Positions 1-64,000 of a DNA stretch of 64,000 nt are shown piece by piece. The DNA is taken from contig NC_061770.1 in assembly GCF_022458985.1 (NCBI RefSeq), forward strand, positions 6,109,506 through 6,173,505, read 5' to 3'. Each line of letters starts with the position of its first letter. Positions within the stretch are counted from its first letter, which is position 1. The stretch is from Mugil cephalus. Taxonomy: Eukaryota; Chordata; Actinopteri; Mugiliformes; Mugilidae. The position numbers and the translations under genes are program-made. The notes under the pieces are model-generated. The model saw nothing but the letters and a program-made list of their open reading frames with translations, had not been told where the DNA came from and did not search any database.

Positions 1-2666
1 AAATTATCCCACTGTAGGATAAACTTAAAGGAAGGATCTTATCTTAATAAAGATTGTTCAGTGAATTCACTTGAGTTGTTCTCTTATTAATTCAGTATTA
101 CAAAGGACATCTTTTGCAGTGCAGATTATTCAGTTGTTTCTGCAGTTTTCACTGTTGACTCTAACCCTAACCCTATAAAACTTGTATAAAACTAATTTCA
201 GTGTCACTTTGAAGTTCTGGTGTAAATTGTCTATAGAGTAGGAGCTCTACTCACTTTAGTCACTTGGGGGCAGCAATGTTTAACAGATGTTTTATTTGAA
301 CAGTCGAGGAAAAAAAAACTCAATTTCAAAATGTTCCAGGTAGCACGTAGTCAAACATAAAATAGCTTAAAAGTTTATGAGTTTCAGGTCTCGCAGTTAT
401 CAATGCAATGTGTACTTTTTGAAGAACTTATTCCCTGAGAAGAACCAAGACCTTAACTCTGGTGTGTTGGAAATGGGCTGTGGTATTCATTGTGGCCCAA
501 GGGAGGGAAAGAGGACGCCTCATGCTGGCAGACAGGTGGTGTTTAAAAATACTTAGTTCTGCTGTTGATAGACTAGATTTCTAAGACATAATGAGTGACA
601 CGGTGTGAAAAGAAGAGGATAAATATGGAAACCCTGAAGCTAAAACTGGGATCTATAGGAAAGACGAAACTTTGTGGACTCACCAAAACACGGCGCATCT
701 CAAGTGTTGTAAAAGTTTTTATTTAATCTCAGCGTTGTAAATTTGACCATGTTTGGCTCCACAAATGCATTTCCTCAAATTGAGCAGTGTTAGCTGATAT
801 CATTGAATGCACAAAAACAGTCAAATGGGCCTCCGCATTCCACTAACTAGTATGGACTCTAGTCACTCTCATTGACTTAATCTCCCACTTCAGGTAATGC
901 ACTGATAGACTGCAGATAAACTAGCACATACATAAAATTATGGGAGTTTTATTAAAAGTATTTTTTGTTAAACGACTGTAGGCTTTCTCTTTCAATCGTC
1001 TGTGTGTTCATTTGCAAACTCTAAAATGCAAAACAATTTCAGCTAAAATCCTCTGTTTAAAACCCATCAGGTAATGTTACATAAAGAGCTGTTTACAACA
1101 TAAGACGTGGAGTTAAGAATCACTCTACAATTTTCTCTATCTCACAATCATGAGGTAATCTGACTGACTCCTTTGGGAAATACAGTATCTACGTTCAGGG
1201 TTGTATCCTCTGATTGAACGTCTGACAAATATGAATATTTTGAATGCTGAAAAGATGTGCACTTCAAAAAGGTACAAAAATACAGACACTCACAAACACA
1301 AAGTGCCCTCATGCGTACAAAAGTTTAACCTATATTTGGCTTAAAAGCACGACAGGCCCTGAATATAATGCACTGTAGACAGTCTTCTAAACTGATGCAT
1401 ACATGAAACCACGGGAGCTCTCAGACAAAAGCATCACAGCCACAGTATGAATCTAAATCTGTAGGTTCAGCCACATTCCTACAACATTCAGTGATTCTTA
1501 AAAATAAGCCATCATTTTCTGCTTCCTTAACCTGTTGCAAAACGTACACACCTCCCACTGGGTGCTACTCGGCATTGCAAGACGCCACAAGAACATAAAG
1601 TACGTACACAATAGCAGTGACACTCATAAGTTTCGTATTTTCCATCTCCATTTGGTTTATCAGCTCTCCAAAGCAGCAGAATGACAGTAAATGCATATAT
1701 ATAAATATATATATGTATATATATATATCAGTGAAAATAGAAAGTTTCACAGTGTAGGCCACAACAGTCTCAAATAAAGAGTTTGCAGGATGCAATTAGC
1801 AGTAATGCAGCTTGGAGTCTTAATTAATAGAGTGAAGAGCAACCGGATGAAAACAATAACCTACTTGACTTATAGACTGACACACATTTCCAGTCGTCCT
1901 ACTTAATTTTTAATCTTTTTTTTCTTCTTCAGCTTAACCCTGCTATTAAGAATATAACTGATGATAACACTGATGACACTGATGGAAATTGCAGATTAAA
2001 ACAACAGCAGTAGTTATCACTCCCAAATCCTTCACACATCTGCTGCAGTTTTTTTTTAATTTTTTTTTTAGGGTTTAATAATCAAGTTCAAGGCATAACA
2101 GAGAGAATAACATTCCTTCAGTCAGTGATTACATGACTCAAACAATACATATCTTGTGACAAACTGCAATTATCTGCCTGGTTCAGTGTTGTGAGAGGCA
2201 GCCAGTTGGTGCCAATTATAGATTTAATTTAAAGCTGTTTTGCAAAACACTTGTGACACACCGTGACAAAGTTGAATTCCCTGCTTCTCCAACATCAGTA
2301 CCAAGACAATCTCTACCATTCAGCCCCCCGACTTTAACATACAAATCCTATTCAGACGCACTGAAAAAAAAAAAATCAGTTGTTCAATGTCCTTCAGTTT
2401 CTCTAACCTCTGGAAAGAGAGGAGTTTCACAGAGCCTTACACAGTCACACCAATGACAAATGAAGAGCTGCAGCGTGAGGCTTCTGTCTCTCCTCAGCGG
2501 TGTCTTTGATCTCTGGTCCTTTCTGAGGAGGAGCAACGCCGTCTCTCTTCAACACAGTTGGTGACCTGCAGCAGACTAACATTAGTTAATGTGTGTTTAT
2601 TTTCTTTTTTTATTTCTCTTTCACTTTTTGATGTTTTATTTATTACCTGACTTGGTGGAAAATGTC
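1..2666. other. 3' flank of JPH2, no gene recognised
   Basis: This AT-rich stretch lies beyond the JPH2 stop codon. It must hold the JPH2 3' UTR near 2666 and then intergenic DNA, but I cannot place the poly(A) site, since TTTATT (AATAAA on the minus strand) occurs many times. I see no exon with splice sites. The open frames at 1565-1795 and 2253-2456 are low-complexity and unlike any family I know. A short telomere-like (CCCTAA) relic sits near 160-175. Confidence 0.6.
1695..1729. repeat. AT-rich simple repeat (TA)n
   Basis: An interrupted run of TA dinucleotides in the JPH2 3' flank. Nothing suggests a function. Confidence 0.8.
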
Positions 2667-2747
2667 TCAAGACAAAATGTGAACAAAGAGTATGGCCAGG
2701 CCGATGTTGAGCAGGATTACCATGCAGATCATTATAGTGTTTGGGCC
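2667..2747 (-). CDS. jph2: JPH2 coding exon 5 (C-terminal membrane anchor)
   Basis: This last coding exon gives residues 741-766 and the TGA stop. It starts in phase 0 after a TTTCAAG acceptor. The peptide begins GPNTIMICMVILLN and ends FVHILS, nearly the same as the C-terminus of mammalian junctophilin-2. It is one hydrophobic helix of about 21 residues, which in junctophilins sits in the sarcoplasmic reticulum membrane while the N-terminal MORN repeats bind the plasma membrane. The close match to JPH2, rather than to JPH1 (IMIVLVMLLN), helps fix the paralogue. Confidence 0.93.
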   Translation of the reverse strand, partial: GPNTIMICMVILLNIGLAILFVHILS

Positions 2748-4131
2748 CTTGAAAAGAAAGGAAGATGTGTGGTACGAGGTCAGTGAATTCAGTGAAACAT
2801 GAACATAAACTAAGACTATAGATATACAGTTAATCAAAACCATCTGAATAACTGGAGGTTTGTACAACTTACTACCTAAAGGAATAGTTGCCAACGTTAT
2901 CACTGTATTAGCACGTAAGTTCCAGAAACATACTGTCTTCACTATTATCTTGCTTGTGAGCTTTAAAGGCGCAAGTAGGTTGCACTTGCTAGCTTTAGGT
3001 ACATTAATGGTGGCTGCTTTCCAATTTTTATGCTAAGCTAGCAGTCTCCTTTAGTTCCAGCTTCCTATTAAATGCACAGGTACAACAGAGATATCAAGCT
3101 TCTCATCAAACTTTCAACTAGAAAACAAATATTCCCCAAAATGTCAGTCTATTACTTGTAACGAGGTGCCACGACCATCAGTTGAAGGTCTAGCAAATGA
3201 CAAGCGTGTAGGACTACAGGAGGATAGCGTTTCTATCAATGTTTGTCTTTTATCTGTTTATTAAATACGGAGCTATTAGGACACAGTAATAGTTTAGCAT
3301 AGCTTAGCATAACCACCAGAAATGCAGAAAACAACTCATTAACCAAGATTTTATATCCTGTTTCATCTCATTATTAAGTGCACAGTGTTTCCAGTCTTCA
3401 TGCTATGCTAACTTTCTCCAATAGTTGCATCGTATTAAATGGGTAGACACAACAGAGGTGCTGACCATTTCATTATCTGCCTGTGTTTCAGTCCTTACAT
3501 GTTACTCTAAATAACTTCAACATAAAAGTGCTCATTTATTCTATCATTTTCAGTTGTAATTGGTTCAATCTTTACTCTAAAGGGTGACTAAGTGTCCTGA
3601 TCTGAAAGAGAGCTTTTATCTGACTCTAAGTCAGATATAGGATAGTTTATCAGTACATTGACATTCATGACATTCATTCTGCCACTCTACTCATGTTACG
3701 TGAAGCAGTCAGACAAGTCGAGCTAGTGCGGTTGCTTTTTAATGTTGCGTTTAGGTACTGTACTGATTTGGACTAAAGCTGGGTGACAGGACGTCCTCTT
3801 TTTGAGACCTGAAATGTGTCAAACTCAAACTTTGAAACACTTTCAAACTTGTCTGGGATTTTATTCTACTAGACCCTCAAACATGTTTACATCAAATCTG
3901 TGTGCCCCCTCGCTGAAGGGTCCTCTTTTTCACTCACATCTGGTCACCCTAGACTAAATGCCAATACTGGCAGGCTGTTAGTAGGATTTATTCTCTCAGG
4001 TTCACAAATGTCCGCGCAAAATTGAGATGATGAAAATATTGGACTGACGGACAGACTGGCATTCCTGTCTATATCGCTAATGTGGCTAAAACAAAATGAA
4101 CTGTGAGTTGTTTGTTTGTTTACTGGATTAC
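2748..4131 (-). other. jph2: JPH2 intron 4
   Basis: A GT-AG intron with donor GTAATC at 4131 and acceptor ending at 2748. Around 3000-3450 it holds repeated diverged pieces of the dispersed fish repeat with GCTAAGCTAGC-like words, next to phrases such as 'cccaaaatgtca'. I see no other coding segment. Confidence 0.7.
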
Positions 4132-5036
4132 CTCCGGCTCCAAAGACTCTGTGACCTCACTGCTTGGGCTTGACAACGTGGCCTTAAGTCTGGCCTCTGC
4201 TTTGGGATCCACCTTCAGGGCTGCTTTGGCAATTGCAGCTTTGGCTTCCACTTGCTTTGGCAGTGTTTTAGGTTCAAGATTGGGTGCAGGTTTTGATGCT
4301 AGAGCGGGGCTGGCCTGCCGCTTTAGTAATGGCTTTGTCTCTGCTTTGCTGGCCGGCCTGCTCGCCTCCCTGGACTCCACTTTGTTCTCATAGATGGACG
4401 GAGCTCGATCGTTGGCTGATGAAGCTCTTTCTGTTTTTGCCTCTTTGGCTTTAGGCTCGGGGGTTACAGCTTTGGAGGGCACTTTAGATCGCGGTGCTTC
4501 TTCTTCATCTGGCAAGATGAGGCTATTCCTTACAGGGGCAGGGGCAGCAGGAGTGACGTCTGGAGTTTTCACATCAGAGTCAAACTTCTGCAGCGGCTTG
4601 ATCTCCAGATCAGAACCCTGCTCATTCTTATTGCTGTGACGGCTAGGAGTGCGAGAGGGGCCACGACTGCTTGGGGCCCCTCCTCCGTCAGGTGCAGCGG
4701 AACCTGAGGCTGAAGGGGTAGAGGGGCGACTACTAGGCTTGCTGTTGGCTTTAGTACTGCCCTTAGTGCCACCCCCTTTACTGGTTTTGTCATCATTCCA
4801 GCTTCCTGGACTGAGGAGTTTGGATTCTTCCTTGCTGATAATGCCTGGGCTGGGGGAAGGGGTGCGACCTGGAGACGAGCCAAGCATGAGGCTGTCCAGT
4901 TCATTCATGAGCGGGCTGTCGGGAGGTGTGGGCAGGGGCTCCTCTTCAGCTAGCAGAGGCTCATGCATGACAATATCTGTGTTCTCGCTGCCCTCCACGG
5001 CCTCGTGTAACACTCTCTTCTTCAGATACTCCGGAC
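4132..5036 (-). CDS. jph2: JPH2 coding exon 4 (divergent low-complexity region)
   Basis: This exon of 905 nt encodes residues 439-740. It starts by completing a split Gly codon in the conserved FYQPGPEYLKKR junction and ends in phase 0 at GAG|GTAATC. The sequence is rich in Ser, Pro, Lys, Glu and Ala, with many SP/TP and basic clusters. It corresponds to the poorly conserved region between the junctophilin alpha-helical segment and the membrane anchor. It is longer than the human counterpart, which accounts for most of the extra length (766 aa against about 696). Long open frames on the opposite strand are shadows of the biased codon content. No disruption is seen. Confidence 0.9.
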
Positions 5037-5113
5037 CTAAAACAGACAGTTAACATTTCATTGATTCAGTTGATGAAACTCTGAAATACTTTAGTGTACA
5101 GTTTAATGTGTAT

Positions 5114-5126
5114 CCCCCCCCCCCCC
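5114..5126. repeat. poly(C) tract
   Basis: Thirteen consecutive C on the plus strand, so G13 on the JPH2 sense strand, in the last 100 bases of intron 3 before exon 4. Its length is likely to vary or be mis-called. Confidence 0.85.
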
Positions 5127-5793
5127 GCCATTACAAGACACACAAGATTTGATTGCTAATAAGCCACAGTTGATTCTGAATGTTTCACTCATACACATTG
5201 GTCATACTTCAATCCAAGACACAATAATCAAAATTTAATTTATTTATGTACATTAATGCAGTAAATATCTCTCTGTTGTTTGTGCTGTTACCATGTTGCC
5301 ATGTCTCTGTTATATAATCTGTTGCAGTAAGATCATTTCTTTGTTTAAAATGTCTGAGATTAGTTATAGCATAACTGACTTTTCATCAACTTTATACACA
5401 ACAGGCACAACAGGAAGCAGCCGCAGAGGCTTTTAGATATACGTGCAGTCACTATATTCTTAATAATGTTCCACTTCAACACTTAACTGGACACAAACTG
5501 GTCTTCTCCATTTTACTCACATTAACAACTTCTTCAAACATAATACTTTAGTCATGCTTTAGTTTTGTAATTGTCAGTTAATATGACATTGCACTGTAGA
5601 AATTCCACTACTGCATTTTACATATTTTATTTATTTTTGAATTCACACTTTCATCCACAGTTTGGCTTTTGCCCTTTTTGTTCCTACTGACTACAAGTGA
5701 CTTATGACTTAAAAACACATCTTGTCTGTGATTGTTTGTCTATTTCAAGCTGCAGATGAATGTCCATTAGTTGTTATGATGTCCAAAGTTGTT

Positions 5794-6139
5794 GTTTTTT
5801 TTTTTTTTCAGTAAAAATTAAACGGATGGTCCTTGATCAGAGCTTTCATGGAAGAATACATATCGTGCCACGGCTTCGCCTTGTCCATTTGCGGTGTTAG
5901 TCGGAGAGCTGGACCACATCTGACTTTCTATTTGTGCCTGATTTCTTTAGGGTCTCCATCTGACAGAAATACAGGAGGCTTCTAAATGATTGCTTTGCTT
6001 TTGCACTCATGTCAACAGTCCCGTAATGAAACTGATATGATCCCATCGGCCCAATAAGATGTTCTTGTTTTAGACGTTCAAATTCAGCTATCCCTGTGGT
6101 GAAGCTCAGCTGAAGGCCCTGCATGCGCTGCACGGACAT
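5794..6139 (-). pseudogene. possible retrocopy: ORF with 3' poly(A) tract, unidentified
   Basis: On the minus strand, an 80-codon open frame (6139-5897) is followed about 90 bases later by a run of about 15 A (T-run on the plus strand, 5794-5808). A second frame stays open between the first stop and the A-run, ending in a TGA just before it. ORF, short 3' sequence and poly(A) on one strand is the look of a reverse-transcribed mRNA inserted into JPH2 intron 3. I do not recognise the protein, found no clear target-site duplication, and cannot exclude chance. Confidence 0.3.
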
Positions 6140-6522
6140 GGGGTAGATATTAATACCATATACACTATATAAATATATTCAGTAAATAGTAATGTTGTGC
6201 CACCTTTGCTCCAGCTGTATGAAGACACGTTGATTCATGTGCTCTTTGTGTCCACAAATATGAACTGATGAGGACGAGTTTGAGTGTTGTGTAAGAGAAA
6301 GGCGGTGAATAGGAACCTCTTTTAGACCCTTTTTCATAGCAGACATATTAATGGAACCAAGCCATAATTTATATACCTGCGCTTAAGAGTCAAGATGAAA
6401 AAGTTCTAGTGCGTAGATGAAGGTGAAAATAATTATATGAAGACGTCCAAGGCTGTGCTGCGTTAGCTTTAGATAACATTGTGACTGTGGCTCTGAAGCT
6501 GGAGATGTTGACGTGCACTGAC

Positions 6523-6641
6523 CTGGCTGGTAGAAAGTAGGGGACAGCTCCTTGGCCACCAGTCTGGCAATGCTGGACTCACTGTTGGAGGCGTGAGCCG
6601 CCTGTTCAGCTGCATCTGACTTAGCCTTCGCATGGGTTGTC
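6523..6641 (-). CDS. jph2: JPH2 coding exon 3 (alpha-helical region)
   Basis: This exon of 119 nt encodes residues 399-439, beginning with the last base of a split Arg codon after a CCCCTGCAG acceptor and ending one base into a Gly codon at a GTCAGT donor. The peptide ([15 protein letters not shown], then [16 protein letters not shown]) continues the Ala/Lys/Glu-rich helix that begins in exon 2. In junctophilins this helix is thought to span the gap between the plasma membrane and the sarcoplasmic reticulum. It is strongly conserved with mammalian JPH2. Confidence 0.94.
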
Positions 6642-7740
6642 CTGCAGGGGATAGATGCAACACAATCAGTGGAAATAGCAATGATGTTAATGTCCTCTTT
6701 CATCTGATTTTGTGAAATCAGATCAGTTACGAGAATCAGTCTTGTCAGGAGGAAAGTGATTAATAAGATTTAAACTGACCCACAGGACTGAAAGATGATA
6801 TTATTATGCTACTGAGATCAGAGCTCATCATCTGCATATGCATATGAACGGCACAGTTATTGCATTTTAAATCACTGAAAGACCAGCAGAACAGCTTTGA
6901 TGGAGGGAAACTAACAAAAAAACAAAACAAAAAAAGAATATTTTGGACTGATTCCTCGAGATGCAACCGAGTTATGGAATATTATTTGCATTATTATCGA
7001 AGGGAAAATAAATCATCCGCTACAAAACCTTGGATTCTACTTTTATATATTATATCCCTCTGTGTATTATGTATGATGGGGTTACATGTTAATGAATGTT
7101 TTGACCTTCCTAATCAATCACGACTAGAGCCCAGACGATGACGTTTTACAGATGGACTCCTACAGCAGTGTAAGCATGACCAAAAATACCACAGCACATG
7201 AAGGCCAGTGGTGGGAGGCTGCTGGTCATATGGCTCATTAGCAGGTGTTCTTTTCTGCTGTTGGACTGTGACGGAAATAAATTATGATTTTATCACCCTC
7301 AGCGACACAATGAGTTACTGCTGGCCAGTTACTGAGTCCACCATCACATAGAGGGAACTCGCGGATTTGTATGTTAGAAGATGTTTGGCTGAACACTGGA
7401 ACGTTTTAATCACAATGCAGCATCCGACAAAATATAACAAATGAAAGCTTCATTCTTAAATCAGTTAAGAACAGCTAGAGGATTGTGTGATATAGCACTG
7501 ATGAATGGTACAAGAAATAGTGTGCTCTTATAACTCATGTTGTAGTCTAGTCTCTTCCTGTGTGTGCTAAATTGCACATTGGAGAACAAATAAAGTATTT
7601 TGACTTGGTATTATTTTAAGGGAATAAAAGTAGGGCAGCAAACAAGTGCCATTTGTCTCCTTTTTCTTCTCCTTCTTCATCTTCTTGTTGTTGTGGTGTT
7701 GTCCTCCTACTCCTTCTTATTACTGTTACCTCTTTTTCTA

Positions 7741-7835
7741 AGTTCCATAAAGCAAATGCTAACTATGCTAACATGCTGAGGTTTGTTAATTTGGCTTGTT
7801 AGCATGCTTGTATTTGCTCATTAGTGCAAGACCAC
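7741..7835. repeat. dispersed fish repeat fragment (GCTAACATGC type)
   Basis: Repeated 'gctaac' / 'gttagc' words spaced as in a common interspersed fish repeat, next to a GT microsatellite. Similar words recur near 62930 and 63340. The class is uncertain. Confidence 0.4.
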
Positions 7836-7843
7836 CTTGTAGC

Positions 7844-7847
7844 TGTG

Positions 7848-7890
<43 letters not shown>
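7844..7890. repeat. (TG)n microsatellite
   Basis: About 23 TG units with one GC interruption, in JPH2 intron 2. Confidence 0.95.
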
Positions 7891-7895
<5 letters not shown>

Positions 7896-8970
7896 CATAG
7901 ATGAAAAGCAAGTAATCCTGAGTGATTCTCAGGTGAAATGACTGATGAACTTCATTTTACACCCATACATCATAAGAGATACTTCCTTAAAAACTCATGA
8001 GTGAAGCAAATGGAGAAGTCAGAGTGTATGTCTGTTTATAAGTTCAGTAGTTAAGATATTTCAGTCTGGGTTAAAGAGCTGGACCAATCCACAGACTATC
8101 TAAAAAACCTGTCAACAGAGAGCCGAGAGTTCAAAGCCGCCGTTCATCCCACTCTGAGAATTACTGATTGTGATTAGTCTGTAGATACTTAACATACTGT
8201 AACTTTACACTGAGCTCAAAATAGTTCTGTGCTCCACTTTAAGAGTCGTGGGGAAGGTGCTTCCCTCTGGAACAATTAGAGACTTGGCAGGTTCCCTGAT
8301 TGATATATATGAGCTCCACCTGTCCACACAGAGTCAGGTTCACAGGAACCGCTACAACCTTTTTCTCACATGCTATCACTTACATTAGTCATTAAAAATA
8401 GATTTATTGTAATTGGCACCAAAGCAATGATACATTTTCTGACCAAATAATTTGCTGCAAATAAAACAAAAAGTTTTTTTCCTTTCTTACATTTTCCTTT
8501 TTATCAAAAAAATAGCATGCAAAGCCTAAAAACATCTCAACCACTGAACCACCAGTATATAACCTGAAATGACTGTTACATTATACAACAGAATTCTCAG
8601 TATTTTTTCTTTACTATCTTCAGTAGTGGATGAAACCACATTGGAGGGCAAAATATCTAAAGTCTAAATAAACTACAGAATTACCTAAGACCAAAATTAC
8701 CATTGTATCTGATTACTTGTAATAAGCAGTTTTGCCTGATTTGGTCCTTGTTTGCTTTTAAAAAAAGAATTGTGTGTTTAATAGCTGACAGGATGGCAAA
8801 CATCTTCAGTTCGGTCTGAAAATGTGATTATTTATTTAATTAGTGAAACTTTTAAAAAAAAAATATTATTTTTTATTTAGCTGACAGACTAATGTAGTGA
8901 AGAAAAAGTACATGTTTCCCTACAAAATGTTGCTAAAATAGCAAAGAAATACAGTAATTACTAAGAACAC

Positions 8971-9135
8971 TTTATTAGGAACATTGGTGCATTCAAGTGC
9001 AATCCAATATTGCAGCTCTGTCAAAAATCTATGCCTTTTTTACATTTACAGTTTTTTTTGACATCATCAGAAAGATGATGTATATTGAAGTGCTTTCCTA
9101 ACATCTATGAAGTGGAAAACGGTGTTCCTAATAAA
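8971..9135. mobile_element. MITE-like element with 13-bp terminal inverted repeats
   Basis: TTTATTAGGAACA at 8971-8983 is repeated exactly in inverted orientation at 9123-9135, enclosing 165 bp without coding capacity. Short length and perfect terminal inverted repeats fit a non-autonomous DNA transposon. The family is not certain; TTATTAGGAAC-type ends are common among interspersed fish repeats. Confidence 0.55.
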
Positions 9136-11335
9136 ATGCTATATGTGCACTACAGAATTGATCCCAGAATTAAAATAGACAGAGGTAGCAGCCTGCTGAG
9201 GGCGTCAGTCAGTATCAGTGTCTTATGGCTTCTGATCATAAATCTCTTAGTATCACAAAGGTGATGAAACCATGAGTAGTGCAAACATCAAAGGTGCTTA
9301 AGGGCATTACCTCATAAATTACCAGACAAATAAACAAAAGATAGTATATGCTGAATTAGTGCCTATCATTAGCCATTAAATGGCAAAGGAATTAGAGCAG
9401 CTGAGCAGTGTTTCCCTAAAGGAAAGCTATATTTGTTTAAGGACAAACGTGTAATAATATCCTCTGTGGTCTCAGTTGCTAAAACTGGCTAGCATAGCAT
9501 AGCATTGTATGACTGAGATATCTCACCTGCAGAGAATAGAAAGCAAGGAGAAGCAAGGAGATATCGTGCAAGTGAGGTAACACCTGGAATTTTATTAAAC
9601 ATCTGACGACGCATAGCATTTTTTAAAAGCTAAGAAATTTACCATCTTAGTCGTATTGATATTATTTTAATTCATATTCTGCTCAACTTGCACGTCACAA
9701 AATGCCTCAAGGATAAAAAGGCACCAGTTGCTCAGGTCTAGGTTCAGCAACATTATGCCCAAAGAATGAGTTCAGCTGACTAACCGAACATACTCTGAAC
9801 AGATTATTCCATCAATGGAGTTTTTCTTTTCTTCCCTGTATGCTCAACAATTGCTTGCTGTCCTGATGGTACACCCACACCAGTAACTCCTGTTCCTCCT
9901 GAGGGTCCCATTGCTTTTGCTGCCTTCAAAGATAACTCATGAGCTTGTGGTTACCACATAGGAAGTTTCAACACAAAATGCTTGGCATTCAACTCAGCTA
10001 TGAGTCTTGAGAACACCGTTGCTAGGTAACTACTGGCTACTAGAAGCTACAGAGGGTAACAGTTTAGCAAGCTAATGGGCGGTAAATTAATTTATGAAAT
10101 ACAAAAAGGTTGGGGAGAATATCAACATACTGTAAAAGTATGAAGAAAATGCTATATGGTTGAAATGCGATATATTACTTACATTCTCCTCCACTATTTC
10201 TACAAACCTCGACAAGCATGTCACATCTTCTGAGGTGTGAATACCACATAGGGGGCTGTTCATATGGACTCTTCTTGTGAACACAGTAAACACGACTCCA
10301 TTTGAAGGAAACATATGTGTCAGTCTGGACGTGGCACAGTCTTCCTGCTCCTAATCTACCTGCATACCTGAGGCTCATCTACTCATGCTACTAATGCTAC
10401 AGCCACTACGCTCCTACGTGTTGACTCGGGGCTGACTGATATTTAAATGAGCCTTTGTTTATCTGTGTCCCGGGACACCATCTTATCTAGCTCCAGGTCT
10501 GCTCTGCCCCTCATCTTAAGTCTGTTTGCAAACAGCCTCTATTCTAATTTGTTGAAGTTGTATTATATGAACAAATCACCAGTCCTGTCTCAGGCCTGCA
10601 CCTGAGTCCTGTCTTTGGGTCCTCTAGAAAGCCATTTTAAAAGAGTCAAATATCCTTCTCTCTGCTGAAAACATCTTCCTGCTGCCTCTAAATAAGATGG
10701 ACTAAACCATAAAAGCTGCCACCTGTAATATCAAAAACGAGGCCTTAAAGTACTCCACAAAACAGAAGCCTCTTCTCCCATCATACAGTCGTGACCTGTT
10801 CTTTGTCATCTGTATGTTAGAGAGTGGATAAAGGTTGTAGAAATAAGGCACTATCAGTCAGAACGTCTCATGTCTCCTTCACTTGTAATACAACAAAGGG
10901 ATCCTGGTCTAAATGTGTGGCCTCTTCAGCCATCTAACTGCTACAGCCTGTGTTGGTCTTCCACTGTTTCTCTGTAACTTAACATGACATTTGACACTGT
11001 GACCTAAATACTCTTTATGCTGATGGGCTTTAAGGGCAGCCTTGAGGAGACACTCGTTGAACTCAGAGTACTGAGACGTCAGCTGTAGGAAGACGCACCA
11101 AACTTATGAGATCACAGCAGTAAATATAACCTAAAGGTTTATGTGTGCCCTGCCTGCCACAATGTTAAAGCATTGACTAAAGTACGTCCAAGTGTTTTGG
11201 CTGCTTTGTAATAGTCTGTTTCATGTCCCATTGCGGCCGTCCTGGAGCCGCTGATGGCCAGAGATATTCTATCATTCTGGCATGTGCCACTGGATCTTTG
11301 TGGAGGGTCCTATTCATCCGTGTAGCAACAGTGTA

Positions 11336-11337
<2 letters not shown>

Positions 11338-11413
<76 letters not shown>
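11338..11413. repeat. (TG)n microsatellite
   Basis: About 38 uninterrupted TG units in JPH2 intron 2. The open frames across it coding for His-Thr or Val-Cys runs are artefacts of the repeat. Confidence 0.97.
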
Positions 11414-11414
<1 letters not shown>

Positions 11415-14320
11415 ATGAGGGTGAATGAGTGATTTCATTTCTATAATAAGGATGTCTACATTTTAAATATAATTAAATCCCATCGCCAAAATACACAGAA
11501 CTTAAGTGCTAATTGAAACCTCATTATTGCAACATTTCTGAGAGGTCACGTTAAAAAGAACAGCTATGGAGATCTCATCAGTGTGTCCAGTTACTAATTT
11601 ATTTTCTCTTTGGCATTATTTATCATTAAACCAGTGCATCGTAAAAACCAGTCTGCAAATAGTCCTGAGCTGAGCCGAGCTGAACTTTGTTTACAAATGT
11701 TGTGACCCGTTCATTGCTCACCAACACAAAATGCTGGTATCAGCAGTACAGGATGTAATCCAAGCTCCACAACTAAAGCTAGGTGTGGTACATATATACA
11801 CTAACCCTTTATACCCAGGCACTTGCTTATGAGCTGTGTCATATTTATATCCATGGAACCATTTGACACCACTGCTGACGCAAGATGGACGGAGATCTGT
11901 GATCGCTAATGGTTGGTGGCTAGCTCACAGTCGATGAGAGAAAATCAGAAGCAGTCTGCTGTTTACAACACGGATAAGGATGTGAATTTCCTAAACAACT
12001 TAGGAGTGAGTAATCGAGTGATTCAGGTGTTCAGACGTTAAGAAAGATGAGATGAAGCATGAGAAAACACCGTGTGTGTCTGTGACTAGGCAGGAAAGAC
12101 GGGGTCTGAAAGCAAGGGGGAGGGAGAAAATCAGCTGTTGCATTCCCCTGTGATTGTGATACAGCAAGAGTGCGCCTGTCCATATTTAGTCAGGGCTCCT
12201 CTGTGACCACAGGGCCCCCTGTGTGTGCGTCATTTACACCCTGTCCTGCCGCACAGGTCCACGTACAGACGCCCAGCTGCCAGACCACGCAACAGAACAA
12301 TGTCCACAGAGTGTCTGAATGCCAGCAAACACTTTAACTAACTGGACTTGAAGAGGTCTGGTGTCCCATGCAGGGCGCGCAGGTTGTACATGTATTTTTA
12401 ACCCTCGACTTCATTGCCAAAGGATCATAGCGTGAGGAGACCACTGCCAGGAACAGATGTGTCATGTCTGTTCTCTGCTTATATAATAACGGATTTCAGT
12501 TCAATGTTCAGGACAGGAGGGGAACAGCTGTTTGGTTAGTGTCGTGGCAGAAATTTGAAAAAAAAATACCAATCAAACAATAATTTACAAAAATAAAAAA
12601 CTGATATCGGAATTCCTACAATTTGGGATGTATTAATATAACTAGTAAAAAGAAGGTTCAGTTACTGGAACCTGCTGTTGGAAATATAACATGGGAAAAG
12701 GTCTTGTTTCTTGTCTACACTGAATTCATTCAGAGAAGAAGGCGACAAGAAGGACCAACTTTGATTCCAGCTCATTACTCTTTCCATCTTCTTGAACAAC
12801 TGGTTGTTTTTGCCAGCTCCGTGTTTCTGTCTCTCCTGGAAACTCGGCTGGTTGAACAGATGATCAAAGGTTTACTCCACCCCTTGGATTCTGGTTGAAA
12901 ATTCTTTCAGTCCATTCTGATTGAGGTGGTCACGTGGGATATTTTGTTTGGATTATTAGTGGAATAATAGTGTCCACGTACAACACACTGCTCACAGTCA
13001 GTCAGGATGTGACACCAGCGGTGCACTGAAAGAAGCTGTTACAAACACCTACAGTATCTACTTATCACCCAACTCTGCTGTTTTTCGTACTGAATTCACT
13101 TCCTGTTTATCGTGCTATAAGTCCCCATTTACAGTACATGTTAATTTAATATGCAGTTTTGATTTGTACTTGTGCTGAATAAATGTACTTGGTTACATCC
13201 CACCCCTGGACTTCCAGTAGTTTAGGGTTTTATTGTGTTTGTAAAGCCCACGAGGTGTTTCTGAACTGTTTGCTTCCATTTTCAGCTCCATCCAGACGTG
13301 TTGTCGATGATCTTAAAGCACTGACACAATGAATAACTCTTATATACTGCTTATGTGTGCAGTTCAATATTTAGATTTCAGTCGGCTGGGACGGGGGTCT
13401 GCCTTCTGTCAGTGCTGTAAACACTGAGCTTTTTTCAGCTTCCGAAGACGACGGTGGACAAAAACACCGCAGCCTTGTATGGTCACAGACAAACTGGAGG
13501 TTGATGTGTGTATGTATAAATAATACAATACCCCTCTCAGGTTATTTGAATTCATTCAAAATGCCTGGTGATTGGGGAGAGGTTGTAATAAATAGATAGA
13601 TCCTGTCCATTTTTGGACAGCCAGCTTGTCACTGCCCAGAGCTAACAACATCCTCCTACCATCTAAACACATCGAAAACTCATTAATTAACACATTTTAT
13701 TGTATTTGCTTTATCTGAAAAATAACCAAGGTGTAACAGAGACTATTGGTGCTGGACCAGGAAGTGCTAAGCTAACAAACAGCTCACTGCAGATTTAATT
13801 TACTATTTAGTATTCAGACAGTGTATTATTACACAACTGCGATTCCCTTAAGGTTAAGTACTATATGTCAAAATAAACTAAAATAACCTAACAAATGTTC
13901 CCATTTTGCTTACTTGCCAAATCGCTACACAGAGGATGCCATTTCCTCTGTATTACACCTGAGCCTGGCACACCTGGAGGAGAAGGGCACTCAAGAGCAC
14001 ATGGTTATTTAACATGATCATTTCCGAGGATCAGGTAAGAAACCGGGCCCTCTAGGTTTAAGCAACCGCCATGTAACTGACAACTCGACTACTACTAGGT
14101 TTGTTACAACCAGGACAATGACCTGGTATGTGACTAGTGGACTGGTGTAACACCAACAACTTGATTCTTATCATCATATTCAGGACAAACCAACCCAGTA
14201 ATGCGCCACTCTTTATCAGTAACATAGTAGTAGGATCTTTCAAATACTGTTTGTTCCTGAGGGTGCAGATAACACTGCATCACTTGTAAAGTGACCACAA
14301 CAGCGTTTACACTTTTTGTG

Positions 14321-14512
14321 CCAGATGAGGAGGGCACATCTCCCCCTTACCATCCACCTTCTACAATAGCACCATGGAGAGCATATTAACAAACTGCATC
14401 TCTGTCCGGTTTGGCAGCTGCAGTGCCTCAGACAAGAGACCAGTGCAGAGTGTGGTGAGGACAGCAGAAAAGATCATTGGCATCTCACTGTCTCTCATTC
14501 AGGACATTGAAC
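14321..14512 (+). mobile_element. LINE fragment (reverse transcriptase C-terminal part)
   Basis: The translated stretch reads MESILTNCISVRFGSCSASDKR and then VVRTAEKIIGISLSLIQDI. This resembles the C-terminal end of ORF2 of CR1/L2/Rex-type non-LTR retrotransposons of fish, including the upstream phrase 'gagggcacatctcccc'. Only about 60 codons remain, so the copy is dead. The 3' end runs into an 11-bp-armed palindrome at 14505-14529. Assignment is from memory of the family pattern. Confidence 0.55.
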
Positions 14513-14529
14513 AAAAACTTTGTTCAATG
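14505..14529. repeat. perfect palindrome, 11-bp arms
   Basis: CATTGAACAAA, three bases, then its exact reverse complement, at the 3' end of the LINE fragment. Confidence 0.9.
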
Positions 14530-16680
14530 CTAGCCCTAACCCTGCTCTCCCTGCTAACCCCCTCCCAAATCAAATCTGTTTGCATACACACCAGCACTAC
14601 TCTGGATTGTCCCCTGGACTGTGGTGTGTATGCTATTTTAAATTTTCAGTTTAACTTTGCATAACTTTGTATTTTACTGTGTCTACTTTTGCATTTTGTT
14701 TTCTTTTGTATCTGTGCACAGTTGCTCTTTTAAGTCCGCATAACCGTTCTTATGTGTTTTTAAATGATTAATAATAATGTCCAGGATATGAAACTCTGAC
14801 ATTGGAACACTGCTCTAAAAAATGAATGGCTTTCCTTACCGACATGCAGCGATGCTGTAAGGAACATAGGAACTGAACAGGGATTCAGTTTTGAGAAGTC
14901 GTGTCTGAGGTCGAAGGAGGCGAGCTGTAAACTGATATTGTGACATTGCGCACTCTAGTGAACTAGATTGCAGCTTTTGTAAGAGCACTTATTCAACCAC
15001 GGAACTGCAGAGGCAGGTATTTGGGTTCACCTTAGCCAGCCTGAACTTTTCCCACACAGAACATATTTTGTTTGGGGAAAGTTGATCCGGAAGAGCTCCC
15101 TTGGAAACTGGTCATGCTGGACCAGTTATTTGGGCTTCATGCTGTGATGGACATAAGAAGAACTTAGTGATACATGTCATCTGAGCACTGTGATGTCTCT
15201 GACTGGTTCTCTTAATATCCAGTTGTACACAAATGCATTTTTCTCTGCATGAGTGTAAACACGCCCCCATGCAATGCAATGTGTTACCAGACTCATATTT
15301 TTATGAGTAGTAAATCTGGCTATGCCACAATAGGTTCACCTATTTCTTTGTACAAATAAAAACCAACAAACTAGATCAAATCTTTGCTAGCTTTAAATAT
15401 GCTAGATTGTGTTTGGATAAAGCAAAGCCGGTGTTCTTCCCACTTCCAGTCATTTTACGAAGCTAAGCTAACGGCTGTAGCACCTCTAGAAACATGCATC
15501 CTGCACTAATAAGGAGTTTATTTCAAAATGAAACACAAACAACAAATACAAAAGATAAAGTCTTAATAATGTAACAATGCTTGTTTTTCAGTATCATTCA
15601 GCCCAAACTGATTAGTCTGGACTCAGAAAGACGTGAGCTACAAAGCCAAAACAAATCTTTCTCAAGAATATCATAACTGAGTACTGACTCATAACAGTAA
15701 CTGACTCATAACTGAATCCTCCGTAAGTGAAGGACTGATATGACTATCGAATGCTGCAGAGCAAGGATAAATTCCCTTTATTTATAATTAAAAGTAGAGC
15801 ATAAATGTTTCAGATCTGTTAAAGATGACTGTTCTTCATTGCAGTAGATGAAAGGTATTCTGTCAGATATTCAAACACATTCAAACAACTCAGAGCGGAG
15901 GAGCTTCAAACCTTAGTCCAGTCTTGGTGTTTGAAAATGTCAAACACAGCGCCAGTTCAGGCAGACACATCTCACAGAGTGTGAGCTAGCAGATTCTTTT
16001 TGGATGACGCAACCGCTGCACAAACTGAGAACCCAGGGAACAGTTTCATCATATGGTTGTTCAGTGTGTGATCTGAAATCTGTAACTTATACTAGTTTGA
16101 GCTGCTGCACTCAACTTATAATAATGCAGTGTTGGAGAAAAAGAATATTTCTTTATTGTGTTTTCTATCAGCCAGGGTCATTAAGAGAATTTGATTAAAA
16201 GATGGCAGCTTGAACTTCATGCACAAACCTTTGAGTAAACCTACCCGCACATACATAAACTTTACACCTCTTAAACACCCAGTGTCTTTTAATAACACAG
16301 AAGATATTTCTATAATCCTCAAAGACTATTTGGACCTTGTCTGCTGGTCTGTTTTTCCCACGTTTCAACTATATTTCATATCTTCACAGAGCCAGTGTCA
16401 TGAACACATGGAGAAACCAAATCAACAGGAAAACTTTTACGTTTTGTATCTCAAAACAAGCACGGCTTGTTGTAATATGAATATTTTTGTCCAGTAGATA
16501 AGAAGAGGATCCAGGAAATACCTCCAGATGTGTTGCCCAGTTTTCTGGTTTTTATTCAAGACCACTGGATGCTTGATACTTTGGGGAAATTTAAACCTCC
16601 ATCTCTAACACTAGAGTGATGCTATAAAACATTGCTCACTACAGAGCAAGGTTGAGGAGAATCATCGCTCCTCTTCTTAC

Positions 16681-17497
16681 CTGGAAGCAGCGATCTCGGC
16701 CTTCTGCTTGGCGATGGCTGCCGCCCTCTGAGCGCCCTCCACCGCCCGCTCCACCTTCTGCTTGATCTTGGTTCCCTTCAGCTGGATCACCCTCTTCTTC
16801 ATGGCCTTCACCAGCATGTTGTTCATGTACTTGCCCTCCTCCTTCCCTCCCTCAGCGAACGTGGTGCAGCCGTACCCGTGCCTCTGGTTGTTGAGCCACT
16901 CTCCCTCGTACTTCAACCCGCTGGACCTTTCACTTATTCCATATCCTGAGCGCTTGTCATTCTTCCACTCACCCATGTAGACCTCTGTGGTGGTGGCGTC
17001 AATGTCGGCCTCCACCGGGGGGAAATCCTCGGCCCCGGCGAGGCTCTCGTCCCCGATGCTGATGGTGGAGTTGGTGTCGCTGGCGTTGGAGCTGAGAGCA
17101 GACTCTGTTCTCAGGAAGCTGATCTTGCTCTTCTGGCTGGACAGCGATGTGCTCGAGTCGGACTTCTTCAGCTTGCCCAGGAGGGAGCCCCTGCGGAACA
17201 GGCCCTTCTTTTTGGGTTTCACTGCCTCTGGGTCCACCTGGAGTGTGAGGGCGAAGCCTCCGCGGGACGGGCCGAGGTGGGTAGGGGTGGTGACGGGTGT
17301 CTCTTCACCTGAGGCGTTGGTGGTGGTGATGATGGGGATGTCTTGCTGGAGGACGGTGCCGTTGCTGTGCTCACTGCGAAGGGAGGTCAAGGAGGTGCGA
17401 AGAGGGGAGCGGACAACCGCTGCCATGCCGTAGGGGACACTCTGACGCACGCCATAGCCATGCCGCATCCCGCCAGTGAACTGACCCTGGAAAGTAC
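16681..17497 (-). CDS. jph2: JPH2 coding exon 2 (MORN VI-VIII and joining region)
   Basis: This exon of 817 nt encodes residues 127-399. It enters by completing a split Gly codon (AG|GT) and leaves two bases into an Arg codon at AG|GTAAGA. It contains a sixth MORN motif (about 129-150: [17 protein letters not shown]), a long Ser/Thr-rich joining region with a basic patch ([11 protein letters not shown], about 220-230), two further MORN motifs (about 300-345: [28 protein letters not shown]) and the start of the Ala-rich helix ([20 protein letters not shown]). MORN motifs bind phospholipid of the plasma membrane in this family. All key Gly and aromatic positions are present. Confidence 0.95.
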
Positions 17498-20539
<3,042 letters not shown>

Positions 20540-23149
20540 TTACGCAGCCCCAGAACACGATTAGAAAGTAAATCTGTTTTTGTCTGTTACCTGGCTAAAG
20601 ATAAAAGCTCCGTCAGTCTCGCTTCACCTTCACCTGACATCAAAACTGACTGCAGATATCCTTGGTGCTGAACTTGTGTGGATCTCTTCTTTTGGAGTTT
20701 GGATTTCTGAGCGTGTCCATGAAGCTCCGGTGCGCACTTGTCACTTTATTTTCCACCGTCTTCTAGGACTCGTAGATTAACTATCCGCTCCACGGGTTCC
20801 CTCAAGTTTAAATTATGCTGTGTTACAAATTTGGAGCCAATTACGGATTATTGGTGCGAATTGTGTATTTGTGTCAAGCCAGGGATCTTACATGGCTTTG
20901 CAGGTGGCCACAGAGAAAAGCCCCTCTCCCCCTGTCCCTGCCACCCAGCTATCTCCTGACAGTCGCTGCTGTTGGAAATATTTTAGCAGACCTAACAAGG
21001 CGACCAATCCACGCACACACACCCTTCCAAAAATACGACCCAATCCTTACACTGCTGCCTGCAAGGAGCCATGCCAGAGTCTTGCCACTTCGGGACTGGA
21101 CGCACATGCCATTCAGGACTCTGCTCTCCGCGCCCTACACACATATAGTACACAGTTAATGCAGTTTGAACACAATTCTTCTCTAATAGGTCGTTAAACC
21201 CGATGGAAGCGCAATCTGAGCGTACATAAATCACTGCAATATCTTTTTCATGTTGGCCTCTAGTGTCTGCGGTTACCATTATAAGCAAAGAGACGGAGGA
21301 TAATATTTCTACAACAGGAAATTGTGGTTGTTATTATAAGTTTATTTAACTATTTCGGAAGGCCTGTACAATATCTCTCCTCAAATAATAAAACTGCAGT
21401 ATATGTTGTAATTTCATAAATATTAAATATAGTTATACTTGTCTGGAGGGCTGCAGGAGTCTGATTGAAAAAAGGCGCTGTTATATGTTAACATTGGCAC
21501 TTTAATTGACACTACAACCAGTTTCATGCATAAACTGTGGAATTGTTTATTTTTCCTAGTGGGAAACATCGCTCACTGTGGCCCTCTGCTGGACATCACT
21601 GTTAACTACAACAAACATTTTAAAAATTCCTGAAGTGAACATTTTTTAGTATTAATGGAATAGCGGAAAAGTACTCAGGTGCTTTTTAGTTTTTTGTTTT
21701 TTTATCTTGTTTGTTTGTTTTTTAGCGTGTTAAAAGGAAAACGATTCAAATGCAAGACAACAAGCCAAAGGGGGAAGTACTTTCTAAAGCCACAAGGAGG
21801 AGACCTGCAACAGATGTCCTCCCTGAGTCCTGATCTCAACATCAGACTATTTCTCTCCATTCTGTGTTTTAATAGCATTGTTTTCTTTAAACAATATCTT
21901 TACTTTCTTAACATGGCAGCACACGATTCTTCTGTTATTGTAATGACCATCACCTCTGCAGCACCTGGACCTCAGACAAGTGCAGCCCTCAAAATGTTTA
22001 TCATCTTATTAGATACTAATGTGTGATAAAAACAACATTTTCCAACCTCATTATTTCATTTCTGTTTTTTGTGTACACTAAATAATTTTTTATGCAGTTA
22101 TATGTATTGTAGGACAAGTCAAGCTACTGTGCAATTAGTGGAAGTAGTGCTGTCAGTGGTGTTCACTACAAATATTACTGTGATTTATTATTTTCCGACT
22201 TGATTTAATATTTTCAAGCAAGATATGAGACAGCAAAGATGAAGGTAAGAGAAAAGCTGAGCCAAGATAAGATGTAACATATGTAACTGGTGCACACTTG
22301 AAACTCACATGAATAGGGCCATGATTCATTCATTTGAACAGTCTCTGCAAACTGCAGCTAGTATCTGGTCTCTAACAGACACTTGTCATGTGAGTTTCAG
22401 GTGCAAACCACTCACGAGTGTTTTAGATATTTTAGATTTACCATGACCTGGATGACTGAGAATATTCACATACAGACATATATGTTGTTCGTTTTAAAAT
22501 TAGGTGTAGTTTTATGTACGCCGTATGACAAGCTGATGAGGATCCCTGATTTATAGTTTAAAGTTGTATTTTAAACAGCACAACTACACAAAATTGGGCA
22601 GCAGATATACCAACTATTAATTTGTGTTTTGAAATAATAAATAGCACTGTATATTTGTGAGCTTTGAGTCATAAATAATAATCATTTCTCATCAAAAACT
22701 AAGCAAATTAAATGTTGTGCTATTTCACTAAACTCTGACTAATATGACTATGTATTTGTTAGTAGTGCCTCAAGGTCAAAAGTTCCTTTCTTTTGCTGAA
22801 CCAAATATATTTATTTATGTGAGAAGAATTAACCTATAATCCAACTTTTCCCTCTAACATGTATTTGAGTGAAATTAACTACTTTCATTCATTCATATTT
22901 CACATCTTATACACTGCTTTTCACCTTTTGCATTAAGTTGTATCGATGCAAAGCACTTTGTTTCAAAATAAAGTGAATTTATGATTATCAAAGCTACAAA
23001 AGTCTCAATATTCAAACAACGCAGACACATTTTTCTTATGCTACTTCTTGCAAATATACTCATCTGCTCTTATATTATATTGCAGTGTACATTAACAGAA
23101 ACTGTAGCCTATAAAAGCTGAATTAGCTCCATGTCCTTACAGGAGCAGC

Positions 23150-23420
23150 TTGACCTTCCACTGAAGCGCTCCCTGCGCGCCTTTCCACCGCGCATGCTTG
23201 TGCGTAGCTCATCATGTGATGTGAGACGGGCCACACATTGATTTATTTGTAAGTGCAGCGGCATGCTCGAGTAAGTAGGTATTTGCATATTGATTAGGCT
23301 GGTGCAGTTTCTTTCCTTTTTAATTCAGTCGGGGGCTGAGGCTGGTTTCAGCACCGGAGCTGTCCCAGTCTGACGGACGCTGCGGCCGCGTGAACCGGTG
23401 ATGCTGCGCTCGAGCTGCTG
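23150..23420 (+). promoter_or_regulatory. gdap1l1: GC-rich probable promoter of GDAP1L1
   Basis: CpG-rich sequence just upstream of the first GDAP1L1 coding exon, unlike its AT-rich surroundings. It includes CGCGCATGC at about 23189-23197, which resembles an NRF1 half-palindrome. No TATA box is obvious. The transcription start cannot be placed from sequence alone. Confidence 0.45.
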
Positions 23421-23422
<2 letters not shown>

Positions 23423-23486
<64 letters not shown>

Positions 23487-23519
23487 TCCCTCTCTCCTCT
23501 TCCTCCTCTCTCCTCTCCT
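23423..23519. repeat. (CT)n microsatellite in the GDAP1L1 5' leader
   Basis: Thirty pure TC units (23423-23482), then impure CT-rich sequence, ending 24 bases before the GDAP1L1 start codon. It is probably transcribed in the 5' UTR. The Arg/Glu-rich frames on the other strand are repeat artefacts. Confidence 0.92.
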
Positions 23520-23542
23520 CCACACGCACAAAACGCTCTGTC

Positions 23543-23722
23543 ATGGCGTCTTCCAACCATGTTACCCCCACCAACTGTAGCTGGTGGCCCATCTCAGCCA
23601 TGGATGAGGACGGCAAAATCACAGACGGGGAGGAGTGCGAAGAACCGACGGCAGAGTCCAAACCCTTCAACAAAGACAGGCTCGTTTTGTACCACTGGAC
23701 GCAGTCTTTCGCCTCCCAAAAG
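23543..23722 (+). CDS. gdap1l1: GDAP1L1 coding exon 1: ganglioside-induced differentiation-associated protein 1-like 1
   Basis: GDAP1L1 is a glutathione-S-transferase-like protein, paralogue of GDAP1 (the CMT4A gene). It is mainly neural, and can move to mitochondria. This exon encodes residues 1-60, starting at ATG 23543 and ending in phase 0 at CAAAAG|GTAAAA. The peptide MASSNHVTPTNCSWWPISAM and the end LVLYHWTQSFASQK match human GDAP1L1 closely, whereas GDAP1 has a shorter, different N-terminus. Six coding exons (180, 193, 174, 95, 115, 344 nt) join in frame to 366 residues, against 367 in human. The donor is followed directly by 25 A. Confidence 0.95.
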
Positions 23723-23724
23723 GT

Positions 23725-23765
23725 AAAAAAAAAAAAAAAAAAAAAAAAAGCTGAGCTGAGCTGAG
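23725..23765. repeat. A25 tract and (GCTGA)3
   Basis: Twenty-five A start at position +3 of the GDAP1L1 intron 1 donor and are followed by three copies of GCTGA. Confidence 0.9.
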
Positions 23766-25802
23766 CTTGAAAATGGAGGTGGCTCCATGCTCGTCTCTTG
23801 CCATGATACGATGAGTGGAGCTCCCTGTGTGTTGTTTCTTATGGCTAAAGCATGTTTTTTTATTCGTGCATGTTCATCCTGCACATAAACGTCCGGAGTA
23901 TGATCATGCAGCTGGGGAGACGCTTAGAGAAACGCTGCAGCGTGGGGCTCGTTTCCTCGACATATAGCAGAACTGGTGGCCAATATATTTTGTCATTAAT
24001 CACCGCTTATACATTTCATATTCTTCCACCGTTCATGGTCTCCTTACAGAAATTTTCTGCCCTTGCTGCTGGTGGATGTGGCTACAACCTGTGCTCTGAC
24101 ACATGGCAGTCTAAATAATTGATTCAAATGATGTGCAAAACAAACCAAGGGCCATCTCCCCCCTTCTGCAGCACAATCACACAACATGCAGGTATTTTTA
24201 TACCTCCCTTGAGTTTACCTTATCTTGACAGATAATAATAACCTGTGCAATTCAATCGATGTCCTACAAAACCACATAATGATAAGCAGCGTGAAGCTGT
24301 AAATAAAAGACATCCCACCAATGTGACACAGGAATATCAGTTTACCTGTAACCTTTAAAAACAGCTGGAGGACTTTTGTCAAGTCGGGGTCTGCTACCTC
24401 TTGGCCTACTGGTCAATTAATCAAGAGAAACCACAAACAGAGAGAAATATTAAAATGTCAAAGACAAAAAGACTACAGTGTGAGGACAAAGAGGCGAGGC
24501 TTTGCTGCTGTAGTGTTTAGTAAGAGTGTGCCCTCCAAAAAAAAAAAAAAAAATGCTGGTAAGTTCAAGGGTCATGTAAACATTACATAACCTTTTGTTT
24601 TAATGCACCAAACTTAATATGCAAACTTAAAATACAATATTTAGTCAATAAAACATGAAGTTAAACATTCTATTTTCAGAAAGAACACAGATGATAATGT
24701 TTCTGTGGTAAAGTTAGGAGGCATCACAGTACACAGGTGGCTGTGATAAAAATACAACCGAGGTTTGTGAATATTTCTATTCATTACATGATGAATTACA
24801 GTAGCATAGTGTTTTACATACTGTATCATAGGAGTTTAATAATCTTGAGGGCTGCGTTCACATGATACAGACAAGCAACAAGCTAAAAGCACCTGATGCA
24901 GAAAGGTTTTCTTGACAGAATCATTTCTGTCCTGTCCCTTTAAAAACGGCAACAATAATTGTCCATTGATCAACAATAGTTGGGGTTTCATCTTTTGTGC
25001 ACGCATTAATTACTTGCATATATGTGCGGTTTCTATAGTGTGTCGCTATTCGAGTGAAGCCGACCCCATAAAAAAAAACATCGTGCAATTATTTGGATAA
25101 TTAATAAAACATTTGAGTCATTTGTTAATCAAAAGTTACAAAAAATGATCTGGGTCAAGCTCTTTAGGTGTCCAAACTATTTTACTTGGGTCTTTATCTA
25201 CCAAACCACTAGTCTTGTTACAATATTCACACCACACTTCTCAATGCGTGGTCAGACAGTTACAGCACTTCCTGAACTTAAGCGTGGTGTCATGGTATAA
25301 AACCTTCTCCTCTGTTGACCATCAACCTTGAGCTGTTGCTCTGTCTTCAGGTTGATACGTTTGTCATTCAGCTCGATTGCTGGCTCGCAGCCACTCGAGT
25401 CTGAGCTACTGATTGTGCCGATTGTCACTCATCAGAGAATAAACACCAGGCTCACTGTCATGATTATTACCTCAGGCCTGAAGCTGGAGCATCTGGAATG
25501 ATTCCCTGATCATGTGCCACTGTGCTGTCAATAAAGTCGCTCTCCTGACCGAAAAGCTTCATCTCGATTGCAGCAGTAAACAACAATCTTCATATCTATG
25601 TATGACATTTACGTGTATAATTTGTTGTTATGTGAGCTGATGCATGTCTATGAGGCCAAGAGGCCATGAGATCAAGAGGGCATGCACTATGTTGTCCAAC
25701 CCACCAGAACAGTAGTGAATACTTTATTGCTTAATATAACACGAAACCCACGAAGCAGCACAATTGATCAACATCTCTCTGCAGCACCTTGAAAGATGTG
25801 TT

Positions 25803-26286
25803 ATATCAGGCATAACATTATGACCACCTTCCTAATATTGTGTAGGTCTCCCTTGTGTCTCCAAAACAGTTGTGGCTCATCAGAGACTGGACATGATCTT
25901 CTGACGGCGTCCTGTGGTGGCTGGAAACAGGATGTTTGTAGTGGGGAGCTTTGGATCCGATTTTGGTCCCATCCGTTTTGGGGGAGGGGCCTCTGTGGAT
26001 CATCCCACATGTATTTGATCAGTTTGGGTTCTAGTGAATTTGGCCAGGTCAACACCTTGTTTTTGTGTGTGTATCTGTGTCAGACTACATCCTGCTGTCA
26101 TCGAGGAGTGTCATTGCTATGGGCTGGGGGTGTCTGGTCTGGTCGAGGTGGGTGGTACTTGTCTAAGTAATATTCACATAAATGTCAGGTTCAAAAGTTT
26201 CCCAGCAGAACATTGAATTGTCACAAGATGGTCAATGTTATTTACTTCTCCTGTCAGTGGTTTTAATGTTGTGGTCGACCTGTGTA
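25803..26286 (-). mobile_element. internally deleted Tc1/mariner-like transposon
   Basis: The left end, TATCAGGCATAACATTATG, and the right end, with AATGTTGTGGTCGACCTG, are diverged inverted repeats of a common fish Tc1-like family. Between them lies part of a transposase gene on the minus strand: TWPNSLEPKLIKYMWD stands where intact members have the segment around the last catalytic acidic residue (WPPNSPDLNPIEHLWD type). Frameshifts are evident, and most of the transposase is missing. The copy is a fossil in GDAP1L1 intron 1. Confidence 0.75.
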
Positions 26287-27604
26287 TTTTGGCTGCCTTT
26301 CATGACTTTCAAGCCTTTTTTTGTTCCTTATGAAGAAAAAATAACTCCTGTATTTATGCTGCCAAAGAGACACAAACAATGACAAAAGATTCACGTCAGA
26401 TGAAGATCACCAGTGTTTTTCCGTGACAACACTTGTATCATCAGATGTTCAGGGATCGTTTGTGTCTTCAGCTCTGGAAGTTCCCAAGGAAAGAGAGAAT
26501 CTCTGTTGTTGCATTTTGTTTCTGCACTAAACTTAGGCCTCTTCTCTGTGTTTCATAAATAACGTCTGCCGTACCTGTGACCTGAACAGCCTGTTCATCA
26601 TGCTTGCTTGCATGAGCGATACATTGTGAACACAGCAGATACGGTAATGACACAGACGGGTGGAGCCAGAGCAACAGCACATTTAGAGGCCAACTTCACA
26701 GATCGATACAGCTCTAGCCACCTCGGGGCCTGCAGGTTAGAGATTTACACCTTCAGTAGTGAAACTGTAACTTTCTATCTGTGTGGAGGGCAGCGTGTGG
26801 TAGGAGTGGAGGAAGTGTTCAGGTCTTTGACAAAATATTCTGGTTCAGATCCTTCATACATGAGTAAATGTGCAGACACGTTGTGGTTCAATGTACTCAA
26901 AATTTGCTCAAAGTATTCATACAGCACGCTACATCAGTGTAGAGTTTGTAGATAGTTTTCTCTAACATCACTTTTTTGAACACGATTCTCCTTCTGCAGC
27001 CACTTCGATGTTGCACTATGGGTAATGTAGGATCTCTTTATAGAGCTTGACCCGTGAAGAACTTGTTTAGAGAGAATTATGTGCGGTTTATGCTTCTGTG
27101 TCAGAAGCATTTGTTTCATCCCTCGTGCTCATTTTCTTTCTGTGTGCACACAGGGATTACACGCTTATGTGTGATGACTTTACGTACCTATCAGAGTTAA
27201 ACTTGAACAATGAACAATTTGGATGATGAATCGTTTGTCTATCACGCCATTAATCCAGCTGTCAAAGAAACATAGTATAGTAGAAGTATAAAGTGCAATA
27301 AAAATATTTAATCTAAAAGTGCTAAAATGCTTCCAGTGCTAGGGTCTCCATCTACGTCCACTATTGTGTTGCATTATGTTACATTAGAAGTGCTTGTTCT
27401 AGTGTAACAATTAAAAGCCAGGATATCTAATCTTTTTCTCTTTATTTTCTTGAAGACATTTTACCACCAAATTGCTTCGTCAGTCCTAACTGACAAACTA
27501 TTTGGATAAACATTTATTCATTTTTGGATTATCAGTATTCTCTGGATACATAATTACTTTCCACCATAGCAAGCATATTACTCCACTTACTGTGCCATGT
27601 GAAG

Positions 27605-27849
27605 TTTGTTTTCTGTAACCGCTTGTCCTCTAGAGGGTAGGGGGGGTCTATCTCAGCTGTCAATTTGCGGCCACTTTAAAATCACCAGTCAACTTAGGGA
27701 GCACGTCTTTGGGTGGTGGGAGTGAGCCGTAGTACCTGGAGAAAAGCCACGCAGACACAGGGAGAACATGCAAACTCCACACTCTCCTGGATTCGAACCC
27801 TTCTTGCTGTGAGGTATCAGTGCTAACCACCACTACACTGTGCCAGCCG
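27605..27849 (-). mobile_element. tRNA-derived SINE-like element
   Basis: On the minus strand the copy starts with a tRNA-like head: an A-box-like 'gtggtggttagcactg' and a B box GGTTCGAATCC (complement at 27789-27799). It continues into a body with 'caaactccacactctcc', 'gggagaacatg' and 'gcttgtcctctagagg' (plus-strand wording). This is a widespread fish repeat. It is diverged and inactive. Confidence 0.6.
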
Positions 27850-28985
27850 TGAGTGTGAAGTAGGACGAGTATATTTTGTGCCTTCCAAGCAGCTGAACCT
27901 CTTGGCAGCATTACCAAGGAGTGACTAATATTATTATATAACAAACCCATGTTGCAGCAGTGACTGTGTTCTGGTGGGTATCATCAAGGAACACCTAAGC
28001 AGCATGAACCTGAAGTGTTCGGTGAATTTATACAGACGTCCTGAATTTATTTTGGACGTGCGCCAGTGCTCGTAGAAATGTAAAAAGCTTTGACAACGCA
28101 GCTGCCTTCATAGATTGTTTCTGCTGTCCGAACCACTGCTCCTGCTGGTAATTACTGTGCTTGTGTTACTTCTTCATTCAGTTTTATTTCATTACACCAT
28201 GTCTAGTCATGTTCAACAAAACTCCCATTTTGCCCTTCCTGCTAAGCGGCCAAATGTAGCACTTTATACCCCAAGTGTCATCTCCTTTCATTAATCTTAT
28301 TCCCACTAACAGCTCTCCATGGACCTTGGCTTATCCTTCATCCCACAAGTAATGGATCCTGACTCTTCTGTGTGTTTTCAGCTCGAACTTTAGCACGCTG
28401 TAAAATATCTCATCAAGTTGCCAGGCAACATAAACAGTTCAGCAGTTTACTTTATCCAGTGCTTTTTAATTTTAGCAGCTGAAACAATTAGTCACTCTAA
28501 TCTATTTTCATGGCCATTTGTGAGATGTCTTGGGCATTGATACTTGAGTTAAAAATGGATGCCAGGACTTTATTATTTCATAGTACCAAATATTACTATC
28601 ACTTGGCAAAATGTTAAGTACACATTGAAAAGGAATGCAGTGGTTTGTAGCACCATTGGATGTCACTGAGTTGTATTGTCACATGTTTATATTGTGGGCT
28701 GGGCTAACAGAATTACAACAGTGTTTAATTCAGTCCAGTTCACCAGCACAACAAACTACGTCCTCCAAAATGATCACACATTTGAATTAGCACCTTTTTG
28801 ATGCTGTTTCAACCTAAATGAAATATTACAACAATCATGAAGGAGGCTTTAGTGTAGGACCTTTATACAAGAATGCATTCGTTTTCACCAGTGTATCTAA
28901 TGATTTGACCAGTGAATGTGACTTGTGATTCATGTGTAAAACCTGTGTCATGGGATCAGTGTCAACCATGTCCTTGTAACTGCAG

Positions 28986-29178
28986 GTACGTCTGGTCATT
29001 AACGAGAAGGGTCTGATCTGTGAAGAGAGGGATGTGAGCTTGCCGCTGCAGGAGCACAAGGAGCCCTGGTTCATGAGGCTGAACCTGGGTGAGGAGGTGC
29101 CCGTCTTCCTCCACGGAGACAACATCATCAGTGACTACAACCAGATTATAGATTACCTGGAGAAAAACTTTGTAGGAG
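28986..29178 (+). CDS. gdap1l1: GDAP1L1 coding exon 2 (GST N-terminal fold)
   Basis: This exon of 193 nt encodes residues 61-124 and one base of codon 125. It starts GTACGTCTGGTC after CTGCAG and ends GGAG|GTATGG. The peptide (VRLVINEKGLICEERDVSLP, then KEPWFMRLNLGEEVPV, then DNIISDYNQIIDYLEKNF) is the thioredoxin-like half of the GST fold and is close to human GDAP1L1. The minus-strand open frames here are shadows. Confidence 0.95.
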
Positions 29179-32100
29179 GTATGGTACACTCATGACATGG
29201 CTTACGCCTGGCGATATTGTCTCTCTGTTTTTTCTTTTGGCTACACATTCAAATGATAGATTATTCTCTTATGAGGCTCCCACTGACTGCTCCTTCAAAA
29301 AACAATCAATTATTGCTTAACATTGTTACAAAGTTACAAGATTAAATCTAAAAAAAGAAAATGTCCATTTAGAGACATATCTGATGAATACTGCAAGACG
29401 TACAAGTGAGTCCATCTTCCTCAAAGTGAAGTGTCACGACACAAGACTGAAACTGTAATGGAAACGCAGCTAGTGTAGGTCTTGTATTCGGCTCCAATGA
29501 ATTGGCATTGTTGGGCCAGACAAACAGGTGACGTACAGTGCAAAACAATGTAGACAACAGACTTTACAAAATACACCAAAAACAAGATCATGAAGAGCTT
29601 CAGTAGCTAATGAGCGGTATCTCACTGCAGGTTCCTCCAGCCACATCGTCTCAGGTGTAGGCAATTATAGCAGTCAAGGCCACGCACCACCCTATGACAA
29701 TAACCCTGACACTGAAAGGCCTGTGGGAGTGCAGTGAGGTACAACATTATCCAACCCATTATCTATAACACTCATCCTGTAGAAGGTAGCAGGAGCCTAT
29801 CCTAGCTAGCATTGGAAGAGAGCTGAGGTACATCCTTGAAAGGGCACCAGTCCATCACAGGACTAACAGAGGGTATTCATCAATATGCGCTCTCTGTGTT
29901 TGAGTACGAAATAGTATAGTGATATGAAATCTAACAAAAATCCCAAAACCCCGAGGATGCATTGGGAGATAATTAGCGTGGACTTGGGACCAACTGCATA
30001 AATCGGAAATTCTTGCAGTTGGTATTGACAAAACCAAGAAACAGGTGTTCACGCTCACATTCATGCCTACGGATAATTTAGAATCTCCGGTTTGGGAGGG
30101 TGGGGGTGTAATCACCCCAATTCTCACCTACAGATTCATAAAGGCTTTTCTTTTCTTTGGAATTAAGACCAGCAAAGGTCGCTGTCCAACCAAAGTTGAT
30201 GTAGTGTTGACCATGACGCTGTCTTGAGGAAACTTTTCTCTTGTTTTAAACGTGGACGGATTCAGAAGAAGAAGGAAAAGAAGGAAAAGATTAGTTGATG
30301 CTAGAAAGACGTGGTTTTGGCATATTGCAGACAAATAACAACAAAAGATCGTGTTTGGCTTGAAGAGATCCGGTCATTTTAAAAATGCCTGAAGAGAAAC
30401 CATATGTAGGCAAAGGGAGAACATCCAAACTCTACCCTCAGCAAACATTTAATTTAACTGAGTTATTCTATTCTGCCTTTTGTTTCACTGTTGGACTTTC
30501 CAAAAACATTGGTACACAACCACACAGTTAAATAATTTACTGCCAGTCATCAGGGGATTTTGGGGCCCTGTTGCTGAGCTGAGCCACAGAAAATATCCAA
30601 CCACATTCTCAGTTTTTGTGAAGATGGAATAACAAATACAATTGGAAGACACACAATTGGAAGCCATTCTAGGCCATCTGGCATCTTTGTACAGGGTACA
30701 GAGAGTGTGTACTGTACTGTGAAACTCTGGAAGTCATTGTGACAGTGTCTTTGCACCAATGTCACCAAGATGAACTTCACTGATTAGATTAGATGCTAAT
30801 GGAATAATCCCCTGGGTGCACTTTGTGGCAAAATAATTTAGTGATTGAGCTCAGAATTGTCAATAAAACAAAAAAACATGTGAGTGAAGTTCATGTGCAC
30901 AGAGAGGCAGTGAGTCAGATTCAGGCTTATCGGGTTCCAAGAATAAAAGCATGTTAAGATCCACACTCTGAATGCTGTTATCTGCGTGTTGTGATAGAGT
31001 ATCTGCGTATGTATGGAGCGTCCTATGGGATAGGATCTGAGATATTGCGTAACATTCTGGGAGACTTATATTGAGATAGGCCTGGGGGACTTTGCCCAAT
31101 AACTGAGAAACTCCACGGTGTGACTGTCGTTTAATTTGTAGTCGAGTGTGCAGTGCAGCGATGCTTGAAAGCTTTGATTTCAGCAGCAGATCAGGTTCAC
31201 TGCTGGCTAAGTCATAAATGGCTAGAAGGCAGAAATTGACCCCCGTGTTTGATGTCTCTTTCTCATTCAAACACATTAATCCTAGACATTCGATAGTGTG
31301 CTGCTTGTAGCTGAATGCAGTAGTTTCTCTTGGCGCAAGTCAGACATAAATCTGTAGAATTATTCAGTATTTTCCAGTGAGTATATTATTCAGTGAGTAT
31401 ACCATGTAACTTTTGTTATCCACCCCTCTGGTTTAAAAGCCAGACCTCGAGCTAGATATGCTTTTATCAGGAAGTCAATCTGGGCTGATAGGACTCACAG
31501 CTTTTTCTATGCGCCTAAATCCCTAATGAAGGCTGGTAATGTGGGCTGAAACTGACCTGGAAAGTGCAGATGTCTCAGAAACTAGAGTCCCCAGTAAAGA
31601 GCGGCTTAGTATATATATATACGGACAACTTTACTGTGCTGCTGGGATGCAGCAGGAAGTAAAGACTGCATGTCAACTTCTCACGTTTGTCCTGAATGTG
31701 CTGCTGATGTAATATTTCCATCACGTCGCTGCAGCAGACCACCTAGAGGAACGCTGCATGGCATGCCCAGGTCGGCAGGTCCACTGCTGGGACTGATTAC
31801 TCAGCTTTCTGGAGCCCAGCCAGGTGCAGCTCCACCCACCGCAACATCCTCAAGCGGCCATCTGACCATCGCTGTTTTATCAGCGGCGTTTCACTGTATG
31901 TGGCTGGCTGTGACTCTGCAGACAGATAAAAGTTCCCTCTGTTCTGCTAACCTGCCTCTCTCTTAGCAGCGGGTCATTATGTTGAACACCAGCGCTCCCA
32001 GCCAAGCGGCATGAAGCCAGACACAAGAATTAAGGCAGTGAAAATGTGAAAGCTGACTCTCTCAGTTGTCAAACTTTTTCAAGGAACAGTTCAGCATTGT

Positions 32101-33175
32101 GGGTTTACAGCGTCCGTTCTCTTACATGTCTCTTAAATATGTAGCTGATTAGGATAAAGACTAGAAACAGTTAAAGTATGTCATAATTATTAAGCAACAG
32201 GAGGATGTTTTGACTACTTTAGCACTTCTGTATCTGTAAATATATTATAAAACATCAGAATTAAAAAAACAAAAACAATGAATAATCCAAATGTGATCCA
32301 TATTAAATCTGTCAAATAATTACTGTATGTCATATAGAGGAAAAAGGGTTTTCTCACTGAAATGCAAATTTGAAGCAGCATAATTTAGAAATAAGTACTG
32401 CAACTTATTTGTCCAGCTCCAAACCCAAATGAAATGGTAAAGTTTTTTGGTTTTTCTATGAATGAAACAAGATATAATTTGAGTTTAGTATGGAGTACAT
32501 TTCACTGTCTCAAGATAAATCTAGGCTAGCTCTTTTTACTTTGGCTATTCATCAGTACCAACCATCTAGTTATACCAAGTACGCGAACTCTGGACTTGCG
32601 CACTTGCGGTTGTTCAGATTGGACATGTTTAACTGGGGGACAGGAGGGCGGCGATACGGTCATTTCAGACATCAGCTTTAATGATAACGCCTGCCAAATG
32701 CATTCTGGGATACCTGGCTGTCCCACGTCCACACATGTTAAATCCCAGAGCATCCTCAACAAAACTGACAGGGTAAGTACACATCTGGGTATTTGGATTG
32801 TTCTTGCTCAGATGTGTACTTAATATACTAATATAAACAGAACTGGTGCGACGACTGACGACGTTCCACTAGTTTTACTCATCAAAGTCTGATTTTTCTA
32901 CCGAACCAGCATTTTCCCAATATTGAATTTTAAAACTATACACCCCATATTGATTCTCTGAGGCTTGTTAGTTGTCAGGACAATATTTTCAAGAGTGTTT
33001 CAGTTCTGTTTAAATGTCAGGATTGTAAAATGTGACCAGTTGTATGAGTAACCACAACAGAAGCGGAAGTTATTTTAGCGTTTTGGAGCATGATAAATAT
33101 TCCTCTTGTGAGGTTTCTGGTTTTGTTTCTCCACATTTTAGCGTATTACTGTAACAAAATGTCTCCCACACACAG
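29179..33175 (+). other. gdap1l1: GDAP1L1 intron 2 (4 kb)
   Basis: A GT-AG intron. Around 29752-30430 it carries broken SINE-like sequence, and at 31670-31970 a GC-rich block that stands out from its surroundings. No exon-like sequence with splice sites was found. Confidence 0.7.
29752..30130 (+). mobile_element. diverged SINE-like repeat body
   Basis: Phrases such as 'gaaagggcaccagtccatcacaggactaac', split by other sequence from 'cacgctcacattcatgcctacgg', belong to the body of the same family as the element at 27605-27849. A further piece ('gggagaacatccaaactc') lies near 30417. The copy is fragmented. Confidence 0.5.
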
Positions 33176-33349
33176 AGACGGTGGCTCAGCTGATTCCTGA
33201 TGCAGACTCGCCTCTCCACGAACGTGTGCAGCAGTACCGTCAGCTCCTGGACGGCCTGCCCATGGACGCTTACACACACGGCTGCATCCTCCATCCAGAG
33301 CTCACCACTGACTCTATGATCCCAAAGTACGCCACCGCAGAAATACGTA
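33176..33349 (+). CDS. gdap1l1: GDAP1L1 coding exon 3
   Basis: This exon of 174 nt encodes residues 125-182 plus one base, phase 1 at both ends. It opens after CACACACAG with AGACGGTGG, completing Glu125, and ends CGTA|GTAAGT. The peptide runs QQYRQLLDGLPMDAYTHGCI, then LHPELTTDSMIPKYATAEIR, which is almost identical to human GDAP1L1. It links the thioredoxin-like and helical GST parts. Confidence 0.96.
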
Positions 33350-34446
33350 GTAAGTCAAGCCAGCTCACTGCTCTGTGCGGGCGTGTCTGTTCGTAACTCA
33401 TTAAAGACGTTCACAATATTGTTAGAATAATAATACTTTGTCCATATACTGAAAAAAACAACATTTCAGAGCTTTGAACTCGTAAATCTGAACTTGATAC
33501 TAATTTGAGGTGAGAGCAACTTTATGAATTATGAATGCAAAGCTGTTCATCCTCCATACAGCATTTCCCACATCATCTGCAGACAAATCCCTTTTTTTAT
33601 GCGCACAACGTGATTAGCATACTGTGTAATTTGATGCTCAAGACCAAGACCCCTAACACAGCAGTTTATAGTGGTGCCAGGTTTTAAAGACAGACGTCAG
33701 GCCTCCCTCTCTGGTCTGTGGTGCTTTTCCATCGGGTAATGCCTTTGGCGTGTAAATCAAAGCAACAGGTGGATGAGATAATTAGCCAGTGAAACCCTGG
33801 TCAGTCCGTGTTGTGCCTATAAAATCTGGCCAATGGTGAATTTAATAGAAGACACCACTGTTAATCTTGCCTGAGTCTTGAACGTCTGGGTTGGATGACT
33901 ATGACGCAGAACAAAGACACAATTCATCATATCTTAATATTTCTTGTTTCATCTAATGGTTTTATTCTCTCTATTCCCCTGTATAGTAATTTATTTGAAG
34001 GGCAGCCACAGTAAAGACTAACAACCACAAACTAAGAATGTGTAGATGTGATTGAAAATACTGCAGCCTGTTTGTTCTATTGACTGTATATAACGATGAG
34101 TCATCTGTGACGTTTCAGCAAAGCTCAGGGTGGCGTCAACATCTTGGCAGCACCTTATTCTAGGACAATTCAAAAATATTAAAATGGAGCATTAGTGGAG
34201 TTGACACAGGTGTGTGATATTGAGAGTTATGCAGACAGCTAGCGATCTATGAGGACACCGCGTCGTTGTCTTGGCTTTGTTCGTGAGAGCAACACTTTGT
34301 TGCTTGGTGTGTTTTTGGTGTTCGAGGAACAGGTCATCTAGAGGAGGAATAGGATAAAATACCCTATGGGTTTGGTGACGTAAATAAACAACATTTACAT
34401 CAGCCCTCAAGAGACTGTGGAGTAAGCTCTCTCGAGGGTCTACACC

Positions 34447-34760
34447 GTAGGTCTTCAACAGGGGGTCTGTGGCCCCTAGGGGTCCGTGGAGGTACTGCAG
34501 GGGGGTTGCAAAATCTTTGGTTGATTAGACATTTATATATATATCTATATTTATTTTCCCCCACAAATTTAAATTTCTTTAAATACACATTAACATAAAT
34601 CCAACATATTTTAGTAAAAGGATAAGGGATAGCTTAATATTGAATGCAAAATAATAATAATAATAATGTATATTTATAAATAGCGCTAGGCCGAGTTTAA
34701 TATAGAACACATATAGTAGGAGGTCCCTATTTAATCTTTCCATCAGACCCCTGGTGTACA
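34447..34760. repeat. dispersed fish repeat ('aggggtccgtgg...ctgcagg' type)
   Basis: The stretch has 'ggtctgtggcccctaggggtccgtggaggtactgcagg' wording followed by an AT-rich part ending 'ccatcagacccctggtg'. This wording recurs across fish genomes. I cannot assign the class. Confidence 0.4.
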
Positions 34761-34801
34761 CTGTGTAAAATATACCAGAACACAGTGGTCAGAAAACTTC
34801 T

Positions 34802-34803
<2 letters not shown>

Positions 34804-34854
<51 letters not shown>
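34804..34854. repeat. (TAA)n microsatellite
   Basis: Seventeen TAA units, 50 bases upstream of the exon 4 acceptor of GDAP1L1. Confidence 0.95.
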
Positions 34855-34857
<3 letters not shown>

Positions 34858-34903
34858 TAAGACACAGTTTGATTGTATGTGCTCTGTCTGTGTCTAACTT
34901 CAG

Positions 34904-34998
34904 GACACCTGGCCAATGCTGCGACAGAGCTGATGAAGTTGGACCATGAGGAGCCTCAGCTAACAGAACCGTACCTGTCCAAGCAGAAGAAGCTAATG
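34904..34998 (+). CDS. gdap1l1: GDAP1L1 coding exon 4
   Basis: This exon of 95 nt encodes residues 183-214. It enters with GA, completing Arg, after CTTCAG and ends in phase 0 at CTAATG|GTGAGT. The peptide HLANAATELMKLDHEEPQL then EPYLSKQKKLM matches GDAP1L1, including the acidic HEE segment. It corresponds to the family-specific insertion between GST helices. Confidence 0.95.
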
Positions 34999-35839
34999 GT
35001 GAGTAATGACAATATTTCAACTTTGCCATCATGAACCTTTTTTTTTATATATCCATATCAGATTAATAAAATATGTGATTAACGTATTGATAATACATTC
35101 ATGTGTGTCATTCGCATGTGTTTAAGGGCCTTTTCTGTATAAATGATTAAATTAAAAGGGCCTTAACTTTTCACTGACTGCAAAAGAAAAAATTACAACA
35201 AAACATATTGCTTTGTTAAGGTATTTCTACCTTTTAAACCTTGGGAAAGATTGAAATATTCAGTGGTGAATTACATAACTGATAAAAAAAGACCATTTAA
35301 AGAGACAGATCCTAATGTTTATTTTTTTTAAGTGATTTAGAAGAAATAAAAAAATAGTTTATTAATAAATTTATTTATCACTGTAATTTTCCTATTCATC
35401 AATCATCTGGTGATTCAATGTGTAGATCTATACTTGAGGGAAATATTTGCCATGAAAAGCCTTTAGCAGTTTCCTTCTATTACTTCACTGAAGAAGGGGT
35501 GAATGTTTAATTACATCAGTGCTTTAGTTAATGATCACATACAGTATAATGAAAGTTGGTGAGCTGCACTTTGTGTTCAGAAGTAATTGGATAATGTTGG
35601 CATACTATTGGTTTAATGGTTAACAATGTATAACCTGCGCATTTAAGTACATTTTGTGTTTCTAGTTCACTACAACTTTTAAACATCTTTAATCTAATGG
35701 CGTATTGAAATTATAACTCACATAATGCAAACATTGTGTTATGTTATATATGCTTTGTACTGTATGTATCACTTCATCAAGTATGCATCAAAGAGGTGAT
35801 CCTTTCGAAATGAGAAATTAAATGTTTTGTGATCATCAG
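34999..35839 (+). other. gdap1l1: GDAP1L1 intron 4
   Basis: An AT-rich GT-AG intron of 841 bases with nothing recognisable inside. Confidence 0.75.
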
Positions 35840-35954
35840 GCAAAAATCTTGGACCACGATAACGTGAACTACCTGAAGAAAATTCTGGGGGAGTTAGCCA
35901 TGGTTCTAGATCAAGTGGAGGCTGAACTGGAGAAAAGGAAACTAGAGTATCAAG
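35840..35954 (+). CDS. gdap1l1: GDAP1L1 coding exon 5
   Basis: This exon of 115 nt encodes residues 215-252 plus one base, between ATCATCAG and CAAG|GTATGT. The peptide AKILDHDNVNYLKKILGELA then MVLDQVEAELEKRKLEYQ agrees closely with human GDAP1L1. It forms a charged helix of the C-terminal GST part. Confidence 0.96.
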
Positions 35955-36034
35955 GTATGTCCAAGTAGTTTTTATCAACAGATTTTCCAAACATTTCTAG
36001 CAGAGCTTTTATTGAGTTTTTGTTTGCCTCACAG

Positions 36035-36378
36035 GTCAAAAGTGTGAGTTGTGGCTTTGTGGACCTGAATTTACACTAGCTGATATCTGCCTCGGAGCCT
36101 TGTTGCACAGGCTCAAGTTCTTGGGACTTTCTAAGAAATACTGGGAGGACGGCAGCCGACCCAACCTGCAGTCCTTTTTTGTGCGTGTGCAAAAACGCTA
36201 CGCTTTTCGCAAGGTCTTGGGCGACATCCACACGACCCTACTGTCAGCAGTCCTACCCAACGCCTTCCGGATGGTAAAAAAGAAGCCGCCGTCCTTCTTT
36301 GGCGCCTCTTTCCTCATGGGCTCGCTGGGCGGGATGGGCTACTTTGCCTACTGGTATTTAAAAAAGAAATACATGTAG
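36035..36378 (+). CDS. gdap1l1: GDAP1L1 coding exon 6 (GST C-terminal part and membrane segment)
   Basis: This last exon of 344 nt, after an 80-base intron, encodes residues 253-366 and a TAG stop. It includes CELWLCGPEFTLADICLGAL (GST C-terminal helix core), then KFLGLSKKYWEDGSRPNLQS. It ends with a hydrophobic segment rich in Gly and Phe (about 339-361, SFFGASFLMGSLGGMGYFAY) and a basic tail KKKYM. In GDAP1 the matching segment anchors the protein in the outer mitochondrial membrane; for GDAP1L1 the hydrophobic tail is conserved. Confidence 0.96.
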
Positions 36379-36889
36379 TGAATGCCCTCTCGTTGTGTTA
36401 AATGTCTGTGTATTTGTGTGATGTTTCAATTTTTCTGTAATGTTTTATGACTGCAGGAAAACATAATGAATCTATATAGAGAACACTATTACTTACCTGG
36501 GTGAACAAAGAAATATTAAAACATTCCATAATAAGAAATTCTTGACAGCACATTTCCTGGTTATCAAGGCCTTCATGGAGTTTAATTTCTGGAAACTTGC
36601 AGCTCTTGCATGCAAGTCCTCTTTTAACTTTTGTTGGAGGCGTGCATTAGGTCCACTTACAGTTTAATCATAAAGTAGGAACCCAGATAACACAATAACA
36701 CCAACAGGGGTTAACTGACCTTCGCATGCCACTATTATAGTCATTATTCATACCTGCTCTTCACTCCTCCATCTGCCTGAGGTTTAACCAGTAAAACCAC
36801 AGGAATATGTACATGACACATACTTTCTGAAAAGTGCTGTGCTGCCATAAACTGCCAGATGAAATGATGAAAGGATGGAGATAAACCTT
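36379..36889 (+). other. gdap1l1: GDAP1L1 3' UTR and flank
   Basis: AT-rich sequence after the stop codon. ATTAAA at 36515-36520 is one candidate poly(A) signal. The true end of the transcript cannot be told from this sequence alone. Confidence 0.4.
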
Positions 36890-38005
36890 AAGGGAATGGT
36901 TTGACTTTTTATTTTTCTTGCTCGGACACAGCTGAGAATATCAATACTACTCTCATGTGTGGATGCTAAAAACGAAGCTACAACCAGGAGATGTTAGCTT
37001 AGCTTAGCATAAGAACTGGAGATGAGAAGAAACTGCTAGCCTGACTCTGAACAAAACTAATATCTCAGTTTAATTTTGACAAATGTGAAAGTGAGCTTCG
37101 GATTGGTAACAAAAAGCTTCTGATTTCCATTTGTAGTCCAAATTGTTCAAAACCATATCCCCAAGTTTGGGGATATGGTTTTGGTTGCATGCCGGTAAAC
37201 AGTACCTGTGTAGAGTAAAAAACACAGAACACCTTATCACACTATCCTGGCAACCAAGCTAATGTTGCGTTTGTCAAGCAAATCCTGTTGTCTCCAACTC
37301 CTTGTACACGTGTACAGTTGCTTGTCCGACTATAAACTACTGCTGCCTTTATACTGGGTTGTGTTTACCTGTGTACAAGTCCAGCACCGTCTTGCTGATT
37401 TCACAACTTTCACAAACTATAAATTTAATGTTCTACATAAAGTTACCTTTAGATAGCTTAAATTCGCTGGCCATTAGCTCGCTCAACTCTTATCCATTGA
37501 GGCTTCATTACGGCAACACTTGCCAAGCAATGGTGTTCTCACAATTACACATTTTGTGTACATCACTTGTCATGTCGTAACCAAAAGCTCACAAGTTCCA
37601 TTTGAAGGCATAAGAGTGGCACACAGTACAGGAAGTCCTGGCCCAGAAATCTGTTATTGTTATCTGGATATCAGCCAGCTATACCGAAAATCTGATCATC
37701 TGAATCCTGAACTTTTACATGAGAAAACTGAGCTAGATAATTAGCTAATAATGCCTGGCCCCCTTCAGTTAACATTTGGCTTTATGGGTGCAGTTTGCTT
37801 AATCGCACATTAACTCGCACAACTAAATCAAGTCAGATGGGCTACTTTGTCTTGCTGCTAATAGTGTTTCCAGTTTTTATGCTAAGCTAAGCTAACGGTA
37901 GCCTCGTCTCGATAATTTGCATAATGAGAGTGACATCTATCTTCTCATCTAACGCTGAGAAATAAAGTGAATGACTTTATAAAAATATCAAACTGTTCCT
38001 TTAGC
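36890..38005. mobile_element. 1.1-kb inverted-repeat element (non-autonomous transposon-like)
   Basis: Two arms of about 130 bases are diverged inverted copies of each other, exact over GTTAGCTTAGCTTAGCATAA (36993-37012, with its reverse complement at 37877-37896). The outer ends match as 'aagggaatggtttgac' and 'aaactgttccttta'. The arms are a dispersed repeat common in percomorph fish. The interior has no credible ORF and holds a perfect palindrome. The long-terminal-inverted-repeat layout fits a non-autonomous DNA transposon. Other fragments of the arms occur at 3000-3450, 15455-15480 and 54420. Confidence 0.5.
37148..37183. repeat. perfect 36-bp palindrome (17-bp arms)
   Basis: CAAAACCATATCCCCAA, a GT spacer, and then the exact reverse complement, inside the inverted-repeat element downstream of GDAP1L1. 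Confidence 0.92.
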
Positions 38006-40880
38006 TATGTGTACACCCCACACACAGTAACACACAGAGACACTTGCGGTGGCTCAGAGTCGCTTATTTAGAGCACCACATATTACACAGCACACAGTGG
38101 TCCACTGTCACTCTCTTTGTCGCTGAGCAGGAGTTCAGATGTCAAGTTTGGGTGTTTGATGAGTTACACTTGGCTGTGCCAGTAGTAAAATGATAAATTC
38201 TGCGTCTGTGTCACAGTAGCGTGGCATTAGTTTTAGGATGTATATTTCATTGCATGGGTACTTTCTTATTGTGTTTTGTGACGGGTGGACACTGAGGGCT
38301 TTGCGTTGCCCAGAGGCAGAATTTATGATCACTATTGGACATTGAACCTTCTTATTACCATGTGGCTAAATGTAACCTTTGAATCACCTGCACTGCAGTG
38401 TGTGAGACGGTCCCTCAGCAATACTGAGCTAGAAAGAAAAAAAGCTGAATTTTACTTCTGTTTGTTTGTTGCTGACTCCTCCTGACAGATGCAAGATTGT
38501 TTTTACAGATAGATATTTTTTTTAACTACACACCGTCTTGCTTGTTTCGCCATGCTAAGTTTTTAACAAGCTCAAAGGTTGTATAACAGGAATGAGGGAG
38601 GGAGTAAGCTAACTCCTCTGAAGGCTAATTGACGACGACCAGGGGAAGCACCTTTCTCCTCTCAGCTAGCCTTGCCAGCTGTCTCGTTATTTGTTGATGC
38701 AGTGTACTTTTCTTGTTTCACACTCTGTTCACCCTTAATGGGAGCTTTTCTGCTTTTTTTGAGTCAGATCTCCAGGGTTTCCAAGTCCTGCTTCTTAACT
38801 CATTATTGCGAAGTGCTGGCTGGAGTGGTAAGCTGCTTTTAGTTTTACGGCTGGTTATAGAGACATTCGTTCAGAAGGGACTCAATGTGGAACGATACTT
38901 TCCATCATGAAGGGGCGTAATTGTACAGCTCAAGCCTTGATAAACTAGTGAGTTCTTCTGACGCTCCATGTTTTCTGCAGGTGGTCATTAGCAGCGCGCT
39001 GCAGCTGTGGCAGAAAATGTTGAACCAAAGACGATGATCAGTGCTCCTTTAATAGCAGCGCCTCCTTGCAGTTACACATCTGATGAGTAAAAGTGATTTT
39101 CATTGAGAGAAATGTCAAAGCTCATTGTGCTCATGTTTGATATGGAGAGTCTGATGTAGATATATAACTATTGGAATTAATTCTTCACACCTGGAAAGAT
39201 GGCATTATTGCTGGAGCAGCAGTGACATCTAAAAACACACAGAGAGAAAGAAGGCACTTTTTTCAGTTGTAGATTAATCATAGAATTAATTTAGCCGTGT
39301 TTTGACATGTATTATTTATGTAAATTACTCACTGCAGACCACACTGATGGAGGCAAACCATAAGAAATGTCATAACCAGCCAATCATCGCTCGTATATTT
39401 TGATCACTACAAGCACAGCTGTTCCTCTGACTGACTTCATGCTACCTGACTGAGGGGTTGGATCGGATCACACAAAGAGTTCAAGTCGAGAAATCCTAGT
39501 TGTGATTTGTGGCCATTATATTTCACAATAGTATTTTTTTAATTTCTTACTTTTTATTTTTTATATTTCTATATATATGCATTTATTTATGGTGCTTTTT
39601 ATGATGTTTGTTCATAAGCCTTAATTTATTTGGTTGCCATCAATGAGAAATAAATAATGAAAATGGAATCTAAAGAAGGTTTTATTTTTATTAGTTTCAT
39701 TTTGGCGAAACCAGCACAGCAGAGCTTCTGATGGGATGCCTCCATTATAATGCACACATCAACACCAGAAAACTACATGTGACTCATATTTAGTTTCTCC
39801 ACTGAAGTCATAAATCTTTATGGTCAGAAATATAAACTTTAAAATTTTAGTATAAAATCAGATTTACTTTTTACCAAATTATGATTCAAACAGGAGTAAA
39901 TAGGACTATTCACACACAGGGCTTAATACACATTTGGAGTGATGGTGTGTATTTATGGCAGAAGGATGGTGACTGAAAATAAACTGCACTGTTAATCAGT
40001 TTTGTGTTTTTTTAATAGTTTTTAGACAACAATAAAACTCATTGGCACATTAACCTTTTTAAGGTTCTGCAGAACTTAATGATATTAAACAAGGGGACGA
40101 ACTGAATGACCTCATTAGACTGTTGATAAGAAAAGTTAGAGCTGAAACTAAACGTTGAACCACAGAAATCCTAACATATTTATTTTGTGACATTTACAGA
40201 CCAAACAATTAGTAGAGAAAAAATAACTGTTAGGTCTGGCACAATATCTCCAGCATTACAAGTAGTACATATTTTATGACTGTGATTATTGAAGTTCTAC
40301 ATCCTCTGAGCAAACTTTGCACACAATGTTGACACACAGCTGCAAAAACCCCAAATCACACGTGATAGCGAACAGTCATTTAAATCCTACATGTAGGAGA
40401 AAAGGTAGGTTCACTGAGCTTCAGTGGTGGATGTGCTCTGAGGATAGTTTCTGAAATAAATAACAATGAACATCTTCTGTACATTGGTCTGTAAAAACAC
40501 ATCAGTTCTATATACCTGGAGCTGTAAACATTCTCTAGTGTTCCCACTCATATCTAGGAAGTGTCATTAATCAACCATGAGTAATGAACTATAAGGCAGA
40601 CACAAACATTAACGTAGCATGAGACACAGAGGGTTGAAGCCAGACAGCAGAGCAGCGTCTTGTTTTTATCTCAGATTACAAAGAGTCATTTTGGGATCGG
40701 CAGCTGCCAAATACTGGGAAGTAAGAGCAAGTCAAACATCTTTAACAAAGTGATCTTTCTGTGAGGAGGGGGAATAACTTCAAATAGCTAGCATGGCCAT
40801 CTTGGACCCAGATTATGTCAGATATAGTGTGTTTATTTTAAGGACAGCATCAATCTTGTAGAGGATGCCATATGCTCAGC
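38006..40880. other. region between the convergent GDAP1L1 and FITM2 genes
   Basis: No coding exon was recognised. The right part must hold the 3' UTR of FITM2. Poly(A)-signal words occur on both strands around 39645-39690: AATAAA on plus, and TTTATT (AATAAA on minus) in 'ggttttatttttattag'. This could be the end of FITM2, but it is not certain. Confidence 0.5.
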
Positions 40881-41490
40881 TTAGGCATGTTGTTTCTGTT
40901 CTTTTGGGTGTCGCTGAGGGGGGAGTCCTGGTGACAAAGGCTTAAGATACCAAACCCGATACGTCAGATACCACCCTAACAGGCCGCATATGGTGCCTAG
41001 CAACTTGTGAGATGGGTCATGGAAATAAACAGAGGTGCAGGCAAACATCCACACCCAAATGATCAGAATGAGATTCAAGGCCACATATAGCAGGTTTAGG
41101 ACCATCTTGGGCAGTGCCGACAGGCTGGCTGTCCTAATGGAGGCCATTGGAGCGGTTTCCTCCATGATGAAGAGAGCAGAGTAGGCCAGGATGAAGGAGT
41201 GCCCCGAGATGTCGTAGCCGTCCCAGTGGAAGCCGGCCCGCCTGCAGGTAACTTTGGACGTGAACTCATTGTTTGTGACACTCCTGGCGGTGTTTTCATA
41301 ACAAGCGCCGCTCACGTCCTCGATAAAGAAGAAGGTCTCCGTGCAGACATACCACACCGCCGTGGCCACTGCCAGAGACATCAGCCGCCGGCCGAGGAAG
41401 GTGATGCTCCTGCTGAAGGAGGAGTTGGAGAGGAGGAGGAAGGGTGTCAACAGCAGCAGTGTCCACCCCCAGGACACTTTGACAAAATAC
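40881..41490 (-). CDS. fitm2: FITM2 coding exon 2 (catalytic and membrane part)
   Basis: This exon of 610 nt encodes residues 58-260 and the stop. It begins with the G that completes Val58 after TCCTGCAG and continues YFVKVSWGWTLLLLTP, which matches FITM2. It contains several membrane helices and the two family histidines, in DISGHSF (His155) and VYFH (His215), at almost the same positions as human (155 and 214). These are the proposed active site for cleaving acyl-CoA in the ER lumen. The C-terminus (YLKPLSPGLPPQ, then a Lys/Gln tail) is also conserved. The plus-strand frame at 41199-41546 is a shadow. Confidence 0.95.
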
Positions 41491-42854
41491 CTGCAGGAGG
41501 AACAGAGCAGAGCACATTAAAACTCCACTTACATTATTTATCATGAACGGATTTGTGCCTTCATCCCCTCAATAACAATCAGATCTGCATCTGAGGGCGC
41601 TGCATTGCATCTGAAACAAATACTATAACCAGTATTTGTTTATTCATTCACAGTGGTGAAAAATCTCTTTGTTATCTCTGCTATTTCTTTCTTGATTAAT
41701 AGAGTATTTACTTGAAAACTGTCAGAAAACAATGGCTGTAAAATTACATCCAGAGTCCAGGGACTGAACTATGGATGTTTTGTTTGTTTAAATCTTTTGA
41801 AAACAGCGAAACGATGATTAAACAATCAATATATCTAATACATTTCTAATTAATCCCCATTTTGTAGGGATTCTCAGTTATCCAGGTGTATCTAAGACAA
41901 AGATTAAATGGACGCAACTGGAGCTGAACTGGATGACTGGTGAAGCATCCTCAATAAAACTCAAACAAGTCCAGTTACCTTGTTTTAACTTTGTTTTCAA
42001 TATTCAATATATCGATTGCTTTAATAACTGACTAATTACTGTCTGCTGTTGGTGAAGCTCAGTCTTAGCACATGGGTTTTCCCTAATCATTAAAATCAAT
42101 ACCTTACATGCAGCCAATGAGGTTCTTTCATAATAAGACAAATTCTGGTTCAACCTACACAAGTACAGTCTTGTTACTTTCTAGCCACACCTCATACTTT
42201 CCTGTGTGAATGCATGTTGTCTTTTCATATACAAAACAGAACCCGCTGATTTTGAAGCATGTCAAGTGTAGAGAATTTGCAAGAATATTTTATTCAGAAA
42301 TGTAAATACATGACTATATGACCTTTGCTGACCAAGGACCAGTGTGTTTACAACAAAGGTTTATGCTCTTAAAGACAGAAAAATATTAACCTGCAGTTTT
42401 GTTTCCAGGTAGTACTGATATGAAGTTAATAATACATTGAAGACTGATCCCATCTCTCACAAATATTTTATTAATTAGTGTCTTTATTAACTGGCATGAG
42501 TAAATTTAGAAATTATCCTTATCATTTAATTCATAGTGATTATATGGTCCTACGGTTCGGTTTATTTCTGTCTTGACTGAAAGTACAATGTTCAAGTGAA
42601 CACAGCTTGTGTGTGTGGACAGCTCACACACCAGACAGTTTACCTTTGACCCACTGTACATGGTTCAAGCGTTGCAACATAATTATAATATGAAACATTT
42701 AGGAACAGTTACTGACGGTACTTTCAGTCTTCTGTCAAACAGAAGGTCACCTTTCATTCAGCGACAGGTGCATCCACAAGCCTAAATGAATTAGACGTGT
42801 TAGGCTAATCTCAGCTAACTGATGAAACACCGGCTCACTTTTACATTCACTTAC
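41491..42854 (-). other. fitm2: FITM2 intron 1
   Basis: The only coding-region intron, GT-AG, 1.36 kb. Around 41870-41990 it holds a dispersed fish repeat ('ttctcagttatccaggtg', then 'actggatgactggtgaagca') related to the fragment near 27440 in GDAP1L1 intron 1. Confidence 0.65.
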
Positions 42855-43027
42855 ACGTTCAGGGCATTTCTGCTGCTGCTGAAATATGTCTGCGGGACGA
42901 GCTCCAGCTCCTTCAGAATCGACCCCACGACTGAAATTAGTAGGAATATCCAGGGGAAGTTATGTCGGACGGATGATATCCTCCAGAGTGCCACCAGGTT
43001 GTCCACAATGACATCCACCGCCGCCAT
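42855..43027 (-). CDS. fitm2: FITM2 coding exon 1: fat storage-inducing transmembrane protein 2
   Basis: FITM2 is an ER membrane protein needed for normal lipid-droplet budding and ER lipid balance. This exon of 173 nt starts at ATG 43027 with MAAVDVIVDNLVALWR, then a first membrane helix (FPWIFLLISVVGSILKEL) and the conserved PQTYFSSSRNALNV. It ends two bases into Val58 at AACGT|GTAAGT. The two exons give 260 residues (human 262). FITM2 rather than FITM1 is supported by the match and by its place between GDAP1L1 and R3HDML. It converges with GDAP1L1 and diverges from R3HDML. Confidence 0.94.
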
Positions 43028-43100
43028 GTTGACTCCACAGAATAAACACTAGCCCGGTGGGGGCGGAGTCACGTCACTGAGATCAACCAATGAGCATTTG
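43028..43100 (-). promoter_or_regulatory. fitm2: FITM2 proximal promoter
   Basis: Within 70 bases upstream of the FITM2 start codon lie a GC box (GGGGGCGG, 43059-43066), a CRE-like TCACGTCA (43069-43076) and a CCAAT box (43087-43091 on the plus strand). No TATA box is clear. The tight spacing suggests a compact TATA-less promoter with a short 5' UTR. Motif matches are by eye. Confidence 0.5.
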
Positions 43101-43181
43101 CGGTAGGTTTTCTTCTTCTCTTTGTTTTTAATTGCAGACTGTGAGACGGTTGACTCATGCGCTTACCGCCACCTGCTGTAG

Positions 43182-43243
43182 ATATATATATATATATACA
43201 TATACAAGATATGATCTGATATGATATGATATGATATGATATG
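43182..43243. repeat. (TA)n and (ATATG)n repeats
   Basis: A TA run (43182-43204) is followed by about six units of ATATG/GATAT (43208-43243), 150 bases upstream of FITM2. Confidence 0.85.
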
Positions 43244-46200
43244 TAGCATAGGTATTACATATGCATTGGCTGTACAGATGGTATTTGAAGTATTTTGTAT
43301 GTTAAATGACAAGCTATAAAAACATGGCTAAGCTACTCCATAGAGCTATACATCAAATCTACATTATGCTAAATAATAAGATTGCCAATATTTCTGTACA
43401 AAGTATTCATAATATCAGACATTTCACATCTTCATTTTCACAACTCAACAAGCCAATTACACATTATTTCCCAAGTAACAATAACATGAATCACTAGTTT
43501 TGGCAAAATTAGCACTTTACACCTTTTTTGAACATTCATGTAAAATTTGTACAGTACCTTTGCTATTTGAAACTAGTTTTTACATATTCTTTATGTATTT
43601 TGCATATTATCTATTGTCTCATACTTCTTATGTGTTTTGCACCAGACACCAAAACAAATCTGTCGTATGTGTGAGCATGCAGGGCAGGTGGAAATGTGAT
43701 TCTGTTGCAGATTTACTTACTAGTAAAAGATCGGAACACTTCACTCGTCTGAATAGTAAAATAAAGTAAACCCAGTTCAATCAATTCAGATTCAACACTG
43801 CCACATGAGTAAAACCTTTTAGTATTTTTGATTTAAGAGGTCTGAGCTACTCCACCACGCAAACAGACGCAGTGCTTTCTAGTGCTCCAGGTCATGTTTG
43901 TATAGACGGAGCCTTGTAGTGCCGCATGTGGATGTGAGTCTGTTGGTCAAGGTCTCAGGTTTTTGTGTCTCAATAAAAGAACATAAACGCAAACAATTCA
44001 ACTGGTAAAAAGCAAGGCTGAATCTCTGACCAAACCAAACTGAGCTGAACTGCATGTAATATAGGCTGTATGTTTTGGCATGTGGGAATTACACATGGAT
44101 TAACTGATTGTGCTACAAGAACACAGTGCTAAATCTGTGCTTTTCTGTTGATGTTCATGTGGAACGTTTTATAAATGTGTGACCTTGAAAAATTGTTCTT
44201 AATGTGTTTCCACATGTATACACTCAGCACTGAGCTGCTAGAAAGGAGATGCACTGTACACCATGTATAACCTTATTAAGGCTCTCCAGTCACATTTAAA
44301 TGCAGTCATTACAGTCAGGCCACAACAAGAAATGCTCTGTGTTCAAACTGAAAACTAGAACGCAGTAGGTAGAACGTAAAGAAAGCAACTCATTTCATTT
44401 TTAAATGTGCATATTACGTCTCTATGACAGGGGACGGTTCGATGTGTAAAATTCAAGGTGATCAACAGCAAAAATGTTGACAATGACAGTGCGGGTGCTG
44501 ATGATGTTATAGTTGATTCCAGCTCATGCAGAGTCAGCACATTTGTATGGGAGGAAAGATAAATCTCCCCTTCACAGCATCTGAATGCAGGACTAAGTTT
44601 GTCCTCGATGCACTCTGACTTGGCAAACCAAGCCTCTTTTAGAAATGCTCCAGACATGCCTGCTGTTTGGCTGATTGCTCAAGCATCAGTGCCAGACTAC
44701 GAACTGAGACAGGAGGAAAATTCATCAAAATGGTTTAAGACTACAGTTCAGGCATAAGAAAAAAAAAGATGTCAGATTTCTGTAGGTCTTTGTACAAGAT
44801 GAACCATTTCATACAAACACAGTGAAAATGATCACAGTTTGCCTCCACTGCTTCTAAGCAGCAGTCAACTGAGTGAGAACATGCCACATGCAAACACCGA
44901 ATGGATCGTGCTCATGTAAGAAAATCTCATGCAAATATAGATAAAAAACAAATACAAAACAACAGCAACAACAACAAAACAAACAAACAAACAAAACAGG
45001 ATGAAGCACTGAAAATCTCCTGCAGACTTGGTTGGTTGTTCAAACGTAGGCCTCCCCAGTCTCCTGAGGGAAATATGGAACTTGCAGTACAGGGTGGAAA
45101 ATGTCGCTTTGAATAATTAAAACAAACTCTGGAGGAGGTGCTGCTCATTGGCTGTCTGGTCATATGTACGACGGCTCAGCAGAAATTCAGTTTCTCACAG
45201 AAATATATCAGTGCTGCAACACTGCCAGAATACAAGAGGGGACACAGCAACTTCTCTAGAAGATTTCTTTTTAAAATTTAAATAATAATAATAATAATCA
45301 AAAGATAAACGGGATAAAATATAGCCAAAATTGCAAAACTTGTGCCAGGAAGTGAGAGACAGTGTTATTTAAATATCTGCTATAGGCTCTAAACACCAGG
45401 TCTCCTCGGCTGCAGTTGCTACTTTCTTCACCTCTGGCAAAATGATAGTTGTCTGAATTTATATGATTTTTTTAACAATGTAAAACTTGACTGAAATCAA
45501 CCAACAAGTTTACATGGATGCTAAATAAAATACATAGAACTGCTACCGACATCAAATCAAATACTTGTTTGAACAACTCATTACCTGCATGTTTCTGTCC
45601 ATCCAGGGAAATTCTGTCACCTGAGGTTTGTCTCCAGACACCAGATGTAAAACTCCAGCACTCATTTGTGTGAGCTCATTTGGCAAGAACTCAGATGTGA
45701 TCGACGTTGTATCTGTGCATAAAAGTCATTCACTGCAGCTTTAAAATTGCTTAACCCAGCGTTAACTGTCTTCCAGTGTCTGGACTTAATGCCCTTTAGT
45801 GTTTAATTTAACCAGAAGCTGTGTTTACAGATTTTTTAAGTAGCGGTATAAATTACTGGGGGTTGTAAGTGGTGCTGTGAAACTATTAGAGCTTTAAATT
45901 AGAACATTATCAAGAGTGTTACCCGGCGTTCAGACAGAGCTGACTCCTGAAAACCTCAGATATAGTTGGTACAAGTTTTTTTGTTTCCCCTCTGGTAAAT
46001 CACTGAGTTCATCTCCTCACCTTCCTGACACCACAAGATCACAGGGAGTTTTTATTTTTATTTTTATTTATTCGTTTTCTTTTCTTTTTTTATGTAAGCA
46101 CCCTGCAGCACTTCAAAGCAGACAGATGATGTCATGCTGCAGGGGGCGAGGGAGCGTCCATCTGGTCTGGTCCAGTCTGACCAGTCACTCTCTCACAGCT

Positions 46201-47619
46201 TTGACCTAATTCTGAGGTTTCACTGCTGGAATGAATATTGAGACAGATTTCTGCAGAAATATTTACTGTTACGTTATCGTCCCTTTCCCACATAAAAGCA
46301 CCACTGCAGCTTAGTCATGACCAAATGAAAGTTAAAAATACCAGTTTCTGTCCTGATGAATCCTGTATAGATCAATTACTCTTCCACCTCCCCTCTATAT
46401 CAGAGCAGCGGCTGAACATCATTTCTGACAACACAATCGCTCGAATGTAAGTTTTCTTTTTCGAACAAATTCTTGATAGTTAATAACCCTAAGTCACGTT
46501 GTCTGCACTCGCTCGGCCGTTTGTCAGCGCATCAGTTTGATAGATCTCTTTTCTGGTGCTGCTCAACATTTCTCCCCTCTTTGATGTAATACAAATATTA
46601 ACTGTGTGACAAAACTGACAAGTACGTGTCCATTTCTAAATTTAAACCCTGGATCCTGCAAATAGAAGGCTCCACTTTCAGCATGTCAAGTGATGCTCAT
46701 CTGTCCAGTAAGATGACACACTGGACCAAATTATTGAAGCTTCAACAAATAAATAGTCAAATAATAGTCACTATAATGAAAGAATATATATATCTCTATA
46801 TAATAAGCTATTCATTTTCATCGGCAGGTGCAGACGGGAGAGTGGAGCAGTGGTCAAGCTCAAAGGCACGACAATAAGATGTGACATTGACCTTCTGTGT
46901 GCCAAAGGTCCTCTCAGCCTCTTTGATGAAGCCGTCTGTGCATTTTACACACAGAGACACAAAGTCTGACAGCACTCTGCTGAGCCTGTGTGGAAGTATG
47001 CTCCCAGCCTTTGATGGGTCGACTTCACAGAGCTCACCTGACAAGACAGGTGAGAGGCTTCACAGCCAAACTGTGTGCAGTCACGTTGGTTCTACCTCAC
47101 ACTGAAGAAAAACAGTACGATTTACATGGATGTTATAAAAAAAAGGTCTTAACTTTACAGTGTGTCTAAGACATTTCTGGCACCATGTTTTCTGCTCAAG
47201 AAACCTTACATCATTTGGAATATGCAATTATAATTTGCCAGTTGATGCAGAACAACATTTCTGTAGTTTCTTGTTTATAAACTGTGAACTGGGACTCACT
47301 AGAGAGCTGAAGTTCATTTTGTGCACACAGAGCCTTACACACATTTCTCACAGTGAATGATGTATCCAGTCATGTTACTGCAGACGTTTTTGTGCGGGCA
47401 TCATGCCAGCCTACTCACCTGGATTATAACACTATCATCACTTACAGGTTTCGGCCTCGTTGCTCCCATCCATAACACTAACTTTAGGTGCACACTAAGC
47501 ACAATTAATATTTTGAAAGCTGGTTCTTCCCGTTGAAAGGGGGATTCAGACTGTGGGTTCTGTACAGCCTCATCAGACAGTTTGGATTTTTAATGATGCT
47601 ATATAAATAACATTAACGG

Positions 47620-47725
47620 TTGTAATGGTTAGCACTGCTGTCTCACAGTAAGGTGAGTACATGTGCATATGAGTGTGAATAGTTGTTTGTCTGTTTGTGT
47701 TAGCCCTGTGACAGTATGGTGACTC
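47620..47725 (+). mobile_element. tRNA-headed SINE-like fragment
   Basis: 'aatggttagcactgctgtctcacagtaagg' is a tRNA-like SINE head, followed by 'gtgtgaatagttgtttgtctg' and 'ttagccctgtgacag', which belong to the same fish repeat family as 27605-27849, here on the plus strand. Confidence 0.5.
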
Positions 47726-48766
47726 CAGAGCCCAAAACCAAAAGAGGAGATACAGTGTGCAGATGGATAGTTACAAAGCATACTTTGTTACTGCTGTTGT
47801 ATTATGTTGCATGTTACCCAAATCATTATAATGGCATCACTTGGCATTCCTTTGTGTCTGGGTCCTGATCCTGGTGGCTGCATAGCCTGCACCTTGTTCC
47901 TACAACAACATACTTTAATGTATTTTAAATCTGATATTGTGTTACTTCTACAAAAGAAAGGAGACATGATACTGACACTGTTAAAAGTTTCCATGGCCTT
48001 CAACATATTTTGTAATTGATGTTCTTTCCCGTGTTTGGTACTTTTTTTTTTTTTCTGAAGTAGAGAGAAAAGCAGAGACAGCCTGTGAGTTTAGGAAGAG
48101 GAAGCAAACAGGAGGGTTTTGAGTGTCAGAAAGTCTCTTGGCCCAGTTAAAACTCCCTGCCACACATGACAAACTGGCTTGTTCGCAGGCTCGTGCTGAA
48201 GCGAGGGTCTCCTCTGCTGCTTGTCTGAAACTTTTCTCTCTGTGAAAGGATCCACTGATGAAGGTACGGGGCTTCAAACTTCTCCCATTAGGTAGTTTAC
48301 AGAGAATATTAGCACGGTATTGCTAATTGTCTGATAGGTGTCTCCTGATATAAATGACTTTTAGGGTGACTTTCAGGATCACTGGACTATCTGCTTTGTG
48401 CTGATCAATAATTTTAAAAGTTCCATGCAAGAGGATTAAAAGAGACTTTATCCATATAATAAGCTACTTTCATGCTGCTACTTTGGGATCTACAATAAAT
48501 TCAGAGTTATTGATTATTTCAGCTTTTTGTTTTTCCACTCGCTCAGTTAATCATAGTGAGTTTAATCCATTGAATTGTTAATTAAAAACTTGTTTTGATT
48601 TTAATATACCCATTTTTTCTTAATTCTAACTTACATTATGAGCTTATGTGAATATAAGAGAACATTGCTCAGACACTTCTTTATGTGGTGAAATCCTTGC
48701 CTTAATTTTTCCTTTATAACTCTGATCATAGTTTGAACCTCTCTCCTCCTCCTCCACAGGGCTCAG

Positions 48767-49051
48767 ATGGCTCCTGCTGCTACTGCTGCTGCTGCTGTCC
48801 AGCTCCTGTTGGCTGCCGCCCTGTGGGTGCTGCCTCACATTGGAGCTGTCCCACTGCTGAGCTTCACAGAGCTCCTCAACACAACCACAGCTACAGCTCA
48901 GTCTGACTTCAGGATGTTCACTGGAGCTGTGGCTTTGCCTCGAAGCAGACGTAAGCGAGCCATTTCATCCAGAGAGATGAACGCCCTGCTGGATTACCAC
49001 AACCGAGTCCGCTCCCAGGTCTTCCCCCCTGCTGCTAATATGGAGTACATG
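48767..49051 (+). CDS. r3hdml: R3HDML coding exon 1: secreted CAP-domain protein (peptidase inhibitor R3HDML)
   Basis: R3HDML is a secreted member of the CAP (CRISP/antigen 5/PR-1) superfamily close to PI15; its biochemical role is poorly known. This exon encodes residues 1-95. An Ala/Leu-rich signal peptide covers about 1-27. A furin-type RRKR site (61-64) ends the propeptide, and ISSREMNALLDYHNRVRSQV then opens the CAP domain. The exon ends ATG|GTAAGA in phase 0. Five exons (285, 119, 103, 116, 124 nt) join in frame to 248 residues (human 253). R3HDML, not PI15, is chosen from the neighbours FITM2 and HNF4A. A strong acceptor (CTCCTCCTCCACAG, ending 48760) just before the ATG implies an upstream non-coding exon. 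Confidence 0.9.
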
Positions 49052-49873
49052 GTAAGACACTGACACTGGGGGGAGCAGAAACCAGGCCCTCATTGTACTC
49101 TATGATTGATCCTTTTTAACTTGAATTTATTTTCAAGAAACAAAGTAAATGCACAAAAAAATACAGCAACAAGAATAAGGAACAAGGTGATGTGAGGTGA
49201 AACCACAGAAAAAGAAATGGAAAAAAGAGAGAAAGTGACAAAATAAACACTTTTAGCTTCATGTCCGTTGCAATGTTTATGTTGAAACAGGTGGTGACTT
49301 AGCTGTATAATCATTTTGGAGGATAGTCTGTGGTGCTGTGGTGAATTAAGTACATTTTAGGTGTTTCAGTTGCTTGACCTAGCCCACTGACTAAAATGTT
49401 GTCAAAATACAGAAATATGTGTTGGTAGTACAGCACAGTACAATTCATTAGTACTACAAACCACATGCAGTTGAATCAACAGCTCTGTCTGGCATTTTTA
49501 ATTAACTAATAACTGAATACCACAAACTTCATGAAACTAAAATTTAGTCCTGGACTGTTGAATTATAAAATCTTAGTTTTTATAGGTAAATAGATGAGTT
49601 AATTTGTCCCACAGTCCTGAACACAAGAAGGTCCCAGTCAGCGTCCATAAAACAAGATTTCAATGAATGTTTAATAAATCATTTAAGGATGCCTGCACAC
49701 AACATTTAGTCGTAAATATTCAGCTGTATGTTGAAAATGATATGTCACTGTGTTTAAAGAAGTAAACTTTTATACAAAGTGTAGTTTTATAGTATTTGTT
49801 ATTGTTTGTTTTGCTTTTTACTGAATAGCAGGAAAAAATGATCCTCTCTCCTTTTTCTGCTCCTTCTGTGCAG
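49052..49873 (+). other. r3hdml: R3HDML intron 1
   Basis: GT-AG, 822 bases, AT-rich, nothing recognised. The minus-strand open frames (49090-49314, 49720-50064) are not supported. Confidence 0.75.
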
Positions 49874-49992
49874 CTGTGGGACGATGGGCTCGCTAAGTCC
49901 GCTGACTCATGGGCCTCACGATGCGTTTGGGAACACGGTCCGACGCAAGCCATGAAATATGTGGGCCAAAACCTGTCAGTCACTTCAGGAAG
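49874..49992 (+). CDS. r3hdml: R3HDML coding exon 2 (CAP domain)
   Basis: This exon of 119 nt encodes residues 96-134 plus two bases. It starts CTGTGGGACGAT after TGTGCAG and ends GGAAG|GTCTGT. LWDDGLAKSADSWASRCVWE then HGPTQAMKYVGQNLSV carries the first conserved CAP histidine (His116) and the family GQNLS motif. Confidence 0.94.
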
Positions 49993-50132
49993 GTCTGTTT
50001 TCTGAATCAGCTCACACTGCCAACCGGCTAAAATGATGGAATTTGTGTGATTTAACACGCACACATCTGTTTTGTGCTGCGTGTACTTTACCGTATGTGA
50101 ACGTCTAATTTATTGCGTGCTGAATGTGACAG

Positions 50133-50235
50133 GTACCAGTCCATCACAGACCTGGTCCGGTCCTGGTATGAAGAGAGGCATCGCTTCTCCTACCCGAACA
50201 GATGCAGTGGATCTGTGTGCTCTCACTACACTCAG
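50133..50235 (+). CDS. r3hdml: R3HDML coding exon 3 (CAP domain)
   Basis: This exon of 103 nt, after a 140-base intron, encodes residues 135-169. It contains VRSWYEERHRFSYPNRCSG and the CRISP signature start CSHYTQ with His166. The segment between FSYP and CSHYTQ is shorter than in human R3HDML, which explains part of the length difference. It ends in phase 0 at CACTCAG|GTAGAG. Confidence 0.93.
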
Positions 50236-51148
50236 GTAGAGGACGCATAAATTACAAATTAAACATTCCTTCATGAGGACGATAAGGAGGGCATGTCTCC
50301 AATCCAAAGGATATAAACACTTTGTATCATGAATAGTTTTATGTATCAATATTAACTGCACACAAAGTGCAGAAAACAATATTTTTGTCAGCTTTGTACA
50401 TTAGGACACAGTTTTTCACAGGACTTGGAGAGATCCTCTGTGGATTCAATCTGTCTCAGTTTCTTCTGTTACTTCATGTAACCCTAGACTGACTCCATGA
50501 TGTTGAGATCAGGGCTTTGTTGGAGCTCTACTACATGGTGCAGGCCTCCTCGTGCTTCTTCATTAAAGACGGGTCCTTATGACTCTGGCTTTATGTCTGG
50601 GGTTGTTACGCAGCAGAATGAATCTGATCAGATACCGTCTTGATGGTATTGCATGAAGAGATAATAACCTAATCAACAAGTACCTGCATTTTTTGCATGT
50701 AAAGGGGCACATTTGCTGCAATGGACTGAAGACAAAAGATGCCCAGTGTCTTTGTTTTCTCTCAAAATAAGTTATCTGTCCTTAAGAAGGACACCTTTTC
50801 ATTTTTTTATTGTAATTTTATGTATGGATTGTACAGAATGATGAGAAGAGAAGTGAGTGGACTGGATGAGAAAACTTTTTCGTCTTCATTGTTACATTTT
50901 TTTAACTTCTTCTATTGTAAAATTTAATGCTTAAAAATTCAAACGAATGCACCACAAACATGGCTTTGGGACATAACGATGGCAGTAAACATGTCTCTAT
51001 ATGAGGGTTTGTTTTCCTCATCAAATTCCACAAGCTACCATGGCCACAGCATTATTCATGAGGTTAAACAAATATAAATTCTCAGGATAATCAAAGCCCG
51101 ATGACCTGCTGCCTGAGCTATTAAAATAAATGTGTGTGTTTCTTTCAG
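50236..51148 (+). other. r3hdml: R3HDML intron 3
   Basis: GT-AG, 913 bases. No gene or clear repeat. The 62-codon frame at 50739 is not supported. Confidence 0.7.
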
Positions 51149-51264
51149 ATGGTCTGGGCCAGCACCAGCAGAGTGGGATGTGCCGTCAGAAAATGCTCGA
51201 ACATGTATGTGTTTGGGAAAACCTGGAGAGAAGCAACGCTGCTGGTCTGCAACTACTCTATAAA
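51149..51264 (+). CDS. r3hdml: R3HDML coding exon 4 (CAP domain)
   Basis: This exon of 116 nt encodes residues 170-207 plus two bases of Lys208. MVWASTSRVGCAVRKCSN completes CRISP signature 1, and LLVCNYSIK is signature 2. Flanks are TTCTTTCAG and ATAAA|GTAAGA. Cysteines expected for CAP disulfides are present. Confidence 0.94.
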
Positions 51265-52236
51265 GTAAGAGAAACTTAAAGCAAAGTCGGGGTTATTGAC
51301 TTTCTTACAAACAGTTATAATAGAAGATGGCATTCATGAATGGGAAAGAATGTGTCAGAACAAATCAATGCAGACAAATACTTTTATTCAGGTTTATCAT
51401 GCTCTTCACTCATACAGAAAACTCAAAAACACATCTGACATCTGACACATCTGACTGCTGTTTTCATTTGCTTTGCTCTTTTGTTCCTATCACCTACTGC
51501 CCCTACGTGACCTGCAATGTGCATCTGCCCCACTTACATTACATCCAGTGAAACCTCAAGTTATGCATCACAACTCTAGTTAGTGTTATGCATCATCTAA
51601 GATATAAAAAAGAAAAAGAAAAAAAAACTCTTAAGTTATTCTTCAACATGGCATTCTTCTACAAGAAGGATAAATTATGATCTCATAATATTTTAGTATA
51701 AATACAGATCATCAGACACAGAGTAGACCAGTTGGTGCTGTGTACAGTCTCTTAAGATAAAGGAGATTTTGTAATTTAAGAAGTTGGGACTCAAAACACA
51801 GGCTTGGCCAGAGTTGTGGCATATGACACAGATATCATCACCAGAAAATATAAAAAGTGTTCTTTAGACCAGGTGAGCTTTTAAAACAAGGATGACGACG
51901 AACAGTTTACTTTTCTTTTACAGCAAATGTGAATTAATCTTCTGCTGAAAATGGCCCCAAAGAAACACAGTGTTCGCTCAAATATGAGGAACATTTGTTA
52001 AGATTTGTTTTAAGAATAAAAGTATGGATTTATAGTTTTACATCTGAAGGTTGACGATGCTGAGTGTAACAGGGAGGGAAGCTAGGAAGTACGGCCAATA
52101 GAGACTGTTTGGTTTTTAGCTTATGTTTGGATGCATTAACAACAGCTAACATATTGCATTTTTTACTCAAGTACGTACTTGAACCACAACATCCATCACA
52201 AGGCTTTAGCTGACATTACGTTTGTTTGTCTTTCAG
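51265..52236 (+). other. r3hdml: R3HDML intron 4
   Basis: GT-AG, 972 bases, AT-rich. No gene or clear repeat recognised. Confidence 0.7.
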
Positions 52237-52360
52237 AGGAAACTGGGTGGGAGAGGCTCCATATAAGACCGGGAAGCCCTGTTCTCTCTGTCCGTCCAGC
52301 TATGGAGGATCCTGCTGGAGAAACCAGTGCTCGCCAAACACAAAACCCAGAAGGATTTAA
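52237..52360 (+). CDS. r3hdml: R3HDML coding exon 5 (C-terminus)
   Basis: This exon of 124 nt encodes residues 208-248 and the TAA stop after [28 protein letters not shown] then [11 protein letters not shown] matches the short Cys-rich tail of R3HDML and PI15. The last residues (SPNTKPRRI) differ from both mammalian proteins, so the extreme C-terminus is not conserved. A second open frame through this exon (from 52179) is out of phase with the donor and is rejected. Confidence 0.9.
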
Positions 52361-53440
52361 CAGAAGACGGGAGATAATGTTGAAACAACAATTTTGTCAT
52401 TTTAATGTGAAGACCTGTCTTAACTAACACAACGGTTGCATCACAAGTTGTTTAAAAAGATGCAACTGTCCTGTTACCACTGTTACTGTGTGTATTGTAA
52501 ATATTTCGCACACATTATTTTCCATTGCTCTTAATTATCCACATTTCAGTGATTGTTTTTTTGTTTTGTTTTTTACTTTAGAGTGTTTGCACTGTTGAAC
52601 AACAACTGAAAAGCTTTAAATGGGAACCTTGAAGCTTTCCATCCTGTTTGATTTGGCTATACCTCTAATTCAAGGTGCTAACAACAAATGTGGTGTAATA
52701 GTTCTGAGGAAAGAAAAACAAGGTTTTGTCATTTTGATTAAGTGTTCATTGTATTGTTTCAAACAGTAGGAGGAACAATAGTGATACGTTCTAAGTTGAC
52801 AAAGTGATTTTAATGTGAATCTGCAACTGTATGGACCCGTCTCTCTGAACCCATCAGTTATGGTCCAATGATGATGTAGTATTCTCCATTCATAGCCAGA
52901 TATCTGTCAGAGAAATTACATTAGCTGCAATTTAATACAACATGATGTCACAGCTCATAAAAATGAGCTATGTAAATACTGCTTTCCTTTCATGAGTGGG
53001 GCATTGGCTCAGTCACTATGATGTAAACCGACATTTGAAATTGTCACTTTAACATTGAAAATTAAGCACTTTTATTGTACAGATTAAACAGTGATTATTT
53101 TAAGTCCTGATGTGTTACTGATTCTTTCTAACCTGATAAATAGGACTCTGTTTCAGCAGAAAAAAACTGTCTTATCATTAATGAGAATGTACTGAATGTA
53201 GGATTGTTTGTGTGCCTGACTAAACATTAATTATGTTATAAATAGGTGGTGATGCTGTACATCCACACAAATTATCCGCTATACACTACTTGTGTTTATT
53301 CGCTGCTGCTGCAGGAAATTTTCTGTCCTGCATTTCACCTCATTGCATCTCAACATTCGCCCATTAGAGACTTTCTCTGCCATAAAACAAGAGGCTAATG
53401 CAGCTTTTATGGTCTAAAATATGAGGGAATCAGCTTGGCC
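52361..53440 (+). other. r3hdml: R3HDML 3' UTR and flank
   Basis: AT-rich sequence without coding signs. The transcript end cannot be set. Confidence 0.5.
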
Positions 53441-53450
53441 TCCCTAAACA

Positions 53451-53454
<4 letters not shown>

Positions 53455-53530
<76 letters not shown>
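53455..53530. repeat. (CA)n microsatellite
   Basis: Thirty-eight pure CA units, at the left edge of a dispersed repeat. Confidence 0.97.
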
Positions 53531-53531
<1 letters not shown>

Positions 53532-53900
53532 TTGTATGGCTATCTTTGTCAGGACATTCATTCACATAAAGCATTGCCCCTTGCCTTAACCCTAACCACA
53601 ACCTAATTGTGTCCTTTAGCCTAAAATCAAGTCAAACCCTCAAACAGCCTCCAAAAAAGTGAGGAACACCCAAAGTGTCCTCACTTTGCACAGAGGTCCT
53701 CACTCCAATGTTGTAAAACTCAAAATGGTCCTCAGAAAGATAGCCGTAAAAGACCAGACACACCCAAACAAACTTGTGTTTTCATCTTTGTGAGGACTTT
53801 AATTAATGTATTGCATTTTGTGTACCCTTACGCTAACCCTAAGCTAATTGTTACTTAAACTGTAAAATGACTAAATAAAGCAAAAACCAAAAGCACACAC
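53531..53900. repeat. dispersed fish repeat ('gtgaggacattcattcacataaagcattg' type), two partial copies
   Basis: The unit with 'atctttgtcaggacattcattcacataaagcattgcccc' and 'ttaaccctaacc' is followed about 250 bases later by a second, diverged copy ('atctttgtgaggactttaattaatg', 'gtacccttacgctaaccctaagc'). It is a known kind of fish interspersed repeat that sits beside CA microsatellites. The CCCTAA words are part of this repeat and are not a telomere. Confidence 0.55.
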
Positions 53901-54865
53901 AGCTGTCACGGAAAGCACACGTGTAAAATATTTGCTGTAGAAACCAGTTTCTCCAAACAAAGAAAGTTCTAAAGAAACACGTGTAAAGAGTCGCTTTGAT
54001 CAACACCTCAGTGACTGCAGTAATTGTTTACTTGGCATTTCAATTCAGAAGTGGATGGTGGCTGTAATTTTCCTTATCCTGTTTCCTGTGTCCTTACCTT
54101 GCATGTCTCAGCTTATCAGGTTATTATTTAAGTAATTTCATATTACACTTTAAAACAGTTGGTAGGTTTCTTATTTCATGTTAAAAGAAATCAATGATGC
54201 CACTCTCACGTCTGCACAGTTAATATGAAGAGTTTAGTAAGTTAGCTTAGTTTAACAAAACGACCTGAAACTAAGAGAAATTGTAGCAAAATACTCCATA
54301 TTAAGCTCATCAATCGGTATAATAATCTAATTTATTTCACCATTCCAAAACCTCCCATTTAACGTATTTTATTCTTTGGGCACATCCAGACTACCAGTGT
54401 ATCCCTGCTTTCAGTCTTCATGCTAAATAAAGCTAAGCTAATGAATTTTTGTTTTTGAGCATAACCTTATACAAAAAAGTTCTGTCTCCTTTTACTTGGA
54501 GACAGAATTTTAAATTAATGCTGTCAGTGTCTTGAAATCTACAAGCCCAAATACGCAACATTTTCACTTTGTTCAAAACAAAACTAATGACGTAACTCAT
54601 GTGCACCGTTTGTTCGCTGCCACCCTCAGTACATTCTCCACTCCTCTCTGTCTTTTATGTCCCTCCCCAACCTCCTGCTTTCTCTCTCCTTTTTGTATAA
54701 ACTCTGCTGGTTATTCACCGCTCTTACTCACCCCTCGAGAAATGGCTATTTGGTGATGAGGACAAAAAAAGGGAAAAGCACATAATAACTTTATGTCTAT
54801 TTGAGTTTCTATCATCATGTTACCATAGTTACTGCTGCTATATAGATTGGTGTCCATACGAGCCT

Positions 54866-54879
54866 GGTTACTGTTTAAC
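54866..54879 (+). promoter_or_regulatory. hnf4a: HNF1-type site in the HNF4A P2 promoter
   Basis: GGTTACTGTTTAAC fits the HNF1 consensus GGTTAATNATTAAC with two changes, about 190 bases upstream of the P2 start codon. The mammalian P2 promoter is known to be driven by HNF1A/B. Function here is inferred. Confidence 0.55.
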
Positions 54880-54907
54880 CTCCCCACCCACATTTGCCCA
54901 GATTAGG

Positions 54908-54923
54908 AAAATCAATAAGATAA
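54908..54923 (+). promoter_or_regulatory. hnf4a: ONECUT (HNF6) site overlapping a GATA site
   Basis: AAATCAATAA matches the ONECUT core, and AGATAA follows directly. Mammalian P2 also has an HNF6 site. A TAAT core (55008-55011) that could take PDX1 lies nearer the start. Confidence 0.5.
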
Positions 54924-55067
54924 CAGCGGCAACACCGGCCTTACCTTGCACCAACAACACCCTTCTCACACTACGCCGACCTGCACCAAACTTCCACATT
55001 TTACACCTAATAGTGAGGAAGGAAAAGTGGATTTAAAACGTATGCTCGGGAGGAAGAGGAGGACGAC

Positions 55068-55116
55068 ATGGTCAATGTAAACACACAAGTCAGTTCAAGT
55101 ATGGAACTTCCATTTG
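55068..55116 (+). CDS. hnf4a: HNF4A first coding exon of the P2 transcript (exon 1D)
   Basis: HNF4A is a nuclear receptor controlling liver, gut and pancreatic beta-cell genes; its distal P2 promoter makes isoforms with a short distinct N-terminus. From ATG 55068 the sequence reads MVNVNTQVSSSMELPF, then one base and a GTGAGT donor. Human exon 1D encodes MVSVNAPLGAPVESSY with the same length (16 codons plus one base) and phase. The place right after R3HDML on the same strand fits human synteny. Exon 2 and the P1 first exon (MRLSK...MADYSAALDP type) were not found, so they lie beyond 64000. Confidence 0.75.
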
Positions 55117-58100
55117 GTGAGTACACACTTTCGTTGCTATTAACTCGGCTCCGTGGCTTTAGTAGAATAAAAAAAAAAAAGAAAGAAAGAAAGTCAAGTG
55201 TGGCCTGTGTTCGCGTTTTCTTTTTTTGTGGTGGATTGTGCAGCAGCCATTTCCGAGCTCTGCGGGATCAAGGCACACTCAGGGTGGAAATATCCTCGCC
55301 ATATGTGTCTGGCATTTTCACACGGCTGTAATCCAGGAGGTGTGTCAGAGATATGGAGGTTGTTAAAAAAGGCCATGGGAGTTAGGCCTGATGGTGATGA
55401 TGGTTCAGAGGGTTTTGGATGTGAGAGCGCCGTGAGTCAGAGGATGATTTGTTGTGTTGTGTTTGGGAAGCTCTGGCAAGAAATGGGGAGCTGAAAGTCC
55501 AAGATTTCATGGCTGCGGTGTATAGTGCTCAAGAAACAAACACAGTAAAGGGTTCTTTTAAGATCCCAGAGGCAGCTGGAGGGTGAAAACCCATTGGATT
55601 TCTGTTCTGAACAATCTGAATGAACAGTTTAACGTCTCACAGCTTTGCTCAGTTACAGCAGTTGGTGGGTGTTTAGTTTTTCTCGTGGTCATTCATTAAA
55701 TGATTTGCATGTCATGGTGTGCTGTGGAGATGCAAATCCATTATAACAAAGGCTCAATCTAATGTGAGAAAAAAAATCAATAAAAAGCTGATGTGTCCCT
55801 GAACACATACTACTGTATAATCAAGAGTAGTTTACTCCAGTGACTACTCTACTACTCTTACAGCTAGCATAGCATCAACAAGTAGGTTTATTCCTGCTCA
55901 TGCTCTTTCTATTTCTTTTTAATCCATAATAAGACTCCTGCTATACTGAAGTATCAGCTAACCATTTAAGCACAGAGAAATGTCCATGACTACTCAGAAG
56001 GCTGACTGATAAATGACTGCAGCTGTCATCAAGACCAGTTTTTAGCTGGTGCTAAAACACATCAATCAAATCAGCATCTCAAGTTTCCTCACAGTTTCTC
56101 TTGGTGACTTGCCTCCCCCCGACAATTTCTTTTCTATTTACTTGCGTCCTACGAGTAAATGAAGCGAATGAACTCTCCAGGCTAACAAATATGGGTCAGA
56201 TGGGCACCTCTGAGAAAATAAAGAAACGTCACTGCCTCATCTAGGGCGAAAACAAATGACGTTTGTCTTTAATGTGAAGTAGTGATACACAGCAAAACTA
56301 AAAGAGGCAGAAATAAATAAGGAACAATGTGTCAGATATAATGTTCACTCTGCCCGTTATAGAATATGCAAAGGCCGTCTTCACCCAGCTCTGTCCCTTT
56401 AATCCGGTGCAACACCACTCAGTGGTCAGGGATGTCCTACCTGCACAACAAATTAACAGATTATTTTCTGTCCTGCCCTAAAAAGAGAATGGTAGCAAAA
56501 AAATAGCAGGATGATAACTCACCTAGCTACATTATACATTAGCCTGGTCAGTCTCACTATCTGTTTCAACAACTGTTAATACGCTATAGCTCATAAAGTT
56601 GGAATAAAATATGCTTTACCTCTTCTCATGAAATGACTGTGACTATGTGATTTGTATATGTAGGGGGAAAAAGGTTTGAAAACAAAATTAGTTTTTGGGC
56701 AACAGTTTATTAAATCAATGAAAATAGAACCACTTTCACTTTTCCACTTTTCACAAGTTAATCTTACAGTGTGAAGGTGTCTCATTAGTGATCTCTTCTC
56801 TGACTGCTTGTCAATAACTCCGGCCCAACTGCGTACAGACAAAGACTCAAAGGCTCAGCATTTTTAGATTTATTGTTGAACCAATCAAAGGTGTAACGGC
56901 TCTTTGACATTTTGTGTATTTATATGAGCTATTGAGCTTCAATATTTTTTCTGCATTTTGTGTCTGGCTCATCATTTTTAAGGACGGTTATTTAGTTTGT
57001 TGTCTTTAAAAATAATAATGTACCACTTCAGTGTCGAATAGACTCAGAGACTAATTAATGTGGTGCATTAACTCACGCCACAATGAAAACCACAAACCAT
57101 TTCATTCAAGCCAACGAGAAAAAATATGTCACAGCAGATGTCCACAAAAAAATAGACATTTGACAACGTTTGTCTTAAGCCTGTTTACACCACAATTACA
57201 CCACTGTGGTTTCCCTTGTTTGTGTGATGTTTGTTAAAGGAATCTGAACCCAGATAACTGTGTGTGTTAGGTAAACAAGCTAACAAGCTAAAGAAGCTGA
57301 ACAGTTTTCCTTAACAAGCTGTTTCTAAATATTTATGGCCGTGTTCAGTCGGAGACCAACTGACTTGGAGATGAGGGCCACAGATAGGCTGGAAAAGGGG
57401 AAAGTCCTGAGAGACATGCAACCAGTAACAAATAAATACAATATTTCCATATATTCCATATTGTTTACATAACTAGCAAACATCACATTGGTCAAAAAAA
57501 AAGAAAAAAAAATATTGCAAAGCTCAAATATAAGAAAGAAAACTGTTTGTCACCACATCTCAGATTACTGTTTTTGAGTACAATAGCAACATTTTGTGTG
57601 AGGACTTGTTTACAGTATATGCTTGACAAATCTTCCAAAACCAGGACATTTATGTTACATTCTTTGGCAGCTGCCAGCTCTAAGCTTCTTTTTAGCCTAG
57701 ATCGGGTTATACTTTGCGTCTTTGTCCAGTCAAGCTACAAACCTCAGTTCAGGCTCATTCTACTTTAAACGTTTCCAGGAAGCAAACACGTAAGACATTT
57801 TGATCATTTTCTAAAAATGAATTCTCCTCTTCATGCATGCATCCACTGAGACAGTCAACCCCTCCTCCTTCAAAGCCAACTTTCAGCACACAGAGCCCCC
57901 ATAGTTTGTGTCAGACATATGGGATTAATTGCTCAACGGTCGCAGACTGGACAAACTCACGAGCTCTGCTGCTGGCGGAATCACTTGGTGAATGTAAACA
58001 TGACAACAGCCGCTGAACAGACCCTCAGCAGATATCTGTTTGCCTACAAAGCTGAATTACTTGAAAGCGTAGCAAAGAGAGGCAGGGCCTCTCAAAGCAC

Positions 58101-59330
58101 AAACATTATCTAATATGAATGTGAAACACCATGGCAAATAATGTTTGTGGGGGGAGCTGCCATGTTGCTAATGATCAAGATCTATTTGTACAATGTACAA
58201 AGTTTTTTTTTTTGAAAAAACAAAACTGCAGTACTATAAAAATACTTAAAAGCAAGTAAAATTAATTAAACTAAAAGTTCTCTTAAAGTGGCATAATGGC
58301 CCCTTTCAGTGTTATATTGTTGTATTAAATTACTGATGCAACAATATGTAAGCTAGCCTGGCGTAACCACATCCAACTCTTATCAGAAAATCAGTCTGGG
58401 AACACATCATTTGGATTTGATCATGGGGTGTGTTTGAACTTGAACAGAATAAAAAAACACATCTACCAAAACTGGACAGTTCAACGACCATTCACAGTCA
58501 CATTTTGTAGTGAGAATTAAACTCCACGGTGCTCAGATGATGTGCATGACCACGTTGCCATTTATTATCTGTCAACCTCTGCACAAAAAAAAGTCTGATC
58601 TTTAATAATTTAAAGCAGTTCAGTCATTTTATACAGGTACAGCTGTTACACTCTCTGGAAACGCTGGGGATTAGCGTTGCTTTGATTGCTCCGTTCACAT
58701 AAATACGCATGTGAATGTGTTGTGTATGTTCTCTCCCAGTACATGACACTTGGATTCACATCACTGTCATTAAAAAAATCATCTGGTAAACAGCTGGTTT
58801 ACAAATACGCAGCATATAATTCTAAACATTTGATGGATAGGGCTTCTCACATGTGAATGTGACTGCTTTTGCGCATACAGTACTTCTACCCTAATAAAAA
58901 CTGATTTTGCTAATGAAGAAAGTCTATATTTGGAAGAATGAAACGTGACAAAGTCAACCAAAATTGAATCCGATTGTGTGAAGTGACAAAGCATCCTGTT
59001 AAATTATAGCTGGATTTAATAATAATTATAGCATTGAATATGATAATCTGTGATCTTACCAAGCAGGAATATCTACTGACGACCTTTCCTTTGCATCCAT
59101 TTGTCAGGCCACTATAATTGTAAAACATAGTGATCAAGCATGAACATCTCTAATTAAAATGATATCCCGAACTGCAATTCTTTTTGAAAGATAAAGCTTG
59201 TGTTATTGAAAAGTTACAGCGCAACATCATGGTGGACAAAACACTCAGCTAATTACATGAGAGTAGGTATTACACACTGTTCACTTGATACTATAAATCC
59301 AGGCGCTCAAGTCTCCAATCAAATCTCATT

Positions 59331-59580
59331 GTGACAGGCATTAGGGGATTATCCCTGTGTGCTTTGGGCCCTTACAGTCGGCCCGGTGGCTCCGGCAAAC
59401 AGCACTTTCCGGTAACCGTGGCACTGCTTCTCCTCTCAGCCTGCCTCAGCCTGGCCGGCCCTGAAAGAGCCACCGAGGCTCATGGGCCTTCGCTCAGCTG
59501 GCCAGCTCACTGTCAGAGCTCGGCATTCACAGGGATGTATGGTCAGGATGGGACGCAGCACTTCACAGAACCAGGTAAAA
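59331..59580. promoter_or_regulatory. hnf4a: GC-rich block, candidate enhancer
   Basis: This 250-base segment is much richer in G and C than the rest of the intron and holds a palindromic GGGATTATCCC (paired-like homeodomain GGATTA core) at its left end and several GGCC-type words. Position in the P2-P1 intron makes a regulatory element possible. An 84-codon frame on each strand is a side effect of composition. Confidence 0.3.
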
Positions 59581-62500
59581 GCTAAAGCAAAGCGGTTGGA
59601 TATATTTTCTTTAGGTGTTTGTACTGTTTGTACAGTAAAAGCACAGAGCTGTGGAAAGTGCTGCTGGTGGAAGCTGAAGGGAAGCACTGATGTGAAAATA
59701 AATTATTTAATGTGTTTCTGGTTTGTGGTTGTTTGAGTGTTTCAGAAGAAATAAGATGTAGAATCGTTCTGAGGGAGAAAGATTTTGAGAACTTCTGCAC
59801 TGAATATGTTTATGATTTATATAGATATATAGTATATACATATATAAGCTACAGACTTTGTCCATCTCAAATGATTGGACTTTATGTGATGAAGATTTTG
59901 ACCATCTAGACGTATTAAATTGAGATTCAGACATGTTTGTGGATGAAACGTATAGTATGCATGAAGCTGGTTGACAAGGTATGAATGGGGGCTATGTGTC
60001 CACATGATGGCAGCAGTAAACCAGTAAAGCCAGTGGTGGAGCTTAACTGGACCCAAGTACAGTTACTCAGTGGTGGAGAGAAACGATGCAGATTTACACA
60101 GGTATTAAACTTTATCTTAGTTTAACTTCACTTCATTTTTTTCTAGTTTCTTTTTCATTTGAAATCAACTCAACTTAGTGCACACGTAAATTAAGATGAT
60201 TTTTATTGAAATATCCAGCAAAATACAGTTATAATTAGTCACTGCACAACCATCAGTTAATCAAGCGCTTCTTGAAAACCACTAGTTGAAAGAAAAAAGT
60301 TTTTTTAACACAGATTCTCCCACCACTGCTGTGTTAACTGTGTTAACACGGCAGTGCTGCAAAAAAAAAGAAAAAAAAGAGAGACTGCAGCATGTGAGCT
60401 CAGCACAAGAAATGAAATGACAACTCAAATTTTTACATATTTCAGATGCAGTCGATAGGCTGTCTGATCAAGTCTTATTCATTTCATCTAAAAATCACTG
60501 CTCCTTGACATCTGATCATTTTTAGATGTTAAACTGAAAACATCCTCTTTGATGAAGCTCTGCACTGACAAGTTAACGCTGAAAACGTGAATATTTTGTG
60601 GCTTGTTATTTGGGCAGTGTTGAGGTTAAATGTTAAATGTTGTCTGATGACTGGAGGACCTATAGAGAGATAAAAGTGCTCAGAGCAGAGCTGCTGACAG
60701 AGGCGATTGGGACAGCAGTCAAAATGAATTCTCAGCAAAACAGGGTTAATGATTACAGGGCCTTATCACACACTGTGATTGATTTACGTTGCGCATACGT
60801 CTTCATGTTTATTGATGCAATTGTTTACTTATTTGGAGCACGGAGGCTACTTGAGGTTTTCAGTCTGACAGCGTGTAACAAAATGAAACATGTTTTTCTT
60901 TTAGATTTTATCTGTGAAGAGTACTCCATTCAGCTTGAAACAGCGGCAAGATGTGCTTAAGTCTTTTGGAGGGGGGTTCAGAATAAATTTATGAGATAAA
61001 GAAGTAGATTAAGCAATTGTGCATGAAGGCTTGAAAAAATATTCTTATGAGATAATTTCTGCAAAGAAAGAAACTGTGCTACAGACACATTTAACATAAA
61101 GCTGTGGTGTTATGAGGTACTGGACAACGTCTATAGTCGTCTATAGTCGTCTGAAAACAAATTAGTGGTAGAACAACTCTTCTTCCTTTTGGCATTTTCT
61201 ACTGACATCAACTTTATAAAAGATTAAATTAATGATCAGCTGATAGCCCAAAATAAAACACTTAACAGTGCATTTTTTTAATGTTTTTAATTAACACTGA
61301 AAGCTCCTTTCACTGGTCTGTTTGGTAACTTGATTGTATTGATTTTAGCAGAAAACCTGAAAAACTACCCACAGGAGATGAAGTGGGTCTGAATGAAGCC
61401 AGGTTTGTAGGCCTCTGGTGACAGATTACAGTCTATTATTTGACGGGGAAATAGGAAAAGCAAGCGATTTAGCTGAGCTTTGTGAATCGGTTTCAACGAT
61501 GAAGGGAAGAGAACATTTTACACAAGTTTAGAGACTAAATATGCCAACAACACTTATCTGAAACTTAATTTCATCTTCATGCATAATAAATTAGTGTAGT
61601 CAAAAGAAATAAAAGTAAGTGACAATATTCCACTGGCACGGAAAATATGATATTCCCCTGCTCAGCCACAGGGGCTTGCATAAGCTGTGTTATTTGCAGA
61701 TAGTTATCTGTTGACAAGGTCTTTGCCATGACACTCTACTCACCTATCTCCGCCATCTACTGCAGCAGCCTTTTTCAGCTGGCCTTAAATCTGCAGCAGG
61801 AAGCACATTGTCTCCTTCTTTTAGTCTTATCAACATAAACATGCTCCTCACAAAACACTCACATTTCCATTGTGGTGTAGCTGTCTTAGAAAGAAACAAG
61901 ATAAGTCCACAGACAGATTATATTCCATATTCTTATGAACTCTTCCAGGCTGCCATCATCGTCTTTTTTTCCTCCCAGTGGCCGGGTCCTGTGTTTAGAT
62001 TTTATTGTGTTGCTTCCCTGCAGCTCGCCTTTGAGTTCGGACTTGGGGAAATGAAATCTAGTCATTGAGGAGAAGGTACAAATAGGCAGTGGTTACAAAT
62101 GGAGTTTGGTCAGTGGTCGGAGATTCCTATTCAGAAGATAGACAGGACTTTGTTCACAAACTGGAGTTTGAAGTTTCAAAGGGGAGAATCACACAAGTGT
62201 TACATCAGGTCTCAGCGATCCTTTGACTTTTAGCCCCGGGGCAGGAGTTTGGGTGACTGATTATAAGACAGCGCTGCCTGGACCATCGCACTCCAACATG
62301 GTAGCCTCCCACTGTTTTTAGCCTATATTTACCAGCTAAATGCTGCAGCCGTCTTCTTTAAATGTTACATTAATAAATTAGACTTTTACTATGTTCTATT
62401 ATATTAAAACAGCACGAGCCAGATTATGATAACAACACTGAACTCATACTGCTAATTTCTTTTCTATCCTGCTGTGGTATGGTCCTAAATGAAAGTTGTT

Positions 62501-62639
62501 ACATGGTAATTTAATTACTGCAATCGTTTTGCAATCTTCTGGTAAATCTGTTTCCGCCCATCAACCAAATTTAAATCTTAAAGAAACAGCATTTTAACTG
62601 TACCTAAATACCTAAACTTAAATGTGCCTTCAATGGTAA

Positions 62640-62687
62640 TTTAGTAATTACTAAAGTTGCCTATAGTTGTAATTTACAACTATAGGC
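62640..62687. repeat. two adjacent perfect palindromes
   Basis: TTTAGTAATTACTAAA (62640-62655) is its own reverse complement. Three bases later, GCCTATAGTTGTAA, one T, and the exact inverse follow (62659-62687). Confidence 0.92.
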
Positions 62688-64000
62688 TACACAAGTTTTA
62701 GGATTTTAAATGTCCTATAAATATATATCAATATAGCCTGCAGCAATAAAAAAAAGTTGGATGCATGGTTTTTGTGAGCACGACATGAAGCTGATATTTA
62801 TATGAACAGTCAATCTTTTTACTTTGTGTGTCTAACATAAGAATATGTTTTTTCTCTCTACAGTCTACATACATGTTAACAACTTTATGAGACTCTGTTA
62901 AGACTTAGCTTTGGACAAAGAGCGAACATTAGCATGCTAACATAATCAATGACCATATGATGGTTATTGTGACTTGTTTGTGTATGCTTTCAGAAATGAT
63001 GAACGTAAATGTGAATGTAAGTTAATATACTGTGATTCTAAAATATGCCCATGAAAATGTTCAATATATTCCATCTTTTATTTATATATTCAAACTATAT
63101 GTTCAGCAGTTTGCAAATTAGCCTCAGTGGCTTTTACACGGCAACAATTGCCTGGCAACTGTGTCTTCCTGACGTACAGCATGATGTTACCACTTGAACA
63201 ACAAGCTTTTTGCATGCAAGATTCCCCATGTCGTAACCATGAATTTGTAGATTCCATGTGAATTCAGCAGATTTCAATTGTTATTGTGTCATAAACAAGT
63301 CTGCAAACATGCTAGAAGACTCTACGTTGGACATGATCATCCTAGCTTATTAGTAGGCTAACGTTAATTAGCATTAAACAAGATTTGGTCATAAACTAGA
63401 TAGTGGACAGTTTGACATTTTGACCATTTCATTTCATTTTTAATGGATAATGTAGCAGTCCAGCTGTGTGATCCTTGAATAGCTGCTAGCATGGCTAACG
63501 TTTTCTTTCCATAAAAATTAAAGGAACAGTTTTTGTCAATACGAATGAAATAAAATTGCAGCTTTCAGGACAGAAAATTATTAGCTGTTTTTCTTAGATT
63601 TGTAGTCTTTGCTAAACTAAGCTATCTTGCACTGGTCGTAGCTTCATGTTTACCATATTCATATCCTTCCTTGCCTTTTCTCTATCAAGATCCTTCAATT
63701 TAAAAGTCTCATGCATTCAATTTTTGGAGAACTTTTATATACCTAGAGAATATCTTTCTGATCACAACTATAGGGCTACACTAGGGCTAAAATGTTGTCT
63801 TAATTGTAAAATGGATATAGGGGTTGCATCATAACATGCACATGCTGTCATCCTTGTGTTTTATGGCCTACACGTGTCAATACAGCTTATGGCAATTGTG
63901 TGAATGGGGGCATGGTATGACAAGGAACCCCCCTAAAATATTCATATAAGTCATAGGACAAAAATGAGCAGCCCTATCTAACACATCAGAACAGTTTGTC

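Follow-up and report, generated by a model that had tools for sequence, protein, structure and literature searches.

The closest described counterpart of the locus analyzed here is the P2 promoter of human and mouse HNF4A together with its first exon, 1D, from which isoforms HNF4-alpha 7-12 derive. In mammals, P2 lies ~50 kb upstream of the P1 promoter, and the available text of the same paper already describes exon 1D as conserved in most vertebrates; the word "fish" is absent from the main text as far as it is available (PMC10438950). According to the accessible part of a study of human P2, this promoter contains HNF-1, PDX1 and HNF-6 sites, and variants identified in families with MODY affect c.-181G and c.-169C, 12 bp apart within the HNF1 site. 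At S.12, the site has T where the consensus GTTAATNATTAAC has A; its affinity for HNF1A is about one third that of the rat albumin site (304 vs 100 nM), and it works at ~40-50% of the level of the latter (PMC11382887). The paralogous gene HNF4G encodes HNF4-gamma 1, which is devoid of the N-terminal activation domain, and a review, in its available portion, calls the origin of gamma 1 and gamma 2, from different promoters or by splicing, unclear (PMC10450339). For fish, a study of Hnf4a in grass carp and zebrafish mentions seven zebrafish isoforms and, in the sections available, describes P1 and P2 for mammals only (PMC12425335). We recognized no published fish P2 in the literature searched, which lacks most subscription papers.

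We analyzed a 64-kb stretch of flathead grey mullet DNA (hereafter, the window; C1:6109506-6173505), to which the next 50 kb were added (114 kb total), with extended coordinates continuing the window numbering rightwards; the genome scanned comprises 634.8 Mb in 24 contigs (G000). Judging from the sequence, the segment 54866-55122 is very likely the P2 promoter and the first exon (1D) of fish hnf4a. This assignment draws on the unique form of the exon and its MVxVN start, the linked HNF4A exons in the matching phase, the identity of the HNF1-site bases to the human ones, the rarity of the motif array, and a second copy of the element at hnf4g. The features are listed in Table 1.

Table 1. Predicted features of the hnf4a P2 locus and of its hnf4g counterpart. 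Coordinates are those of the window unless a contig is given.
Feature	Coordinates	Strand	Basis or comment
R3HDML-type CAP gene, five coding exons	48767..52360	+	Pfam CAP 1.4e-21; exons read by eye from ORFs, limits approximate
61-bp core of P2, carrying the HNF1, CACCC, homeobox and ONECUT motifs	54866..54926	+	
Predicted HNF1 site, GTTACTGTTTAAC	54867..54879	+	Motif; human bases from the text of PMC11382887
CACCC/KLF-SP-type box, CCCCACCC	54882..54889	+	Identical in the hnf4g element
Predicted homeobox (PDX1-type) site, GATTAGG	54901..54907	+	Motif
Predicted ONECUT/HNF6-type site, AAAATCAATAA	54908..54918	+	Exact match
Upstream ORF of 12 codons, out of frame with the exon 1D start that it overlaps; its own start context is weak	55042..55080	+	
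HNF4A exon 1D, coding part, MVNVNTQVSSSMELPF + G	55068..55116	+	ORF reading, pattern scans, junction with exon 2
Exon 1D 5' splice donor, GTGAGT	55117..55122	+	Intron would reach exon 2 at extended coordinate 68800 (C1:6178305)
P2-like element and phase-1 donor	C18:15170828-15171094	+	~6.2 kb upstream of hnf4g exon 2

The first-pass annotation of this DNA had proposed an exon of 16 codons plus one base followed by a GTGAGT donor, and this description proved exact: the start codon occupies 55068-55070, the 16 sense codons extend to 55115, and the additional base is a G. On both strands of the window, an ATG followed by 15 sense codons, one base and GTRAG occurs at one site only, and the sole M-V-x-V-N codon run coincides with it. 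Within 114 kb, three sites have this exon form (two on the plus strand and one on the minus strand), of which only the one at 55068 starts with MVxVN. Under a first-order Markov null, ~2.0 open exons of this form are expected per 64 kb, and none of those found when both strands of 10 Mb of simulated sequence (20 Mb in total) were scanned started with MVxVN. With respect to human exon 1D, which likewise consists of 16 codons plus one base with an MVxVN start, the proposed likeness stands for length, phase and these opening residues, but it is weaker than had been implied over the peptide as a whole, where most residues differ and only 5/16 (M1, V2, V4, N5, E13) are the same as in the human peptide. 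In a tblastn search of the window with the human exon, the top-ranked match was exon 1D itself, with a non-significant E value of 4.0. The short upstream ORF that overlaps the start codon could reduce translation only if the transcript begins upstream of 55042.

No other HNF4A exons were found within the 64-kb window. The body of the gene was located in the adjoining 50 kb, 12.6-16 kb downstream of exon 1D and with the same orientation on the chromosome. The ATG of exon 1A is at extended coordinate 67681, so that the two start codons are 12.6 kb apart, compared with the ~50 kb between P2 and P1 given for mammals in the available text of PMC10438950. Exon 2 begins with AC at 68800 and is preceded by ...TGTGTCAG ending in AG. 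Exons 1A and 1D, although separate, both end in a single G and join exon 2 in phase 1; for exon 1D, the terminal G followed by AC restores Asp, and the same holds for exon 1A, with junctions reading F-D-S-S-P and T-D-S-S-P, respectively, which bears out the earlier argument from phase. In the PDB, the exon-2 peptide matches HNF4-alpha best, and two ligand-domain exons scored higher against solved structures of HNF4A than against those of HNF4G (81.7 vs 69.2 bits and 160 vs 153, respectively). These matches support the identity of the downstream gene as HNF4A rather than a paralog, in agreement with the gene to which the first-pass annotation had assigned the exon.

To compare the HNF1 site with its human counterpart, we placed S.5 at 54867 and considered the HNF1-site bases that are given in the available text of PMC11382887. 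The fish site has G at S.4 and S.5 (c.-181, 54867), T at S.12, S.13 and S.14, and C at S.17 (c.-169, 54879), and is thus identical to the human site at every base named or implied in that text (S.13 is implied via AS.A9). The T at 54874, position 8 of the site, is the off-consensus T of human P2. The flanking c.-192C is not kept, being replaced, in straight register, by A 11 bp before the first G of the HNF1 site, and the site is 20 bp farther from the ATG than in human P2 (last C at -189 vs c.-169). No printed strings of human P2 or exon 1D were found by text search of the literature. A 57-letter version of the human element, possibly biased towards the fish sequence, is nearly identical to the fish one and aligns from 54866 on with one 2-base gap; it is a lead only, given that no printed copy was found. 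The conserved block begins at 54866, which was also the left limit of the feature as initially delineated. Human P2 is a MODY diabetes locus, and two disease-linked bases of its HNF1 site are unchanged in a ray-finned fish; because both the bases at the MODY positions and the off-consensus letter are retained, the comparison suggests that weak HNF1 binding is a selected property rather than an accident.

Downstream of the HNF1 site, the 61-bp core element contains, in this order, the CACCC box, which the first-pass annotation lacked and for which we presume a factor of the KLF-SP class from the motif, and the homeobox and ONECUT sites; exon 1D begins 141 bp after the end of the element. HNF1-like, ONECUT-like and TAAT sites upstream of the exon had been pointed out, and sites of these kinds are present, although taken singly they are not specific. 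With up to 2 mismatches, the HNF1 consensus has 5 matches in the window vs 4.84 expected, and the ONECUT string, with up to 1 mismatch, has 12 vs 4.0 expected, two of them exact (54908 and 55773); single-motif counts were therefore dropped as evidence. The ordered array is a different matter: an HNF1 site (up to 2 mismatches), ATTA or TAAT, and ATCAATA, in this order and within 62 bp, come together at one place in 114 kb and at two places in 10 Mb of simulated sequence (~0.02 expected per 114 kb). No other such array was found in the 114 kb, which include P1. The kilobase before the P1 ATG contains, widely separated, an ATCAAT and an HNF1-like site (2 mismatches); such motifs are therefore not peculiar to P2. 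The GATTAG-ONECUT core has one exact place in the 635-Mb genome and one two-mismatch place elsewhere (2 for the reversed control), and, as expected, no exact match in viral contigs and prokaryote genome contigs. At the level of motif presence, the kinds of factors also agree with those of human P2, for which HNF-1, PDX1 and HNF-6 sites are named in the available text of PMC11382887; the shared features comprise these three inputs, c.-181G, c.-169C and the off-consensus T. The second exact copy of AAAATCAATAA, at 55773-55783, lies ~650 bp into the first intron.

The HNF1+CACCC half of the element is not confined to hnf4a, and its copy at hnf4g is a new finding of the present work. At up to 2 mismatches, GGTTACTNTTTAACNNNNCCACCCAC matched two places in the whole genome (0 for the reversed pattern). 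One is hnf4a P2 itself, without mismatches; the other, with 2 mismatches, is C18:15170828 (plus strand), and each precedes an HNF4 gene in sense orientation. A further pattern, GGTTACTGTTTAACNTCCCCACCC, composed after the result with GGTTACTNTTTAACNNNNCCACCCAC was known and yielding counts that can be lower bounds, was allowed up to 3 mismatches and was again reported at two places in the 635 Mb, both of them exact (reversed pattern, 0); assuming independent bases and 40% GC, ~1e-5 exact matches to the 23 letters of this pattern and ~0.5 matches with exactly 3 mismatches are expected genome-wide. The gene on C18 is taken to be hnf4g because its ligand-domain exon scored 75.8 bits against solved HNF4-gamma vs 53.2 against HNF4-alpha.

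The layout of the two genes is similar as well. At hnf4g, the HNF1 site is followed, 267 bp from its first base (251 bp at hnf4a), by a strong donor, CAG/GTAAGT, the last exon base being C18:15171094, and exon 2 (~C18:15177014) begins with AC after AG, that is, in the same phase as in hnf4a. An exon of the 1A type (MEVANYCEGLDPSYSTLGFENAEVL...) is found ~1.5 kb before exon 2, and, given the phase-1 donor farther upstream, two first exons seem to exist for hnf4g as well. Unlike hnf4a, hnf4g is preceded by no MVxVN run on the sense strand over 30 kb; before the donor are an ATG in weak context, 10 codons and a G. The candidate first exon of hnf4g may accordingly encode up to 10 codons from this weak ATG, or translation may start at a Met in exon 2.

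A third HNF4-type gene, at C3:7613405, is more diverged (e.g., RSIRNNHTYNCR in exon 2) and scored 48.2 bits against gamma vs 42.8 against alpha, a small margin; by elimination, it is probably hnf4b. In the ~29 kb upstream of this gene, no P2-like element rose above background (best local score 30 vs 28 for unrelated DNA) and no convincing 1A-like or 1D-like exon was found.

The presence of the HNF1+CACCC block at hnf4a and hnf4g only, with 43/61 bases identical without gaps over 61 bp and a phase-1 donor following in both cases, suggests that P2 probably predates the split between HNF4A and HNF4G. The main alternative is that the likeness reflects convergence or a late copy, by gene conversion or transposition, rather than ancestry before the split. 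We consider this unlikely, while granting it appreciable weight: the comparison is made within one fish genome, the C3 paralog has no such element in the upstream DNA searched, and identity drops to 20/37 (including AAATC.AT at the ONECUT site) past the first 24 bp. When gaps are allowed, the weaker half is marginal, scores as high being reached by 90/5000 shuffles and 726/20000 real 42-mers. In the fixed ungapped register, however, only 196/377,526 other 37-mers do as well as these 37 bp. The identity of 23/24 bases in the first part and the report of no more than two places in the 635-Mb genome when up to 3 mismatches are allowed, each in sense orientation before an HNF4 gene, argue against coincidence. 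Moreover, the 60-bp flanks of the two elements are at background (16/60 and 20/60 identical), so the hnf4g element does not look like a recent copy.

Much less probable, in our assessment, is that the 61-bp element acts as a distal enhancer, whether for hnf4a or for R3HDML, and precedes an open frame by coincidence, with exon 1D unused in fish. The retention of so few residues of the human peptide would fit such a scenario, but the only exon of its length, phase and donor type in 64 kb starts a short distance past the element and carries MVxVN, and the hnf4g element, too, is followed by a strong phase-1 donor at a comparable distance. That a random open frame and donor merely arose near random AT-rich motifs, each of them non-specific on its own, is hardly credible in view of the joint nulls, the phase-matched HNF4A body to which the exon is linked, and the hnf4g copy.

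If 54866-55122 is indeed P2 with exon 1D, HNF1A or HNF1B would bind the weak, off-consensus site, and a CACCC-box factor, a homeodomain protein of the PDX1 type and an ONECUT factor would assist from sites in the 40 bp that follow. Transcription from this pancreas-type start site would begin between about 54930 and 55068, and exon 1D would be spliced past the P1 promoter and exon 1A onto exon 2. The product would be an HNF4-alpha in which a short N-terminus replaces the AF-1 encoded by exon 1A. Models of fish hnf4a should separate P1 and P2 isoforms.

The greater surprise among these observations is the copy at hnf4g, and we lean, with moderate confidence, towards a joint evolutionary reading. 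The origin of P2 would antedate the separation of HNF4A from HNF4G in the early vertebrate genome duplications, and both genes would have inherited P1, with exon 1A encoding AF-1, and P2, with the HNF1-CACCC-homeobox-ONECUT array and a short or non-coding first exon. HNF4A would have retained a coding first exon (1D), whereas that of HNF4G would be non-coding or nearly so, yielding a protein without AF-1. The hnf4g element may thus drive HNF4-gamma 1 (no AF-1; kidney, gut, pancreas), which would be the P2 product of HNF4G, gamma 2 being the P1 product; the layout predicts that the two isoforms come from different promoters. Given that both genes carry the same off-consensus letters, the HNF1 site would have been held weak by selection in both. 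In mouse pancreas, Hnf4g and, through P2, Hnf4a are reportedly both under the control of HNF1A. This would be in keeping with a shared ancestral promoter, and a single ancestral promoter could be the reason why both genes can answer to HNF1. The question of whether gamma 1 and gamma 2 differ by promoter or by splicing could then be reduced to the search for one 61-bp element before human and mouse HNF4G.

The neighborhood of the locus is consistent with its identification. The placement of the exon just after R3HDML, on the right strand, was correct: the coding part of a CAP-domain gene on the plus strand, which we take to be R3HDML from its domain and gene order, ends at 52360, 2.7 kb upstream of exon 1D. 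Farther upstream, FITM2 (Pfam FIT) is encoded on the minus strand at 41 kb, an exon with a GST C-terminal domain, of the GDAP1L1 type, is on the plus strand at 36 kb, and MORN repeats of the junctophilin type are on the minus strand at 16.7-17.6 kb; a TTPAL-like exon is located to the right of HNF4A. The names junctophilin, GDAP1L1 and TTPAL are assumed here from similarity. Gene order and orientation around HNF4A are presumably the same as in human, where P2 lies between R3HDML and P1. Within 30 kb around or upstream of exon 2 of the C18 and C3 genes, no relatives of R3HDML, FITM2, GDAP1L1 or JPH2 were found. A long CA/TG dinucleotide run (53450-53540), apparent as a TH/CV repeat in ORF translations, separates R3HDML from the P2 element. 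Downstream of HNF4A, there is an open frame of 371 codons on the plus strand (extended coordinates 107239-108351), which presumably resembles a Tc1-type transposase.
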